From the NCBI RefSeq assembly GCF_002252505.1, contig NZ_NNRL01000167.1:1-64000 (forward strand): DNA of 64,000 nt. The letters run 5' to 3'. The stretch's first letter is position 1. Each line of letters opens with the position of its first letter. A model generated the notes under the pieces. The model did not search any database and was not told the DNA's origin. It saw nothing but the letters and a program-made list of their open reading frames with translations. Shown one piece after another: positions 1-64,000 of this stretch. This DNA is from Brucella grignonensis (GTDB lineage: Bacteria; Pseudomonadota; Alphaproteobacteria; Rhizobiales; Rhizobiaceae). A program made the translations under genes and the position numbers.

Positions 1-181
1 TTTCAAAGCATTTCATTCCGCTGCAGCCCCACTCGCAGGAATCGAAGTGGCGCATATGATCCGCAAAAAGCAATTCGCCAACGACAACCGATCACCATTT
101 CAGGTCTTTGCTGAACTCGCAGCATAATTGCGTCCAGAGATAAGGACAGTTCTACTCTGCTCAAAACTTTGCGACACAGCC
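1..181 (+). mobile_element. IS6-family element, 3' end (cut by window edge)
   Basis: The end of an IS6-family insertion sequence enters from the left edge. It holds the last 41 codons of the transposase and about 50 bp of terminal sequence ending in GCGACACAGCC, the inverted-repeat end. The same end is seen on the minus strand at 20963. The remainder lies outside the window, so orientation is certain but completeness is not. Confidence 0.8.
2..127 (+). CDS. IS6-family transposase, C-terminal part
   Basis: This is the C-terminal end of a DDE transposase of the IS6 family; only its last 41 residues are inside the window. The residues around GIEVAHMIRKKQFAND and the terminal FAELAA closely match the C-terminus encoded by the copy at 20963-21687. 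The start lies upstream of the window. The enzyme would act on its own element ends by replicative transposition. Whether this copy is intact cannot be judged here, and other type-B copies in the window are broken. Confidence 0.75.
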   Translation, partial: FKAFHSAAAPLAGIEVAHMIRKKQFANDNRSPFQVFAELAA

Positions 182-275
182 CATAAAGCCTCGTTTTGCC
201 GGGAAGCCTTTCGTCTCATTTGAATGGTGCTGTATTTCTTGCGTTGAGGGAGCCCTTTACGTTACAAATTTTGGC

Positions 276-859
276 ATGATGAAAACGCTCATCGGCTGCG
301 CTCGCTGCTCGACCGACAAACAGGACCTCGCTGCTCAGAAGGACGCTTTGCTAAAGCTCGGCGTTGCGGCGGATCGAGTCTATACCGATCACGGGTTCAG
401 CAGCACGAACCGGGCAAGACCCGGTTTGGATCAGGCGCTTGCGGCCGTCTGCAGCGGTGACACATTGGTCGTATCCAAGCTGGACCGCCTTGCACGCTCG
501 GTGCCGGACGCACGCATGATCGGCGATGATCTTTCAGCGCGGGGTGTGAAGTTGCAGATCGGGGTGAGCGTCCATGATCCGTCTGACCCAATGGGCAAGC
601 TGTTCTCAACATCCTCGCTACCTTTGCCAAATTTGAAGCGGACCTCATCAAAATGCGAACGCGCGATGGGATGGCACTCGTCCGTGCCAAGGGGAAACTG
701 CGCGGCAAGAAGCCGAAAATCTGCGACCGTCAACAAAAGGAGCTGCGCCGCATACATGACACCGGCGATTACTCGGTCAGTGATCTCGCGGCCAACGATT
801 ATCGCACTCTCGCTCGCCAGCTACCCAATAAGCTACAACCCAATCTTGACGCGGGGTAA
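276..859 (+). pseudogene. Serine recombinase (resolvase/invertase), frameshifted
   Basis: The N-terminal catalytic domain of a small serine recombinase is clear: GCARCSTDKQDLAAQ carries the nucleophilic Ser region, followed by VVSKLDRLARS. The frame breaks near 605, just after MGKLF. The next frame continues with the expected NILATFAKFEADLIKMRT and then a linker with KGKLRGKKP. The C-terminal helix-turn-helix is also damaged: DLAANDYRTLARQ lacks the middle of the usual segment, and SRPT appears in another frame. Losing one T in the TTCTTC-like stretch near 605 explains the first break. Such enzymes resolve transposon cointegrates or invert DNA. This copy is almost certainly inactive, a remnant of a Tn3-like or phage-like element. 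Confidence 0.8.
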
Positions 860-865
860 GATGCG

Positions 866-1741
866 ATGAAGCAGATTGCACCATGGGAAACCGAACTCCC
901 CGATGACCTGACTCCAGCGCAGGGCTATCAACTCGCACTTGACCGTATTGCATGGCGCGCGGCGGGTCGGCCCGACCCAGCGTCGCTTGATGACTGGTCG
1001 GACGACGACGAACTCGATTACCTGCTCAGTCGACATTCGCACGATACGCTCGATCTCAACAGTTTGAAGCTGCGCAAGGTGCCCGATGAGCTCTACCAAT
1101 CGGAAGGTATCACCTTTCTCTTTCTGATGGATAACAGGATCGAAACGATCCCGAAGGAATTCGGGGAGGCACTTCGGCTTGAACATTTATCGCTTTTTGG
1201 GAACCCGCTACGCGAGGTGCCGGCGGCGCTCCTATTGATGGAAGGTCTCGAGTCCCTCGAACTCGGCCGCAGTGCGCTCACCAGGCTGCCGCAGCTCGAA
1301 CAGCCGTCAAACAGCATTAGAAGGCTTGGGCTGGACCGCACCGAATGGCTGGAGATATCCGAGGGCTATCTTGCCAATTTTCCGAACCTTCGAAGCCTGT
1401 CCCTGGGGCACTCGTTCCGGCATAAAATCCCAGAGGAGGTCTTTGGCCTGTCCGAACTCATTCAACTCGATTTCGAGGGGAACTCGCTCAAGGCGCTCTC
1501 TCCACAGATCGGGCGGCTCACCAAACTGCTCAGTCTTGAACTTCGGAACTGCAAGCTGGAGACGCTGCCGAAGGCGCTCGGAAAGCTTACCAAGCTCGAA
1601 GAAAGGGCGGGAAGCGGCCCGTTCGGCCTCCATATTTCCGGGAACCCATTCAAGGACAAGGAGCTGAAGCGCATCGCCAAACTGAAGAACCCGCAGCAGA
1701 CGGTCGAAGCACTTGCATGGGTGCGCAGCCATGGAAGCTGA
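866..1741 (+). CDS. Leucine-rich-repeat protein
   Basis: A 291-residue protein with no signal peptide. After about 55 N-terminal residues rich in acidic and aromatic side chains come at least seven leucine-rich repeats, roughly residues 55-235 (for example LRKVPDELY, IETIPKEFG, LREVPAALL, LETLPKALG). These are of the LxxLPxx type common in bacterial LRR proteins. LRRs are interaction surfaces, so this is probably a cytoplasmic binding protein; no enzymatic motif is visible. Its stop codon overlaps the start of the next gene by 11 bases, so the two are probably translated together. Function unknown. Confidence 0.75.
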   Translation: MKQIAPWETELPDDLTPAQGYQLALDRIAWRAAGRPDPASLDDWSDDDELDYLLSRHSHDTLDLNSLKLRKVPDELYQSEGITFLFLMDNRIETIPKEFGEALRLEHLSLFGNPLREVPAALLLMEGLESLELGRSALTRLPQLEQPSNSIRRLGLDRTEWLEISEGYLANFPNLRSLSLGHSFRHKIPEEVFGLSELIQLDFEGNSLKALSPQIGRLTKLLSLELRNCKLETLPKALGKLTKLEERAGSGPFGLHISGNPFKDKELKRIAKLKNPQQTVEALAWVRSHGS

Positions 1742-2930
1742 CAAACAAGCCATGCTCCGCCGGATGCTGCTCTCTGTGATCTCCGTCATCGCTCTGGGTT
1801 TCGCCCATTCAGCAAAAGCCGATGACGCGATCGTCCCCGATATCAGACTGCAAAAGGAGGAGACGAGTGGCTGGAGCCTTAGAGCGTTCGATTTTGGCGA
1901 CGAGGATATTAATTTCGAGACATTCGTACCGGATCGGGCAAAAGTCGAAACCGTCGCTATGCGCCCCCTTGATCGCGCAAAGGAGATCGGCAGCGTTAGG
2001 ATCATCGGCAAGATTCAGTTGCCTGATATGCCGATCGAGGCCACCATCAAGGGCTATCATCTGACCACGATCGGCTCGGCGGCCCGTGTTTGCGTGTATG
2101 AAGTGAAAAATTCCGGTTACACGATCCGCCAGATTCGGTCTGTCGCGGACTTTTCCGCAACCCGGCTCTTTGCCGTGCAACCGGGCGATCCCCCTTTCAC
2201 GAGCGGCACTTTCAGCCAATGCTATGCGCGCGGTGACAAGGTGCTGACCTTCCATATCGTTGCCGATTTGACCAAAGCAGCCAGCGATGACAAGCGAACG
2301 GAAATCGGGCGAGTCGCGCGCAATTTTGCCGGAGCCCTGTTCACGAACCTTGTTTTCAGCAATGGTCGCGTTCAGGGCTACGACGCATACATGAAAGGAA
2401 TTAACATCCGGATTGGCGACCGTGTGGTCTCTCTGGCGGTTCCAGACATCTGGAAAGTGGCAATCAACGACTTTAAGGGACCGCTGCCAGCAGAACTCCA
2501 CCTTCAGCGCGAAAAGGACGGGCACACGGAAGGGCTGTTCTGGCTGTTTGCGCAAGAACGAAAGGATAAGCCCGATCTCCAGGAAATTGGGCCAGCGCTG
2601 ATTCGTGATTACTTTGTGCAGCAGTCGCCAGACGTGAAGCTGCCGACGCTACTTGCAAGCAGCGAGGATGCAGACTTCCGTAAGGTCGGGGTCGTGTCCC
2701 GCCAATTTCGCTTCTCCGTCGCGAAGAAAGACGGAGAAGCTAGCGGCGACCTCATCGCCAACGTCATCTGGCACGATCAAAAACTCTATGTCGTAAGCAT
2801 CTGGTCGCGCCTGTCGCCAAGCGGTGATCCCAATACCTTCTTTTCACGATTACCCGGGCTGACGACCTTCGATCTGGTTCAAGCATCACTGCGAAAGGCC
2901 GTAACCAGCCAGCAGGAGGACGCTAAATGA
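1731..2930 (+). CDS. Exported protein of unknown function
   Basis: About 399 residues. ATG 1731 overlaps the end of the LRR gene. A second ATG at 1752 would give a more compact signal peptide (MLRRMLLSVISVIALGFA, then SAKA before DD), so export to the periplasm is likely. The mature protein has mixed alpha/beta composition with several charged surface segments and no recognised catalytic motif. I do not recognise the family; two-domain secreted immunity-type proteins have similar size, but that is a guess. The overlap with the LRR gene suggests one transcription unit in which a cytoplasmic interaction protein and an exported partner are made together. Confidence 0.65.
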   Translation: MEADKQAMLRRMLLSVISVIALGFAHSAKADDAIVPDIRLQKEETSGWSLRAFDFGDEDINFETFVPDRAKVETVAMRPLDRAKEIGSVRIIGKIQLPDMPIEATIKGYHLTTIGSAARVCVYEVKNSGYTIRQIRSVADFSATRLFAVQPGDPPFTSGTFSQCYARGDKVLTFHIVADLTKAASDDKRTEIGRVARNFAGALFTNLVFSNGRVQGYDAYMKGINIRIGDRVVSLAVPDIWKVAINDFKGPLPAELHLQREKDGHTEGLFWLFAQERKDKPDLQEIGPALIRDYFVQQSPDVKLPTLLASSEDADFRKVGVVSRQFRFSVAKKDGEASGDLIANVIWHDQKLYVVSIWSRLSPSGDPNTFFSRLPGLTTFDLVQASLRKAVTSQQEDAK

Positions 2931-3132
2931 AGAGGATGCCGAAGCAACAACATATATAGAATATATAGGAGATCTACTTGGCGACCATGTTGTCGCCGTC
3001 GCCAGCAATTGCCGAGTCCTGCCCGCTAGTTCTGGACATAGAATTAGCATGTTGCGGAAGTACCTAACTTCTGCAACAATTTGGTGTGTAGTGTCTCTGC
3101 GTCCCCCTACGTGATGCCGTGTGAGAGGTTGT

Positions 3133-3804
3133 ATGAAACGAATCTACAAATTCACTGGCTTTTTCCTGGTTTTATTGATCGCCACCGCCGCTCTATATGG
3201 TGGAAAAGGATATTGGGATGCTCTATCGGACGCTCCGCAATTGCGTCAGCGCGCGGATGATCTGATCGCGCAGGGGCGAGACGGCGCCTCGCTTGGAGCG
3301 GAGTATCTTGCAATATTACTGCAGGTGGAAGATCCGAATTTTGCCAATCATGCTGGAGTAGATTTCTCGACCGCCGGAGCAGGAGCGACAACAATAACGC
3401 AATCGGCTTCCAAGCGCCTCGCTTTTAACAAATTCCATCCAGGTATCGGAAAAATTCGACAAACAGGCTACGCGATAGGGTTGGAAAGCCGGCTTTCCAA
3501 GGAGCAAATCCTTACCCTGTGGCTCGACACATTAGAGATGGGCGAAGGCCCGGACGGGTGGATGACAGGCTTCCACAAGGCAAGTTCCAGGATCTATGGG
3601 CGACCACCAGCCGAGCTAAGTAACACGGAGTTCATTCGATTGGTGGCCGTTCTTATCGCGCCGGGATCGTACAAGCTTAGAGAGAACGATACCGCGCTCA
3701 ACGAGCGTACTGATCGGATTGAACGTCTGGTGGCAGGATCGTGCGCTCCCGAGGGACTGAGCGACGTGTGGCTTAATGGCTGCCGACAACCTTCCGATAG
3801 CTGA
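3133..3804 (+). CDS. GT51 transglycosylase-like membrane protein (degenerate)
   Basis: About 223 residues from ATG 3133, preceded by GAGAGG; an in-frame GTG lies at 3121. One N-terminal membrane segment (FFLVLLIATAALYGG) anchors a periplasmic domain resembling the peptidoglycan glycosyltransferase domain of bifunctional PBPs. Motif 1 (VEDPNFANHAGVD) keeps the catalytic Glu. Motif 2 is GATTITQSASK. A later stretch (GLESRLSKEQILTLWLD) fits the third and fourth motifs. The second catalytic Glu of the family appears replaced by Gln in KIRQTGYAIGLE, and the usual ILExYLN Glu is Thr. It is far shorter than a PBP and has no transpeptidase domain. It may be a monofunctional enzyme, or a lipid II-binding protein that has lost activity. 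Confidence 0.6.
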   Translation: MKRIYKFTGFFLVLLIATAALYGGKGYWDALSDAPQLRQRADDLIAQGRDGASLGAEYLAILLQVEDPNFANHAGVDFSTAGAGATTITQSASKRLAFNKFHPGIGKIRQTGYAIGLESRLSKEQILTLWLDTLEMGEGPDGWMTGFHKASSRIYGRPPAELSNTEFIRLVAVLIAPGSYKLRENDTALNERTDRIERLVAGSCAPEGLSDVWLNGCRQPSDS

Positions 3805-4005
3805 TCAGGATAAACATTTGCAGCGGTTCGAATCCGGACCGCAAAGTGTCGCAACACTCTTTGGCGATTCCTGAGACGGATGTCCGCCGATTACGCTCAC
3901 ACGTTGGTAATCAGGCCTAGTCGGCCCCAAGCTGCGAAAATGGCCACCTCAAGGAATAGAAGTAGAATATAGATTCTTAGGTCAAGGAAGAAAGGCGCAA
4001 AGTGC

Positions 4006-4509
4006 ATGCGCATATCGGTTATCAGCTGCGTTTGCGCTGCGTTTTTAAACATAGGAGCTGTTACAGCCATGCCGATGGATATGACGGTAGACCGCCTTCT
4101 CGATATCTGCGAAGCGCCCAATGTGCGGGCGGCGACAGTGAAGGGTGACGAACTTGGCTGGCGGCGGCAGACCGATGCGGAAACAGAAGAATGGCGGTCT
4201 CATTTCGTCGCCTACAATGGTGGCTCTGTAGAGGTTGTGGGCTGGCGCCGTGACGATAATGCTGGTGAAGCCGACTTATTATCGTTTTGGGTCGCTGTCG
4301 GTCCAAACGGACACAAAGCATGTACATTCTCGACGAAGAAACCCGCAGGTTTGCTGAATGCGTTGTCAGAGCGACTTGGTATTCCCGACACCATGGAGAA
4401 AGAGGACGCCATAGAAATGATATCGGCTTACTGGAAGCGAGGTGCGGTTGAATATTCTTTCACCCAGATAGGCTCTACCGCTGCCATCGCTATCGGACCA
4501 AGCCAGTGA
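4006..4509 (+). CDS. Small exported protein, unknown
   Basis: A 167-residue protein beginning with a plausible signal peptide (MRISVISCVCAAFLNIGAVTA). The mature part has a Cys after the leader (DICEAP) and another in KACTFSTKK that could form a disulfide. An internal WRRQTDAETEEWRSHF stretch is strongly polar. No known family is recognised. It is flanked by gaps of about 200 bp on both sides, so it is probably transcribed alone. It sits among exported or envelope proteins of unknown role (GT51-like upstream, SecDF-head protein downstream). Confidence 0.5.
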   Translation: MRISVISCVCAAFLNIGAVTAMPMDMTVDRLLDICEAPNVRAATVKGDELGWRRQTDAETEEWRSHFVAYNGGSVEVVGWRRDDNAGEADLLSFWVAVGPNGHKACTFSTKKPAGLLNALSERLGIPDTMEKEDAIEMISAYWKRGAVEYSFTQIGSTAAIAIGPSQ

Positions 4510-4721
4510 GGCGGGGACGATGCCTTTCTACAGAAAGTCACTTACAGCGTAACCTCACGGTGACAATCGAATATGACGCTCCCAATGCGCCACAAAAGGA
4601 TCGGTTTGCTGCTTTTGTGCCAGACGGGCATTGAAACCACCCTATTGTGACAATTTTCGCATTTATTCTTTGAGTTGACCGAAATCGCAGCCTCAGGTCG
4701 ACTGGGCCAGGGTGAAGGGGA

Positions 4722-4957
4722 ATGACGATGCGGGTTCCCGTCGAACTCAATTCCGATGTTGATGATGAGGCGCCCATGGGAAACGACATCACGCCTTACG
4801 ATGAACAGCACTATGTCACCTATCTGCGCCTTCTCAATGCGAAGGCCGAAGGTGCGGACTGGCGGGAAGTCGCGCGATCGTCCTTCATCGCGATCCGGTT
4901 GCTGACGAAGCACGGACGCGTCGACGCTGGGAAAGCCACCTCGCACGCGCTCAATAG
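4722..4957 (+). pseudogene. DUF2285-type small protein, frameshifted and truncated
   Basis: The first ~50 codons (…ITPYDEQHYVTYLRLLNAK, then GADWREVAR) match the short DUF2285-type proteins found beside helix-turn-helix regulators and rep genes in alphaproteobacterial integrative elements. Near 4876 one base is missing. The other frame continues with the expected IVLHRDPVADEARTRRRWE and SHLARAQ, then a TAG at 4955-4957, where intact members continue. In the original frame translation instead runs to 4970 with unrelated residues. This marks the remnant of an integrative or conjugative element. Confidence 0.65.
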
Positions 4958-5023
4958 CTTTCACACTTAAAAGACATCGTCGCGAAACCCAATTCCCAGT
5001 GATATTAATCAAGGAGTGAGTAG

Positions 5024-5491
5024 ATGCGTTTGACTAGAATATTTGGCTTTATCTTCATGCTGATTGGGTTGCTCTTGAGCTTCGCCATTTCGCAAGCAAA
5101 CTCTGGATTTGCCCCTATCGAAATCAGGCTTGTTTCGCAGGTGTCCTCGGGCGGCCCGGCACTTCTGGTCGAGGGAAGTGGTCAGACGTTGGAAGTCGAA
5201 TCCCAAGCGCTGCTAGGGCCTTCTGATTTTGTGAGCGTCGGTCAAGTCGAATGGGTTGAAGGCAAGCCGGGTTTTAACGTGACTCTCAGCCCTGCGGGTG
5301 CGGAAAAGTATGAAAAAATTTCTACCGAGAACGTAGGACGAGTGCTGGCGATTATAGTAGACGGCAGGATACTTATGACACCCAAAATACTTGATCCGGT
5401 GCGCGCGCAGGGCTTCCTTTTGACCTCAAATACGGAAATCGAAGCTAAAGAACTTGCTGCAAAGGTCCGTCGAGTAGTTTCCCCAAACTAG
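5024..5491 (+). CDS. SecDF P1 head-subdomain-like exported protein
   Basis: A 155-residue protein starting at ATG 5024 behind AAGGAGTGAG, a good ribosome-binding site. It has an N-terminal membrane or signal segment (IFGFIFMLIGLLLSFAIS). The C-terminal ~90 residues resemble the head subdomain of the SecD P1 domain: F-V-T-L-type strand, AEKYEKIS, then GRVLAIIVDGRILMTPKI and a final ELAAKVRR helix. In SecD this subdomain binds the emerging preprotein. Here it stands alone, without transporter helices, so its job is unknown. The stop overlaps unrelated sequence of a broken nucleotidyltransferase. Confidence 0.65.
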   Translation: MRLTRIFGFIFMLIGLLLSFAISQANSGFAPIEIRLVSQVSSGGPALLVEGSGQTLEVESQALLGPSDFVSVGQVEWVEGKPGFNVTLSPAGAEKYEKISTENVGRVLAIIVDGRILMTPKILDPVRAQGFLLTSNTEIEAKELAAKVRRVVSPN

Positions 5492-5595
5492 TGACTGCCA
5501 ACACTCTCTGTTTGTCGTGCGAAACCAATAGCTCGTTATGTTACGGGTTTGGCCGCTCAATGTGCCGCAGGTTTCGGGAGTTTGTAATATTGCAC

Positions 5596-5778
5596 TTGAA
5601 TGAACGATCGCTAATCGCCGCTCGGGACCGGCTTCTTGAAACGGCTGTAGAGCTCTTCTCCGCCGACCCGGATTTTACTGTGTTTTCCTTGGCGGCTCGC
5701 TCGCGGCCGGCAGCGCCGACGCCTATTCGGATATTGATTTGCGGGTTGTCGTGACGGCCGAGCGGCACGGCTATTATG
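5596..5778 (+). pseudogene. Nucleotidyltransferase-fold fragment, cut by IS6 insertion
   Basis: A reading frame beginning near 5596 gives LIAARDRLLETAVELF. After a one-base shift near 5680 it continues as GGSLAAGSADAYSDIDLRV. That is the GGS…DxD signature of Pol-beta/MNT/aminoglycoside-type nucleotidyltransferases, with the metal-binding DID. The frame ends exactly where the IS6-family copy begins at 5779, and no continuation is visible after 6589. It may have been a MNT-type antitoxin partner or a resistance-type enzyme; the fragment is too short to decide. Confidence 0.6.
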
Positions 5779-6589
5779 GGATCTGTTGCAAACGTTTCGT
5801 CAATGGACCCTGATATAGGTTTCTGGCCTTCATAAAGCTGAGTAGTTCGATGTTCAAAGGCCGCCATTTCGATAAGTCCGTCATCCTCCTGTGTGTTCGA
5901 TGGTATCTGGCTTACAATCTTAGTCTGCGCAATTTGAAGGAGATGATGGCGGAACGCGGTGTCGCGATGGACCATTCGACGGTGCACCGCTGGGTTTTGC
6001 ATTTCAGCCCCAAGCTGCTTGAGCGCTTCTATCGGCGAAAGCGCCAGGTCACGCGGAAATGGAACCTCGACGAGACCTACATAAAGGTCAAAGGCGAATG
6101 GCTTTATCTGTATCGCGCAATCGACAGCAATGGCGATACGGTCGAGTTCCTGTTTAGTAAAGCCCGAAAGCTGAAAGCTGCCAAACACTTTATCCGCAAG
6201 GCTTTGGCCCGGCATGGCCGACCGGAGAAGTCACTATTGACGGCAGCCAGACCAATCGCATGGTCATCATGCAGTGCGATGCAGAGAACCGGTTGTTACA
6301 GGCTGGTAACCCCATCACTATCCGCTCCAGTAAATACATGAATAATGCCATTGAACAGGATCATCGCCGTGTCAAACGGCGGATACGATGCATGCTCGGC
6401 TTCAAGTCCGAAGCTGCTGCCAGCATCACACTTTCTGGCATCGAACTCGTTCACATGATGCGCAAGCAACAAGGCGTCTTTGCAACAGCGAAACCACTTT
6501 CGCTCAAACAGCAATTCACAGAACTTGCAGCATAGTTGCGTCCAGCGGTCGGCCACACTTTGCCTCACCGAAATTTTTGCAACATATCC
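5779..6589 (+). mobile_element. IS6-family element, type A, copy 1 (broken transposase)
   Basis: An 811-bp element bounded by imperfect inverted repeats: GGATCTGTTGCAAA at the left, and the complement of GGATATGTTGCAAA at the right (13 of 14 identical). It encodes a frameshifted transposase. The 8-bp flanks (CTATTATG and CTTGATCG) are not duplicated, so the site has been rearranged since insertion. It interrupts a nucleotidyltransferase on its left and an IS5-type transposase on its right. It is the same subtype and orientation as the intact copy at 27684-28505. Confidence 0.85.
5850..6535 (+). pseudogene. IS6-family transposase, frameshifted
   Basis: Translation from 5850 gives the IS6 N-terminus (MFKGRHFDKSVILLCVRWY) and the catalytic region with LDETYIKVKGEW and a YRAIDSNGDTVEF segment. 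Near 6228 one A is missing (GAGAAGTCACT instead of an expected AAAGTCACT). The correct frame resumes as VTIDGSQTNRMVIMQCD and continues to LSLKQQFTELAA ending at 6535. The intact relative is at 27756-28451. The frameshift removes the last catalytic acidic residue from the first frame, so the enzyme is inactive unless ribosomes shift. Confidence 0.85.
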
Positions 6590-7114
6590 CTTGATCGCTA
6601 TCTGCATCAATAGCAAGGTGCAGTTTACGCCATTTGCGAGCAGATTTAGCGCCATGTTTGTGTTAAAGCCATTGGCCTGCGCCATATATCTCATACCAGT
6701 GCTATCGATGATCACATGAAGAGGCCCGTCAGTCCCATCCATCCTGGTGCGGCAGTTTAAGCCGGAAACCTCGAAATCGACGGAGCGTCTGCTTAATGTT
6801 GTATGGTCTGGCACTGACAGTTCAACATTAAGCAGCGTCAACAGCGATGCCATCAAGCCTTCGCTCTGACGCGGAGGTTGGTTGAATACTTTGCCACATA
6901 TCAGCGTCGTTTCAATCGCCAGATCAGAATAGCGACGTTAACCACCACGTGTCTTGCGCTGTGGCGCAATCCACCCGGCTATAGCTCCTTCACTGATCCA
7001 GAAAGTGACACTGCCACGCTGACGAAGATCTGCTTCATATTCTGCCCAGTTTGTGACCTTGAACTTCTGTTTGGGTATCCGGTGACGACGAGCGAAATTG
7101 TGTTTGAAAGGCAT
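6590..7114 (-). pseudogene. IS5-family transposase, N-terminal half, frameshifted
   Basis: On the minus strand the frame starts at ATG 7114 (MPFKHNFARRHRIPKQKFKV, then NWAEYEADLRQRGS). This matches the N-terminus of IS5-type transposases that begin with a basic RRRIPKQK segment. The frame shifts near 6945, continues with SDLAIETTLICGKVF and SVPDHTTLSRRS, shows the catalytic Asp region HVIIDSTGM, shifts again, and continues as KWRKLHLAIDADSDQG up to the IS6 copy at 6589. The C-terminal half is absent. The element is a relic cut by a later IS6 insertion. Confidence 0.75.
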
Positions 7115-7271
7115 CGGCTTGATCCGAATTCTCAACGAACCTGAACATTACAGCCAATGCTGTAGAAACTCTATAACGAACGGGGGATTGATGCACCAAC
7201 GCCACGCTGAGCGTCGCCTTTTTGCTGGAGTAAAACATGGCTTTATCGCAATATTCCTAAACCATGCTGCG

Positions 7272-7310
7272 TCACATATGTTTGTCGCAGGTGAAGGGAT
7301 TTTCGCGACA
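7272..7310 (+). repeat. Short dispersed repeat, copy 1
   Basis: The stretch beginning TCACATATGTTTGTCGCA and continuing with a GGTGAAGGGATTTTCGCG-like part recurs at 9912-9960. There it has a 12-base insertion and a slightly different tail (GGTCGAGGGAGTTTTGC). Both copies lie just upstream of genes (rmlD-like here, GNAT there). Origin unknown. Confidence 0.5.
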
Positions 7311-7372
7311 AGGCTGCTTCAGCTTCCGCCGGAAGCTGGCTTAGAAAAGGGGGGGTACCTATCAAGGTTCTC

Positions 7373-8206
7373 GTGACAGGTGGTAATGGTCGGCTCGGGC
7401 GGGCGATCTCGCTGGTCGGTGGGCCGGACGTGCGGGGGCTTTCGAGTTCAGAGCTGGATATTACCGATGTCACCGCGTTCCGAAGCGTTCTTGAACGGCT
7501 GCGCCCGGATGCTGTGATTAATGCAGCGACCCTTGGTGTCGAGGCGTCCGATGCAGACCCGGCACGTGCGCGTCGTGTAAATGCTACCGCGCCCGGAGAT
7601 ATGGCACAGACCTGTCGCCACGTCGAAATGCCATTTATCCATATTTCGACCGATTATGTGTTTGGAAACGCGCTTAACCGGCCGTGGCGCGAGTCCGATC
7701 CTGTGTCGCCTACTAACAGTTACGGCCAGTTCAAAGCCGATGGCGAAAGCAATGTTCTGGCGGCTGCCCAAGGCGTTTGCATCGGGCGGGTGGCTTGGCT
7801 GTTCGGTGACCGTAGGGATTTCATCGCGCGCCTGCTGCGCGGAGAAGCCGATACCGTCAGAGTTACACACGACCAGATTGGCTCCCCAACCCCGATTTTC
7901 CCCGTCGCAAGGAGGCTCTTGAAATTGGCCGCGCGCATGGCTGCTGGCGATACCATCCCGGAGATTCTACATCTGGCCGGCTTCCCACCTGTATCGCGTG
8001 CCGATTGGGTTGCTACGGCATTTGAAGCGCTTCAGCGTGCCGGGAAGCAGACACCCAAGCTCGTGCGGGTTCCGATGACGGAGTTCAATACCGACATACT
8101 TCGTCCCAATTACAGCGCCCTTGACTGCACACTTGCGGGCGAAGTTTTTGGAGGCCAGCTTGACTGGCGGCCCCTGACGATGCGGCCCGATACGTTCTCT
8201 GACTAG
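7373..8206 (+). CDS. RmlD-like dTDP-4-dehydrorhamnose reductase family protein
   Basis: About 277 residues of an extended short-chain dehydrogenase. The N-terminal nucleotide-binding loop is GGNGRLGRA and the active-site region is HISTDYVFGN followed by SYGQFKADGE, the YxxxK pair. Length and motif order fit RmlD, the NADPH-dependent last step of dTDP-L-rhamnose synthesis, or a related sugar-nucleotide reductase. The start is awkward: IKVLV precedes GTG 7373 in frame but there is no upstream ATG, so either GTG 7373 is used or the true start was lost to rearrangement. The remaining rml genes are absent. An IS5-type element begins inside its TAG stop codon (GAC TA|G), and the codon is preserved. 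Confidence 0.7.
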   Translation: MTGGNGRLGRAISLVGGPDVRGLSSSELDITDVTAFRSVLERLRPDAVINAATLGVEASDADPARARRVNATAPGDMAQTCRHVEMPFIHISTDYVFGNALNRPWRESDPVSPTNSYGQFKADGESNVLAAAQGVCIGRVAWLFGDRRDFIARLLRGEADTVRVTHDQIGSPTPIFPVARRLLKLAARMAAGDTIPEILHLAGFPPVSRADWVATAFEALQRAGKQTPKLVRVPMTEFNTDILRPNYSALDCTLAGEVFGGQLDWRPLTMRPDTFSD

Positions 8207-8219
8207 GGCCTGTTGAGAT

Positions 8220-8606
8220 TCATCGCGAATTGATGACGGCAGCTGCGAGGTAGATTCTGGCCTTGAAGCTTTGATCGGTTTTGTCGGCGCGCATTGCAAT
8301 GCGTTTAAATTCTTTGAGCTTACCGAAGAAGTTCTCGATGAGATGGCGCCATTTGTAAATTTCGTGGTCGATAGCAAGCGGACGGGATCGGCGCGAATGC
8401 TGCGATATGACGACCTTGGCACCGCGCTGGTCGAGGTCAGTAATGATCTCATTGCTGTCAAAGGCTTTGTCCGCGAGCAAAGCGCCGAATTCCAGGCCAT
8501 TGATGAGAGGTTTGACGCCGACGGTATCGAACCTTTGCCCGGGAAGGAGTTCAAATCGAACGAGATTGCCGAGCGCATCAGTCAGAGCGAGGATTTTGGT
8601 CGTCAT
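8220..8606 (-). CDS. IS5-family transposase, second frame (OrfB)
   Basis: The C-terminal half of a DDE transposase. VRFELLPGQRFD is followed by LLADKAFDSNEI (the second catalytic Asp region) and then YKWRHLIENFFGKLKEFKR, the Y-x2-R-x3-E-x6-K signature of IS4/IS5-type enzymes with the final Glu. It is probably expressed as a fusion to the upstream frame by slippage on the A-and-G run near 8642-8651, as in other IS427-group elements. It ends 14 bp from the inverted repeat. Confidence 0.85.
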   Translation of the reverse strand: MTTKILALTDALGNLVRFELLPGQRFDTVGVKPLINGLEFGALLADKAFDSNEIITDLDQRGAKVVISQHSRRSRPLAIDHEIYKWRHLIENFFGKLKEFKRIAMRADKTDQSFKARIYLAAAVINSR

Positions 8607-8623
8607 GCCACCCTTGGAACGAC

Positions 8624-8971
8624 CTATGGCCTGGCTTTGAGTCCCCCTTTTGAGCCCTGACCGTGACGGTGAACCTTGACGATCGTTGCATCGACCATAG
8701 CATATTCCATATCCGGCGCCTCAGAGGCAGCATCGAACAACAGCTTGAAAATATCCGCCTTCACCCAATCCCGATAGCGTTTGAAGACGGTGTTCCAACT
8801 ACCGAACATCTCAGGCAAATCACGCCAAGGGCTGCCAGTTCGAACAATCCACAGTATTGCCTCGATAAACATCCGATTGTCGCCGCCGCTGCGCCCCGGA
8901 TCGCTCGCCTTGCCAAGGCAGTGGGGTTCCATCTTCGCCCATTGGGCATCGGTTAAAACAAATCTATCCAT
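8624..8971 (-). CDS. IS5-family transposase, first frame (OrfA)
   Basis: About 115 residues beginning MDRFVLTDAQWAKMEPHCLG, the typical N-terminus of IS427-group transposases. It contains FIEAILWIVRTGSPWRDLPE and the first catalytic Asp in YAMVDATIVKVHRHGQG. It ends shortly after a slippery AAAAGGGGG on the coding strand (plus-strand CCCCCTTTT at 8643-8651). A frameshift there would join it to the downstream frame and make full-length transposase. Confidence 0.85.
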   Translation of the reverse strand: MDRFVLTDAQWAKMEPHCLGKASDPGRSGGDNRMFIEAILWIVRTGSPWRDLPEMFGSWNTVFKRYRDWVKADIFKLLFDAASEAPDMEYAMVDATIVKVHRHGQGSKGGLKARP

Positions 8972-9085
8972 CCGTAGTTTGAATCAGAAATTTAATCCGG
9001 AGGAAATCTAAATCTCAACAGACCCTAGACTACGTGTCGCGTAATTCCTAAAACATACGACAAAGGCCGCCGAACCGATTTCTTG

Positions 9086-9114
9086 TTGAAGTCACGCGGC
9101 TTTTGTAGCTACAT
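9086..9114 (+). promoter_or_regulatory. Putative sigma-70 promoter for a leaderless leader peptide
   Basis: TTGAAG (9086-9091) and CTACAT (9109-9114) are separated by 17 bp. A start seven bases after the -10 box would fall on the A of ATG 9122, making the leader-peptide mRNA leaderless, as known for trpL of Sinorhizobium. No Shine-Dalgarno sequence precedes that ATG, which fits. Inferred from sequence only. Confidence 0.5.
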
Positions 9115-9121
9115 TCACCGA

Positions 9122-9178
9122 ATGAACAAGCTATTCAATCATTTTGTGCATATCGCTGGCTGGTGGCTGTTGACCTGA
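9122..9178 (+). CDS. TrpL-like leader peptide with tandem Trp codons
   Basis: An 18-codon reading frame (MNKLFNHFVHIAGWWLLT) with two adjacent tryptophan codons near its end at 9161-9166, followed by TGA at 9176-9178. Immediately downstream lie alternative GC-rich stems and a U-rich terminator (9181-9230), the layout of a ribosome-mediated tryptophan attenuator. The regulated gene is a LysE-type transporter at 9278. There is no ribosome-binding site, and the promoter suggests leaderless translation. The peptide itself probably has no function beyond being translated, although rhizobial TrpL peptides have been reported to act in trans. Confidence 0.65.
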   Translation: MNKLFNHFVHIAGWWLLT

Positions 9179-9180
9179 AA

Positions 9181-9230
9181 GGCGGCTCCAACTGTTATGC
9201 ACTATGGGCCGCCGCATCGGGCGGCTTTTT
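9181..9230 (+). terminator. Attenuator: antiterminator and terminator stems
   Basis: Three mutually exclusive segments are seen: GGCGGC at 9181-9186, GCCGCC at 9208-9213 and GGCGGC at 9220-9225, the last followed by TTTTT. The second and third make a rho-independent terminator with a six-base loop. The first and second make an antiterminator. A ribosome stalled at the Trp codons (9161-9166) would favour the antiterminator. Start-to-start geometry fits classical trp attenuation. Confidence 0.65.
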
Positions 9231-9277
9231 ATTTATCTGGCTTGATTGCGGCGTCCAAATCTTAAACGGAGAACGTT

Positions 9278-9871
9278 ATGGACGGCGCAATTATCCCTTC
9301 TCTCGCCAGTTTTGTATTTGCAGCGACAATCACTCCCGGCCCCAATAATATTATGGTCATGGCGTCAGGTGCGAATTTCGGCCTTCGCCGCTCGATTCCA
9401 CATCTTCTTGGGATTTCCGTTGGAGTCCTGTTGATCATTGTGCTTGCTGGCGTTGGACTTATGGCGATTTTCGACGCTCTCCCCAGCCTCGAAACAGTAT
9501 TGCGCGTCGTCTCGACGGTCTATCTCCTCTGGCTTGCGTGGAAGATTGCAAACGTCCCGCCACCCGATGCTGGCAAAGCGGCTGGCAGACCGCTTTCTTT
9601 TCTGCAAGCCGCAGCATTTCAGTGGGTCAACCCGAAAGTCTGGGCAACCAGCTTATCCGCGATTACCCTTTTTGCACCGGAAAGGGGGGTGGTTTGCGTT
9701 GTGCTGGTGGCTTCGGCCTTTGCACTGATCGGGCTTGCCTCGAATGCTATCTGGGCATGGATGGGCACCGCGCTTCAGCGTTGGTTGATAGTCGGTCGCC
9801 GGCTCCAGTTCTTCAATATCGCCATGGCAATCTTGCTGATCGCATCGCTCTATCCGGTATCGCAACATTGA
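9278..9871 (+). CDS. LysE/RhtB-family amino-acid exporter
   Basis: A 197-residue membrane protein with the LysE-family N-terminus (FVFAATITPGPNNIMVMASG) and about six hydrophobic segments. Residues in FQWVNPKVWATSLS match the conserved second motif of the family. Members export amino acids or related small molecules using the proton-motive force. ATG 9278 follows GGAGAAC. The upstream WW leader and attenuator suggest its expression responds to tryptophanyl-tRNA charging, which points to tryptophan or a metabolite of it as substrate; that is inference. Confidence 0.8.
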   Translation: MDGAIIPSLASFVFAATITPGPNNIMVMASGANFGLRRSIPHLLGISVGVLLIIVLAGVGLMAIFDALPSLETVLRVVSTVYLLWLAWKIANVPPPDAGKAAGRPLSFLQAAAFQWVNPKVWATSLSAITLFAPERGVVCVVLVASAFALIGLASNAIWAWMGTALQRWLIVGRRLQFFNIAMAILLIASLYPVSQH

Positions 9872-9911
9872 GTCTGGGTCAGTTATCGCGGGACTCCTGA
9901 CTTTCGCTACT

Positions 9912-9960
9912 TCACATATGTTTGTCGCAAGAGGTGTCGCAGGTCGAGGGAGTTTTGCAA
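9912..9960 (+). repeat. Short dispersed repeat, copy 2
   Basis: Begins TCACATATGTTTGTCGCA like the copy at 7272. It then has an extra 12 bases ending again in GTCGCA and continues GGTCGAGGGAGTTTTGC. The internal GTCGCA duplication suggests slippage. It provides the upstream region of the truncated GNAT gene. Confidence 0.5.
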
Positions 9961-9962
9961 CG

Positions 9963-10172
9963 ATGTTGTGCAGAGCTACGATAGACGACGCGGATAAACT
10001 TGGGGCGGTCCATGTCGCCTCATGGCGCGAAACCTACGCCGGCATTTTGCCCGATGACATGCTTGCTGGCCTGTCGATCGAGATGCGTTCTGCCATGTGG
10101 GCCAAGATACTTAGCGACCCATCCGCCTTTGCCGAGACGGCGGTTTACGTGGTGGAGGACGACGCCTCTATC
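9963..10172 (+). pseudogene. GNAT-family N-acetyltransferase, truncated by IS66
   Basis: From ATG 9963 the frame gives MLCRATIDDADKLGAVHVAS, then WRETYAGILPDDMLAGL. This is the typical N-terminus of a GNAT acetyltransferase of the RimI-like type. After about 70 codons the IS66 element begins (10173), and the frame then reads into IS sequence until 10220. The acetyl-CoA-binding loop is missing, and no continuation is found beyond the element's right end, so the gene is dead. Confidence 0.75.
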
Positions 10173-10256
10173 GTAAGCGGTGTTTCCGAGCCACCTTTCG
10201 GGAGTGATCGCGATCTGTGAGGTTGCCGATCCTGTATTGGGATCGGAGATAGGCTT

Positions 10257-10697
10257 GTGTCTGGACTTGACCTTACGCCTGACCCGGAGCGACAGCCCCG
10301 GCGTTTCGAGGTGATCAACGGTGCTGGCGGCCGGCGTCACTGGTCGATGGATGACAAGGCGCGGATCGTCGCGGAGACGCTGGAACCGAACGCAATCATT
10401 TCCGAAGTCGCCCGGCGTTACGGTCTCAGGCCACAGCAGGTGTTCGCCTGGCGGCGCGAAGCGCGCAAACAGGCTGCATCGGTACAGCAGGAATCCCCGG
10501 CCTTCGTACCGGCAGTGTTGACGGCAGCGCCTCCGGAACCCACGCCGACGCGTCCAGTGCAGCCGCGGAAGCGGAAGGCGACCCGAGATGCCGGTGTGAT
10601 CGAGCTTGAGATCGACGGCATCGCCATGCGGGTCGGCCGGGGAGCCGACGCCAAAACGGTTGCGGCGGTGATCCGTGCGCTGAAGGCAACGTCGTGA
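10257..10697 (+). CDS. tnpA: IS66 TnpA (helix-turn-helix accessory protein)
   Basis: 146 residues starting at GTG 10257. RRHWSMDDKARIVAETLEP followed by EVARRYGLRPQQVFAWRREA is the IS3/IS66 OrfA helix-turn-helix, which recognises DNA. A Pro-rich linker leads to a short C-terminal region ending AAVIRALKATS. It overlaps tnpB by four bases (GTGA), the usual IS66 arrangement that couples translation. Confidence 0.9.
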   Translation: MSGLDLTPDPERQPRRFEVINGAGGRRHWSMDDKARIVAETLEPNAIISEVARRYGLRPQQVFAWRREARKQAASVQQESPAFVPAVLTAAPPEPTPTRPVQPRKRKATRDAGVIELEIDGIAMRVGRGADAKTVAAVIRALKATS

Positions 10698-11050
10698 TCG
10701 GGCCGACGGGCGCCGTCAAGGTCATGGTGGCAACGAAGCCGGTAGACTTCCGCAAGGGTGCGGAGGGGCTGGCTGCGTTGGTGCGAGAGACAATGGGCGC
10801 CGATCCGTTCAGTGGCGCAGTCTACGTGTTCCGGGCGAAACGAGCGGATCGGATCAAGCTGATATTCTGGGACGGGACCGGCGTCTGCCTCTATGCGAAG
10901 CGGCTGGAGGATGGCGAGTTCCGTTGGCCGAAAGTGCAGGATGGCGTGATGCGGCTGACGGCCGCTCAGTTGTCGGCGCTGCTTGAGGGGCTTGATTGGC
11001 AGCGGGTTCATGAAGCCCGCCGGACGCTCACTCCGGCGCAAGCGGGTTGA
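10694..11050 (+). CDS. tnpB: IS66 TnpB accessory protein
   Basis: 118 residues with the conserved IS66 Orf2 core: TKPVDFRKGAEGLAALVRE, then GAVYVFRAKRADRIKLIFWD and RLEDGEFRWP. TnpB is needed for IS66 transposition, but its biochemical role is not well defined. Length is normal and there are no frameshifts. The gap to tnpC is about 70 bp. Confidence 0.92.
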   Translation: MIGPTGAVKVMVATKPVDFRKGAEGLAALVRETMGADPFSGAVYVFRAKRADRIKLIFWDGTGVCLYAKRLEDGEFRWPKVQDGVMRLTAAQLSALLEGLDWQRVHEARRTLTPAQAG

Positions 11051-11119
11051 TCCGCGACCAAGTGAATCAGCCTGGATTCCGCTGTCGCCCGGAACTGGCG
11101 AATATGGTCTCATCTGATC

Positions 11120-12601
11120 ATGGCGATGACAGCGGACCAGCTTCCCGACGATCCGGATGTGCTGAAGGCGATGGTCCTGGCGCGCGATGTCGAGAATGCT
11201 CGCCTGACCCAGATCATCAAGGAATTGCAGCGTCACCGCTTCGGCCGTCGCGCCGAGAGCCTGCCCGAAGATCAACTGCTCCTTGGCCTTGCGGAGGCCG
11301 AGCAGATCGAGGCGGCAGGCGAGGAAGAGGCCGAACGTGCCGATCGTGCCACGCGCAGGGAGCGCACCACAAAGCGGCGGGCGAACCGGGGTGCACTGCC
11401 GCCGCATCTGCCGCGCATCGAGATGGTCGTCGACATCGAGGACCATGCCTGCCCATGCTGCCGCAACGGACTTCATCGGATCGGCGAAGACGTCAGCGAG
11501 CGGCTCGATATCATGCCGGCGCAGCTGCGCGTGATCGTCGTGCGCCGGCCCAAATATGCGTGTCGTGCCTGCGAGGACGTGGTCGTGCAGGCTCCAGCGC
11601 CTGCCCGTCTGATCGAAGGCGGTCTGCCGACCGAGACGACGGTCGCGCAGGTTCTGGTCTCCAAATATGCCGACCACCTGCCGCTGTATCGCCAGGCGCA
11701 GATCTACGCCCGGCAGGGCATCAACCTCGACCGCTCCACGCTCGCCGACTGGGTCGGTCGCGCCGCCTGGCATCTGCGTCCGGTCCACGAACGGCTGTTG
11801 GAGAAGCTGAAAGCCTCGCCGAAGCTCTTTGCAGACGAGACTACGGCGCTTGTGCTCGATCCCGGCCGCGGCAAGACCAAGACCGGGCAACTTTGGGCTT
11901 ACGCTCGTGATGACCGGCCATGGGACGGGAGCGATCCGCCGGGCGTCGCCTATGTCTATGCGACGGACCGCAAGGCCGAGCGACCGATCGTTCATCTCGC
12001 GGGCTTTGCCGGCATCCTGCAGGTCGACGGCTATGGCGGCTATCGGGTGCTCGCCGAGAAGAGCGGCGCAACGCTTGCCTTCTGCTGGGCACACGTACGT
12101 CGGCGCTTTTACGAACTCGCGGCAGCCGGCCCAGCACCGATCGCCAGCGAGGCGCTCCGGCGCATCGCAGAACTCTATCACGTCGAGGACGACATCCGCG
12201 GCCAGCCGGCAGACGCACGTCGTGCCGTGCGCCGGGAAAGGAGCCGGCCGATCCTGGCCGAGCTCGCCGAGGCAATCCGCTATACGCTGTCACGCTGGGA
12301 GGGGCTCACCCGCGTCCTCGACGACGGACGCATCGAGATCGACTCCAATACCGTCGAGCGGTCAATCCGCCCAATCGCGCTCAACCGGAAGAACGCCCTC
12401 TTTGCGGGTTCTGACGGCGGCACCGAGCACTGGGCCGTCATCGCTTCGCTGATCGAGACGTGCAAGCTGAATGACGTCGAGCCGCTCGGCTACTTGGCCG
12501 ACGTGCTCGCCAGGATCGTCAACGGCCATCCAAACAGTCAAATCGACGATCTCCTGCCCTGGGCCCACGTCGCCGCTCACGAGCTTAAGGCCGTGGCCTG
12601 A
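11120..12601 (+). CDS. tnpC: IS66 transposase TnpC
   Basis: 493 residues. An N-terminal coiled-coil/leucine-zipper region contains [16 protein letters not shown] zinc-finger-like segment with CPCCRNGL and a later CRAC follows. The DDE catalytic domain starts near residue 230 with [20 protein letters not shown] (first Asp). It then shows [12 protein letters not shown] (second Asp), [13 protein letters not shown], and [19 protein letters not shown] (Glu). All expected parts are present, so the transposase looks functional. Confidence 0.93.
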
Positions 12602-12639
12602 GAACACCGCTTACTTCTGAACTGTAGAGCCCCGAGTTG

Positions 12640-12857
12640 CTTGGCGTCGCCGAAGACGGTTGGCCATTCCCCGAACGCAAGGTTGGTGATGACGATGATC
12701 GAGGTCTGCTCGTAAAGCCGGCTGATCAGGTGGAAGAGCAACTGGCTGCTGACCTGGACGAAGGGGAGCTAGCCGAACTCATCGAGCACGACGAAGTCGA
12801 ACCAAGTAAGGTAGTCGGTGATGCGGCCCCGCTTTCCGTCACGATCCGCGCCTTCTC
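12640..12857 (-). pseudogene. IS21-family IstB ATPase fragment
   Basis: On the minus strand the sequence reads RITDYLTWFDFVVLDEFG, a stop, then [20 protein letters not shown], then [19 protein letters not shown]. This is the Walker B and sensor region of IstB from an IS21-type element. The normal Tyr of DELGYLPF is replaced by a TAG stop. Both ends are missing. It is a leftover of an older insertion between the IS66 copy and the M20 gene fragment. Confidence 0.75.
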
Positions 12858-12879
12858 GTCTGGCGACCGTTCGCGCCGA

Positions 12880-13536
12880 CGGCCGGAGACCGCGTTTCTT
12901 GAATATCGGACCGCCTCAAAAATTGCCGATACCCTGCATCGGCTTGGCTATGACGTTGCTGTTGGTCCGCAGGTGATGGACGCCCGTGCGATTATCGATC
13001 CACCGTCGGATAGCGCGCTCCGCACGGCGCGGGACGCAGCGATCGCTCAGGGCGGCGGCGTCGAATGGATCGAACGTATGCCGGGTGGCCAGACCGGGGT
13101 GGTCGCGACGTACCGGTTCGGTGATGGGCCGGTTCTGGCATTCCGCTTTGATATGGACGCCCTGCCGGTTTTCGAGTCCGATGCGCCGTCGCACGGGCCG
13201 AACCTGCAAAGCTTCCGTTCGGAGTGGGACGGTCGCATGCACGCATGCGGCCACGATGGCCACGCTGCCATCGGGTTGGCTTGCGCTTCCAGATTGCTCG
13301 GCCTTGAGGAACTGAGCGGCACTGTGAAGTTGATTTTTCAGCCAGCGGAAGAAGGGGGACGCGGCGCGGCGCCGATGATCGCGACCGGCGTCCTCGATGA
13401 CGTCGATTACTATTTCGTCGCTCACCTCGGTTGCCTTCTTCCGTCGGGTAAGATCGCAACGGAAGCGACCGGCTTTCTGAATTCCACGCGCCGCCGTGTC
13501 GTGTTTTCGGGCGCAGGGGCACACGCGGCAATCAAC
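12880..13536 (+). pseudogene. M20-family amidohydrolase fragment (both ends lost)
   Basis: The internal part of an M20/aminoacylase-type metallohydrolase: RRPETAFLEYRTASKIAD, AFRFDMDALPV, the zinc ligand loop MHACGHDGH, and QPAEEGGRGAAPM with the catalytic Glu. The first ~15 and last ~170 residues expected for the family are absent. At its left the reading frame is fused to antisense istB sequence. At its right it stops where an IS6-family relic begins near 13537. Close relatives hydrolyse N-acyl amino acids or aminobenzoyl-glutamate. This fragment cannot be active. Confidence 0.75.
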
Positions 13537-13938
13537 ATGCGGTGCTCAGAGAGCATAAACTCAAGCGTTCAGCCGTCACGATCAACCGCCCTATACAGAT
13601 AGCTCCATTTCCTTTGATCTTTATATAGGTCTCGTCAACACGCCATGAACCAAGTGTTGAGCGTTTGCGATCTGTGCCTGAGCCGCAATCTGCGGTGAGT
13701 ATCGAACAACCCACCGGTTCAATGTCGCATGATCAATCTCTATGCCGCGTTCAGCCATAATTTCCTGAAGATCACGATAGGAAACTGAATAACGGACGTA
13801 AAAGAAAACAGCATAAAGGATGACACTTTTGGGGAAATGAACCCTTTTGAAATCGACCGTCATCCGCTATCTCTTCGCCGAGTTACATACACAAAGCGTG
13901 GCATAACTCAGCAGAAGTGAAAATTTGCGACAGAGCTG
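13537..13938 (-). mobile_element. IS6-family relic, type B (5' half)
   Basis: The minus strand carries the transposase N-terminus from 13863 ([35 protein letters not shown]). It then shifts frame near 13680 and continues with TLGSWRVDETYIKIKG; a further shift follows before the sequence ends. The outer end has CTCTGTCGCAAATTTTCACT-like terminal sequence near 13938. The 3' half of the element is missing. It truncates the M20 gene. Confidence 0.75.
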
Positions 13939-13978
13939 AACTGACCCAGTGGGGGTGCGGATAAAAACTTGGACTGGT

Positions 13979-14062
13979 TTATGGCGTAAGGCCGAGGCTT
14001 TTACGATACTCGACGGGGCTTAGCGATCCCATAATCCGCTTTTCGTTATACCATCGGAGTTT
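13979..14062 (-). pseudogene. IS3-family transposase C-terminal scrap
   Basis: The minus strand reads LRWYNEKRIMGSLSPVEYRK followed by SLGLTP and TAA (13979-13981), the characteristic C-terminus of IS3-family OrfB (YNxxRiKxxLgglSPveyR). It begins directly after an IS6-like end (GCTCTGTTGCAAAAA complement at about 14060), so at least two insertions met here. Nothing else of the IS3 element remains. Confidence 0.6.
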
Positions 14063-14133
14063 TTGCAACAGAGCTGTTTACAGTGCCACCAATGCCGATG
14101 GGCCGTGTACGATTTCAATGTCGACTGCCAGCC

Positions 14134-15414
14134 TCAGCGTCCAAAGCGTATCACCGAGAATCCGGTCAAATCTTCATTTGGCCGTTCATCATTGGTGAGT
14201 TGAGCGACCAAGCGGCCGGTTTTCGGGCCTGCCGTCAGACCGATATGTTGGTGTCCGAACGCGAGGATAATGTTGGGAAACTCCGGCACGGGGCCGATGA
14301 CCGGCAGGCTGTCCGGTAAACTTGGACGATGCCCCATCCATTGTTCAATGTAGGCCAGATTTGCTGTCGGAAACAATTGCCGCGCGTGACGTGCCAGGCT
14401 ATCCCAGAATCGCTGCTGCGGCGGTCTGGACATGGCACGAAAATCGACAATACCTGCAAGACGCAACCGACCCGACATCGGTGTCGCCACATATTTGCCG
14501 GAGGACACCATCAGCGGATTGTTGTGCCGAATACCGGTATCCCGGAACTCGAGGTGATATCCACGCTCGCTGATCATCGGCACCTTGATGCCGAGTGAGG
14601 TCAGAAGATCCTGCGACCAGGCGCCAGCGGCGATGACCAGTTTGTCGAATGGAACAAGGCCGTGGGCCGTTTCCAGTGCAACGCCTTTGCCAGGCACCGT
14701 TGCGATACCGGCGACTCTGGACCGAAGCAACCGGCCACCATTTTCAAGAAATGTCTGGACCAGTTCCTTGACCAGCCGACCCGGATCAACCGAATAGCCA
14801 TGACGCTTGAGCCGCACCGCAAAGCGGAAATCGGACGACAGATCGGGTTCGATCTGGCGCAATTCGGCCTCACGGACCTCTTCGGGGATGAAGCCATGGT
14901 CGCGACGAATGTTCCAGGCGAAGGACTCCTGTGCGTAGTTATCCGGGTCATGATAGACGTAATAATAGTCGCTTTCGCGCACCATCCCCTCGGCTCGCGT
15001 TCCACGCGCAAGCGTAATGTGCTCGTCAGCGGCATTTTCCGTCAGTTTAATCAATTCGCCAGCAATGCGATTGACCTGACTTGCAGAACTGTGCCTGACA
15101 TAGTCCAAAAACCAGCGCGCGTTGCGCACGACAAAAATCGGATCAATCGCCAATGGTCCCATTGGGTCCATCAGCAATTGCGGCAGCTTGGTCAGGATTC
15201 CAGGCACCGGCACCGGTACGATCGCACATGACGCGACAACACCCGCATTACCATAGGATGCTCCCTCGCCCGGGTCACGTTCATCGACAATCAGAACCTC
15301 GACGCCCTTGCGCTGGAGGTTGATCCCCGTGGCGACCCCAACAATACCCGCGCCCACGATCGCTACCTGCGCCTTTGCAACGTTGCCCGGCGTACCACCC
15401 GAAGTCATTTTCAT
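14134..15414 (-). CDS. FAD-dependent D-amino-acid dehydrogenase (DadA family)
   Basis: About 426 residues; ATG 15414 is preferred because AAGG lies about eight bases upstream, although an in-frame GTG starts at 15423. The N-terminal Rossmann motif VAIVGAGIVGVATGINLQRK binds FAD, followed by DERDPGEGASYGNAG. The C-terminal part has SLPDSLPVIGPVPEFPNI and FGHQHIGLTAGP, typical of DadA-like amine oxidases. It probably oxidises a D-amino acid, opine or N-substituted amino acid to a keto acid and passes electrons to the respiratory chain. It is the last gene of the operon LysR-SBP-ATPase-permease-dehydrogenase, so the ABC transporter most likely imports its substrate. Confidence 0.82.
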   Translation of the reverse strand: MKMTSGGTPGNVAKAQVAIVGAGIVGVATGINLQRKGVEVLIVDERDPGEGASYGNAGVVASCAIVPVPVPGILTKLPQLLMDPMGPLAIDPIFVVRNARWFLDYVRHSSASQVNRIAGELIKLTENAADEHITLARGTRAEGMVRESDYYYVYHDPDNYAQESFAWNIRRDHGFIPEEVREAELRQIEPDLSSDFRFAVRLKRHGYSVDPGRLVKELVQTFLENGGRLLRSRVAGIATVPGKGVALETAHGLVPFDKLVIAAGAWSQDLLTSLGIKVPMISERGYHLEFRDTGIRHNNPLMVSSGKYVATPMSGRLRLAGIVDFRAMSRPPQQRFWDSLARHARQLFPTANLAYIEQWMGHRPSLPDSLPVIGPVPEFPNIILAFGHQHIGLTAGPKTGRLVAQLTNDERPNEDLTGFSVIRFGR

Positions 15415-15436
15415 GGATTGCACCTTGATTGATCGT

Positions 15437-17245
15437 TTAATGCAGCTTCGCCGACCGGCGACGCATCACCTCGGTCGCGAGGATGAACCCGGACATGAAC
15501 AACAACAGTAGCGTCGCGACCGCGGCCAGCGCCGGGCTGACGCTAAGCAACGCATCGTCCCACATCTGCTTGGGCAGGGTCGTTACCTCGCCGCCGGTGA
15601 CAAATAGCGCAATTGTCAATTCATCGAACGAGATGACAAAGGCAAACATGAAAGCCGCAATGATGCCGGTTCGGATCATCGGCAGGGTCACCCGCATGAG
15701 CGTCCGCCAGCGATTGGCGCCAAGTGTCCAGGCTGCCATGTCGAGACGTTCGTCATAGCCTTTCACGACGGCCAGGACCGCGATTACGACATAGGGCACC
15801 GCCAGCACGGTATGACCGAGGATTAAGCCGAGCACCGAACCAGTCAGGCCGATCTTGGAATAGATAAAGAACAAGCCAACTGCGATAAAGATATGCGGGA
15901 TGATGATCGGCGAGGCGAGGAACGCAAACGCTACGCCCTTTCCGGGAAAGGATTCTCGCGCGAGCATGAATGCCGCCGGAACGCCAAGTAGCATGCCGAG
16001 CGTGCTGGATATCAACGCAACAACGAATGAACGGGCGAGCGCATCGATCCAGACATCGCTCTCAAGGAGGGACGCATACCATTTGAGCGAGAAGCCCTGC
16101 GGCGGCCAGCTCAGAAACTCGGCCTCGGTGAAAGAAACCGGGATCACGAACAATGCGGGAAGCGCAAGGAACGCCAAGACCAGCGAGGCGACGAACCAGA
16201 TGCCAAAGCGCGATCCCGCGCCGACCTGGCGCCCTTGTTTTGGCGGGAATACTCGCTCCCACGCCATACCGAACCAGCCGCTTATGGTCGCCATGGCACG
16301 GATGACCCAGCCGCCCAGAAGCGACCCTATGTAACCAATCGGATTTTGGCGGAACGTCGCCGCCTTGCGCGCTTCGCCACCGGACAACGTCGTAAGGCCG
16401 ACCAGCTTGTCATAGACAAAGAAGATGATCAGGACGACGATCATCAGCAAAACGCCGATTGCGCCCGCAAAACCCCAGTTCAAAACATCCTTGACCTGAA
16501 AGATGATGGTTTGGACAATCATCGTGTCGCCCGCGCCACCAAGCAGGGCTGGCGTGATGAAAAAACCCAGCGCGGTGATAAAAACCAGCATGCTGCTGGC
16601 CGCGATACCGGGAAACGACAGAGGGAAATACACCCTCCAGAAGGTTTGCGAGCCACGCGCGCCAAGCGTTCCGCCGGCCTTGGAAAGATTGCGATCGATC
16701 CCTTCCATGACCGACAGCATGGTCAGCACAGCAAGCGGCATCAAAGCATGTGTCATACCGATCATCACACCCGAGAAGTTGAATATCATCTTCAGCGGAC
16801 GTTCGATCAGACCAATGTCCATCAGGAGCGTATTCAGCGGGCCCTTGCGACCCAGAATGACGATCCAGGCGAATGTCCGAACCAGAAAGCTGGTCCAGAA
16901 CGGCATTAGGACCAGGATCGTCAGCCTTGCGCGCGCCGTGGTGCCGACGGTCGACAACAGATAGGCAACCGGATAGCCGCCGACGATGCATAGAACGGTG
17001 GTCCAGGTTGCGGCTTTCAAAGTCGCGACCAGAACCTGGGCATAGACCGGCGTATTCCAGAGCCGGACATAATGTTCGAACGTCAGCTTACCGTCCGCGT
17101 CGACAAAGCTGAGCATAAACAACAGAGAGACCGGCAGAACAAGAAATATCAGTAGATAGACGATTGACGGCGCGATTCGCACATAATTGCGGATCGACCT
17201 AAGCCAGGATAATTGCGAGCGGTCCGACAGTTCGATCTTGGTCAT
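15437..17245 (-). CDS. Fused two-domain ABC transporter permease (PotB-PotC-like)
   Basis: 602 residues, about twice the size of a normal permease. It holds two binding-protein-dependent transport modules in one chain. Each has its EAA-type cytoplasmic loop: KAGGTLGARGSQTFWRVYFP in the first half and MAAWTLGANRWRTLMRVTLP in the second. Around twelve membrane segments are visible, and a hydrophilic linker near residues 290-345 joins the halves. This is the heterodimer of polyamine/opine-type (PotBC) permeases made as a fusion. It overlaps the ATPase gene by four bases (ATGA). Confidence 0.85.
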   Translation of the reverse strand: MTKIELSDRSQLSWLRSIRNYVRIAPSIVYLLIFLVLPVSLLFMLSFVDADGKLTFEHYVRLWNTPVYAQVLVATLKAATWTTVLCIVGGYPVAYLLSTVGTTARARLTILVLMPFWTSFLVRTFAWIVILGRKGPLNTLLMDIGLIERPLKMIFNFSGVMIGMTHALMPLAVLTMLSVMEGIDRNLSKAGGTLGARGSQTFWRVYFPLSFPGIAASSMLVFITALGFFITPALLGGAGDTMIVQTIIFQVKDVLNWGFAGAIGVLLMIVVLIIFFVYDKLVGLTTLSGGEARKAATFRQNPIGYIGSLLGGWVIRAMATISGWFGMAWERVFPPKQGRQVGAGSRFGIWFVASLVLAFLALPALFVIPVSFTEAEFLSWPPQGFSLKWYASLLESDVWIDALARSFVVALISSTLGMLLGVPAAFMLARESFPGKGVAFAFLASPIIIPHIFIAVGLFFIYSKIGLTGSVLGLILGHTVLAVPYVVIAVLAVVKGYDERLDMAAWTLGANRWRTLMRVTLPMIRTGIIAAFMFAFVISFDELTIALFVTGGEVTTLPKQMWDDALLSVSPALAAVATLLLLFMSGFILATEVMRRRSAKLH

Positions 17246-18348
17246 AGTCCGGTCTTCCGCTCGTCATGTTTCAGAATAACGGCGGATTCCGCGTGCCAGC
17301 CGAGCCGGACCTTGGCGCCCACATTTAGACGATTGGCGGCCGCCCGGGTCAACTGGGTTGCTTGCATCACCGTCTCGTCGCCAATATCGACAAACAGCTT
17401 GGTCGCGCCGCCGCCGACGATGACCTCTTTGACCACACCGGTGACCTCATTGGGGCGGCTGTGACCTTCCGGTAATATCTCAACTGATTCAGGGCGAGTC
17501 ATGAGTTTGACTTTTGCTCCGGGTTGAATGTCCGGATTTGCAACCGCGCGCACATTGCCGGCGCCACGCATGTTCACCAAACTTTCATTGCCCTCGATGC
17601 GCGTGACGACGCCATCAATCAGATTGGATTCACCCAGAAAATCTGCGGCGAACACGCTAACCGGGCGGAAATAAAGATCTTCTGGCGTGCCGATCTGTTC
17701 GACCCGCGCATTGTTCATCAGGCAGATGCGATCCGACATCACCATCGCTTCTTCCTGATCATGGGTGACATAGAGGATCGTGACACCCAATTCGCGATGC
17801 AGATGCCTGATCTCAAGTTGCAAGTGATCGCGCAGCTTCTTGTCGAGGGCGCCCAGAGGCTCGTCCATCAGGATGATGGAGGGCTCATAGACAAACGCCC
17901 TCGCAAGCGCGATGCGCTGCTGCTGGCCACCCGACAATTCGCGCGGATATCGGTCAATTACGTGACCAAGCTTGACCATGTCCAGAACGCGCCGTGTCGC
18001 GGCCTCGCGTTCGGCACGAGACTGGCGGCGCATTTCCAGCGGAAAGGCAATATTTTGGCCGATTGTCATATGCGGGAACAACGCATAATTCTGGAACACC
18101 ATGCCAATGCCGCGCTTGAACGCAGGCAGATGCGTGGCCTCCTTACCATCGATCCATATCTGACCGCTCTGCGGGTTGTTCAGACCGGCCACCGCCCACA
18201 GAAGTGTGCTTTTACCGGAACCGGACGGACCGAGCAGAGTCAGAAATTCACCCTCCCTCACGTCAACATCGGTCGAATCCAGAGCGACGACAGACCCATA
18301 GGTTTTTTTCAGCGCGCGCGTTTTTAGCTTCAGTGCAGGTTCGGACAT
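17242..18348 (-). CDS. ABC transporter ATP-binding protein (PotA-like)
   Basis: About 368 residues from ATG 18348, preceded by AGAGG. Walker A is GPSGSGKST, the signature is LSGGQQQRIALARAF, Walker B is SIILMDEP, and the H-loop is YVTHDQEEAM. A C-terminal TOBE-like regulatory domain (about residues 270-368) is typical of polyamine/sugar-type importers. It energises the fused permease encoded downstream with a four-base overlap. A strong hairpin (18421-18466) separates it from the upstream binding-protein gene. Confidence 0.9.
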   Translation of the reverse strand: MSEPALKLKTRALKKTYGSVVALDSTDVDVREGEFLTLLGPSGSGKSTLLWAVAGLNNPQSGQIWIDGKEATHLPAFKRGIGMVFQNYALFPHMTIGQNIAFPLEMRRQSRAEREAATRRVLDMVKLGHVIDRYPRELSGGQQQRIALARAFVYEPSIILMDEPLGALDKKLRDHLQLEIRHLHRELGVTILYVTHDQEEAMVMSDRICLMNNARVEQIGTPEDLYFRPVSVFAADFLGESNLIDGVVTRIEGNESLVNMRGAGNVRAVANPDIQPGAKVKLMTRPESVEILPEGHSRPNEVTGVVKEVIVGGGATKLFVDIGDETVMQATQLTRAAANRLNVGAKVRLGWHAESAVILKHDERKTGL

Positions 18349-18420
18349 GGTGCCTCTGATAAGCAGCAACGCGGCCTACTGGCCGTGTCACTGGCACGGG
18401 GTTTTACTTGGAATAAAAGA

Positions 18421-18466
18421 GGCCCCGCCCCAGTCGCCACGCGACTCGGGCGGCGACTGGGGCCGT
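18421..18466 (-). terminator. Intercistronic hairpin after solute-binding-protein gene
   Basis: CCCAGTCGCC and GGCGACTGGG form a perfect 10-bp stem, extended by GGCC/GGCC, between the binding-protein gene and the ATPase gene. There is no T-run downstream in the transcribed direction, so it is more likely an attenuating or mRNA-stabilising hairpin. Such a hairpin would raise binding-protein levels over the membrane components. Confidence 0.6.
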
Positions 18467-18468
18467 GC

Positions 18469-19563
18469 CTAAGCAAGCAACCAGGCTTCGAAGCGTTCGG
18501 TGACCGCATCCTTGTTCTTGCCCCAGAAAACAGAGTCCACGGCAATCATCTTCGGCAGGTAGGCCGGGTTCGAAGGCAGAATCTCGGCGCGCGCGGCGTC
18601 TATAAAGTCGAATGCCTTTGGATTAGTCGGACCATAGGCCACGAACGGCGTGTATTCGGCCTGCCGGTCAGGCTGAGCGCAGAAATCGATAAATTCGCGC
18701 ATCAATTCCTCATTCGGGCTGCCCTTCAGGATCGTCCAACCCTCATAGGTGTAAAAGGCGTTGTCCCAGACCAGCTTGACCGGAGCACCGCCATCAATGG
18801 CGACTTGCGCCCGGCCGTTCCACGCTGGCAGCATATCGATTTCGCCTGATGCAAGCAGCTGCGAGGTCTGGGCGCCGTTGGTCCACCATGTATCAATGCC
18901 AGACTTGATCTGATCGAGCTTGGCGAATGCGCGATCGAAGTCTAAAGGATAAATATCTGCGGGCGCCACGCCGTCTGCGAGCAGCGCCTGTTCAACCGTG
19001 TCGAAGGGGTTCTTGCGAAGCGCACGCGCACCCTGGAAGTTTTCAAGATCGAAGAAATCTGCCCAGTTCTTCGGTGGGTTGTCGCCAAGCGCGTCTGTCC
19101 GATAGGCGAGAACCGTGGCGTAGATGTCCACGCCCATGATGAAGTCGCCATAGAATTCCTGCGGCAATGTCGCAAGATTTGGCCCAGGTCCGCCAGAATT
19201 CATGATCGGCGCAAGGTAACCAAGATCGACCAGCGACAGATGCGACGACCGCGACAGCAATGCGCCATCCCACGTATAATTCTGGGCCTCGACCATGGCT
19301 TTAATCATTCCGGTTGGTTCGGCGTCCGACTGAACCCCCACTACTTCGATACCGGAGGCTGCCTTGAACGGGTCGTAGAACGCCTTCTTGAAACCTTCGG
19401 CGAACGGGCCACCCGGATCGCGGACGGTGATCTTATGTTCACTAGCCCAAGATGGTTTCACAAATGGCGCAGAAAGCGCAAGGCCACCTGCGGCGGCTGC
19501 CCCCATGAAGCCGCGTCTCGTCAGACCGGCCATCATTCCACGGCGGTTCTGGTTGTTTGTCAT
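18469..19563 (-). CDS. Extracellular solute-binding protein (Tat-type signal)
   Basis: 364 residues. The N-terminus has a twin-arginine motif (LTRRGFMGAAAAGGLALSAP) before the mature EHKITVRDPGGPFAEGF. It belongs to the spermidine/putrescine-type (PotD-like) periplasmic binding proteins and delivers substrate to the ABC transporter encoded next. The dehydrogenase at the operon end suggests an opine, D-amino acid or polyamine-like ligand, but the ligand cannot be read from the sequence. It is first in the operon, behind the LysR gene transcribed in the same direction. Confidence 0.85.
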   Translation of the reverse strand: MTNNQNRRGMMAGLTRRGFMGAAAAGGLALSAPFVKPSWASEHKITVRDPGGPFAEGFKKAFYDPFKAASGIEVVGVQSDAEPTGMIKAMVEAQNYTWDGALLSRSSHLSLVDLGYLAPIMNSGGPGPNLATLPQEFYGDFIMGVDIYATVLAYRTDALGDNPPKNWADFFDLENFQGARALRKNPFDTVEQALLADGVAPADIYPLDFDRAFAKLDQIKSGIDTWWTNGAQTSQLLASGEIDMLPAWNGRAQVAIDGGAPVKLVWDNAFYTYEGWTILKGSPNEELMREFIDFCAQPDRQAEYTPFVAYGPTNPKAFDFIDAARAEILPSNPAYLPKMIAVDSVFWGKNKDAVTERFEAWLLA

Positions 19564-19673
19564 GTCTTGTTTCTCCCATTTCCTGCAAATTGCTTTGCAG
19601 GTTAGCTGGGAGTAATACGGCTATGCACCGTATAGCGTCAAAGTGGAAATAATACTGATTTGATAGGTTTTCT

Positions 19674-20606
19674 CTATATCATTCCTGGAAGACGAGCGAT
19701 GAATGTGGGGATGGTTTCACGCAGACGTTCGCAAAACGCTGCCGCAGTGAGCGAGAGCGGCCTACGAGACGGAGTCAAGATTGAATAACTGTAGCGCAGA
19801 TCGGGCTCAAAGCGGCGGAAGGTAAGATCAGCGTTGCGGCCGCAATAGGCAGAATAGCTGGCTGCAGAAATTGGATCCACGAGGGCGTAAGCCAGTCCGC
19901 GTTCGGCGAATGTCAGCGCGGCTATAAAGACTGACACCTCGAAACGTGGCACAAAATCTGCGCCGCAATCTTCGAAAATCCGGCGTGCGCGTACCGTCGA
20001 AAAATGCTCGCTATAGAGGACAGCCAGCGGGGCGCCGTCGAGATGCGCCGGCGTGATCACATCATTTTTGCTGAGCGGGTCGTCAGAACGCAAAGCACAA
20101 ACGCAGTTTTGCGCAAACTTTTCCACGATAAGCGAATCCGACTGCGGCGGCGGCTCAGCGAAACCGACATCATAATGTTGTGACGCGATCCATTCATGGA
20201 CCTTGACCGACGACCGCGTCATGATCGAAACCTTGATACCGGGCCGATCCTTGACGAATTCGCCAATCAACTGGGGCAGGAAGAAGTGCGACGGGCCGGG
20301 CATCGAAGCAACATTGAGGACCCCCTGCTCTAGATCCCCAATCTCGCGCATGGTGACCGCAGACTTTCGCACCATTGCTAGGATTTCCTCGGCGCGTTCG
20401 AGAAAAAAATAGGCCTCCGGTTTTGCAACAAGCCGGCGCTTGTCACGCTCGAACAGTTCAAACCCCAACTCGCCTTCAAGATTAGCAAGCATGGCACTGA
20501 CAGTTGGCTGTGTGCGTCCGAGCGCCCGCGCGGCGGCGCTGACCGAACCACATCGCATGATCTCCCGGAACGTCTGGAGTTGCCGTATCGACAGGTTCGG
20601 CAGCAT
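19674..20606 (-). CDS. LysR-family transcriptional regulator
   Basis: About 310 residues from ATG 20606 (MLPNLSIRQLQTFREIMRCG). The N-terminal winged helix-turn-helix is SVSAAARALGRTQPTVSAML followed by LEGELGFELFERDKRR. The remaining ~220 residues form the two-lobed effector domain. The gene lies directly upstream of, and in the same orientation as, the binding-protein/ABC/dehydrogenase operon with a 110-bp gap, so it most likely controls that operon, with the imported substrate or its product as inducer. Confidence 0.85.
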   Translation of the reverse strand: MLPNLSIRQLQTFREIMRCGSVSAAARALGRTQPTVSAMLANLEGELGFELFERDKRRLVAKPEAYFFLERAEEILAMVRKSAVTMREIGDLEQGVLNVASMPGPSHFFLPQLIGEFVKDRPGIKVSIMTRSSVKVHEWIASQHYDVGFAEPPPQSDSLIVEKFAQNCVCALRSDDPLSKNDVITPAHLDGAPLAVLYSEHFSTVRARRIFEDCGADFVPRFEVSVFIAALTFAERGLAYALVDPISAASYSAYCGRNADLTFRRFEPDLRYSYSILTPSRRPLSLTAAAFCERLRETIPTFIARLPGMI

Positions 20607-20962
20607 CACATCCGGGCCAGATAATGAATTGGAGACGCGTCCATCTGAATACTCCGCACTTCGAAGGTTAATTTCCTTTTTGCTCTTTTTGCCCCACTCT
20701 CTCTTGCCGTGCAATCGGGCCCGAATAGCCCACAAGGGTTGATGGCACTGTTGAGGTTGTCTAATCGCAGCTGGGGCGTCAAGATTGAATTTCTCTGAAT
20801 ATCCCTGCCGGGTGCATGGTTGTCTTCGCAGTCGACATCAGGTGCCGCATGATGAAGCTTCGCAGCACGAGCCTTCAATGTGGACGACGCATTCAGCTGA
20901 GACAGTGATGCAACCCCATCAACGGAATGGCTCGGCTCACGTCCCGGCAGGGACGCTTCAAG
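20607..20962. other. Upstream region of the LysR gene, no gene seen
   Basis: About 356 bp up to the next IS6 element. The frame upstream of the LysR ATG stays open for 43 more codons, but the residues are not LysR-like and there is no ribosome-binding site. No convincing gene, RNA or hairpin is visible. The promoter of the regulator presumably lies here. Confidence 0.5.
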
Positions 20963-21687
20963 GGTTGTGTCGCAAAGTTTTCAGTAGGATAGATGCGGCC
21001 TTATCTCTGGACGCAATTATGCTGCAAGTTCCGCAAAGACTTCGAATGGCGAGCGGTTGTCGTTCGCGAATTGGTTCTTACGGATCATGTGCGCAACTTC
21101 GATGCCTGCGATTGTCGCTGAAGCTGAATGAAATGCTTTGAAGCCCAACATGTGTTTGGTGATCCGCTTAATGGAACGATGATCCTGCTCGAGGATATTG
21201 TTCAGATATTTGACCTGCAGAATTTCAATCGCTTTGCCTGTCCCAGTGATTTTCAGGATGGCATTCATTGCCTGCGCTCCAGCCAAATTAGCTCCATTTT
21301 TATCAATGCAATCTTGTCTGGAACACCGTTGGCTGCGACGGCTTTCTTGAAGAAACGTCGTGCAGAACCGAGATTTCAGCGTTCAGAGAGCATGAAATCA
21401 AGCGTTTGTCCGTCACGATCAACGGCCCGGTACAAATACGTCCATTTGCCTTTGACCTTTAGATAGGTCTCGTCAACAGGCCATGAGCCAAGCGTTCGAC
21501 GTTTCCGTCTCTGTGCCTGATCTGCAATCTGTGGCGCGTAACGGACATAGAAGAACACCGCATAAAGGATGACACTTTTAGGGAAATGAGGCCCTTTGAA
21601 ATCGATCGCCATACCCAGTCACCTCGCCCAATTATGCGCACCGAAGCGACAATAACGCAGCAGAAGTGAAAAATTCGCGACAGAACC
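20963..21687 (-). mobile_element. IS6-family element, type B, internally deleted
   Basis: A 725-bp element with ends GGTTGTGTCGCAAAG at 20963 and the complement of GGTTCTGTCGCGAAT at 21687. The transposase on the minus strand is broken. No matching 8-bp flanks are present (GCTTCAAG and GTTTCGTT). The element truncates a carboxymuconolactone-decarboxylase-like gene on its right. Confidence 0.85.
21017..21612 (-). pseudogene. IS6-family transposase, deleted and frameshifted
   Basis: The N-terminal part from 21612 ([20 protein letters not shown]) jumps from FFYVRY straight to APQIADQAQ, losing about 30 residues of the helix-turn-helix region present in the 13863 relic. It continues with [20 protein letters not shown] to FMLSER, then shifts frame. 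The C-terminal part 21286-21017 reads GAQAMNAILKITGTGKAIEI, NNILEQDHRSIKR and ends FEVFAELAA. It cannot make active transposase. Confidence 0.8.
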
Positions 21688-21887
21688 GTTTCGTTTGGCT
21701 AGCCGTGGCGGTTACGACCCGATGCGACGGCTCCATTGCGGTTCATGCAAAGAAAGCACTCGAACTTGGGGTTACCAAAGAAGAAATCATCGAAGCACTT
21801 GGGATAGCTATCGCACTTAACGCGGGTGCTGCGCCTACTTACTCTGCACGCGTATTCGATGCAATCGAGAGCCTGCCTGCGGAATGA
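21688..21887 (+). pseudogene. Carboxymuconolactone decarboxylase/AhpD-like fragment
   Basis: The last ~65 residues of a CMD-family protein: LAVAVTTRCDGSIAVHAKKA, ELGVTKEEIIEALGIAIAL, YSARVFDAIE. AhpD-like members use a CxxC in exactly this helix. Here the second Cys is Ser (CDGS), so redox activity would be lost even without truncation. The N-terminal ~45 residues were removed by the IS6 insertion at 21687. Confidence 0.7.
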
Positions 21888-22068
21888 ATAAAAAGCGGGT
21901 AAGGCCGGTTTCTGCGTCGCCCGCCAATTGCTAATGTGCACTTGTAACGCTTTCTGGAGTAATATGCAGCCCGACTGTTTACAGGCGGCGCCAAACCTGT
22001 CTCAACGTCCGACATTGCGCGGACCGTACTGGCAGATTGCGGCGCACGGTGAGCCGTTCGTCATCTTC

Positions 22069-22344
22069 TTACTTCAGGTAAGCCCTGACAACGTCGATCA
22101 GCTCGGATGCACCGTCGTCACGATCCTTCTGTACCAGTCCTTCGGCCGCAATGTGCATTCGGATGTGGTCTTCCAGGACTTCGCCCATGAGGCCGTTGAT
22201 GGCTCCACGGACGCCAGCGATGAGCTGCATCACTTCCTCGCAGCCCTTCTCCTCCTCCAGCATCCGCTCGATGCCCTCCACCTGTCCCTTGATGCGGCGA
22301 ACCCGGTTGATAAGTTTCTGCTTCTCGCGGATCGTATGGCTCAT
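22069..22344 (-). CDS. RcnR/CsoR-family metal-responsive repressor (DmeR-like)
   Basis: A 91-residue all-helical protein of the DUF156 family. KQKLINRVRRIKGQVEGIER is the family's DNA-binding helix, and GCEEVMQLIAGVRGAINGLM supplies the conserved metal-site Cys. HIRMHIAAEG gives further possible ligands. Such repressors release G-rich palindromic operators when they bind Ni, Co or other ligands. The gene follows the CDF transporter gene by 25 bp, and a perfect G-tract operator precedes that transporter. It therefore very likely represses its own operon in the absence of metal. Confidence 0.85.
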   Translation of the reverse strand: MSHTIREKQKLINRVRRIKGQVEGIERMLEEEKGCEEVMQLIAGVRGAINGLMGEVLEDHIRMHIAAEGLVQKDRDDGASELIDVVRAYLK

Positions 22345-22369
22345 GCGGATGCTCCTCGGATGTAAGTGA

Positions 22370-23347
22370 TCAAGCCGCTCGGGACTCGACCTCGACAGTC
22401 ACATGCGACAGATCATGGATCACTGCAAGCTTGGACCGGTAATAGGAGGGTGCCCGAGGTTTGTCAGTGACAATGGAGATGATTGCGCCATGGTGGCCCG
22501 GGCCAAGCTGCCATACGTGCAGATCGACGATCTGAGCGCCTTCTCTACTGATGATCTGCTCAATTTCCTCAGGAAGGTCCTCGCCCTCAGGGACGTAGTC
22601 TAGGAGGACGCTTCCCGCATCACGGATAAGGCCCCATGACCATCGGGCGATTACGATGGCTCCAACAATGCCGATTGCCGGATCAAGCCAGAGCCAGCCG
22701 TAGACACTACCAAGGATAAGCGCGGCAATGGCCAGAACGGAGGTCAGTGCATCGGCCAAGACGTGCAGATATGCAGCTCTGAGATTCTGATCCTTGGCCG
22801 CGTTGCGGTCGTGCGAGTGGCCGTGATCATGTGCATGATGGTGGTCGCCCTTCAACAGCCACGCACACACCAGATTCACCAGCAGGCCGATGACGGCCAC
22901 GATTATGGCTTCCTGGAAATCGATGGTGACAGGTGCCTGGAAGCGGAGAAAGCTCTCCCACCCGATCAAGAGCGCGATTAGGGCCAGAACGATGGCGCTG
23001 GCAAATGCCGCCAGATCGCCGAGTTTACCTGTGCCGAACGAGAAGCGAGGATTGCTGACGTGCTTGCGCGCGTAGAGATAGGCCAGCGCGGCAATAAGCA
23101 TTGCTGCAGCATGGGTGGACATATGCCAACCGTCTGCCGTCAAGGCCATCGACCCAAATACATTGCCTGCCACGATCTCGATGACCATCATGCTGGCCGT
23201 GATGGCGATCACCAACCAGGTACGGCGCTCGTTCCGGGCATGGTCGTCGCCGAGGAAGACGTGTTCATGGGACGCGTTTAGGGTTCTGTCATGGGAATGG
23301 TCGTGAGCGTGCGAACGCTCATGGTTAGGGTCCAATGGGGAACTCAT
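22370..23347 (-). CDS. dmeF: CDF-family metal efflux transporter (DmeF-like)
   Basis: 325 residues with six membrane segments of the cation diffusion facilitator fold. There are His-rich stretches at the N-terminus (HERSHAHDHSHDR) and in the loop between segments four and five (GDHHHAHDHGHSHD). Metal-site motifs are ALTADGWHMSTHAA and YLHVLADALTS. The Cys-free C-terminal cytoplasmic domain (VDLHVWQLGPGHHG) is typical of the DmeF branch, which exports Co2+ and Ni2+ in rhizobia. It is first in an operon with an RcnR/CsoR-type repressor and starts behind AAGGGAG, just downstream of the operator. Confidence 0.85.
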   Translation of the reverse strand: MSSPLDPNHERSHAHDHSHDRTLNASHEHVFLGDDHARNERRTWLVIAITASMMVIEIVAGNVFGSMALTADGWHMSTHAAAMLIAALAYLYARKHVSNPRFSFGTGKLGDLAAFASAIVLALIALLIGWESFLRFQAPVTIDFQEAIIVAVIGLLVNLVCAWLLKGDHHHAHDHGHSHDRNAAKDQNLRAAYLHVLADALTSVLAIAALILGSVYGWLWLDPAIGIVGAIVIARWSWGLIRDAGSVLLDYVPEGEDLPEEIEQIISREGAQIVDLHVWQLGPGHHGAIISIVTDKPRAPSYYRSKLAVIHDLSHVTVEVESRAA

Positions 23348-23366
23348 ATCTGGACTCCCTTTCTAT

Positions 23367-23389
23367 AATATAGGGGGATACCCTATATT
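23367..23389 (-). promoter_or_regulatory. RcnR/DmeR-type operator
   Basis: AATATAGGG and CCCTATATT are perfect 9-bp arms around the spacer GGATA, about 20 bp upstream of the dmeF start codon. Palindromes with a central G/C tract and A/T-rich flanks are the known operator type for RcnR/FrmR/DmeR repressors. Binding here would block the promoter of the efflux operon. Confidence 0.75.
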
Positions 23390-23587
23390 GAGGCAAGTTG
23401 CAATCCGTCTTCTGCTTAGGTAGTCCGGCCAGTGTCAGGAACACTTCCTTCTCCGATGATGACCGCTATTGCGCGCGTAAAGCGGTCGCAACATCTTCTC
23501 CATAATGAGGGCCGTGAGCGACAGCTGCGGCTTCTATTACTCATATTTATGTGATAATGAGAGCGATAGAAAAGGACATTATTGCTC

Positions 23588-24703
23588 ATGCCCTGGAATT
23601 GGACACAGACTGATTGGCCGCATTTTCGCTATGACGCTGCGCCGCTGCACGTTCTGGAGCAGCAATTCCTGTTGTCATCTGGAGAGGTTATCGGCGCCGT
23701 GCGCCACATCGATCCCGACGAACGGGACCGGTTGCGCATCGAACTTTTGAGCGACGAAGCGATCAAGACGAGCGCCATCGAAGGGGAGACATTGGACCGT
23801 TTGAGTGTGCAATCGTCGCTGCGGCGGCAACTGGGTCTGGATACGGACCGGCGTTCGGTGCAACCACGCGAACACGGGATCGCAGAAATGACGGTCGATG
23901 TTTATGGCACCTATGCTGCGCCGCTTGATGACGCCACGCTGTTTCGTTGGCATGCCATGTTGATGGCAGGCAGTCGATATCTGGAAACTATCGGTGCTTA
24001 TCGCCGCCATTCCGACGCCATGCAGATCGTCTCCGGCCAGTTGGACCGTCCGACGATTCATTTCGAGGCACCGCCATCAGTGCAGGTGCCGGACGAAATG
24101 CACCGGTTCATATCGTGGTTCAACGACACTGCACCCAACGGCCCCTCCCCTCTCCCCGCTTTGACCCGGGCCGGGCTCAGCCATGTGTGGTTCGAAAGCA
24201 TCCACCCCTTTGAAGACGGCAACGGGCGTCTGGGTCGCGCACTGGCAGAAAAGGCGCTTGCCCAGTGCCTGGGTCAGCCCAGTCTGATCTTGCTCAGTTT
24301 TGCCATCGAACAGAGCCGCAAAGCCTATTACGATCAGCTGGAAATCCATCAACGAACCCTCGACGTCACCGATTGGTTGGTGTGGTTTGCGCAAACCGTG
24401 CTGACGGCGCAACAAACAACACTGGATCGCGTCGCCTTTTACATTGCCAAGGCACATTTCTACGACCGGTTCAGAGGTGCGTTTAATTCCCGTCAGGAAA
24501 AAGTCATTGCGCGTCTGTTCGAGGCAGGACCAGACGGCTTTATCGGCGGTCTCAGTGCCGATAATTATCTGGCCATTACAAAAACCTCACGCGCAACCGT
24601 CACCCGCGATTTGCAGGATCTGGTCGACAAGGACGCATTGACGCGCAGCGGTCAGCTGCGGTTTACGCGTTACACGCTGAACTGGAAGCCTTTTAGCGAT
24701 TGA
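23588..24703 (+). CDS. Fic-domain protein (AMPylase-type, self-inhibited)
   Basis: About 371 residues. The N-terminus (MPWNWTQTDWPHFRYD) is the DUF4172-type domain found on large bacterial Fic proteins. An inhibitory helix motif, TSAIEG, fits [S/T]xxxE[G/N] and lies N-terminal to the Fic core, making this a class II type. The catalytic loop HPFEDGNGRLGRAL is complete, with His and the phosphate-binding Asn and Arg. The C-terminus has a winged-helix-like segment (AITKTSRATVTRDLQDLVD). It probably transfers AMP to protein targets and may regulate itself. An alternative TTG start lies at 23582 with better spacing to AAGGA. Confidence 0.85.
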   Translation: MPWNWTQTDWPHFRYDAAPLHVLEQQFLLSSGEVIGAVRHIDPDERDRLRIELLSDEAIKTSAIEGETLDRLSVQSSLRRQLGLDTDRRSVQPREHGIAEMTVDVYGTYAAPLDDATLFRWHAMLMAGSRYLETIGAYRRHSDAMQIVSGQLDRPTIHFEAPPSVQVPDEMHRFISWFNDTAPNGPSPLPALTRAGLSHVWFESIHPFEDGNGRLGRALAEKALAQCLGQPSLILLSFAIEQSRKAYYDQLEIHQRTLDVTDWLVWFAQTVLTAQQTTLDRVAFYIAKAHFYDRFRGAFNSRQEKVIARLFEAGPDGFIGGLSADNYLAITKTSRATVTRDLQDLVDKDALTRSGQLRFTRYTLNWKPFSD

Positions 24704-24860
24704 AATATATCATTAATTTACCAACTATTAAACTCAATACACTCATAAGTATGGTTATCGAAGGTTATGTGACCAACACATTGACCAACACGCGAAAAGC
24801 CGCTACAAAAGCCCTGAAATGTTCAATGACGCCACCTGAGCACAGCCGGAGGATCTGGCC

Positions 24861-25100
24861 ATGACTGTAACCGTAAAAGTCGCCGAAGCCAAAACCCATC
24901 TTTCAGACTTGCTGGCGCGGGTCGAAGCGGGCGAAGAGGTGATCATTTCACGTGGCAACACTCCCATTGCGCGCCTCGTGGCACTTGATGAGCGGCGTCA
25001 GCGGCTGACCGCGATTGAAGCGGTGCGAGCTTTCCGCGCCCAGGCGCAACCTGTCACCCAGGAAGAAATTCGCTCGTGGATTGAAGAAGGGCGCCGTTGA
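24861..25100 (+). CDS. vapB: Phd/YefM-type antitoxin (VapB)
   Basis: 79 residues; the N-terminal KVAEAKTHLSDLLARVEAGE followed by VIISRGNTPIARLV is the Phd/YefM DNA-binding fold. The acidic C-terminal helix (TQEEIRSWIEEGRR) would wrap the toxin. One base separates its stop from the VapC start, the normal arrangement for translational coupling. It likely represses its own promoter. The direct repeat TGACCAACAC at 24770 and 24782, just upstream, is a possible binding site. Confidence 0.85.
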   Translation: MTVTVKVAEAKTHLSDLLARVEAGEEVIISRGNTPIARLVALDERRQRLTAIEAVRAFRAQAQPVTQEEIRSWIEEGRR

Positions 25101-25101
25101 T

Positions 25102-25521
25102 ATGGCATTTATTGTCGACGCTTCGGTTGCCGGCGCCTGGCTGCTGCCTGATGAAGATCATCCATTCGCCACAGAGATGATGAACCAGCTGGCCGATGAA
25201 GACGCGGTTGCGCCGGAACTGCTGCAGCATGAAATCCGCAGCATCTTGTTGATTGCCGAGAAACGCAGACGGATCGGTGAGGACATGGTGTACACAGCAC
25301 TGACCCGTTTTCGCGCCTTGCCGCTGCGCCTCGTATCGCGCAGCGAGGATTCAGAAGTCATTCGGGTCGCGCGACGCCACCAGCTCAGTGCTTATGATGC
25401 CGCTTATCTGGCTCTTGCCCTCACCGAGAGCCTGCCTTTGGCCACGCTCGATCGCAAACTGGCCGCCGCCGCCCGTGCGGAAAGGGCCATCGTTCTGGGC
25501 CCTCTCGCCCATGATCACTGA
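25102..25521 (+). CDS. vapC: PIN-domain ribonuclease toxin VapC
   Basis: 139 residues from ATG 25102. The PIN active-site acids are in place: Asp in FIVDASVAGAWLL, Glu in APELLQHEIRS, Asp in LSAYDAAYLALAL and Asp in LATLDRKLAAA. VapC toxins cleave RNAs when the antitoxin is lost. Its stop overlaps the start of the integrase gene (ATG 25511), so toxin, antitoxin and recombinase appear to be one transcription unit. Confidence 0.88.
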   Translation: MAFIVDASVAGAWLLPDEDHPFATEMMNQLADEDAVAPELLQHEIRSILLIAEKRRRIGEDMVYTALTRFRALPLRLVSRSEDSEVIRVARRHQLSAYDAAYLALALTESLPLATLDRKLAAAARAERAIVLGPLAHDH

Positions 25522-26656
25522 CAGCGATCAATCCGGTACAATATTACGCGCCGAAACACTCGACACGATCGCTGCTGTCTTGCCAATGAACCGCCGCGAC
25601 ATGCTGGCCGAGATTCTGGCGGATCAGGATGTCGAGACGCTCCGGCATCTTGTTAATGAAGGTATGGGCGAGAACACGCTGCGTGCGCTGACCTCGGATT
25701 TGGCCTATCTCGAAGCCTGGTCAATGGCCGCAACCGGCAGTCCCCTGCCCTTTCCCGCACCTGAAGCCCTGTTGCTGAAATTCGTCGCTCATCATTTGTG
25801 GCGGCCGCAGCAGCGCGAGATCGAACCCGATCACGGCATGCCGGCCGACGTGGAAGAGGAATTGCGCCAACAGGGCTTTCTGCGGGTGTCGGGACCACAC
25901 GCACCGGCTACCGTCCGCCGCCGCCTTGCCAACTGGTCGACGCTGACCCGCTGGCGCGGACTGGAAGGTTCGTTTTCAGCGCCTTCCGTCAAATCGGCCA
26001 TCCGCCTTGCGGTGCGTGCCATCAACCGGCCACGCAGCCGCAAGAGTGTCAATGCGATTACCGGCGATATTCTGGGCAAGCTGCTGGCGACCTGTTCCGG
26101 CGAGGATCTCACGGCTTTGCGCGACCGGGCCATCCTGATGGTGGCCTTTGCATCAGGGGGACGCCGACGCAGCGAAGTGGCCGGATTGCGCATAGAACAG
26201 CTGGTCAACCAGGCCCCTGTCACCGATGAGAACGACTCTCCCCTGCCCTCTCTCGGCATTTATCTCGGTCGCACCAAAACAAGCGGCGCTGATCACGATG
26301 AAATCGTTTATCTGACCGGACGGCCGGTCGAAGCCCTCACCCGCTGGCTGGAAGCAGCCAGGATCGATAAGGGCAGCGTGTTTCGCAAAATCGATCGCTG
26401 GGGCAATGTTGCAGCACGAGCACTGGAACCGAGTGCCATCAACCGCATCGTCAAGCAGCGCGCGCAAATGGCAGGTCTCAATGCCAAAGAATTCTCTGCC
26501 CACGGCCTGCGCTCCGGCTATCTCACCGAAGCCGCCAATCGCGGCATTCCCCTCCCCGAAGCCATGGAACAATCACGGCATCGTTCCGTGCAACAAGCCT
26601 CCGATTATTACAACAATGCCAAACGGCGCAGTGGGCGTGCATCGCGGTTGCTGTGA
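25511..26656 (+). CDS. Tyrosine site-specific recombinase (integrase)
   Basis: About 381 residues from ATG 25511, overlapping vapC by 11 bases. An N-terminal SAM-like core-binding region (ENTLRALTSDLAYLEAWS) precedes the catalytic domain. The catalytic domain has Arg I in FASGGRRRSEVAGL, the HxxR box in SAHGLRSGYLTEAA, the second His in QSRHRSVQQASDYY and the nucleophile Tyr in the same segment. All catalytic positions are present. It may mobilise the island or act in dimer resolution. No flanking tRNA or att duplication was seen. Confidence 0.88.
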   Translation: MITDSDQSGTILRAETLDTIAAVLPMNRRDMLAEILADQDVETLRHLVNEGMGENTLRALTSDLAYLEAWSMAATGSPLPFPAPEALLLKFVAHHLWRPQQREIEPDHGMPADVEEELRQQGFLRVSGPHAPATVRRRLANWSTLTRWRGLEGSFSAPSVKSAIRLAVRAINRPRSRKSVNAITGDILGKLLATCSGEDLTALRDRAILMVAFASGGRRRSEVAGLRIEQLVNQAPVTDENDSPLPSLGIYLGRTKTSGADHDEIVYLTGRPVEALTRWLEAARIDKGSVFRKIDRWGNVAARALEPSAINRIVKQRAQMAGLNAKEFSAHGLRSGYLTEAANRGIPLPEAMEQSRHRSVQQASDYYNNAKRRSGRASRLL

Positions 26657-27683
26657 GATCCCCTTGGAATATGACCGGTTGGGGGCCGGAAGCAGACTGG
26701 CGGGTTCTTAGATCGAGATGAGTTAAGCTGACATTCTGCTCAGCGTTTTCTATGCATCCACGTTCCGGGCCTTTAAGAACTCATCGTGAACCCGTCAATT
26801 TATGAGTTTACCGCCTAGTCGGAACTAACCGGCCTTTCCGTCCCAAGAGCTGTCATCCAACGTAGAAGTGATAGGCCTGCGCGGCATTTCGCGCAGGTTC
26901 GATCGAATACCGGTCTAGAAGGGCAAATTTACGAGAGCTCTTTTTCATCTGCCTTATTTTGTAGACTTGCTAGGTTTGAGGGACGGTGTATTCCCAGGTG
27001 TGCTTTTGTTATCACGGCGGCGCTGATCCGGCTTCCCCGTTGATTTTGCTATCGGCTTTGGTCCTGGTTTAAGTGCCATGAGTGCTCTCCTTTTTTGATC
27101 TAAAAATATGCCTGCGCGACCTTCCGTACTGGGTCTTAGGACGCAGCAATACTATGGAATAGTCCGCACTGTTTCTGGTTGAAGTCAAGGCCAAATGGAT
27201 ATTCATAAAATAGTAATACCCCCAAAAATTGCCAGGCCCGGCCGGAGGCACTTTGCCTCACTGTCTCTATGAACGGCGGTGCGGGCGATCGGGTTATTAC
27301 GTCTGGAGGAAGATTCTGAGCGCCTGCTGTCGGCTTGGATTGGCGTCAGCCTCGGACGGTCGCGTTGATCGAGGTGCTACCGTCTGTTTCAGGCGTAAAG
27401 TCCGCTCTCTGCGCTGTCCTTCACTACCAGGGCGGCACACCAACCGGCAACTCTCCGCCCTTTTAGGTCCTCCGATGCGGGGCAGACGGACGACGGCTTT
27501 CGGGACGGTTCGGGAACGGCCCGAACGATCGACATAAAGCGCAATGCCGTCCGGCAGCTTCCGGCCCCTAAGCGGACGTCCAGTGTGCGCCTGGCGTTCC
27601 CGAAAGCGGTCAATTCTTCACATCGCCTTTCGGTCTGTATCTTAGAGCATCGACGACAAGCCTGAATACAGGCGAGTTCAGTC
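26657..27683. other. Mostly non-coding stretch after the integrase
   Basis: About 1 kb before the intact IS6 copy. Only one credible gene is seen, the 41-codon minus-strand ORF at 26954-27079. The GC-rich part at 27240-27680 has several open frames on both strands without start signals or recognisable products. No tRNA gene or attachment-site duplication is recognised here. Confidence 0.5.
26954..27079 (-). CDS. Small Lys/Pro-rich basic protein (41 aa)
   Basis: A 41-codon frame on the minus strand starting at ATG 27079, eight bases behind AAAGGAG, a near-perfect ribosome-binding site. The product starts MALKPGPKPIAKSTGKPDQ and continues with an RRR cluster and PSLKPSKSTK at the end. It is strongly basic and probably disordered, with repeated KP/KS pairs. 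Such small proteins are often missed. The strong initiation signal is the main support. Function unknown; nucleic-acid binding is possible. Confidence 0.5.
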   Translation of the reverse strand: MALKPGPKPIAKSTGKPDQRRRDNKSTPGNTPSLKPSKSTK

Positions 27684-28505
27684 GGTTGTGTTGCAAACTT
27701 TTCGTCAATGGATGACAAGATAGTATCTTGGCTTTTAATCAGCTGAGTATTTTAGATGTTTAAAGGTCGCCATTTTGATAAGTCCGTCATTCTTCTGTGT
27801 GTTCGGTGGTATCTGGCTTACAATCTGAGCCTTCGGAATCTGAAGGAAATGATGGCGGAACGCGGTATTGATCTGGACCATTCAACCGTGCATCGCTGGG
27901 TCCTTTTCTTCAGCCCGAAATTGCTTGCGCGGTTTAACCGGAAGAAGCGTCAGGTGACGCGCAAATGGAACCTCGATGAAACCTATATCAAGGTTAAAGG
28001 CGAATGGTTTTATCTCTACCGTGCCATCGATAGCAATGGCAATACGGGCGATACGGTTGAGTTTTACTTTAGCAAAGATCGTGATTTGAGCGCTGCCAAA
28101 CGCTTTATCCGCAAGACACTGGCCCGCCACGGCAGGCCAGTGCGCATTACTATTGATGGTAGCCAGACCAACAGAACAGCTATTCTACAATGTGATGCAG
28201 AGAACCGGCTCAGACAGGCTGGCAAACCCATTGCCATTCGCTCCAGCAAGTATATGAACAATACGATTGAGCAGGATCATCGCCGCATCAAACAACGCAC
28301 ACGCTCCATGCTCGGCTTCAAGTCGGATACCACGGCCGGCATCACGCTTCTTGGCATCGAACTCATTCACATGATGCGTAAACAACAGGGCGTCTTTGCA
28401 GATCAAAAAGCACGCTCCCTCAAACAACAGTTCGAAGCACTCGCTGCATAACTACGTCCAGACTTAAGCCGTGCTCCGTGCAAATCAAAATTTTGCAACA
28501 CAACC
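27684..28505 (+). mobile_element. IS6-family element, type A, intact copy
   Basis: 822 bp bounded by GGTTGTGTTGCAAA and its perfect complement TTTGCAACACAACC. One intact transposase fills it. The 8-bp flanks GTTCAGTC and AGCCGGCT differ, so no target duplication remains. It is the same subtype and orientation as the broken copy at 5779-6589, about 21 kb away. Confidence 0.92.
27756..28451 (+). CDS. IS6-family transposase (intact)
   Basis: 231 residues. The N-terminal helix-turn-helix region includes LRNLKEMMAERGIDLDHSTV. The DDE core has NLDETYIKVKGEWFYLYRAI (first Asp), ITIDGSQTNR (second Asp) and NTIEQDHRRIKQRTRSMLG (Glu followed by the basic patch). It ends LKQQFEALAA. Length is normal for IS6 transposases. 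It is the only IS6 copy in the window whose frame is complete, so it could supply transposase to the relatives. Confidence 0.92.
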   Translation: MFKGRHFDKSVILLCVRWYLAYNLSLRNLKEMMAERGIDLDHSTVHRWVLFFSPKLLARFNRKKRQVTRKWNLDETYIKVKGEWFYLYRAIDSNGNTGDTVEFYFSKDRDLSAAKRFIRKTLARHGRPVRITIDGSQTNRTAILQCDAENRLRQAGKPIAIRSSKYMNNTIEQDHRRIKQRTRSMLGFKSDTTAGITLLGIELIHMMRKQQGVFADQKARSLKQQFEALAA

Positions 28506-28588
28506 AGCCGGCTTCGTTACAAAAATTCGCGCAGCTGAGATAGGCAAACACAACGCTACATCATCATTTCCAAAACCATCAAGACTTA

Positions 28589-31500
28589 TCAGAATTTCAT
28601 ACTAAAGTTGGCATTCACGCCGCTCTGTGTAATACGGGAGCCAAATTGCCCATGATAAGTCACACCAAACTTGGCATTTTCAGTAACAGCGAAATCGAGC
28701 CCAGCTTCGATAAGCGCGGTGTCCTTTCCAATCGAATTGCCCGCCGTTGTGAAAGTATCCGAACCTGCAGCAAAGCTTGCCGCCGACGTTGGGATTACAT
28801 CGCCAAAGGCATGTCGCCAGCCAAGGTCCGAACGGGCAGTCGTTAAAATATTGCCTATTTCTAAATTCGTTGACGCTCGAAATCCAATAGTCGATAGCGT
28901 GGTGTCCATCGTATCGGACTGCACTGATAGCGCCGCACCATTACGGCCTTCTTCAGTAAAGCCATCTGTTCTAAAGTGCACATAAGCCAGATTTGCATAA
29001 GGTTCGATGGTCGAACGTGGACTGACATTTAGCTTGTAGTCCAATTCGCCAAATACCTGAAACGTACCGGCATTGTAGTCCGCCGATAGAATATCAGAAA
29101 AACCGTTGAAGGCGACAGAACGGTCCATCTCGATCTTATGCCAGGAATAAGCAAGACCAGTACGCAGGCCTACGGAACCAATCGCTGCAGCCCATTCTGT
29201 TCCGCCATAAGTGCCCAGCGTATAATTATCGCTTGAGCCAGACGCATTTCTTGATACTGTCTTAAAGGTCGTTCTATTATAGCCAGCCATCACACCAAGC
29301 CGCCAATTCTCATAAACACTTGCATCGATACCCGTGGTAAAGCCACCAATCGTAGACTTAGTGCGAGCGGCATTTCTGTCGGAAGATTGGCTTGACCAAC
29401 TGCCATAAGCCGTCCCCCATGCCGCATAGCGGGAAATGCCATCACTCGTGATATTAGGTGCTGCGACATTGATGGCTTTGCTTGCTGAAGGAAGCTGTGG
29501 CGTCGGCGCATAGGCAATTACAGATACCGGAGCTGCTGGGTTTCCACCAAATGCTTGCTGCAAACGACTATTAATTGCCGAGCGAGATATTCCGCTTGCA
29601 TTGGCAAGCACACCGCTTGCGGATGCATAGGCTTCGCCAGACAAATCTGGTAGCGCTGAACCTATAGTCGATCCGTCGGGAGCAGAAAAATCCAAAGCTG
29701 CCATCAAAGGTCGCAGCCCAGAAGGCACATTGTTGCCAAGCGCATCAAAAACATAGCCAACGCTAAGGCTATTGGCAGTATTGCCATATTGCGAATAGGC
29801 TTTGTTGGCACGGCTCAGCGAAACAGTATAAATGTTACTGCCATCATGAGTTGCAGTAGCAGTCAGGGTTGGCGAAGCGAGCGACGTGGACACATCGTTA
29901 AAGTCGCCTCCCATTGTTTCCGCATTAAGCCAATTGCCGGACGTGACACTAAAGCCGTCGGCATACCATCCACGTTCAGGCGCAAAAGTAATCGTGCCGT
30001 CTAACTGGGCGTTACCATTTACAATTAAGCGACTGATTGCCTTCTGATCGTTGAACGAAAACTGCAATGTCCCAGTCGCCGACTGGAGATAGTCACCTTC
30101 TATTTCAATAGCCTGTCCTGCTACTGAAGGGTTGAGTACACCATCATTCAGAAACTTTTGTGTGGAGTTAATCTGATAAAGCCCAGATCCTGAAAGCGTG
30201 GCAGATTGTGCGACCGTTGCATTATAGAGGAGGTGATCCCCCGTCAGTTTCGTATTGCCTCCGTTGATTTGCAGAGACAGGTTCTGGCCTGTGATATTTC
30301 CATCATAAGTGAGCGAGAAATCCGAATCTGCGACAAAGATCGAATGACCTTCATTGTTGGCCGCTTGGCCAAAGGTTAGCGTGGTCAAACGAAGATCGCC
30401 TTCCTCATCCACTTCCTCATAATTCGAAATAATGTCGCCAGCAATACGAGCGCCCTGCATGACATTAATCTGACCGACATAAGCATTGTCCGACATATAA
30501 ATAGCGGCTTTTTTGCCTGCCGCCCGCCCAGTCAAATCAAAGGTAGAGACTAAAGATCCATTGATTTCGTTCCATGCCGTCTGCAAAGCCTCCGGACTAT
30601 AACGACTAAGCGATTGATCCCCACGAAGGATGTATGAACCTCTGTATTCACCGATAGGGCCGTCATCCCCCATTGCATTGTGGCCAAAGTCAAAGCTTAC
30701 CGCGATGCCGTCTTGACCGAGTGCCTGTATATCGCCGCGATGTGTAAATGTATGGTCTTTCCCGTAAGCGAACATGACACCACGTCCGTTCACACCATCA
30801 GCATAAATATGCGTTTCAGGCAAAATGGACAGATCGTTGCTACTACCGTCAACACGAATGCCTGCGCCACCTGCTCCTGCAGAGAGCAAATCAGCGCGCT
30901 GGGTTATTGTGTTATTGCCGCCATAAACATGCAACCCAAGACCGAGCGTGGCAGTGTTGTATGTATTCTGAAGATAAGCAGTCCCTTCAGCGTTTCGCCC
31001 AAAGAACGGATTATCATTTATGAGGGTCTGATCATCTCCATAAATGGAGTAACCAAAGAAATTCCGGCGGTCGATCTTGTAGCCGAGATCCTGCAATATC
31101 GCCAACTCGGCTTCCATAAAATTGGTATAATTGCGGTAAGGCTGATGGCTCATCAAACTGTTTTTGAGTTCGATATGCGCCAAAAAAGGTACGTCTGGCA
31201 CATTGGGATCTCGAGACGAGACCATGCTCAGCGGCACACCCGCCATTGCCCCCGCAAGCACGTCTGCGACATGCGCACCACCGAAATATGCGCTGTTATT
31301 GCGAACATCGAATATGTCTTCAGGCCTCAAGGGCTCGTCATCATCATTAAGCGCAATATTGTCGCAAAATGAACACCAGACAATTTGATCTGGTCTGCTT
31401 TTTTGTCCGTTGTCGTCATAAAGATGGCTTATCCAGGAATTTGGGGTTTCATTTATGTAAATGAGAGCCGAACCATCGTCCTGTTCCTCACCCTGAAAAT

Positions 31501-32038
31501 TACTGGAGACACCCAAAGCATGTCCGATTTCATGGATCATTGTTGCAGTGAGTGAAATTTCGGACGTCATAGGAAGTTGAGAGGGTGTGTAATCCACTTT
31601 TGTCCAGGGAAGAGTGCCAATCTGGATAAACCCTTGAGCTCCATTGATCAGGTCGCCGGGGTTCTGGCCCGTTAGTGCCGCCTGGACTTTTGTAGGCGCT
31701 CCTTCTCGCTCAAAAGCTATCGGGCTAAAAGCGTATGCATTATAGTCATCCATTGTACCTATATTGAAGATCGCGGGCGCAGCTCCCGGAGTGACCTGAA
31801 TAATTTCGACCCAATGTTTGACGGCGAGATTTAACTGATCAACATCAAATGACGAAAGGTCCCAAGTCGATGAATTATTGTCGAAGCCAAACGGGCCGTC
31901 ATTAACGCCATAATACTTTGCGGTCACGAATGGCCGTCCATTTGAGTCAAAAAACTTGTATATTTCTTGTGCCCAAACGGTTGTCGACAAACACGTTCCC
32001 GACGCCAGAGCGAAAGCTGCCGCAATGGTAGACTTCAT
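28589..32038 (-). CDS. Autotransporter with zinc-protease-like passenger
   Basis: 1149 residues. A signal peptide (MKSTIAAAFALASGTCLSTT, VWA before QE) is followed by a metalloprotease-like region with TMIHEIGHALGVSS near residue 170. This is the HExxHxxG zinc helix, but the third-ligand position (normally His or Asp) is Ser. The middle ~500 residues are beta-helix-like (repeated N-G-G, T-x-T strands). The last ~280 residues form an autotransporter beta-barrel ending GVNANFSMKF with a terminal Phe. The protein would be secreted through its own barrel and displayed on or shed from the cell surface. GC content is lower than in neighbouring genes, suggesting transfer. It stands alone, with an IS6 copy downstream. 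Confidence 0.85.
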   Translation of the reverse strand: MKSTIAAAFALASGTCLSTTVWAQEIYKFFDSNGRPFVTAKYYGVNDGPFGFDNNSSTWDLSSFDVDQLNLAVKHWVEIIQVTPGAAPAIFNIGTMDDYNAYAFSPIAFEREGAPTKVQAALTGQNPGDLINGAQGFIQIGTLPWTKVDYTPSQLPMTSEISLTATMIHEIGHALGVSSNFQGEEQDDGSALIYINETPNSWISHLYDDNGQKSRPDQIVWCSFCDNIALNDDDEPLRPEDIFDVRNNSAYFGGAHVADVLAGAMAGVPLSMVSSRDPNVPDVPFLAHIELKNSLMSHQPYRNYTNFMEAELAILQDLGYKIDRRNFFGYSIYGDDQTLINDNPFFGRNAEGTAYLQNTYNTATLGLGLHVYGGNNTITQRADLLSAGAGGAGIRVDGSSNDLSILPETHIYADGVNGRGVMFAYGKDHTFTHRGDIQALGQDGIAVSFDFGHNAMGDDGPIGEYRGSYILRGDQSLSRYSPEALQTAWNEINGSLVSTFDLTGRAAGKKAAIYMSDNAYVGQINVMQGARIAGDIISNYEEVDEEGDLRLTTLTFGQAANNEGHSIFVADSDFSLTYDGNITGQNLSLQINGGNTKLTGDHLLYNATVAQSATLSGSGLYQINSTQKFLNDGVLNPSVAGQAIEIEGDYLQSATGTLQFSFNDQKAISRLIVNGNAQLDGTITFAPERGWYADGFSVTSGNWLNAETMGGDFNDVSTSLASPTLTATATHDGSNIYTVSLSRANKAYSQYGNTANSLSVGYVFDALGNNVPSGLRPLMAALDFSAPDGSTIGSALPDLSGEAYASASGVLANASGISRSAINSRLQQAFGGNPAAPVSVIAYAPTPQLPSASKAINVAAPNITSDGISRYAAWGTAYGSWSSQSSDRNAARTKSTIGGFTTGIDASVYENWRLGVMAGYNRTTFKTVSRNASGSSDNYTLGTYGGTEWAAAIGSVGLRTGLAYSWHKIEMDRSVAFNGFSDILSADYNAGTFQVFGELDYKLNVSPRSTIEPYANLAYVHFRTDGFTEEGRNGAALSVQSDTMDTTLSTIGFRASTNLEIGNILTTARSDLGWRHAFGDVIPTSAASFAAGSDTFTTAGNSIGKDTALIEAGLDFAVTENAKFGVTYHGQFGSRITQSGVNANFSMKF

Positions 32039-34560
32039 GATTTTGCTGCCTCTTTAAACGCATATTGCCAAGCTCGGGAACACGCCAGAAGCGGCATAGT
32101 GATCTCGAGGAACGTAAAGAAGCTGGCTTGAACCGTTTAAAAGTCCAACAATAGGAACTCTGCTAACTGGATAAATAGCGCTCTTGCCAATCACGACCTT
32201 GTATGCCCCCAAAGAACTCGCCAAGCCTCGTTCTACATAAAAACGCAATCTACTCTAAAAGCCATCACTGAAACTTGGTATTATTTAGATTGCTCTGTTG
32301 CAAACTCTTCGTTCTGTATAACGGTTGCAACAGTCTGGCTTTTACGAAGCCGAGTGTGTTCGATGTTCAAGGGCTATTATTATCCCGGCTTCAAAAGTCC
32401 GAGCTCGCCGCCAAACAAAATTAAGAACCTGCAACCGAAATGCGTGATTAGCCACAATGCGAGAGTTACTGAACAGTAAAGCGGCACTGTCATCCAGTTC
32501 GGTCTGGCGACTCCACCGGCCACACTCATACTGTTTAAATCGTTCTGCTGATTTGATTGATCTTCAATGGCGCCCTCACCGTTATGAAACTTAATATGGC
32601 ATTAAGTTTCGCCACCGTGACTATCCAAAAAGCAATAATTCAATAGATTATGTGGGGTTTTAAGGGAGCTCGAATGGCCGCCGAGGGCTGAATAAAGCTC
32701 ATTTATTTATGATCCAGTTCACGCGAAAACGCAATATGGGACCGTAAACAGATTATACGGAGACGAAAGCAGTTACTGAGCCGATACGTTTCGAAACGCG
32801 GTCGCCATCATGCATGTCCTGTCCCGCAAACACGATCATTTTCAAAATCGCTGGAAACTAAATCTGTTACAGGGTTTAACCGCAGTAAAGGCATCGTTTT
32901 GCCGGCTTTGGCTGCCGAGCCTGCCGGTTCAAATCAACTGACCCCCTCAAGGATAAGAATAAACATGAACCTTGACGGTTCAGCTAACGAATTCATTGCT
33001 CTCTTTTGAGGTAACTGTTTGCATCGTTAAATAGCGGCAAAAGATCATCAACGTTCACTCCTTAAGTGATGCTGGAGGTGCAATTGTCTTGAAAGCAGTT
33101 ACCCCCTCACCCCTTCCCTCGCCTCGCTTGCGAGAGGAACATCAGATATGTTGCGCAATGAACAACTACGCGAGCGTTGTTCGGATAGTTATAAGCAACG
33201 TAACCAGCCTGTTGGGTGTTAAATCAGCAATTGGTTTTGACCGAACAGCGCACATGACTATACGTCTTAATAATAGGCGCTTAGACTGAGGAAGCGGCCC
33301 ACCAAATACCTGTTGTTTGAACCTGCCGAGCCAATACAGACCGTGAGGGATCCGCTTTCATCGTATGCAAACTCAAGCGGCAACACGGCGAACGAACATG
33401 CTTTTTCGATTATTCATAAGCCTTCCGCGCAACCTGTTCCAAGCTAAGCGTGAAGCACAGTGCGCGGTCCAGTTTACCAGACTGCTCCTCATCTGTTTGG
33501 TCCCACGATCGATCTAAGCCTCAACATACTGTCCCATGTTCCGTTCAGACGGCATCCTTCACTTTCACAGCCGCCTCTCCCTTGATTGCAGTCGTGGTAG
33601 GGATTTTTGGTTAAACAAACGCGGGCTTTCTGCCCACGTCCCTAACGAAGCGGGGCATTGAAGGTCGCAGGAAAGCAATTGAGTTTCATATTGCATCAAC
33701 AACGTTTTGGCTTCGTCGAAGTTGCCTATTTTTGTCAGCCGTACTTTTGGAGAAAAATCGTCAATTTCTCAAAGGCTTACCAGATTTGAACCTTCTTTTC
33801 GCTGCCTGCCACAACTGAACGTCTCAAACAGCGACAGGACTATGCAACAGACCAATCTGCACGCCCGCTTCTATCTGCCCATAACAGGCATGTTGCCTGA
33901 TGTTTGACAAAAGGACAATGAGTGACCCTCGGAGATAATCCCACCTCAGATCGCGTCGCCCGACAATTGTCGGGAACCCATCCTTCTCAAGGCCGCTTAA
34001 CCACATGAAGAAGAACCATCAATGTATGAGGTCGGGAAATAAAATGCCGGTTCAACAATTTCAGGAAACTGTACTGATCTGCGACAGCCTTCGGCGCTAA
34101 CTATCCGTATTAGCAACCGAGCCCAGACTCTGGCCGCATGCGGAAATTTTGGGCCGTTGCACATCTTCATACTATCCCCATAAAGGAACGTATTCAGTGG
34201 AACGATGCGGGTCGCCTCTCCCCTGCTTTAATATCTAACGGCTTGATCCTCGCCTCTCGGGGCGTATTTTCTATCGCCAGATAAGCGAGATAATCGGTTT
34301 ATCATGCTGAGGGTAGCTGGATCGACAGCTGTTCTTCTTAATGCCAACCAATTATCTTGCTGCTAACTGACCTTCCTTTGAACAGCAAAAACTAAATAAT
34401 TGAATTTGGTCGAGGCCTTTATTTTCCAGCTCCGACAATTAACCTTTCATTAACCTTAAATTCCTTGCCGTCGGGACAGAATCGGATTTATAGTTGCGAA
34501 AATATCGATGCCGCGCGCTTTTTTGCGAAAGTGACCCAAGCAAGGACTCTAGTTCACAAA
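32039..34560. other. Gene-poor region upstream of repA
   Basis: About 2.5 kb without a recognisable gene on either strand. Frames are short and interrupted. It contains an IS6 end relic (32292-32373) and a REP-like GC hairpin remnant around 33105-33145 (CCCTCACCCCTTCCC followed by CTCGCTTGCGAGAGG). The promoter of repABC should lie in its last few hundred bases. I looked for 16-bp parS-type palindromes (GTT-N4-GC-N4-AAC) and did not find a match. Confidence 0.5.
32292..32373 (+). mobile_element. IS6-family relic, left end only
   Basis: GCTCTGTTGCAAACTCTTCG at the start and TTCGATGTTCAAGGGC at 32360-32375 align with the left end and transposase start of the type-A IS6 copies (GGTTGTGTTGCAAAC, ATGTTTAAAGG). 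Sequence identity stops after the first few transposase codons. It is a scar of a former insertion. Confidence 0.6.
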
Positions 34561-35751
34561 ATGAACGATCACAATACAAGCCGGTTTGACCACGAAATTG
34601 CGAGCCAGGGCTCGAAGATTTCCAGCGCGCTGAACATGCTACGGACTCAGCAGTACCCGCCGGATGCACGTAAGAGCCTTCGGCGATTTCAGCTTCCAGA
34701 GGTCGCGGATCTTATTGGCGTCACACAATCGCATTTGCGACAGCTACACAGCGAAGGCAAAGGCCCTGAAATCGAGGTGGTTTCAGGGCGCCGCTATTAT
34801 ACGGCCGAACAGATGCTCGAACTGCGCGCTCACCTGGAAGAGAATAAAAAGTCGGATAAGCGTATATATCTTCCCCGTCGCAAGGAAGGCGAACCACTTC
34901 AGGTTCTTTCGGTCGTCAACTTCAAAGGCGGGTCAGGCAAGACTACGACTTCAGCTCATCTGGCGCAATACCTTGCATTGACCGGCCACCGTGTGCTGGC
35001 CATTGATCTCGATCCGCAGGCATCTCTAACTTCGCTGTTCGGCATTCAACCTGAACTTGATGACATTGCTTCGCTTTACGAAGCATTGCGGTTTGACGAT
35101 GAAAAGAAGCCTATTGCCGAAATCATCCAGTCCACCAATATCCCGAACCTTGATATCGTTCCCGCAAATCTGCTTTTGCAGGAATATGAATATGATGTGC
35201 CGCTCGCCATCTCGGGACGCAAAGGTGAGGAGGGGCGACTATTCCATTTGCGTATCGTCAAAGCTTTGAAAGAAATAGAAGATAATTACGACGTGGTGGT
35301 CATCGACTGCCCGCCGCAGCTCGGTTATCTGACGATTACAGCTCTTATGGCGTCCACGGGTATTTTAATCACCATCCACCCCCAGATGCTCGATATTATG
35401 TCGATGTCTCAGTTTCTTCAGATGCTCGGTGGTATCATGACGTCAGTGGCGGATGCAGGAGCACAAATCAAAGTCAAATGGTTCCGCTATCTTATAACCC
35501 GTTTTGAGCCCACGGACATTCCGCAGGCTCAGATGGTCGGCTTCATGCAATCGATGTTTGCGCAGAATATGCTTAAAAACCATGTTCTGAAATCGACGGC
35601 TATTTCTGATGCCTCGATCAAGAAACAAACCCTTTACGAAGTTGAGAAGGGTGACTTTGTCCGTTCGACATATGAGCGAGCCATGGAAAGCCTGAACGCT
35701 ACGAATGGAGAGGTTGCCGAACTTATCCATCAGACATGGGGCCGCAAATGA
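34561..35751 (+). CDS. repA: Plasmid partitioning ATPase RepA (ParA-type)
   Basis: About 396 residues from ATG 34561 (MNDHNTSRFDHEIASQGSKI); the open frame extends 32 codons further upstream but without a better start. A winged-helix N-terminal domain (FQLPEVADLIGVTQSHLRQL) binds the operator. The ParA-type Walker motif is NFKGGSGKTTTSAHLAQYLA, with LAIDLDPQASL and VVIDCPPQLGYLT as further motifs. RepA segregates the replicon with RepB and represses the operon. It is the first gene of a standard repABC cassette, 81 bp before repB. Confidence 0.95.
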   Translation: MNDHNTSRFDHEIASQGSKISSALNMLRTQQYPPDARKSLRRFQLPEVADLIGVTQSHLRQLHSEGKGPEIEVVSGRRYYTAEQMLELRAHLEENKKSDKRIYLPRRKEGEPLQVLSVVNFKGGSGKTTTSAHLAQYLALTGHRVLAIDLDPQASLTSLFGIQPELDDIASLYEALRFDDEKKPIAEIIQSTNIPNLDIVPANLLLQEYEYDVPLAISGRKGEEGRLFHLRIVKALKEIEDNYDVVVIDCPPQLGYLTITALMASTGILITIHPQMLDIMSMSQFLQMLGGIMTSVADAGAQIKVKWFRYLITRFEPTDIPQAQMVGFMQSMFAQNMLKNHVLKSTAISDASIKKQTLYEVEKGDFVRSTYERAMESLNATNGEVAELIHQTWGRK

Positions 35752-35832
35752 CGCTTTTGTCAGCCGTTTTTTTTCCCATTTTCATATTGTTATTCAGCGG
35801 GTTATCCGAAATGACTGTGGAGGTAGTAGCCA

Positions 35833-36828
35833 ATGTCACGTAAGAATCCATTCGCCAATCTTGATCTGGCTTCGATCAATAGCGATAAGCCAGTCGCAAA
35901 AGCCGGCTATGGTATGACGGGCGCTGCCAAAACTGTGGTCCGTTCCATTGAGGAAATGGCCGAGAACACAAAGCGGTTAATGGACGGCGAGACCATCGTC
36001 GAAATAGAACCACAACTTCTCGATGTCTCATTCGCTGCTGATCGTCTATCGGAAGACGATGATGAGTTTGAAGCTCTCAGAGAAGCGATTAAGGAACAGG
36101 GACAGGCGACGCCGATTCTCGTGCGCCCCAATCCACACAACAGTGAACGTTATATGGTGGTGTTCGGTCATCGCCGTGCGCGTGTCGCAATGGATCTCGG
36201 CATTCGTGTTAAAGCCGTTGTCAAAAAACTTGACGACATTTCCTCCGCGATCGCCCAGGGGCAGGAAAACTCGGCGCGATCCAACCTTTCCTTCATTGAA
36301 CGGGCTTATTTTGCTCAAAACCTCCTTTCGAGCGGGATGGGCAAGGATATTGTTAAGTCGGCTATTGGCATAGATGACGCGCTGTTGTCCAAAATGTTAA
36401 GCGTCGTTGAGACCGTACCCTCGACTATGATCATGGCAATGGGAGCATCCAAAAAGATCGGGCGAGACAAATGGCTTTCACTTCGCCAAATCATCCTGAA
36501 TCCAGCTCATCTTGATGTAGCGCTTTCGCGCATTGCTTCAGTTGGATTTATGGCCTTGCCTGAGGAGGAGAGGTTTGATGCCCTTCATGAGTATCTGAAG
36601 AAATACAGTGTCCGTTCTGCTGCCAAAGCGCCGGCAAAAGTCACAACTGAAAAGTCTTGGTCTTCAGAGGATAAAGCTGTTCGCTTTTCCATGAAGCAGA
36701 AGCCAAAAAACGTCGCCATAGAACTTTCAAGCGTCGAAGCTCGCCCATTCAGCGACTGGCTTTCAAGCAATATGGATCGTTTCTATACCGAATATAAACA
36801 ATCAAAACCGAAATCGAGTGGAGATTAA
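35833..36828 (+). CDS. repB: Plasmid partitioning protein RepB (ParB-type)
   Basis: 331 residues. The N-terminal ParB nuclease-like/CTPase fold contains ATPILVRPNPHNSERYMVVF, GHRRARVAMDLGIRVKAVVK and GQENSARSNLSFIERAYFA. A helix-turn-helix around residues 165-185 would bind parS. The basic C-terminal region mediates dimerisation. It follows repA closely behind GGAGGTAG. Together they position and segregate the replicon. Confidence 0.95.
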   Translation: MSRKNPFANLDLASINSDKPVAKAGYGMTGAAKTVVRSIEEMAENTKRLMDGETIVEIEPQLLDVSFAADRLSEDDDEFEALREAIKEQGQATPILVRPNPHNSERYMVVFGHRRARVAMDLGIRVKAVVKKLDDISSAIAQGQENSARSNLSFIERAYFAQNLLSSGMGKDIVKSAIGIDDALLSKMLSVVETVPSTMIMAMGASKKIGRDKWLSLRQIILNPAHLDVALSRIASVGFMALPEEERFDALHEYLKKYSVRSAAKAPAKVTTEKSWSSEDKAVRFSMKQKPKNVAIELSSVEARPFSDWLSSNMDRFYTEYKQSKPKSSGD

Positions 36829-36837
36829 CCGCAAAAG

Positions 36838-36920
36838 AAAAAGGCCCCCGATAACGTTGCCGTCATGGAAGCCTTCCTCAAGTTTGGTCGCTTAGAGAAT
36901 CGCATTTCCATGAATCACTG
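36838..36920 (-). ncRNA. Counter-transcribed RNA of repABC (incA-type)
   Basis: The 155-bp gap between repB and repC is where repABC replicons encode a small antisense RNA limiting RepC. On the minus strand GGCTTCC and GGGGGCC can pair (two G-U pairs) around a loop of ~18 bases and are followed by CTTTTTC. This makes a rho-independent terminator ending near 36840. The opposite strand offers the repC leader as target. Exact ends, especially the 5' end, are inferred. Confidence 0.6.
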
Positions 36921-36983
36921 TCAAGAGTGTTGAACGTCATTTTGGCGGGCGAATTTCTTTTGCCTTTTGAAAGGTGAAGGGAA

Positions 36984-38195
36984 ATGCAGGTACTGGAGAG
37001 GATAACGTCCGCATTTCGCGGGCGAACGATGACACTTGCGCAAATGCAAGCAAAAACATCGAACCCATCTGTTAATAAATCCGTTAATAGATGGGCCATT
37101 TACAAGCAGCTCTGCATCGCCAAGACACAGTTTGGCGTGCATGATCGTTGTCTGGCGGTCTTAAGTTCTCTGCTGTCATTTTATCCCAACAACGAAATAA
37201 GCCACAAAACTGGCCTGGTGGTATTTCCTTCCAATCGCCAGTTGGCTCTACGTGCGCATGGTATGCCGGAATCGACGTTACGGCGTCATATCGCAGCGCT
37301 CGTTAAGGCTGGACTGATCCTGCGTCGTGACAGCCCCAATGGTAAGCGATACGCCTATAAGGACAGGGCAGGGGAAGTTGAAGAGGCGTTTGGCTTTTCT
37401 TTCCTGCCACTCTTAGAACGCGCTGATGAAATTGCGCAAGCAGCTCAAACAATTCAGGCTGAAGCATTGGCCTTAAAACGAACACGTGAGAAAATCACGC
37501 TCTTGCGTCGTGAGATCGCCCAGTTATTTCTGGCGGCAGAATTGGAGGGCAATGCTTTATCCATTCAACCAGAAAACGATCGTTTCCGGGCTCTCATCGA
37601 GAGGCTACCCCGCCGTGCAACGAGCCTTGAACTGGACCAGACATTGGAGGATTTGTCGGCATTGCATACACAGCTGTCTATATCCTTGAATCTTCAGGAT
37701 AATATGGATGAAATGAGCGCCAGTGATGATCAGAATGAGCGGCACTATAAGGAATCCCTGACTGAATCCTCTTTTGAATCTTCTTTATGTGGTTTGATAG
37801 ATTTGAAATCAGCTGTCGTTCCCAAGCTTTCTTCAACGACAGAACCAATTCAAAGCAAATCATCAAAAACATTCTCGCTGGACATGGTTCTTAGAGCGTG
37901 TCCGGATATCCGCGAGTATGCCACACAAGGTATTGTTTGCTGGAGAGATCTCGTTGATACCACCAGAGGTGTTGCCTCATTTCTTGGTATTTCCGATAGC
38001 GCATACCGGGACGCATCATCGATTATGGGACGGGAACGTATTTCTGCTCTCATTGCCTGGATATTACAACGTGGCAGTGAAATTAAATCACCAGGTGGGT
38101 ATATGCGTTCACTAACTGCGAAGATACTAACTGGTGAGATTGACGTCGCCCAACTCCTTTTCGGTAATATGAAAAGCGGTGATAGACAAATTTGA
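36984..38195 (+). CDS. repC: Replication initiator RepC
   Basis: 403 residues from ATG 36984, with GGTGAAGGG upstream. The N-terminal ~160 residues carry the winged-helix DNA-binding fold with LVVFPSNRQLALRAHGMPES, TLRRHIAALVKAGLI and RRDSPNGKRYA, highly typical of RepC. A coiled segment and a variable linker (about residues 240-290) follow, and the C-terminal domain has LGISDSAYRDASSIMGRERI and SPGGYMRSL. The origin of replication of repABC replicons lies inside repC, probably in the A+T-rich part near 37720-37870. RepC is essential and controlled by the antisense RNA just upstream. Confidence 0.95.
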   Translation: MQVLERITSAFRGRTMTLAQMQAKTSNPSVNKSVNRWAIYKQLCIAKTQFGVHDRCLAVLSSLLSFYPNNEISHKTGLVVFPSNRQLALRAHGMPESTLRRHIAALVKAGLILRRDSPNGKRYAYKDRAGEVEEAFGFSFLPLLERADEIAQAAQTIQAEALALKRTREKITLLRREIAQLFLAAELEGNALSIQPENDRFRALIERLPRRATSLELDQTLEDLSALHTQLSISLNLQDNMDEMSASDDQNERHYKESLTESSFESSLCGLIDLKSAVVPKLSSTTEPIQSKSSKTFSLDMVLRACPDIREYATQGIVCWRDLVDTTRGVASFLGISDSAYRDASSIMGRERISALIAWILQRGSEIKSPGGYMRSLTAKILTGEIDVAQLLFGNMKSGDRQI

Positions 38196-38199
38196 AACC

Positions 38200-38347
38200 G
38201 CGACGTTCGATGGTGTCTGACTTCCAATCAGAGCCCATGAAATCTGGAGGAGATGATGATTGAGCGCGATAGGCTCGAAGGCTCATCGCTATTCGATCCG
38301 TACACAGTTTCAAGTCCGAACTTGCTGCCATCAGCGCGGTTTCCGGT
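38200..38347 (+). mobile_element. IS6-family relic inside the repC-tauR gap
   Basis: The frame with VRWCLTSNQSP, a stop, then NLEEMMIER aligns with VRWYLAYNLSLRNLKEMMAE of the type-A IS6 transposase. After a deletion, FKSELAAISAVSG near 38309-38347 aligns with the C-terminal FKSEAAASITLSG. It is a highly decayed copy, which dates an IS6 insertion next to the replication cassette as old. Confidence 0.55.
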
Positions 38348-38371
38348 TGAAGTGGTTCAACCTCTTCATTG

Positions 38372-39856
38372 TCAGTTGTTGCCTGAAAAGTGAGTATCAA
38401 TCGCAGCTTTAACACGAGCAAGCCCTGCAGGAATACTGCTGCTTGGTATGGAAGAATATCCCATACGAAAGAAACGGCACGGGGCATCATTACGTGGGAA
38501 GAAGGGGGAGCCGGATTCTATGAGTACTCCTTCTTGTCGCAACTCCCGCACCAACCGATCCGCGTCCAGTCCGTTCGGACCTTCTATCCAAAACGATGTG
38601 CCACCGAATGACGATGATCCTGCCACGACAAGACCTTGTTTCTTCAGATTATCGGCCATCAACACATGCCGTTTATGATATTCGGCACGCATGCGATGTA
38701 ACACGGCATCGTAGTGGCCCAACGCAAGGAAGTAGGCAGCTGTGCGTTGGAGATGACCCGGCGGATGGCGTAACATCAGTGAGCGCAACGCTCGCGCCTG
38801 ACGAATGAATGGTGCAGGTGCAACAAGATAGCCGAGGCGTAAGCCGGGAAACAGCGATTTTGAGAAACTGCCTATGTAGAGCACACGGCCTGCAGTGTCG
38901 AAGGATTTGAGCGCCGGGGAGGGCGGCGCGAGAAAGCTGATCTCAAATTCGTAGTCGTCTTCAACGATAACGAAATCCTTCTTCGTAGCTGCCTGGAGAA
39001 GCTTCATACGGCGGTCAATCGGCATCGTTGCGCCTGTCGGAGAATGGTGGCTGGGCGTGACGAAGACAGCATCTGTTCCGCGCGGCAGATTGTCCGGCGG
39101 TAATCCATCGGCATCGACATCAATGGTGTTAACATTTGCACCACTCAATAGGAGTGAAGCGCTAATATCAGGATGGCATGGGTTCTCGCAGACGGCGGTC
39201 GTACCCGCGCCAAGGATGAGCCGCGTAACAATCCACAGTGCATTCTGTGCACCAACGGTCACCAGGATCTCATCCGGATTAGCGTGGATGCCGCGTCGAG
39301 GCAGGGTACGCGAGCAGATATAATTGACAAGCTGCACATCATCAGCGGCGGCGAAGTCGCTGGCCATCGAGATAAAGTCTTCGCGCGCCAGCGCACGCCG
39401 ATTGCAATCGCGCCAAGCATTGAGATCAAAAAGCGTTGGATCCATCTGGCCATAGAGAAACGGATAGGGATACCGTCTCCAGTCAAGCGGCTTTTCCACC
39501 TGTCGCACCACGCTGAAATCAAGTGCAATCTTGCGGGACCAGTCGACTTCTGAAGCTTGAGAGGGCGACTGATCTGTCGCAAGTGTTCGGCCGGGCGGAT
39601 TGCGCGCGATGCGAAAGGAGCTGCGATCAACCGCTTCCATATAACCCTGTGAAACCAGCTCCTGGTAAGCAAGTGTAACTGAAATGCGGGAAATGTTCAG
39701 ATAGACGGCAAGACGACGTGTGGAGGGTAGTTGAGCGCCTGGCTGGATACGCCCTGCAAGTACAGCCGAGACGACCGTTTCTCGCAGCTGGGCTTGAAGG
39801 CCCAGACCGCTTTCGCGCTCGATGAAGAAGATCGTCTCGGAGACATGAGTTTTCAC
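38372..39856 (-). CDS. tauR: TauR, MocR-type (GntR/aminotransferase) regulator
   Basis: About 494 residues if GTG 39856 is used (GGAT seven bases upstream). The N-terminal GntR winged helix has LQAQLRETVVSAVLAGRIQP and LPSTRRLAVYLNISRISVTL. The C-terminal domain is a fold-type I aminotransferase with the PLP lysine in YIGSFSKSLFPGLRLGYL and Asp in VIVEDDYEFEISF. TauR proteins activate taurine genes when PLP and taurine are sensed. It is transcribed divergently from tauA. The shared 125-bp gap holds the direct repeat CTGGAT twice, 22 bp apart. Confidence 0.9.
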   Translation of the reverse strand: MKTHVSETIFFIERESGLGLQAQLRETVVSAVLAGRIQPGAQLPSTRRLAVYLNISRISVTLAYQELVSQGYMEAVDRSSFRIARNPPGRTLATDQSPSQASEVDWSRKIALDFSVVRQVEKPLDWRRYPYPFLYGQMDPTLFDLNAWRDCNRRALAREDFISMASDFAAADDVQLVNYICSRTLPRRGIHANPDEILVTVGAQNALWIVTRLILGAGTTAVCENPCHPDISASLLLSGANVNTIDVDADGLPPDNLPRGTDAVFVTPSHHSPTGATMPIDRRMKLLQAATKKDFVIVEDDYEFEISFLAPPSPALKSFDTAGRVLYIGSFSKSLFPGLRLGYLVAPAPFIRQARALRSLMLRHPPGHLQRTAAYFLALGHYDAVLHRMRAEYHKRHVLMADNLKKQGLVVAGSSSFGGTSFWIEGPNGLDADRLVRELRQEGVLIESGSPFFPRNDAPCRFFRMGYSSIPSSSIPAGLARVKAAIDTHFSGNN

Positions 39857-39872
39857 AAGGTAGATCCTTAAT

Positions 39873-39900
39873 CTGGATCTATTCAACTTCCAAACTGGAT
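39873..39900. promoter_or_regulatory. Direct-repeat operator, probable TauR site
   Basis: CTGGAT occurs at 39873 and 39895, exactly 22 bp apart (two helical turns), between the tauR and tauA starts. MocR-type regulators bind direct repeats, and CTGGA-type repeats have been described for TauR of other alphaproteobacteria. That the two sites belong to TauR is inferred from position. Confidence 0.6.
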
Positions 39901-39980
39901 ATAACGCAAGTGGGTGCGTACGGCTTATCTCTATAAACAAGACCGGCAAAGCCGGCGGGGAACATCAAATGGAGGTTAAC

Positions 39981-40997
39981 ATGCTTTACAGGACCATTAA
40001 GAGCCTGGCGGCCACGGCGAGTATTGTCGCGGGTGTTTTCGCATCGAGTACAGCATATGCTGAAACTCGACTGGTTGTCGGTTACCAGCAGATTGTAGGC
40101 CCGTTCATCACCGCGATCGCCGATGGCCGTTTCGATGCTGCGGCTAAAGAAGCGGGCTACGCCATTGACTGGCGCCAGTTCAGCTCCGCTGGCGATATTA
40201 CAACAGCACTTGCCTCCGGCGATGTTCCGATCGGCGTGATCGGATCTACTGGTGCAGCATCCGCAGCAACGCGTGGCGTTGATTTGCAGCTCTTTTGGAT
40301 TCTCGACAATATTGGAAAATCTGAAGCACTCGTTGCCCGCAATGGGTCGGGTATTGAGACGCCCGCAGATCTCAAGGGTAAGAAAGTGGCTGTGCCATTT
40401 GTTTCTACCTCACATTTCCACCTGCTTGTGGGCTTGAATCAGGTATGGAAGGTTGATCCGAAAGAAGTCGAAATTCTTAACTTGAAGCCGCCACAGATCG
40501 TTGCTGCGTGGCAGCGTGGTGATATTGATGCGGCCTATGTCTGGCCACCAGCACTCTCAGCGATCCAGAAGACCGGGAAAACGATTTCCGACTCCGAAGT
40601 CATCGGAGCGGCCAGCGTACCTACATTCGACGGTCTTGTGGTCGATAAGAAATGGGCAGAGCAAAATACCAAGTTCATGGAGGCCTTTACCAAAGTGCTT
40701 GCCCAGTCTTATGCCGATTATAACGCCAACAAGGCGGCTTGGACTGAGAATTCCGCACCGGTGCAGAGTATTGTAAAACTTATTGGCGGCGATGGAGCGA
40801 GTACAGTTGAGGCGCTCGGTCTGCTTTCATTCCCGAACGCCGATGAGCAGGCGTCCGACACCTGGCTTGGTGGTGGAGCCGTTCGTGCGCTCAATGAAAG
40901 CGCAAAGTTCCTGACAGAACAGAAACAGATAAGCAAAGCGCTCGACGATTATACGCCCTTTGTTAATGCCGATTTCGCCAAAGCGGCTGCCAAATAG
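39981..40997 (+). CDS. tauA: Taurine ABC transporter, substrate-binding protein TauA
   Basis: About 338 residues from ATG 39981, five bases after GGAGG. A signal peptide (IKSLAATASIVAGVFASSTA, then YA before ET) sends it to the periplasm. The mature protein has the SsuA/TauA fold: VGYQQIVGPFITAIADGRF, IGVIGSTGAASAATRG, and LKPPQIVAAWQRGDIDAAYV with VWPPALS. It captures taurine for TauBC. It is first in the tau operon and separated from tauB by a strong 10-bp hairpin, which probably sets its higher expression. Confidence 0.92.
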   Translation: MLYRTIKSLAATASIVAGVFASSTAYAETRLVVGYQQIVGPFITAIADGRFDAAAKEAGYAIDWRQFSSAGDITTALASGDVPIGVIGSTGAASAATRGVDLQLFWILDNIGKSEALVARNGSGIETPADLKGKKVAVPFVSTSHFHLLVGLNQVWKVDPKEVEILNLKPPQIVAAWQRGDIDAAYVWPPALSAIQKTGKTISDSEVIGAASVPTFDGLVVDKKWAEQNTKFMEAFTKVLAQSYADYNANKAAWTENSAPVQSIVKLIGGDGASTVEALGLLSFPNADEQASDTWLGGGAVRALNESAKFLTEQKQISKALDDYTPFVNADFAKAAAK

Positions 40998-41013
40998 CGC
41001 CTGCGCTAATTTT

Positions 41014-41040
41014 GCACCGGCCGCCCAGACCGGCCGGTGC
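41014..41040 (+). terminator. Hairpin between tauA and tauB
   Basis: GCACCGGCCG and CGGCCGGTGC form a perfect 10-bp stem with a seven-base loop just after tauA. No T-run follows, so it probably stabilises the tauA message or causes partial termination rather than fully stopping transcription. Confidence 0.6.
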
Positions 41041-41148
41041 CATCTTCATCCGCATAGAGCAATTCAAGTGAACATGAATGAATGTTTGCGTTTGGAGTTG
41101 CGTGAAACTCTATACTGCTCATGATCGTGGGGCAGGGAGGCATGTCGT

Positions 41149-41961
41149 ATGGAAACGCTTAGTGTCAGGAATATCGGTCTAACCTATCCGGGACTTTATT
41201 CGGATCAGGCGATAATCGCCCTCAAAGGGGTCAATCTTACAATTAACAGCGGCGACTTTGTTGTGGCGCTCGGAGCATCAGGTTGCGGAAAAACAACACT
41301 TCTCAATCTCATGGCGGGCTTCATGGCGCCTTCTGAAGGGGACATCTCGCTCGGTAATCATCGCGTGAACGGACCAGGTGCCGAACGCGGGGTCGTCTTT
41401 CAGAAGCATGCGCTTTTGCCGTGGCTCAATGTTATGGAGAACACCGAATTTGGCCTGAAGCTGCGTGGCGTCGACAAGGCGACGCGTCGGGAGCTGGCCA
41501 CCAAAAACCTGGCACTCGTAGGGTTGCAGGATTTCCATCGCCACATGATCTATCATCTTTCAGGCGGAATGCAGCAGCGTGTCGGTATCGCAAGGGCGCT
41601 GACCTGTGACCCTGCCATGCTGTTGATGGATGAGCCAATGGCGGCCCTTGATGCGCTTACGCGGGAAACCATTCAGGAATTGCTGCTCAAAGTTTGGCAA
41701 CTCACCAACAAGATGTTCTTCTTTATCACCCACAGTGTGGAGGAAGCGCTCTTCCTGGGTTCTCGACTGATCGTCATGTCACCGCGCCCAGGTCGAATTA
41801 CCCATACTTACGAACTCGACTTCAACCGTCGCTTTCTCGAAGAAGGAAACGCCCGCGCTATTAAGTCCAGTCCCGAGTTCATTCGGATGCGTGAAGAGGT
41901 TCTTGGCATCATTTATGGTGACGAGCGAGCGTCCGCCAATCGGGAGATCGCGCATGCTTGA
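41149..41961 (+). CDS. tauB: Taurine ABC transporter ATPase TauB
   Basis: 270 residues. Walker A is GASGCGKTTLLNLMAG, the Q-loop is VFQKHALLPWL, the signature is LSGGMQQRVGIARAL, Walker B is MLLMDEPMAALDAL and the switch His is in FITHSVEEALFL. It belongs to the nitrate/sulfonate/taurine subfamily and powers TauC. It overlaps tauC by 8 bases, so the two are translationally coupled. Confidence 0.93.
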   Translation: METLSVRNIGLTYPGLYSDQAIIALKGVNLTINSGDFVVALGASGCGKTTLLNLMAGFMAPSEGDISLGNHRVNGPGAERGVVFQKHALLPWLNVMENTEFGLKLRGVDKATRRELATKNLALVGLQDFHRHMIYHLSGGMQQRVGIARALTCDPAMLLMDEPMAALDALTRETIQELLLKVWQLTNKMFFFITHSVEEALFLGSRLIVMSPRPGRITHTYELDFNRRFLEEGNARAIKSSPEFIRMREEVLGIIYGDERASANREIAHA

Positions 41962-42790
41962 TCGTGTAACCCGTTCCCCCACCACTCGGCCCGTCAAGGC
42001 GGGTAAAATTTTTGGTGCTCCCGGTGATGGAGCCAGTGGCTTGATCAGTCTTGCAACTGCCAGCTTCCTTATCGCGCTGTGGTTTCTCGTTACCGAAACT
42101 GGCTGGATTAAGCCGCTCTTTCTGCCATCGCCTCTGGCTGTATGGGATAAGTTCGTTCTGGCACTCACCGAAGGGGTCTCGAACTCAACTCTTTGGCAGC
42201 ATACGCTGGCAAGTATAGGTCGCGTATTTGGTGCCTTTGCATTGGCACTTGTTACGGCAGTGCCCATCGGTGTCCTGATGGGCGTCAATCGCGTCGTTCG
42301 TGGTCTGTTTGATCCGATCATCGAGTTTTATCGCCCATTGCCGCCGCTCGCATATCTGCCACTTGTCATCATCTGGCTTGGCATTGGTGAGTTTCCCAAG
42401 GTATTCCTGATCTATTTGGCGATCTTCGCACCCATGGCGATTGCTGCAAGAGCTGGTGTGCGCTCGGTCTCAACAGAGCAGATACATGCGGCTTACGCGA
42501 TGGGTGCTACACGTTGGCAGGTCATCAGCCAGGTGATCATGAAAGCGGCTCTCCCGGAAATATTCACCGGCATGCGCATCGGTATCGGTGTTGGCTGGAC
42601 CACTCTGGTCGCGGCTGAAATGGTTGCGGCGAACAGAGGTCTCGGCTTCATGGTTCTTAATGCGGCCGAGAATCTGGAAAGCGATACCGTGATCATGGGT
42701 ATCTTCATCATCGGCATATTCGCTTTCGCCTTCGACCTTTTGATCCGCTACCTCGAAAAGGTGCTGATCCCCTGGAAGGGGCGTATCTAA
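41954..42790 (+). CDS. tauC: Taurine ABC transporter permease TauC
   Basis: About 278 residues from ATG 41954. Six membrane segments are visible and the EAA loop is IHAAYAMGATRWQVISQVIM. The IEFYRPLPPLAYLPLVIIWL segment is characteristic of the SsuC/TauC family. It forms the taurine channel with TauB. The downstream gap to tauX is about 100 bp. Confidence 0.92.
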   Translation: MLDRVTRSPTTRPVKAGKIFGAPGDGASGLISLATASFLIALWFLVTETGWIKPLFLPSPLAVWDKFVLALTEGVSNSTLWQHTLASIGRVFGAFALALVTAVPIGVLMGVNRVVRGLFDPIIEFYRPLPPLAYLPLVIIWLGIGEFPKVFLIYLAIFAPMAIAARAGVRSVSTEQIHAAYAMGATRWQVISQVIMKAALPEIFTGMRIGIGVGWTTLVAAEMVAANRGLGFMVLNAAENLESDTVIMGIFIIGIFAFAFDLLIRYLEKVLIPWKGRI

Positions 42791-42888
42791 GCCCCTCCGC
42801 TTCTTTCGATCTCGGCCATGGCGGCCCTTGCAGGACGGTTTTTACCGCCCCCGGCGGAGCCATGCCTTCTGACATGCCAAAGGACAGA

Positions 42889-43278
42889 ATGATGACACTT
42901 AAAGCTGACGATCTCAAAGCCTTGTTTGATGCATTTAATAGGCACGACATTGACGGGATCATGCACTTTTTCGCTGAGGATTGCATCTTCAATGCCGTCG
43001 GCGGCTCAGAAATCCACGGTACTCGTTTCACGGGACTTCAAGCAATCTCAGATGCGTTCTGCGGTGTCTGGAAAACGATGCCGGATGCTGAATGGGGCAA
43101 TCACAGTCATTTCACTGATGGGGATCGCGGCGTTTCAGAATGGACCTTCTCCGGCACGGCAGCCGATGGCAGCCGTATTGAGGCGGAGGGCTGTGACCTT
43201 TTCACCTTCGAGGGCGGCAAGATCGTGCGCAAGCAGGCCTTTCGTAAGAACCGCCCGGTCCTGCAACCTCGCCAATAA
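42889..43278 (+). CDS. tauX: Taurine dehydrogenase small subunit TauX (NTF2-like)
   Basis: About 129 residues. ATG 42889 is chosen for the AAAGGA upstream, though in-frame ATGs exist at 42862 and 42874. It has an NTF2/SnoaL fold: LFDAFNRHDIDGIMHFFAED, WKTMPDAEWGNHSHFTDGD, GVSEWTFSGTAADGS. On its own the fold would suggest a limonene-epoxide-hydrolase-like or carrier protein. Its place directly before a DadA-like flavoprotein in a tau cluster matches tauX, the small subunit of taurine dehydrogenase known from Paracoccus and Rhodobacter. Confidence 0.82.
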   Translation: MMTLKADDLKALFDAFNRHDIDGIMHFFAEDCIFNAVGGSEIHGTRFTGLQAISDAFCGVWKTMPDAEWGNHSHFTDGDRGVSEWTFSGTAADGSRIEAEGCDLFTFEGGKIVRKQAFRKNRPVLQPRQ

Positions 43279-43293
43279 GACCGGAACAAAGCT

Positions 43294-44694
43294 ATGCAAC
43301 AGCACGCTACTTCTATCAAGGCCGAGCGCCAGCCCTTCGATCCGGCCTACGATCCCAACCACTCGCCTATCCCGGGTATTGGTAAAGATTATGCACCTAC
43401 CTACTGGATCGGCACCGCAGGTCCGGAACCAGAGGATGACGGCCCTGTCACGCACGATCTGGATGTCGATGTCGCAATTATCGGTTCGGGTTATACCGGT
43501 CTATCTTGTGCCATACATCTGGCGCGAGAGCACGGTGTTAAAGCCACAGTGCTGGAGGCAAATGGCGTCGCCTGGGGTTGCAGTACCCGCAATGGTGGTC
43601 AGGCACAGATTTCCGCCGGACGTTTAAAGCGCTCGCAATGGATTGCTCGCTGGGGTGTCGATGTTGCGCGCAAGATGCATGCTGAGATCACCGAAGGTTT
43701 CGATCTCTTCCGTGCGTTGATTCAGGAACCGGAGATCGATTGTGACCCGCAGGACGGCGGTCATCTTTACATCGCTCATCGTGACAAAATGCTGCCGTCG
43801 CTCGAAAGCGAAGTCCACTTACTGAACAAGACCTTCGGCTATCGGGCTCGTATGGTATCGCGCAACGAGATTCATAGCGATTTCGTTAAAGACGAAGAAG
43901 CATGCGGTGCAATGTATGAACCTGACGGCATGGGCATCCACGCGGCTAAGCTTGCTTTCGGCTATCTGCGTCTCGCTCGGCGACTTGGCGCCCAAGTGCA
44001 TACTGCCAGTCCCGTGTTCGATTGCACGACAAAAGGAGGTATGCATTATTTGAGAACACCTGGCGGCACGGTGCGGGCACGCGCTGTTTGTATCGCTACC
44101 GCAGGTTACACATCGCCAGGTATGAATGTGCTGACCCGCCATCGTTTGATGCCGATACTGTCAAACTCAGTTGTCACACGACCTTTGACCAACAGCGAAC
44201 AGGAAGCGCTCAACTTCAAGGCACGCATTCCTCTCACTGATACGCGCACGCTGCGCCATTATTATCGTATGCTGCCCGATAATCGGGTGCAGATCGGCAG
44301 CCGCAGCGCCATCACAGGGCGCGACGCTACCAATCCGAAGCATCTCGACCTGCTATTGAATGGCCTTTATCGCAAGTTCCCGATCCTTCGCGGTATCGAG
44401 ATCGATTACTCCTGGTGGGGGTGGGTGGATGTCAGCCATGATATGATGCCACGGATTTTCCAACCCGACCCTTCGCAAAAACTGTTCTACGCCATGGGTT
44501 ATGGTGGCAACGGCGTCATGTACTCGGCCCAGGCTGGTCGCCGTATGGCTCAGCTCGTCGCTGGCAAAGGAAGCAGTCTGCAGCTTCCAATTTTCACCTC
44601 TCCTCTACCAAGCCATGGTCTGCTGACGCCGTTTCGACGGATAGGGCAGTGGGGAATGTACCGTTGGTACGCACTTCGCGACGAAATCCTCTAA
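43294..44694 (+). CDS. tauY: Taurine dehydrogenase large subunit TauY (FAD)
   Basis: 466 residues, a DadA-like flavoprotein. The FAD motif is VAIIGSGYTGLSCAIHLARE, followed by GVAWGCSTRNGGQAQISAGR. GYGGNGVMYSAQAGRRMAQL near the C-terminus closes the FAD site. With TauX it deaminates taurine to sulfoacetaldehyde and feeds electrons to a cytochrome or quinone. The 15-bp gap from tauX and 36 bp to xsc indicate one operon. Confidence 0.88.
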   Translation: MQQHATSIKAERQPFDPAYDPNHSPIPGIGKDYAPTYWIGTAGPEPEDDGPVTHDLDVDVAIIGSGYTGLSCAIHLAREHGVKATVLEANGVAWGCSTRNGGQAQISAGRLKRSQWIARWGVDVARKMHAEITEGFDLFRALIQEPEIDCDPQDGGHLYIAHRDKMLPSLESEVHLLNKTFGYRARMVSRNEIHSDFVKDEEACGAMYEPDGMGIHAAKLAFGYLRLARRLGAQVHTASPVFDCTTKGGMHYLRTPGGTVRARAVCIATAGYTSPGMNVLTRHRLMPILSNSVVTRPLTNSEQEALNFKARIPLTDTRTLRHYYRMLPDNRVQIGSRSAITGRDATNPKHLDLLLNGLYRKFPILRGIEIDYSWWGWVDVSHDMMPRIFQPDPSQKLFYAMGYGGNGVMYSAQAGRRMAQLVAGKGSSLQLPIFTSPLPSHGLLTPFRRIGQWGMYRWYALRDEIL

Positions 44695-44730
44695 TCCATT
44701 GAACCCAATCCTTTAAGAAAGGAACGCTCC

Positions 44731-46506
44731 ATGAAAATGACCACCGAGGAAGCTTTCGTCAAAGTTCTCCAGATGCATGGTTTGGAACATGCTTTTGGTA
44801 TCATCGGTTCGGCTATGATGCCGGTATCGGACCTTTTTCCAAAAGCCGGTATCAAATTCTGGGACTGTGCTCACGAAACTAACGCCGGTATGATGGCTGA
44901 TGGCTTCAGTCGTGCGACAGGTACGATGTCAATCGCCATTGGCCAGAACGGCCCCGGTGTTACTGGCTTTATTACTGCTATCAAGACGGCTTACTGGAAC
45001 CACACGCCACTCTTGATGGTGACGCCACAGGCAGCCAACAAGACGATCGGGCAGGGCGGATTCCAAGAAGTCGATCAGATGGCGATGTTCAAGGAAATGG
45101 TCTGTTATCAGGAAGAGGTACGTGATCCTTCTCGTATCCCTGAAGTGCTAAATCGAGTGATCGAAAAGGCCTGGCGGGGCTGTGCACCAGCACAGATCAA
45201 TATCCCGCGCGATTACTGGACACAGGTGATCGATGTAGACCTACCTGCTATCGTCCGTTTTGAGCGCCCTATCGGTGGTCCGCAAGCCATCGAGGATGCA
45301 GCAAAACTGCTGTCTGAAGCCAAGTTTCCTGTCATCCTGAATGGTGCAGGTGTTGTCATTGGTGGCGCTATCGGGGAGTCAATGAAACTCGCTGAACAGC
45401 TCGATGCCCCGGTCTGCTGCGGTTATCAGCACAACGATGCCTTTCCCGGCAGTCATCGCCTTGCAGTCGGACCGCTGGGTTACAATGGTTCGAAAGCGGC
45501 GATGGAACTGATCTCAAAAGCGGACGTGGTGCTGGCACTTGGTACTCGCCTTAATCCGTTCTCGACCTTGCCGGGTTATGGCATAGATTACTGGCCGAAG
45601 AACGCTACGATCATCCAGGTCGATATCAATGCCGATCGTATTGGGCTCACAAAGAAGGTGACCGTTGGCATCTGCGGTGACGCCAAGCAGGTCGCGCGCC
45701 AGATCTTTGAGCAACTTGCGCCTTCGGCTGGCGATGCGGGACGCGAGGAGCGTAAAGCTATGATCCATCAAACCAGATCTGCATGGCAACAGCAGCTCTC
45801 CTCTATGGATCACGAAGACGATGATGTTGGCACCGAATGGAACGAAGGGGCGCGTAAACGTGAACCTGACCGCATGTCGCCGCGTCAGGCCTGGCGTGCT
45901 ATTCAAGCAGCACTGCCAAAGGATGCAATTATATCGACCGACATTGGCAACAATTGCGCAATCGGCAACGCCTATCCAACTTTTGAAGCTGGTAGAAAAT
46001 ATCTGGCACCGGGTATGTTCGGTCCTTGCGGATATGGATTTCCATCGATTGTCGGTGCCAAAATCGGTTGTCCGGATGTGCCGGTAGTCGGCTTTGCGGG
46101 CGACGGTGCTTTCGGTATTTCGATGAACGAAATGGGTTCGATTGGTCGGGAAGGGTGGCCTGCGATTACGATGGTGATCTTCCGCAACTATCAATGGGGT
46201 GCGGAAAAGCGCAATACAACGCTCTGGTACGCCAACAACTTTGTCGGCACTGAACTCAATCCCAATCTCAGCTATGCGAAAATCGCGGATGGTTGTGGTC
46301 TGAAAGGAGTTGCCGTTGATACGACTGCGGCACTCACCGAGGCACTTTCCAATGCGATCACAGAGCAGGAAAAGGGAGTGACGACATTCATAGAAGTCAT
46401 TCTCAACCAGGAACTCGGCGAACCCTTTCGGCGCGACGCAATGAAAAAGCCTGTGCCGATTGCCGGGATTGACCGCGCGGACATGCGTCCGCAAAAGCGA
46501 GCGTAA
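44731..46506 (+). CDS. xsc: Sulfoacetaldehyde acetyltransferase Xsc
   Basis: 591 residues of a ThDP-dependent enzyme. The first domain has HETNAGMMADGFSRATGTMS and IAIGQNGPGVTGFITAIK; the ThDP-binding motif GDGAFGISMNEMGSIGREGW lies near residue 450. It converts sulfoacetaldehyde plus phosphate to acetyl phosphate plus sulfite. This is the hallmark gene of bacterial taurine dissimilation. It starts behind AAAGGAAC and is followed by a 9-bp hairpin. Confidence 0.95.
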   Translation: MKMTTEEAFVKVLQMHGLEHAFGIIGSAMMPVSDLFPKAGIKFWDCAHETNAGMMADGFSRATGTMSIAIGQNGPGVTGFITAIKTAYWNHTPLLMVTPQAANKTIGQGGFQEVDQMAMFKEMVCYQEEVRDPSRIPEVLNRVIEKAWRGCAPAQINIPRDYWTQVIDVDLPAIVRFERPIGGPQAIEDAAKLLSEAKFPVILNGAGVVIGGAIGESMKLAEQLDAPVCCGYQHNDAFPGSHRLAVGPLGYNGSKAAMELISKADVVLALGTRLNPFSTLPGYGIDYWPKNATIIQVDINADRIGLTKKVTVGICGDAKQVARQIFEQLAPSAGDAGREERKAMIHQTRSAWQQQLSSMDHEDDDVGTEWNEGARKREPDRMSPRQAWRAIQAALPKDAIISTDIGNNCAIGNAYPTFEAGRKYLAPGMFGPCGYGFPSIVGAKIGCPDVPVVGFAGDGAFGISMNEMGSIGREGWPAITMVIFRNYQWGAEKRNTTLWYANNFVGTELNPNLSYAKIADGCGLKGVAVDTTAALTEALSNAITEQEKGVTTFIEVILNQELGEPFRRDAMKKPVPIAGIDRADMRPQKRA

Positions 46507-46527
46507 TCTTTTCTGATTATCCAAAGT

Positions 46528-46550
46528 CCCGCCCGGTCAATCCGGGCGGG
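46528..46550 (+). terminator. Hairpin after xsc
   Basis: CCCGCCCGG and CCGGGCGGG make a perfect 9-bp stem around TCAAT, 22 bases after the xsc stop. No T-run follows. It may cause partial termination or protect the message between xsc and pta. Confidence 0.6.
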
Positions 46551-46562
46551 AGAGATCTCCCA

Positions 46563-46652
46563 GTGCGATCAGAATGGCTTTATGATCTGCGCTACCATGT
46601 CTTCATAGCCATCTTTATCTTTGTCAGCATTTGCTATCTGGGGCTCGCTTGA
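46563..46652 (+). CDS. Small single-pass membrane protein (29 aa)
   Basis: From GTG 46563 a 29-codon frame reads VRSEWLYDLRYHV, then FIAIFIFVSICYLGLA, then TGA. The last ~16 residues are a clean membrane segment. GGGAGAG lies eight bases upstream. Its stop overlaps the pta start as TGATG, a classical translational-coupling arrangement that random sequence would rarely produce together with a ribosome-binding site. It might anchor or regulate Pta, or simply be a leader ORF that sets pta translation. Confidence 0.5.
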   Translation: MRSEWLYDLRYHVFIAIFIFVSICYLGLA

Positions 46653-47653
46653 TGAAACCGCTTGATCGTATCGTCGAAACTGCCAAAGCATCGCCGCGCC
46701 GAATTGTTCTTGCCGAAGGGGAGGACCCGCGCATTGTTGAAGGGGCGATCCGCGCCAGGCGAGAAGGGCTCGCCGCGATCATTCTGGTTGGTAATCGTGC
46801 AGCGATCGAATTACGCCTTGTTGCAGCGGGCGCGCTACCCGGAGACTTCCAGATTGAAGATCCTGCCACATCCGCACTCGCTCCGGGATTGGCTAAGGCC
46901 TATCATACCCTTCGCGCCGGTAAGGGTGTCGATGAAGAGTCAGCTATCTTGGCACTTCGTTCCCCGCTTGTCTTTGCGGCCATGATGGTACGGGAGGGAG
47001 AGGCGGATGGGACGGTAGGCGGCGCGGTCGCTACAACCGCAGATACGGTACGTGCCGCTCTACAGACTATCGGTCGAGCGCCCGGCACCGGCCTTGTATC
47101 GAGCTTCTTCCTGATGATGCTATGTGCGCCGCATCATGCCAAAAAAGGTATCTTTGTCTTTGCCGATTGCGGCCTTGTGGTCGAACCCGACGCGGCCAAC
47201 CTTGCTGATATCGCCGTAAGTTCAGCTCGTTCCTTTGAATCCCTCGCAGGCACCCCCCCAAAAGTAGCGATGCTTTCATTTTCAACGGCTGGCAGTGCCG
47301 TGCACGAACGGGTGTCCAAGGTGGTGGAGGCAACCCGCCTCGCCCATGCTGCCGTACCCGAGCTTATCATCGACGGTGAATTGCAGTTCGATAGCGCCTT
47401 CGTTGAAGCCATCAGTGACGCCAAAGCACCTCAATCAGTGTTGCATGGCGAGGCGAATGTCTTCGTGTTTCCCAATCTTGATGCAGCAAATATTGGCTAC
47501 AAGATCGCTCAGCGTATCGGCGGCGCGACTGCTATCGGGCCTATTCTGCAGGGCCTCGCGAAACCCGCAAATGATCTCTCCCGCGGCTGTAGCGCTGACG
47601 ATGTGTTCCATATGATTGCGATCACGGTGGTTCAGGCTGGTTCTATCAACTAG
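46652..47653 (+). CDS. pta: Phosphate acetyltransferase Pta
   Basis: About 333 residues from ATG 46652. The catalytic domain of short Pta is complete: IVLAEGEDPRIVEGAIRARR at the start, TADTVRAALQTIGRAPG, FADCGLVVEPDAANLADIAV, MLSFSTAGSA and the terminal PANDLSRGCSADDVFHM. It turns acetyl phosphate from Xsc into acetyl-CoA, closing the taurine pathway. There is no second N-terminal domain as in enterobacterial Pta, as usual for alphaproteobacterial xsc-linked enzymes. Confidence 0.93.
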   Translation: MKPLDRIVETAKASPRRIVLAEGEDPRIVEGAIRARREGLAAIILVGNRAAIELRLVAAGALPGDFQIEDPATSALAPGLAKAYHTLRAGKGVDEESAILALRSPLVFAAMMVREGEADGTVGGAVATTADTVRAALQTIGRAPGTGLVSSFFLMMLCAPHHAKKGIFVFADCGLVVEPDAANLADIAVSSARSFESLAGTPPKVAMLSFSTAGSAVHERVSKVVEATRLAHAAVPELIIDGELQFDSAFVEAISDAKAPQSVLHGEANVFVFPNLDAANIGYKIAQRIGGATAIGPILQGLAKPANDLSRGCSADDVFHMIAITVVQAGSIN

Positions 47654-47735
47654 TGGTTCAATTCCGACATTGCATCTGGTTGTTACTTGGTCTGATGTCG
47701 GTAAAATAAACCACACATCTACCCCAGATTAGATT

Positions 47736-50078
47736 TTAGAATTTTGTCGACATACCAAAATTAAAGTTCTGGACCTTATCAGAGTCAGCTTTTGTAATCG
47801 GAATAGCATAATCGAAACGAAGAGGGCCGAACGGGGAAGCCCACATGAGGCTTACACCTGCGGATGACCGCAGTTTCCGATCTTCGCCTTGAGCGTTGTC
47901 GGTATCGTTGCCATAGAGTGTTGCTGCATCTGCAAAGAAAGCTCCGCGTATGCCAAGGCTTTCGGGAACGGCAGGCATTGGAAATTGAAGTTCGGCGGTC
48001 GCGCTGAAATAGGTATTGCCACCCAGCCAGTAACGTTTTCCACTTGATGAATCCTGATAAGGCCCAATATATTTAAAGCCCCTTATGATATCAGTGCTGC
48101 TTTTAAAAAGATCAAAAATACGTGTACCATCGCCACTGTAATCATAGATATAGCCACCACCGACACCCAGCATACCGACGATGTCTGCCTCTTGGGCCAA
48201 CGTTGTGTAGTAGTTGCCCTTGAAAGTGGTCTTTATATATTTGGCGTCACCACCGAGACCCGCAAATTCCTGATTGAATTTTGCATAAAACCCGTCATGA
48301 GGGTTCTTTATATCGTCGATGGAGTTGTAGGTCAGCGAGTAGCTGATGGATGAACGAATCCATGGGCTATTGTTCACAGCGTTGATAATTGCCGGTGCAT
48401 AATAACTGTCCGGGTCGCTGACATCATCATCCAGCTCATACTTATCCTGAACCAGATTGTAAGCAAGGCCAGCACTCAGATTGTCTGCAATGGGAAGTCC
48501 AAATCGCACGGTGCCGCCCGTCTGTTCGACATAATAGGTACTGTTGGCGGTATATGTCTTACGGAACACATCAAATCCGGCGGACATGCGAGAACCGAGA
48601 AAATAGGGCTCGGTGAATGAGAAGGCATAATTCTGGACGTCGTCAGTACCGACGCCAGCGCTTACCTTGATAAACTCTCCTCGTCCCAGAAAGTTTCGCT
48701 CCGTTATCGATGCTTCAACGGAAGGGCCGGGAGTATCACCACCGGTCGTATAACCACCGCCGATCGAGAATTCACCGGTCGACTTTTCGACGACGTCAAC
48801 AACCAGGATAACCTGATCAGGCTCAGCACCTGGAGCGGTCGAGATATTGACGGTCTGGAAGAAATCGAGCGCTTCAAGACGACGCTTCGCGCGCTGAACC
48901 ATGACCTGATTGAAGGCATCACCTTCATTCATGTCGAACTCACGACGAATGACATAATCGCGGGTCTTGTCGTTGCCACGGATTTCGATGCGCTCAACGT
49001 AAGCGCGCGGACCCTGATCAACACTGTAAACGAGCGAAATCGTGTGATTGTCAAAGTCGCGGTCGCCACGCGGCTCGACCTTGGCAAATGCGTAACCGCT
49101 GCCAGCGACATTTTCAGTGATCGCTGTAACGGAATCTTCGATCTGCTTGGCACTGTAAGGCTTACCTTCGCGTGTCTTGAGAAGACCGCCAAGCGCCTGC
49201 GCATCCACACCTTCAACGGTGCTTTCAACGCCTACATTACCGAAGGTATAGCGCTGACCTTCATCAACGGTAACCGTGATCGTGTATTCGTTGGTCGATG
49301 GATCAAGCGTAGCATTCGACGAAAGTACGCGGAAATCCGCATAGCCGCGGTTGTAGTAGAAACGACGCAGCGTTTCTTCATCAGCCTGCAGGCGACCTTC
49401 ATCATAAACGTCATTACGGGTCAGCCACGAAAGCGGGTTCGAGCGCTTGGTGGAGATCACATCGCGCAGACGACGCGCGCTGTATGCACTGTTACCAACG
49501 AAGTTGATGTTGGCGATCTTGGTGCGCGAACCTTCGTTGATTTCATAAACCACGTTCACGCGGCCCTGACCGAGATCAACGGTACGCGCATTGACCGTCG
49601 CATCGCTGCGGCCGACATGCGTGTAAGCACCCTTGATGGCTTCCTTGTCAGCTTCCATCGTTGCCGCATCAAACGGCGAACGGGCTTTAAGCTGAACAGC
49701 GCGGGCCAGATCAGGATCTTTGACCTTCTTGTTGCCCTGGAAGAGAACATTGTTCACAACCTGACGTTCGCTCACCTGCACGATCAGCGATCCACCAGAC
49801 TGGTTGATGCGAACATCGGAGAACAGCCCCATTGCGAAAAGGCGCTTAACAGCAGCATCAATATCATTGCTGTTGAAAGCCTTGCCCGGGCGAATGTCGA
49901 TATTGTCACGGATTGTCTGCGCATCGACGCGCGTATTACCGCGCACTTCAATACGATTGACGACCGCAGCCTCCGCAGCATTGACCGATGCCAGAGAGAG
50001 CGCAGCTGTACCCGAAGCTACAAGAGCCACCGACATGGCGAGCGCTGAAGCGGCGCCAAAGAAATTCGAGTTAGCCAT
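47736..50078 (-). CDS. bamA: BamA homologue (outer membrane protein assembly factor)
   Basis: 780 residues. A signal peptide (ALAMSVALVASGTAALSLAS, cleavage after AEA) precedes five POTRA domains from VVNRIEVRGNTRVDAQTI to about residue 420. A 16-strand barrel follows, with the conserved loop-6 motif IIRGF in DIIRGFKYIGPYQDSSSGKR and a C-terminal Phe. This is full-length Omp85/BamA, which folds outer-membrane proteins. In related bacteria the housekeeping copy sits between rseP and lpxD. Here it stands alone beside catabolic genes on a repABC replicon, so it is probably a second copy. Confidence 0.9.
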   Translation of the reverse strand: MANSNFFGAASALAMSVALVASGTAALSLASVNAAEAAVVNRIEVRGNTRVDAQTIRDNIDIRPGKAFNSNDIDAAVKRLFAMGLFSDVRINQSGGSLIVQVSERQVVNNVLFQGNKKVKDPDLARAVQLKARSPFDAATMEADKEAIKGAYTHVGRSDATVNARTVDLGQGRVNVVYEINEGSRTKIANINFVGNSAYSARRLRDVISTKRSNPLSWLTRNDVYDEGRLQADEETLRRFYYNRGYADFRVLSSNATLDPSTNEYTITVTVDEGQRYTFGNVGVESTVEGVDAQALGGLLKTREGKPYSAKQIEDSVTAITENVAGSGYAFAKVEPRGDRDFDNHTISLVYSVDQGPRAYVERIEIRGNDKTRDYVIRREFDMNEGDAFNQVMVQRAKRRLEALDFFQTVNISTAPGAEPDQVILVVDVVEKSTGEFSIGGGYTTGGDTPGPSVEASITERNFLGRGEFIKVSAGVGTDDVQNYAFSFTEPYFLGSRMSAGFDVFRKTYTANSTYYVEQTGGTVRFGLPIADNLSAGLAYNLVQDKYELDDDVSDPDSYYAPAIINAVNNSPWIRSSISYSLTYNSIDDIKNPHDGFYAKFNQEFAGLGGDAKYIKTTFKGNYYTTLAQEADIVGMLGVGGGYIYDYSGDGTRIFDLFKSSTDIIRGFKYIGPYQDSSSGKRYWLGGNTYFSATAELQFPMPAVPESLGIRGAFFADAATLYGNDTDNAQGEDRKLRSSAGVSLMWASPFGPLRFDYAIPITKADSDKVQNFNFGMSTKF

Positions 50079-50634
50079 GACAAGGAAGCTTTCATACGCA
50101 ATACTAAAACAAGATACAGGTCAGTGAGTCTGACATTAGAATCTCCACCACTGATCTTTCGTGATCGCGATCTTATTGAGGAGCGCGAAACGAACAACGC
50201 TTAATTTGTAACAATTGTTTTCTGAATATTGCTCGGTTGTTGAGCCTGTGTCCGTGACGGTTTTGCCAATGGTCTTAAAATCGAGACGACGTGCTCGGAG
50301 TGAGGCTTAACTCTGGACGCATCATGTGAACAAGCTGCGATGGCAGCCAGCGTGACGCTTGCAGCAATGCTATTGGACCGTCCGACGGCGACCTACGCTG
50401 AAAAGACCTTGTTAATCAGATCGTTCCACGTATGCAGCAGAACCGGCAAAAAATATAGCATCTCTCCCTCAGGTGAAATTAAATACAAATTAGGTAGTAA
50501 TATTTATTGATAGAATTAGGTATTACTAATTTGTAGATTATTTTTTTAACAATAATTTTGTAAGTTCATTTGATATTTGCATTTTTATGCAATAATATTC
50601 GCATATAAATGAAAACGATTTTGGAATCTGATAG
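50079..50634. other. A+T-rich intergenic region
   Basis: About 550 bp between bamA (minus) and the DUF11 gene (plus). The right half is very A+T-rich (50465-50630) and probably contains the promoter of the DUF11 locus. An IS6 C-terminal relic lies at 50302-50367. No other gene is seen. Confidence 0.5.
50302..50367 (-). mobile_element. IS6-family relic, 3' scrap
   Basis: GAGGCTTAACTCTGGACGCA and CATCATGTGAACAAG, with AGCGTGACGCTTGCAGCA, align with the complement of the transposase 3' end and the terminal region of the IS6 copies (for example CATGATGCG…, ACTCTGGACG). The segment is deleted internally and about 65 bp long. Confidence 0.45.
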
Positions 50635-52664
50635 ATGTATTTATACAATTGGCGAGTGGAGAGATTTCTCTTTGCTGTATTTATAGCTATCATAATTACA
50701 ATTTTCTCCGTTGCGATTACGCAGGCACAGACAGTTCCAACAATCTCTTGTTCAACAAATGGTTCAATCTTTAATACAGCCTATAGTCGTGATGATGGAC
50801 CGCCTTTGCAATCCGGATTTGACCCCGAATGGGACGTTGCAATCAGAACTGCGCCATTTACTGGATCACCTCTGCCAAATGATCTGACATTTATTGATGC
50901 GAGCGTAGTGAGTACTGCGCCGGGAGCTTGGACTGCCTCGCCCTTTAATAATGCCAACTGGATTTCCTATAACAGCACAGGTAGCCATCCTGATCAGAGT
51001 TCCAACTACGACTCCTTCTATCGTTATCAATTCAATCTTGATCCTGCTGTTGACCCCAGTGCTTTCAAGCTCCGGATGGATTTTTACTCGGATAATTCCG
51101 TTTGGGATGTTTGGGTTAACGGTCAACCGCAAGGCATACGCTCGAGCTTTGGTAGCTAAAGTCCATATCTATTCCAAGGATTTCAAGCGGGTAGCCAAGC
51201 GTCTGGCACACTGGGAGCAAACTGGCAAACTGGTCTGAACACTATTATTGTTCATATTAAATCAGCCCCACCCTTTCAGGGGCTTCTTGGGCAAGTGACT
51301 GTAACGTCGCTATGTCCGAGGGTCAGCATCACCAAGACGCTTGTCGGCGAGAGCGGTTCGGTTGCGGGACAGGCGGAGCCGGGGGAGAGGCTGACCAATA
51401 CGGGCGGTTCTGCGGTGAGCGATTATGGTGTGACGGACCGTTACGACGTCAACACGCATTTTGTGTCGGCGGACAATGGCGGCACGGATAATGGCACTGC
51501 GATCAACTGGAGCAATCTGACGGTTCCGGCACAGACGGGCAGCACACCGGGGACGCTTGTGCTGACGGCGCAGCTGCAGGTCGCCGATCCGCTGCCTGTG
51601 GGCACCACGGCGGTTGCCAATGTGGCCTATCGGAGCGGGGATCCGGAACCCGTTGCGGGACGGCGCCCGATCAATGTGTGACGACGAAAATTATTGAACC
51701 TTCGGACATAGTGATCACGAAACGCGCAGGTTTGAAGCAGATCCGTCGTGGTGAAAAGGCTCCATTCACGATGACGGTTACGAACAAAAGCAACCGGTTG
51801 GTATCAGCGATCAATGTGACGGACCGGATGCCGTCGGGCTTCCGCTATGTTGATGGTTCGGCGAGCGTGGACGGTGTGGTGGTGACGCCGGTTGTCAATG
51901 GTCTGAATGTGGCCTTCACGAACTTGGCGGTTGCAGCGAATTCGGAACTTGTCATCCGATTGCAGATGCTGGCGCTGAGTTCGGTCGCATCTGGCAAGCA
52001 CACCAACCGTGCGATGGCGACCGATCCGTCAGGCAATCCGCTGGCACCGGATGCGACGGCACAGATTGAGATTATGGTTGAGCCGGTGTTTGAATGCGGG
52101 GAGATCATCGGCAAAGTGTTCGATGATCGTAATGGCAACGGCTATCAGGATGAGGGCGAGCCTGGAATTCCGGGTGTTCGCATCGCCACCGTTCGGGGTC
52201 TTTTGGTGACGGCGGACAAGTTCGGCCGTTTCCATGTGGCTTGCGCTGATCTGCCGGACTCCCGCATTGGCAGCAATTTCATCATGAAGCTGGACCCGCG
52301 CACTCTGCCGACAGGTTATCGCCTGACGACAGAGAACCCGCGTGTTGTCCGTTTGACGGCGGGCAAGATGACGAAGATCAACTTCGGCGCTTCGCTTGGC
52401 CGGGTTGTACGCCTCGGCCTCAAGGATAACGCGTTCATCGCTGGCAGCCTGCTGCTGAAGGACCAATGGAGCAAGGGACTGGATCAACTGATCGTGGTTC
52501 TCAAACAAGAACGTTCGATATTGCGCATTACCTATACAGCCAAAGACCTGAAAACGGCCCGGCAACGCATGAATGCGGTGCAAAGCGAGATCTTGCGGCG
52601 GTGGAAAGCCAAGGGGGATGGCTACCAGCTTGACATGGAAACACGGGTGGAGGCTGACAAATGA
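50635..52664 (+). pseudogene. DUF11/SdrD-type surface protein, stop codon and frameshift
   Basis: A frame starts at ATG 50635 with a signal-type segment (FLFAVFIAIIITIFSVAIT). It continues with WDVWVNGQPQG, hits an in-frame TAA at 51157, then carries on in the same frame (PYLFQGFQAGSQASGTLGAN) into a DUF11 domain (VSITKTLVGESGSVAGQAEP). It ends at TGA 51679. A -1 shift (GTGTGA at 51678) opens the next part: a second DUF11 domain (DIVITKRAGLKQIRRGEKAP, then FTMTVTNKS), an SdrD-B-like domain (GKVFDDRNGNGYQDEGEPGI) and a polar end. Such proteins are large, exported and adhesin-like. The breaks suggest decay, although readthrough plus a programmed shift cannot be excluded. Confidence 0.7.
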
Positions 52665-52721
52665 GACAGCAACCAATGATCTCCGCTACACTTACAGTTC
52701 GCTCGGGCGACTTTGTTGTTC

Positions 52722-55700
52722 ATGCGCCGCTGTATCCTTACGGGCTGTGTCGTCGTCATGCTGAATGCGAGTGGCGGCATGGCATTCTCGCAGGAACAGA
52801 AGGGCGGCAGTCCGCAGGTGCGCGGCAAAGTTCTGAATGCAAGCAAGATCATCAAGGACGTGCCCATTGCTCCCAATGTAGAGCAGAGGCGGGAACAAGG
52901 TTCGGATGACGGTGACATTCCGTTTTCAATCAGTGTGGATGGCGAACCGCTTGTGGAAAGCTCGAAACCGGAAGTCAAATCTTTTGGGAGCAAGCCAGTC
53001 GCAGGTCAGAAACAAACTGCGGACGAGCAGCGCAAGACCGATATTGGCCTCAGTGCGGTCGACATTCAGGTCAAGTTCGACGGGTTGGAAGCCAAACCCT
53101 TGTTGAACATATCGACGGTTCCGGTGCGCCGCTCCTACAAGGCAGGCGAGCAGGTTCGATTTCTTGCCACGTCCAACTACCCGGCCTTTATCGAACGCTC
53201 AGAAATCCGCGTTTATGCGGTGGAGGACGGCAAGGAGGAAAAACTGATTACGGCGGTTCCCGTGGGCATCAACGGGGAAGCCAGTTGGACTATGCCCGCC
53301 ATGCGTCCAGTGGTGGGCAATGCCGAGCCGCGCTACCGATATGTACTGCGTGTCTATGACAGTAAAGGCCGCTACGACGAGACGCTGTCACGTTCGTTAG
53401 CGCACACGGACCGCGATCTGGAGCCGGAAAAAGAACGGAATCTGGAAGGGAAATCCCCCGGCATGGGGGACGACTTTACGGGCTTGCGAAACATCCCCAT
53501 TCGGGGCGGCGCGGTTACGGTTTACGGTCGCAATGTGCCGGAGGGCTATAGTGTCCGCGTGTTGGACGATACCATTCCCATCGACAGGAATCGCGCATTT
53601 GTCATGCAGCGCATCTTGCCGTCGGGTATTCATGACGTTGATGTGGAGGTATTGAACAACGCCAAGGGCAGTGCGCTCGATTTCAGTCGTCAAATCGATA
53701 TTCCGAAGAATGATTGGTTTTATGTAGCGTTAGCCGATCTGACAGTCGGCAAACGCTTTGGCGATAAGAATATCGAAACCGTTCGTGCCGGCGAATATGA
53801 CGAAGTCTATGCCAAGGGCAGGCTGGCCTTTTATTTGAAGGGAAAGATCCAGGGCAAATATCTGTTGACGGCAGCGGGCGATACCGGTGAGGACAAGTTC
53901 GAGAACATGTTTCGCGGCATCGATGCCAAGGATCCGCGACAGCTGTTGCGCCGTCTGGATCCCAACGACTTTTATCCGGTCTATGGTGACGACTCCACCA
54001 TGCTGGATGACGCGCCGACCAACGGCAAGCTCTATGTGCGGCTGGAGCGCGGCGACAGCCATGTGATGTGGGGCAACTACAAGGCCATCATCAAGGGTAC
54101 GGAATTCATGCGCTCAGAGCGCGCGCTTTATGGCGCAAGCGCCGTTTATCGTTCGGAAGATACGACACCATTCGGCGAGCGCAGGTCAGAGGTAACGCTC
54201 TATGCGGCGCAGCCCGATACATTGCCGCAGCGCGACGAGTTTCTCGGCACGGGCGGCTCTGCCTATTTCATGCGTCGCCAGGATATCACAGTCGGTTCAG
54301 AAACCGTTACGATCGAAGTTCGCGACGAGATCACCGGACAGGTGTTGGAACGCCAGACTTTGCGCTATGGCGATGATTATTCCTTCGACTATCTTCAGGG
54401 CGTGCTGATCCTAAAGCGGCCATTGTCGTCCTCGACGGGAACCACGAGCCCGGTGCGCGATGGGGCATTGGGCGGCAACAAAGTTTATCTGATCTCACAA
54501 TATGAATATACGCCCCCCGTCGGTGAGATCGATGGTTATGTCTATGGTGGACGCGCCCAGCAATGGCTTAACGACAAGGTGCGCGTCGGTGTTACGAGCA
54601 TGAGCGAGAATACCGGGCTTGCCAACCAGCAGGCCTATGGCGCGGATATCCAGATCCGGAAGTCGGAAAAGACCTTCATTGAAGGTGAGTTTTCACGCTC
54701 AAAAGGACCGGGCTTCGGCATGTCCCGTTCGACAGATGGCGGCCTGACATTGAGCGACGTACGCACGACCGCGCGGCGATGGCCTGGCGCAGCAAGGCGC
54801 AGGTGGATCTGGAAGACCTGACCAAAAGTGGCATCAAAGGCACTGCCGGAATTTACTATCAGGAGAAACAGGCCGGCTTCTCGACGCTGGCCGAACAGAT
54901 TGCTGCAAACCAGCGAATCTGGGGTGCACATGCCGATATTGATGTCACGGATACAATCAATTTCAAGCTGACCTATGACGATTTCTCGGAAGATCAGGCC
55001 TATAATGAACTTGATGAGCATGATGTTGGCGGGCGCAAGAAGCGTAAAGGCACGGCTGCAGTCAGCAAGCAGTTCAACGACTATTGGAAGGCATCCTTTG
55101 GTATCTCCTATATGGAGGTGCAGAACCCGCTCGCAAGATCCTACAAGTCTGGCTATAACGGTTCGCGCGTGGATGCTGGCGCACGGCTGGAATATAGGCC
55201 GGATTCCGATCAGCTTTATTACATGTTCGGGCAAGCGACCTTGTCGCGTTCGGGCGATATCGACCGTGGCGACCGTGTCGGCGTGGGTTACAAATACAAA
55301 CTGACGGACAAGATCAATCTGGAAGGCGAGGTATCTGACGGCACCAATGGCATAGGTGGCCTTGCCGCTATCGCGTATAATCCCACAACGGAAGACACCT
55401 ATTATTTTGGCTATCGTCTTGATCCGGACCGCGCCTATGATCTGGATAGGGCCTACGATCTGTCCGGAACCGACCGCGGCACGTTTGTGTTCGGTGCACG
55501 GCGCAAGTTCGACGATTATTGGTCTACCTATGGCGAAAACAATTATGATCTTTTCGGAAAGCGCCGCTCGCTGACCAAGACCTATGGCGTCACCTATACG
55601 CCGGATAAGGTCTGGACGATTGACGGTGGTTTCGAATCCGGCAGGATACAGGACGATACAATCGATCCGGTCACGGGACGTGAGCGCTCCGACTTTGATC

Positions 55701-56467
55701 GCACTGCGGTTTCGCTGTCGGTCGGCTACAAGGATGAAGACTGGATCAATGGTCGCGTTCGCGGCGAAGTGCGGTTCGAGGATTCAGAAGACGGAACCCG
55801 TAACCGCAACACCTACCTCTTCGCTGCCGGTCTTGGCTGGAAAACCAGTGACGACTGGCGTCTGCTTGCCGCTGTCGATGCAGTTCTGTCGGATTCCCCC
55901 AATGCAAGCTCATTCCGCGACGGTAATTATGTGGAAGCTTCGTGGGGCTACGCCTATCGTCCCGTCGACAATGATCGGCTGAATGCCCTGTTCAAATATA
56001 CATGGCTCTACGATCAGCCGGGTGAAAACCAGGTTAGCGCGGTCACTGGCGACGATTACGGCCCGGCTCAGCGCAATCATATCCTATCGGCGGACTTCAC
56101 CTATGATCTCTTCCCGTGGTTGTCGGTTGGTGCCAAATACGGTTTCCGCTACGGCGAAGTGCGTTATCGCCTGCTGGATGAGGATCGTGAGAAGTTCGGT
56201 GAATGGCAAACATCGTCAGCGCATCTCGGTATTATCCGTACGGATCTTCACATCGTGAAGAACTGGGATGTTCTGGTTGAAGGACGCGTCATGCGCATGC
56301 CGGAAGCCGGGACCACCGATTATGGCGCGCTGACGGCAATCTATCGTCACGTCGGTGAGAACTTCAAGGTCGGTGTCGGCTACAATTTCGGTAACTTCTC
56401 CGACGATCTCCGCGACTTCTCTCTCAACGACCGCGGCGCCTTCCTTAACGTCATCGGGAAGTTTTAG
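52722..56467 (+). pseudogene. Large outer-membrane barrel protein, frameshifted
   Basis: From ATG 52722 a signal peptide (MRRCILTGCVVVMLNASGGM, AFS before QEQK) leads to ~650 residues with Ig-like and plug-like segments (VRAGEYDEVYAKGRLAFYLK, DPNDFYPVYGDDSTM). Near 54775 the frame changes. The next frame continues with WRSKAQVDLEDLTKSGIKGT and a long series of alternating amphipathic strands ending GAFLNVIGKF, a classic barrel C-terminus. Together they would make one ~1245-residue outer-membrane protein. It follows the DUF11 gene (stop TGA in ATGA at 52661), which suggests a surface-display pair. An alternative ATG at 52661 runs in another frame, so the native start may also be damaged. Confidence 0.7.
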
Positions 56468-56525
56468 GTTGGGCTATTTCATAGGATTTTGCGCAAGGTA
56501 AGAACGTTCCCAATTTTGGTCGCAC

Positions 56526-56700
56526 TTATGCTGTGAGAGCTTCAAACTGTTGTTTGGGTGAGAGCTGCTCCGCTGTTGCAAAGACCCGAAATGGCGAACG
56601 GCTATCGTTGGTGAATTGGTTCATACGGATCATATGCGCCACTTCGACAACAACCACCGACAGCATGACATCATGCAAAATCTGGACAGCTCTGTTGTAC
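56526..56700 (-). mobile_element. IS6-family relic, 3' part
   Basis: The minus strand reads VEVAHMIRMNQFTNDSRSPF, then RVFATAEQLSPKQQFEALTA and a stop at about 56528. This is the C-terminus of an IS6 transposase that combines type-B residues (AHMIRxNQF) with a type-A tail (LKQQFEALAA). The upstream part of the transposase is not recognisable. Confidence 0.65.
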
Positions 56701-56842
56701 GTTGCGTTCAGGTAATGAACATGTCGATCTGCGTCCGATTCGGTTATCATACTGATATAATTATAAAATGTGAACTGGAATGACAATTGCTTGAGTGTCG
56801 TTTGTAAAGGATATCTATCCCGACAACGGAGGAGGCATTAGC

Positions 56843-57895
56843 ATGAAGGCGCAAGTTCTAAACCGGTATGACGATAGTCTGACGGGAGACCAATGGGTGT
56901 CGTTGCAAGACGTTCCCGACCCCCAGATCAAAAAATCCACCGATGTCATCGTTCGCATCGGCGGCGCGGGAGTCTGCCGCACGGATCTTCACATCATTGA
57001 GGGTATCTGGCGCCCGCACATGGACCCGGATGGAGACAGCCTCCTGCCGCTTGTCATGGGGCATGAAAACGCTGGATGGGTTGAGGAAGTCGGCAAGGAA
57101 GTCGAAGGGATCAAAGTTGGCGATCCGGTCATTGTACATCCCAAAATATCCGGCGGAACTTGTCTCGCCTGTAGGCGTGGGTTTGATATGCATGGCCTGG
57201 GCAAGTTCCCCGGACTCGATTGTAACGGGGGGTACTCCGAGTATCTGTGTACGTCAGAGCGCAACATCGTCAAACTACCTAAGACGCTGGCGCCAAAGGA
57301 CGTCGCGCCCTATTCTGATGCAGGTCTGACAGCCTATAGGGCGGTGAAGAAGGCGGCGCGTCATCTTTTGCCCGGTGAAAACTGTGTCGTGATCGGGGCC
57401 GGCGGATTGGGGCATATCGGGATCCAATGCCTAAAAGCAATGTGCGCCGCTGATGTTATTGTCGTCGACACGTCGAATGATTCACTCGCTCTTGCTGGCA
57501 ATATAGGTGCCGACAAACTCGTGAAGGCCGATGGGAACGAGGTTGAAGCTGTGTTGCAGCTGACCGGTGGGCAAGGCGCCGAAGCCGTCATCGACTTCGT
57601 CGGAGAAAAGGGTACTACGACGAAGGGCTTAGCCATGACCCGACCGATGGGCAGTTACTATGTCGTCGGTTATGGTGAGGATATCCGGGTTCCAACCGTG
57701 GATATGGTCATTACCGAAAAAAATATCATCGGCAATCTTGTTGGAACCTGGGCTGAGCTTACAGAATTAATGGCACTTGCCGATCGAGGTCTCGTGAACC
57801 TGACGACTGTGGAATACAAACTCGCAGACGCCAATAAAGCACTCAAGGATCTGCACAATGGCAAGATACACGGGCGCGCCGTGCTGATCCCTTGA
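56843..57895 (+). CDS. NAD(P)-dependent zinc alcohol dehydrogenase
   Basis: About 350 residues from ATG 56843 behind GGAGGAGG. It is a medium-chain dehydrogenase. Catalytic zinc ligands are in GVCRTDLHI (Cys) and MGHENAGWVEEVG (His/Glu). The Rossmann motif is VIGAGGLGHIGIQ. The structural-zinc lobe is reduced: GGTCLACRRGFDMHG has only two of the usual four Cys. Relatives oxidise short secondary or aromatic alcohols. Placed about 3.6 kb upstream of a propane-type monooxygenase and in the same orientation, it may oxidise the alcohol that enzyme makes (for example propan-2-ol). That link is inference. Confidence 0.85.
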   Translation: MKAQVLNRYDDSLTGDQWVSLQDVPDPQIKKSTDVIVRIGGAGVCRTDLHIIEGIWRPHMDPDGDSLLPLVMGHENAGWVEEVGKEVEGIKVGDPVIVHPKISGGTCLACRRGFDMHGLGKFPGLDCNGGYSEYLCTSERNIVKLPKTLAPKDVAPYSDAGLTAYRAVKKAARHLLPGENCVVIGAGGLGHIGIQCLKAMCAADVIVVDTSNDSLALAGNIGADKLVKADGNEVEAVLQLTGGQGAEAVIDFVGEKGTTTKGLAMTRPMGSYYVVGYGEDIRVPTVDMVITEKNIIGNLVGTWAELTELMALADRGLVNLTTVEYKLADANKALKDLHNGKIHGRAVLIP

Positions 57896-57984
57896 GTGCC
57901 AAACGCCGCAAGCCTGATGGCAGTTCTCCAGCCGCACGGCTGGAGAACGTGACGACAGAGGATGCCCCGCGAGAGGACAAGGAT

Positions 57985-58278
57985 ATGGTTTTCAGATTGT
58001 TGAGTCGCCAAAACCCCGAGCCGTTTCTCAAGATCAGCCGCTCCGTGAGGATCGCCGGACATTCGACCAGTGTGCGGTTGGAATCGGCATTTTGGAGCAC
58101 ATTAGAGGACATTGCGACAGTGGAGGGAATGACGATATCGAGTCTCATTAGTCTGCTATACCAGAAGGCAATAGATCAACACGATGACGTGCCCAGCCTC
58201 ACCTCAATGCTACGGACCATCTGCCTCCTCTATCAGGAAGAGCGTAGTTCACCGGGTATACAGACGCAACAGCGCTGA
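57985..58278 (+). CDS. Ribbon-helix-helix domain protein
   Basis: About 97 residues from ATG 57985 (AGAGGA seven bases upstream). The same frame is open back to TTG 57892, overlapping the dehydrogenase stop as TTGA, which would give 128 residues. KISRSVRIAGHSTSVRLESA, FWSTLEDIATVEGMTISSLI and SLTSMLRTICLLY match the ribbon-helix-helix family seen in rhizobial genomes as small DNA-binding or sulfotransferase-linked proteins. Its neighbourhood suggests a regulator of the dehydrogenase or of the gene set downstream. Palindromic repeat DNA follows at 58318. Confidence 0.65.
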   Translation: MVFRLLSRQNPEPFLKISRSVRIAGHSTSVRLESAFWSTLEDIATVEGMTISSLISLLYQKAIDQHDDVPSLTSMLRTICLLYQEERSSPGIQTQQR

Positions 58279-58317
58279 GCCGACAGCGCAGTGGTATAGA
58301 GTGAACACCACTAAGTT

Positions 58318-58420
58318 TAGAGCATTTCGATCTGATTGAAACAGATCGAAATGTTCTCAATATTTGCTTTAACGCGCATCTTATCTGAGAACCGTTTCAC
58401 ACTTTTGGGGATGCGCTCTA
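58318..58420. repeat. ~103-bp palindromic repeat, copy 1
   Basis: Begins TAGAGC and ends GCTCTA; the left part (GCATTTCGATCTGATTGAAA, then CAGATCGAAATGTTC) is a perfect hairpin. Size and terminal hexamers fit the ~103-105-bp palindromic repeats widespread in Brucella and relatives (Bru-RS-like). It lies between the RHH gene and the minus-strand cluster and could end both transcripts. Confidence 0.65.
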
Positions 58421-58432
58421 ATAGGCGGACAC

Positions 58433-58627
58433 CTATTCCTTCAGAGGTGTCGTCTTGGTGGTTTGGTCAACCCTTCCTTCCGCAATCCAACGCGCACCAA
58501 GCACAAGTGCCCCCATAGCGAAATCCCTACCGTAGGCGACTACCATCTCTTGCGAGATCTGCGAGATCCTTTCAAAAAAAGCGTCTTTTGCCTCTTGTTC
58601 TTCCTTTTCGGACAGTTCGAGTTGCAT
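58433..58627 (-). CDS. Small acidic helical protein, unknown
   Basis: About 64 residues from ATG 58627, directly behind GGAGGAA; an ATG at 58639 lies before that site and is less likely. MQLELSEKEEQEAKDAFFER and ISQISQEMVVAYGRDFAMGA are strongly helical; ALVLGARWIAEGR follows. No family recognised. It lies 23 bp after the beta-propeller gene on the same strand, so it is probably the last gene of that operon. Confidence 0.6.
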   Translation of the reverse strand: MQLELSEKEEQEAKDAFFERISQISQEMVVAYGRDFAMGALVLGARWIAEGRVDQTTKTTPLKE

Positions 58628-58650
58628 GATTTCCTCCATTTATGGTTCGA

Positions 58651-59763
58651 TTATTTGAACATCTGCTGTGGAAAGCTAACGATAGCAACGTCGCCAAGCG
58701 CATCTCCGATCGCAAGATGACGTCCATCAAGCGTCCATTGCAATGACGTGACGGGACCTCCGGCTGAGCGAACGACAAGTTCCGCGGGCGTGCCGAGGGA
58801 AGATACGACGACCTGTCCGTTGGCATAGCCAGCGGCGACAAGACGTCCTTTTGGCTGGGCTGCTACCGCCTCTACCAGAACCAAGCCAGTACGGCCTGTC
58901 GCGAGCGCTCCCGTCGAGCGGTCATCGAAGGGCGGCGTTTTCATCGACCAGGCTGCAATACGAAAAGCGCCGGATGCAAGAATAGTTTCTGTAGCCCAGG
59001 TCACATCCCGCACCTGACCCGGAAAGCCATCAAGAAACACGTGGCGACTTGAAGCTATTTCCAGAAGCAAAAGCCCTTTGCCGACGATACTAGATGCCAG
59101 CATGCTACCGTCATCGCTCCATTTCAATGACAACGGCTCAGCAGATAGCGGAACTCGCAACAGGGGCTGCAACGTATCCATAATCCGATATACGATCAGG
59201 CACTCGGTGCAAGCGGCGGCCAGCATGGCCCCATCCTTCGAAAAGGCGATACGTTCCGGTTGTCCTCCACCCTCGTGGGCCACGCTCAGCGGCGCGGACC
59301 AATCCCCATCTCGATGGACAAAAAGTCTGTCGGCGGTTCTATAGGCTGTTGCTCCCGTCAAAAGGCAATGATCGAATGCCATCAACCGAGCTGCCGACGA
59401 AAGAACGGTCTCCAAAATCTCGCCTGTTCGGCTGAGATGGACGATGTTGACTTCCCCGGCAGCAAGGAAGCCGCCATTGCGATATGTGGAGACCGCTTCG
59501 CCGTCTTTCACTCGCGTGACGATCAGCGGCGCTGGCTTTCCCTGCCGGGGCGCTATTGTTATTTGGCTCCCATTGACTGAAACGCGCGCGTCTGGCGGTT
59601 CGTTGTCAGCCATTCTGGCCAATGCGACCGAGCCATCGTCTGAGACGATGGCAAGAAGCGTATTATCTTCATTAAAACACATATGACGGATCGCAGACGA
59701 TCGCCGCCACTTTCGGGCGAGGAGATCGAACAAGGCTATCGATGGGACTGTTTGCTGGTTCAT
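58651..59763 (-). CDS. WD40-like beta-propeller protein, unknown
   Basis: About 370 residues from ATG 59763, behind GGGGAGGA. Repeated blade signatures include SAIRHMCFNEDNTLLAIVSD, PERIAFSKDGAMLAAACTE, PLSLKWSDDGSMLASSIVG and PVTSLQWTLDGRHLAIGDAL. Around seven blades are likely. There is no signal peptide, so it is cytoplasmic. Propellers of this type are scaffolds. The start overlaps the stop of the upstream coiled-coil gene by four bases, and a small helical protein follows, forming a three-gene operon of unknown function. Confidence 0.75.
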   Translation of the reverse strand: MNQQTVPSIALFDLLARKWRRSSAIRHMCFNEDNTLLAIVSDDGSVALARMADNEPPDARVSVNGSQITIAPRQGKPAPLIVTRVKDGEAVSTYRNGGFLAAGEVNIVHLSRTGEILETVLSSAARLMAFDHCLLTGATAYRTADRLFVHRDGDWSAPLSVAHEGGGQPERIAFSKDGAMLAAACTECLIVYRIMDTLQPLLRVPLSAEPLSLKWSDDGSMLASSIVGKGLLLLEIASSRHVFLDGFPGQVRDVTWATETILASGAFRIAAWSMKTPPFDDRSTGALATGRTGLVLVEAVAAQPKGRLVAAGYANGQVVVSSLGTPAELVVRSAGGPVTSLQWTLDGRHLAIGDALGDVAIVSFPQQMFK

Positions 59764-60077
59764 GATTTTCCTCCCCTTGCCGCGATCAGACGGTCGATCT
59801 CCGCAACCGCTGTCTCTGCTGCTTCTATCTCCACGATGCAATCGGCCTGGGCCGATCGGATGCCGGAGGCCTGTTCTTCGGCCTCGTTCAATGCCTGTAT
59901 GAGCTCATTGTTGGCAGGAACCTGATCCAGCGCCAATTGCAAGCGCAGGATCTCCATCTCGGTTCCCGACATCTCCTGGATCAGCTTGTGTACCCTTGCA
60001 GTAAGAGCCGACACATCGGCGACAAGATCAAGTCGGCGGCGCAGCAGTTTCTGAATCGGTTGATCTTGATCGTTCAT
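59760..60077 (-). CDS. Coiled-coil protein, unknown
   Basis: About 105 residues from ATG 60077. Almost the entire protein is a charged helix with heptad-like spacing (KLLRRRLDLVADVSALTARV, MEILRLQLALDQVPANNELI, EIEAAETAVAEIDRLIAARG). It is probably a coiled-coil partner for the propeller encoded next with an ATGA overlap. A palindromic repeat lies about 50 bp upstream of its start. No family recognised. Confidence 0.65.
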   Translation of the reverse strand: MNDQDQPIQKLLRRRLDLVADVSALTARVHKLIQEMSGTEMEILRLQLALDQVPANNELIQALNEAEEQASGIRSAQADCIVEIEAAETAVAEIDRLIAARGGKS

Positions 60078-60123
60078 GATGGGATGCTGCCTGTCTCGCG
60101 ATGGCTTGAACGCCGCGTAGATT

Positions 60124-60227
60124 TGGAGCATTTCCCGCAAAAGTACGAAGCGGGTTTGCGTAGGGTAATGCGTAAAAACATAGAGATAGAACGGCTCCAC
60201 GACTCCGTTTTAACTGGAACCGCTCTA
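60124..60227. repeat. ~104-bp palindromic repeat, copy 2
   Basis: Begins TGGAGCATTTCCCGCAAAAG and ends CGCTCTA. It contains GCGGGTTTGCG and GCGTAAAAACATAGAGATAG, the hallmark segments of the ~104-bp repeat common in Brucellaceae and other rhizobia. Its right 66 bp reappear inverted at 60616-60681, so the gene at 60246 is bracketed by inverted copies. Confidence 0.75.
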
Positions 60228-60245
60228 AGTAAGAGGAGCCGCGAG

Positions 60246-60509
60246 ATGTTTGAAACAATTGGCAGCACATTCTTCGATGCCCTGCGCCAAGCAGCCGAAC
60301 GCCATCTTGAGCGTGACCACTCCTGTATTGAAGCGCTCGATGCGGCGGCCCGCAGTGCCAGCCCGGCAGCGACCGTCGCTGCGCAGGAGGCGCTTGCCGC
60401 TCTCGATCCAGCAATCATGAATTTGCTGCTGACCGAGACACACAAACTGTTGCGCGAACACCCTGGGCAGATCCTCGGAAGCTGGAAGCCCGCTGGCGCC
60501 AGCCATTGA
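60246..60509 (+). CDS. Small helical protein, unknown
   Basis: 87 residues from ATG 60246, seven bases behind GAGGAG. It is rich in Ala and helical (FFDALRQAAERHLERDHSCI, AATVAAQEALAALDPAIMNL), with a polar C-terminus (LREHPGQILGSWKPAGASH). No family recognised. It is transcribed divergently from the coiled-coil/propeller operon and lies between two inverted palindromic repeats. Together with those genes it may form a single functional set. Confidence 0.55.
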   Translation: MFETIGSTFFDALRQAAERHLERDHSCIEALDAAARSASPAATVAAQEALAALDPAIMNLLLTETHKLLREHPGQILGSWKPAGASH

Positions 60510-60615
60510 TTGTCGCGCGAGCTGCTCTTGCTGTAGCACTCCCCGACGTTTTTCAAGCGCCGAGGAAAGCATGTAAATTCGGCATTTGCTTTCTGCATTG
60601 TCGTTCAGCCAATCT

Positions 60616-60681
60616 TGGAGCGGTTCCAGTTAAAACAGAGTCGTGGAGCCGTTCTATCTCTTTGTTTTTACGCATTATCCC
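60616..60681. repeat. Palindromic repeat, partial inverted copy
   Basis: TGGAGCGGTTCCAGTTAAAA to GTTTTTACGCATTATCCC matches the reverse complement of 60162-60227 with few differences. Only the right two-thirds of the repeat are present. The stop codon of a short minus-strand frame (60668-60907) falls within it. Confidence 0.7.
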
Positions 60682-61218
60682 AGGCTTCTACGTGGATCAT
60701 GGCGCCCTCATCGGACACCCGGAACGGTTTCGACAGCGCTACGCCTGAGAAGACGAAATCGAGCAACAGTGTCGTGTGTCGTTCGGCCAAAGCGTGAAAC
60801 AAGGGTTGCACCTTCTCGATGATGCACGTACCGGAAAGCTGCAAAAGCATTAATCGTTGAAAATGGCGCTGCATCATGTGCTGGCTTTCTCCCAGGAAGC
60901 GCATCACGAAAACGACGTCTCACTGCTTCAGCAGGGTGAGTTCATTGAAATGTCGCCTTCCAACGAACCAAACGGCGACTGATGCTCGTTCCCGCCCGTC
61001 ATGAACCTTTTCCAGAGCCAGAATAAACATCTTTCCGATTAAATGTAATCATTAAATTGATATATGTCTATCTTTGTTTACTTTGATATTTGAGGGAATT
61101 ATTCAAGATAAATTCAAGTATAAATATCATTACATATGTAAATTACGATTGTAAAATAACTTTACACTACCTCGCTTTCACCGTGCGTCAAGACTGCAAA
61201 ATACCGAGAAAATCGCAT
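60682..61218. other. Intergenic region before the monooxygenase promoter
   Basis: A minus-strand frame at 60907-60668 (MMRFLGESQHMMQRHFQRLM, ending VEAWDNA inside the repeat) may be a truncated gene, but its codon pattern and start are not convincing. From 61000 on the DNA becomes A+T-rich and holds two TTAC-N4-GTAA palindromes (61130 and 61143), which are candidate activator sites for the sigma-54 promoter downstream. Confidence 0.45.
61130..61154. promoter_or_regulatory. Tandem palindromes, putative activator binding sites
   Basis: TTACATATGTAA (61130-61141) and TTACGATTGTAA (61143-61154) share TTAC-N4-GTAA and lie 13 bp apart, about 65-100 bp upstream of the sigma-54 promoter. That is the normal distance range for binding of an enhancer-type activator. 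The activator gene is not in the window. Confidence 0.5.
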
Positions 61219-61235
61219 TTGGCACGCTATTTGCA
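61219..61235 (+). promoter_or_regulatory. Sigma-54 promoter of the monooxygenase operon
   Basis: TTGGCACG at 61219-61226 and TTGCA at 61231-61235, separated by exactly four bases, match the YTGGCACG-N4-TTGCW sigma-54 consensus without mismatch. It points toward the monooxygenase at 61479. The leader of ~230 bases has no long open frame with a good start. Confidence 0.85.
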
Positions 61236-61478
61236 TTGTTCTTTGCATAAAATTATCGCGCTTACTGCGACGACAAAGAACGAAGGAATGGGGAGTACCG
61301 GATTCTTCGACAGAAGAGCCACCCTAAGGACCTTCGCCTCAATTGATTGCACCGCCCGGCTCCGGGAGCGCTCAAGCGCATTCTCGTTTCCGCGCGTTCC
61401 AACTCTCGCTCTCGGCGCTTCGCGCGCCGTTCCTGCCAGGCCTGAGGCTTTGGCGCAACAATATGGAGGCAGAGGACG

Positions 61479-63146
61479 ATGTCGTCTTTGACGCTCAACA
61501 AGATTACCTCGCAGCGGGGCATTTCGGTCGGCGAGGCGACCAAGCGGATTTCCGATCTTGGTTGGAATCCCAGCTATGTGCAGGAAGCGATGACGTTTCC
61601 GACGGACTACAAAATCACCAAGGCACCCCGCGATCCGATGAAGCAGGTGCTACGTTCCTATTTCCCCATGCAGGAGGAAAAGGACAATCGCGTCTATGGC
61701 GCGCTCGATGCGGCGTTGCGCGGTGATATGTTCCGCAATGTCGAACCACGCTGGGTGGAATGGATGAAGCTCTTTTTGGCGATCATTCCCTTTCCGGAAA
61801 TCTCCGCCGCCCGCTCTATGGCCATGGTCGCCCGCATCGCCCCCGGTGAAGACCTTCGGACAGGCTTCACCATGCAAATGGTCGATGAATTCCGTCACTC
61901 AACGATTCAGATGAATCTGAAAAAATGGTACATGGAAAACTACATCGATCCGGCCGGATTCGATATTACCGAAGAAGCCTTCGGTAAGTGTTATGCCACC
62001 ACCATCGGCCGCCAATTCGGTGAGGGCTTCATCACCGGCGACGTGATGACTTCGGCTTGTCTGTACCTGACCGTTGTTGCAGAGACCGCCTTTACCAACA
62101 CGCTTTTCGTCGCGATGCCATCGGAAGCCGCCCGCAATGGCGATTACGCCTTGCCGACAGTGTTTTTGTCGGTACAGTCCGACGAGAGCCGGCACATCGG
62201 CAATGGTCACTCACTCCTGATGGCAGCTCTGAAAGAGCCGGAAAATCACCTGCTGCTCGAGCGAGACCTTCGTTACGCGTTCTGGCAGAACCACGCGATC
62301 GTCGATGCCGCCATTGGCACATTCATCGAATACGGCACCACGAACCGCGATAAGAACAAAGAATCCTACGCGGAGATGTGGCATCGCTGGATATTCGAAG
62401 ATTATTACCGCACCTACATGTTGCCGTTGGAGAAATACGGTATCAAAATCCATCATGATGATGTTCATGAAGCCTGGAACCGCATCACGAAAAAGCACTA
62501 CGTGCACAAAGTTGCCCAGTTCTTTGCCGTCGGTTGGCCAGTAAACTTCTGGCGGATCGAAGCCCAGCGCGAAGCTGACTTCGAATGGTTCGAGCACAAA
62601 TATCCAGGCTGGTACGCCGAATTCGGCGAATTCTGGAAATGGTACGACAAGCTTAGCCGCCCGGGTGAAACGATAATCACCTTCAACCAAGATGTGGGTT
62701 ATGTCTATCCGCATCGCTGCTGGAGTTGCCTCGTTCCCTGCCTTATTCGCGAAGATATGGTCGTCGATGAAATCGATGGCAAGCTGCACACCTTCGCCCA
62801 TGAGTTGGACCGCTGGACCGCCGTCGAGGCTTTCGCGAATGAATATCAGGGGCGGCCAACTCCCGCCATGGGCCGTTTCAGTGGAAAGCGCGAGTGGGAG
62901 ACGCTCTATCACGGCTGGGATTTGGCGGATGCAATCAAGGATCTGAACTTCGTGCGTTCCGATGGCAAAACTCTCGTGCCGCAGCCGCATCTTCGTTTCG
63001 ACGCGAAGGACATGTGGACGCTGGACGACGTACGTGGCCACACACTTCAGTCGCCGCTTACACTGCTACGCGAAATGTCACCCCAAGATCGGGAAGCTCA
63101 TCTCGCAGACTATCGCGCGGGCTTCACCATCAATCCTTGCCACTAA
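61479..63146 (+). CDS. Soluble diiron monooxygenase, hydroxylase large subunit
   Basis: 555 residues from ATG 61479 behind AGAGGA. It is the alpha subunit of a bacterial multicomponent monooxygenase of the propane/phenol type (PrmA/MimA-like). The two ExxH iron motifs are visible in MQMVDEFRHSTIQMNLKKWY and LSVQSDESRHIGNGHSLLM. Further family marks are WVEWMKLFLAIIPFPEISAA and VYPHRCWSCLVPCLIRED near residue 410. It hydroxylates an unactivated C-H bond of a small alkane, ketone, ether or phenol with O2. The reductase gene follows after 95 bp, the order seen in mim/prm operons; small subunit and coupling protein should lie just beyond the window. Confidence 0.9.
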   Translation: MSSLTLNKITSQRGISVGEATKRISDLGWNPSYVQEAMTFPTDYKITKAPRDPMKQVLRSYFPMQEEKDNRVYGALDAALRGDMFRNVEPRWVEWMKLFLAIIPFPEISAARSMAMVARIAPGEDLRTGFTMQMVDEFRHSTIQMNLKKWYMENYIDPAGFDITEEAFGKCYATTIGRQFGEGFITGDVMTSACLYLTVVAETAFTNTLFVAMPSEAARNGDYALPTVFLSVQSDESRHIGNGHSLLMAALKEPENHLLLERDLRYAFWQNHAIVDAAIGTFIEYGTTNRDKNKESYAEMWHRWIFEDYYRTYMLPLEKYGIKIHHDDVHEAWNRITKKHYVHKVAQFFAVGWPVNFWRIEAQREADFEWFEHKYPGWYAEFGEFWKWYDKLSRPGETIITFNQDVGYVYPHRCWSCLVPCLIREDMVVDEIDGKLHTFAHELDRWTAVEAFANEYQGRPTPAMGRFSGKREWETLYHGWDLADAIKDLNFVRSDGKTLVPQPHLRFDAKDMWTLDDVRGHTLQSPLTLLREMSPQDREAHLADYRAGFTINPCH

Positions 63147-63241
63147 GGCATTTTAGCTACAGGGGGCCGGAAACCCGGCCTCCCATTTAGTGACGAGGCC
63201 TCTGCCTAAGGGCAATTGGCGGGAGTTTGGGAGATTTAGAA

Positions 63242-64000
63242 ATGGCCGACGCTCAGAAGATACAGGCGGTGGTGCATACGGTAAGATTAGAGCCCGTTGG
63301 CGTGGAGTTTGAGGTAGAGGATGGTGAAACAGTCCTGAATGCCGCATTCCGCCAAGGGATTGCACTGCCACACGGCTGTAAAGAAGGCCAGTGTTCCGCG
63401 TGCAAATGCGTTCTGCTGGATGGCGAAGTCGATATGCTCAAATATTCGACTTTTGCCCTCAACGATATGGAAAAGGATTCCGGTCACATATTGCTATGCC
63501 GCTCCATCGCCTATTCGGATATGGAGGTCGAGCTTCTAAACTACGATGAAGAGGTGTTGTCAAAATCGATCGCTGTGAAGGCCTATAAGGGCAAGATCTC
63601 AGGGTTCGAGAAGCTTACGCACGACATAAGAGGCGTCGAGATCGAACTCGAGACCCCGATGAAGTTCTGGGCTGGACAATATGTCGACATCACGGTCACC
63701 ACGGAAAATGGGGAGACGATTACACGCTCGTTCTCCATGGCAAATACGCCGAGCGAAACCCAAAAACTCTCCTTCATCATCAAAAAATACCCCGAAGGAA
63801 AGTTCTCTGGCGAACTTGACTCAGGAGGAATCCGAGCTGGAGCCGAAGTCACAGTCGTCGGACCCTATGGCACCTGCTTCCGACGAGAAAACAGACAAGG
63901 CGCCCTAGTGTTGGTTGGTGCCGGGTCGGGCATGTCTCCGGTCTGGTCAATCCTGAATGACCATCTGCTCAGTGGAGAATGCCGACCCGTCTATTTCTTT
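63242..64000 (+). CDS. Monooxygenase reductase (2Fe-2S/FAD/NAD), partial
   Basis: An open frame of 253 codons from ATG 63242 (GGGAGATTTAG upstream) to the window edge. The plant-type ferredoxin domain has HGCKEGQCSACKCVLLDGEV with the CxxxxCxxC cluster and the fourth Cys in HILLCRSIAYSD. The FAD-binding motif is TRSFSMANTPSE, and GAGSGMSPVWSIL starts the NAD domain. It transfers electrons from NADH to the diiron hydroxylase. About 90-100 residues of the C-terminus are outside the window. Confidence 0.9.
   Translation, partial: MADAQKIQAVVHTVRLEPVGVEFEVEDGETVLNAAFRQGIALPHGCKEGQCSACKCVLLDGEVDMLKYSTFALNDMEKDSGHILLCRSIAYSDMEVELLNYDEEVLSKSIAVKAYKGKISGFEKLTHDIRGVEIELETPMKFWAGQYVDITVTTENGETITRSFSMANTPSETQKLSFIIKKYPEGKFSGELDSGGIRAGAEVTVVGPYGTCFRRENRQGALVLVGAGSGMSPVWSILNDHLLSGECRPVYFF

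Follow-up and report, generated by a model that had tools for sequence, protein, structure and literature searches.

Evidence for a tryptophan-codon attenuator in front of a LysE-type exporter gene in Brucella grignonensis and three distant relatives

Introduction

Why should the gene of a putative amino acid exporter be preceded by a leader that looks designed to sense the charging of tryptophanyl-tRNA? The question is raised by a locus of Brucella grignonensis situated in a window of 64,000 nucleotides (the whole stretch of DNA that was analysed), where an earlier note had pointed to a short reading frame with tandem tryptophan codons, several competing stems and a T-run upstream of lysE, and had proposed that a trp-type attenuator controls an exporter rather than a biosynthetic gene. 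In enteric bacteria the trpL leader of trpE carries two adjacent Trp codons near its stop codon and four RNA segments, so that stalling for want of tryptophan results in pairing of segments 2 and 3 (2:3), while a ribosome that reaches the stop codon permits pairing of segments 3 and 4 (3:4).

A general account of trp attenuation is given in PMC7298713, and for Sinorhizobium meliloti both attenuation of trpE(G) and a leaderless trpL have been published (PMC7298713, PMC10117765). Beyond biosynthesis, a Trp attenuator was predicted before trpS2 of Streptomyces avermitilis, a tryptophanyl-tRNA synthetase gene (PMC1262725), and the drug pumps BmrCD and mef/mel are described as being under leader-peptide attenuation (PMC4191407, PMC4335068). 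Among the open-licence papers listed by our literature searches we found none that describes Trp attenuation upstream of a gene of the LysE type, and the main text of PMC2965389 has no mention of LysE.

Results

The lysE gene (9278–9871, plus strand) encodes a protein of 197 amino acids, which belongs to the LysE family according to its match with Pfam PF01810 (51.9 bits, cut-off 25.6). It shares this family with the LysE/RhtB exporters EamB (YfiK), RhtB and LeuE, yet in contrast to them stays below the cut-off of each listed NCBIfam model. The best of these models was that of a cysteine/O-acetylserine transporter with 90.2 bits, so that the 193 bits required of an EamB cysteine/O-acetylserine exporter equivalog were not reached. 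Upstream of the gene, on the same strand, lies the leader ORF MNKLFNHFVHIAGWWLLT (9122–9178), probably leaderless, which starts with the ATG at 9122, has 18 codons with TGG TGG at positions 9161–9166 and ends with a stop codon at 9176–9178. All these elements, as well as the stems and the T-run considered below, are present in the sequence just as first noted. Promoter-like boxes of the alphaproteobacterial type were recognized by eye, namely GTTGAA (9085–9090, plus strand) and, after a spacer of 18 nt, CTACAT (9109–9114), which is separated by 7 nt from the ATG. They would place the start of transcription on or beside the leader ATG, and similar boxes, also found by eye, end 7, 7 and 9 nt upstream of an ATG in the three relatives introduced below. 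A strict sigma-70 scan of the window gave no promoter match before the leader. The promoter is thus the weakest element of the arrangement, with boxes recognized by eye at all four loci and no match in the strict scan of the window, and leaderless initiation of the lysE leader, as suggested earlier, may be regarded as plausible on the basis of weak promoter matches.

Downstream of the Trp codons several alternative pairings can be drawn, all on the plus strand. In the minimum-energy fold obtained without a ribosome, 9161–9171 would pair with 9181–9190 (stem 1:2, including several G-U pairs), and no-ribosome folds of the relatives also hold a hairpin upstream of 3:4. Folds and pair counts indicate an antiterminator formed by segment 2, GGCGGCUCC (9181–9189), and segment 3, GGGCCGCC (9206–9213), while the same segment 3 can pair with segment 4 (9219–9225; stem 9206–9213 with 9220–9227) in an intrinsic terminator (feature 9206–9234) with a T-run from position 9226. 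In the lysE leaders the antiterminator and the terminator with its T-run are mutually exclusive. The fold energy of the region 9122–9236 is ordinary (z = −1.15, with 26 of 200 shuffles folding equally well); what counts as evidence is how the elements are arranged and that this arrangement recurs.

The arrangement was assessed with a detector requiring TGGTGG in a short ORF with an in-frame stop within 9 codons, a GC-rich hairpin of 6 bp with a loop of 3–10 nt, a T-run and an exact 6-nt alternative pairing upstream. It fires on the window and on none of 5000 dinucleotide shuffles of 9086–9277; 5000 shuffles of the Ensifer counterpart gave no hit either. Over 160 loci (1.56 Mb, both strands) it returned only four lysE leaders, each of them twice via duplicate loci. 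Three rhizobial trpE leaders contained in the same set (L120, L159 and L160) were missed, which means that the detector, with its loop of at most 10 nt and exact 6-nt pairing, is tuned to leaders of the lysE type.

Recurrence was followed among relatives of the exporter. A protein-relative scan of 84,980 species genomes matched at least 591 stretches, at least 494 of which encode a relative, and the best 80 were used. Together with 37 other loci (the own copy, seven own paralogues and 29 family relatives), Sinorhizobium sp. B11 (L119) and L150 they made up a set of 119 loci, of which 118 (all except L008) were placed by tblastn, with the gene on the minus strand in 23 cases, and 350 nt upstream were read on the gene strand. 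An ORF of 6–40 residues with WW or WxW was found upstream of 11 of the 118 lysE-type loci, and the attenuator in four of those placed, the window's own included, leaving 114 without it. The three other attenuator-bearing exporters share 77% (Ensifer adhaerens ST2), 68% (Neorhizobium alkalisoli) and 59% (an alphaproteobacterial MAG) protein identity with that of the window. The Ensifer leader, MTKLFDHFTHIAGWWLPS, has the same frame as the window leader without any indel, and by hand count 9 codons are changed, 4 of them synonymously. In the leader peptides of N. alkalisoli, MNTISKTMLGWWPLL, and of MAG Co_bin.252, MTHLVIAYVKVWWPVS (or a longer form, MASMTHLV..., opened by an ATG three codons upstream), WW is retained and little else.

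Common to the four loci is the succession of WW, exactly three codons, a stop codon, 1–2 nt and GGCGGC, followed by similar 2:3 and 3:4 stems. In all of them the first Trp codon lies 15 nt upstream of the stop, the gap of 1–2 nt separates the stop from segment 2, and the Trp codons are conserved (WW is kept at L038, L039 and L043). The search of relatives for lysE genes with a WW leader, which the earlier note had advised, has thus yielded three more, in Ensifer, Neorhizobium and the MAG, and its proposal of a trp-type attenuator before the exporter gains strength from the identity of WW codons, spacing and stems in these distant relatives, even if the independent examples number only four.

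The functional meaning of this geometry was modelled with a ribosome that masks the RNA as far as 13 nt beyond the first A-site base. With the Trp codons placed as they are, segment 2 stays free while a ribosome is stalled on them and is covered when the ribosome stands at the stop codon. At all four loci the probability of 3:4 was 0.94–1.00 for ribosome-free RNA and 1.00 when the stop codon was occupied; 2:3 had a probability of 0.98–1.00 when either of the two Trp codons was occupied and segment 4 had yet to be made. When segment 4 was present and the ribosome stood at Trp, 3:4 was more stable in the three relatives, the probability of 2:3 being 0.01–0.26. In the window under the same conditions 2:3 reached 0.95 at the first Trp codon, and at the second one 2:3 and 3:4 were nearly equal (0.46 versus 0.55). 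Since equilibrium with segment 4 present favours 3:4 in the relatives, the switch must be kinetic. That expression should be on when charged Trp-tRNA is low, as had been expected for a leader of this type, follows from the folds.

Across the four sequences all cells of 2:3 (32 of 32) are paired, with one C-G pair changed to A-U on both sides, and the terminator helix is invariant (7 pairs, one with a gap in one sequence). Covariation, named earlier as a check, is slight and the numbers are small, with one pair in 2:3 and two in the Shine-Dalgarno hairpin described below: shuffled controls equal the observed value in 145 of 500 cases for 2:3 and in 31 of 500 for the Shine-Dalgarno hairpin and the terminator taken together.

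Another hairpin follows the terminator (9236–9239 with 9267–9270 and 9242–9245 with 9262–9265, feature 9236–9271, plus strand; pairs drawn by eye). Its 3′ arm covers part of the Shine-Dalgarno sequence GGAG of lysE (9268–9271). In the window it was assigned by eye and from pair counts, the fold-script pattern having missed this copy. Over the four sequences 94.4% of its cells are paired and two pairs are changed on both sides. The hairpin is strong in the three relatives and weak in the window: when the longer transcript is folded, the Shine-Dalgarno region is unpaired to 2, 11 and 15% in the former and to 62% in the latter. The hairpin probably keeps translation of lysE low. In three of the four sequences its loop could pair with a stretch of segment 3, with two compensated pairs, a value equalled by 126 of 500 shuffles.

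The genomic surroundings of the four genes have little in common. In the window lysE is flanked by an IS4/5-type transposase (8220–8971) and an IS66 element (10257–12601); IS elements and an RmlD-like gene are its neighbours. In Ensifer the neighbour is a short-chain dehydrogenase, in Neorhizobium a LeuA-like synthase, and in the MAG RraA- and PrpF-like genes. Thus lysE and its leader form a solitary cassette, the examined neighbours being unrelated among the four loci. An ORF of 100 amino acids, which matches no Pfam family, comes after lysE in the window and ends just before the IS66 side. Signals of plasmid replication, the Rfam families ctRNA_p42d and S-element, also occur in the window, both of them outside the lysE leader. 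The best plasmid match of its region 30000–54000 was with Ochrobactrum quorumnocens, 39% being covered at 86.9%. At 866–1741 of the window, within a part that carries plasmid replication signals, a leucine-rich-repeat protein adjoining a resolvase was noticed.

In a tree of 32 rows, four leader-bearing exporters, four accompanied by TetR genes and that of Pseudomonas iridis (L042, with 235 nt of contig left upstream of lysE) make up a group of nine rows with a support of 93/78, below the starred level. Among the leader-less members of this clade a divergent TetR gene lies by lysE in Acuticoccus mangrovi and Pseudomonas sp. Q11, and a TetR gene is found downstream of lysE in Rhizobiales AFS010580 and Sinorhizobium sp. 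B11. All four of these TetR genes match Pfam TetR_N. On this tree a single label change may suffice to account for the leader (support 66/57, 69% of bootstrap trees), but the long row of the MAG is of unsure placement. By eye, a common palindrome-like site CTACC..CTAGTAGG is visible upstream of lysE in L040, L041 and L042, which is a likely TetR operator. Palindromes were also seen by eye upstream of more distant lysE genes of the family (L191–L193 and L197–L204), TTGTCACC.TGACAAG and AGGTCA..TGACCT, and suggest a DNA-binding regulator. The lysE paralogue at L031 (48%) is preceded by a W-rich ORF, MTMMQWHGWFWTVMLT, which was discarded, as it is not kept among the regions upstream of 20 lysE relatives from the family; in the three of these that are genus mates of L031, its place is taken by shared palindromic DNA sites, TGTCACCATGACA and GGTCA..TGACC (by eye).

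Distribution of the leader was estimated with RNA model R1 at E-value limits of 1e-3 for the family, 1e-4 for the order and 1e-7 for each of the genera of Ensifer and Neorhizobium, using genome samples that overlap in part and cover large groups in part. In the family 27 of 394 genomes were matched, the own one strongly (96.2 bits) and 26 weakly (27.7–36 bits). The only short WW ORF around the 26 weak places, at L127, lies on the strand opposite to the hairpin, has no segment 2 and was rejected by eye. The order search matched 5 of 397 genomes, the own one and four weakly, and W-bearing ORFs near L151–L153 were without WW. In the genera of Ensifer ST2 (1 of 16 genomes) and N. alkalisoli (1 of 57) the model returned the copies already known. 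A protein search of the class at E 1e-63 gave the own genome and L150 (2 of 385), and at L150 there was no WW ORF upstream of the lysE-type gene. A loose pattern of WW, stop and GCGGC occurred in 245 of 385 class genomes, mostly by chance judging by the places listed; a short ORF was given by 2 of 30 fetched loci, neither with a terminator of the lysE-leader kind. Thus, occurrence of the lysE leader is sporadic across the sampled genomes. On a plasmid of Ensifer sp. PDNC004 (L118, 3013–3363) the C-terminal part of the exporter alone was noticed (residues 80–197, 70% identity), and the leader model had no match there.

Discussion

The sequence with its spacing, the conservation among relatives and the mutually exclusive folds make it quite probable that a ribosome-mediated trp-type transcription attenuator controls a one-gene exporter cassette; where transcription starts, that the ribosome stalls, that termination occurs in the cell and what the switch is for are inferred. 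Transcription would begin at or beside the leader ATG. If the leader were left untranslated, 1:2 would form and then the 3:4 terminator. With charged Trp-tRNA the ribosome would reach the stop codon and hide segment 2, allowing 3:4 to end transcription, and with uncharged Trp-tRNA it would stall on WW, so that 2:3 might form ahead of the synthesis of segment 4 and lysE be transcribed.

Such a leader resembles enteric trpL-trpE in having WW near the stop, segments 1–4 and the same stall logic, and differs from it in serving an exporter instead of a biosynthetic gene, in the Shine-Dalgarno hairpin and in the probably leaderless start. With trpL-trpE(G) of S. meliloti it has the mechanism and the bacterial family in common, and plausibly the leaderless ORF, but it carries WW followed by three varied codons and precedes a different gene. 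Like the element predicted before trpS2 of S. avermitilis, it places a Trp attenuator at a gene without a biosynthetic role, although trpS2 is a synthetase gene in actinobacteria and the window gene encodes an exporter. As in BmrCD and mef/mel, an efflux pump would be switched on via a translated leader; those pumps respond to antibiotics, whereas the conserved codons of the lysE leader are Trp. Conservation on a pump of a device that is textbook knowledge for tryptophan synthesis would mean that a biosynthetic logic gate can be reused for export, and from the type of regulator one could then predict which class of substrates the pump handles.

Plain export of tryptophan is an unlikely role for the pump, because the switch is on when Trp-tRNA is uncharged and such export would worsen starvation. 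The purpose we favour, tentatively, is efflux of a Trp antimetabolite or of a tryptophanyl-tRNA synthetase inhibitor that lowers charging of Trp-tRNA. The actinobacterial synthetase TrpRS1 is itself under Trp-codon attenuation. It is resistant to indolmycin (PMC9437257). Indolmycin is named by the authors of the work on AexB, an aromatic exporter of Bacillus subtilis, as a substrate worth testing (PMC13170310). According to the same source, overexpression of AexB impaired growth at limiting tryptophan and raised resistance to 5-fluorotryptophan. Starvation logic together with the AexB data, therefore, favours a pump for a compound that blocks the use of tryptophan. The solitary cassette, its unrelated neighbours, its sporadic occurrence and TetR beside lysE in all four leader-less members tested also speak for a resistance purpose, the whole being an argument from logic and context. 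One can imagine, with similar reserve, a resistance cassette under its own control that responds to what the toxin does, the lowering of Trp-tRNA charging, and not to the toxin itself, its sensor having been exchanged within the clade between TetR and a Trp attenuator. If the antimetabolite reading is true, leader codons could help to guess the roles of uncharacterized exporters.

A doubtful though serious competitor is metabolic overflow, in which the pump would move a normal metabolite accumulating at Trp shortage, be it cysteine, O-acetylserine, another amino acid or an intermediate of the Trp pathway, and no toxin is needed. It agrees with the cysteine/O-acetylserine transporter being the best NCBIfam model, though below cut-off, while the sporadic single-gene distribution and TetR beside the clade relatives fit accessory efflux better than housekeeping.

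The earlier note had also considered capture of the leader from a trpE locus, in which case control of the exporter would be an accident without benefit. Separate trpE leaders with WWW exist in the own genome (MNISRIDTKIWWWAR), in Ensifer ST2 (MENARNISIWWWAR) and in Neorhizobium (MTISMNNGNWWWVRFARP), so that in these three genomes the lysE leader is an additional Trp attenuator; at the trpE locus of the MAG (L158) no WW ORF of 8–35 residues was seen. The own trpE leader has the same architecture and a like end, GGGCGGCCTTTTT, which speaks for capture. At the same time the ends of the lysE leader peptides (WWLLT, WWLPS, WWPLL and WWPVS) differ from those of the trpE leaders (WWWAR, WWWAR and WWWVRFARP), and by peptide and gene the lysE leader falls outside the trpE(G) leader family of Rhizobiaceae. 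Searched with the lysE leader model, the trpE leader of the own genome comes out near noise (14.5 bits, E 0.12, beside a chance match at 0.15), and WW and spacing are kept before lysE copies of only 59–77% identity. Capture thus found no clear support and appears improbable, while lysE and trpE leaders may have an ancient common origin.

Action mainly in trans, with the attenuated RNA or the peptide serving as an sRNA or small protein in the manner of rnTrpL and peTrpL, is documented in S. meliloti for the leader of trpE (PMC7298713); for the lysE leader it is very improbable, given a peptide poorly conserved outside WW and a conserved part that consists of cis spacing and stems. That the hairpin is merely a terminator and the WW ORF a product of chance, as the ordinary single-sequence fold energy might suggest, is scarcely credible in view of the silent shuffles and of the same spacing recurring in three relatives.

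An attenuator-like leader of another association was noticed in a genome of the family (L126, about 1440–1600), where MINERAPISCSYFWAFL is followed by GGGCGGC, GCCGCC, GGCGGC and a T-rich end and precedes a gene other than lysE.
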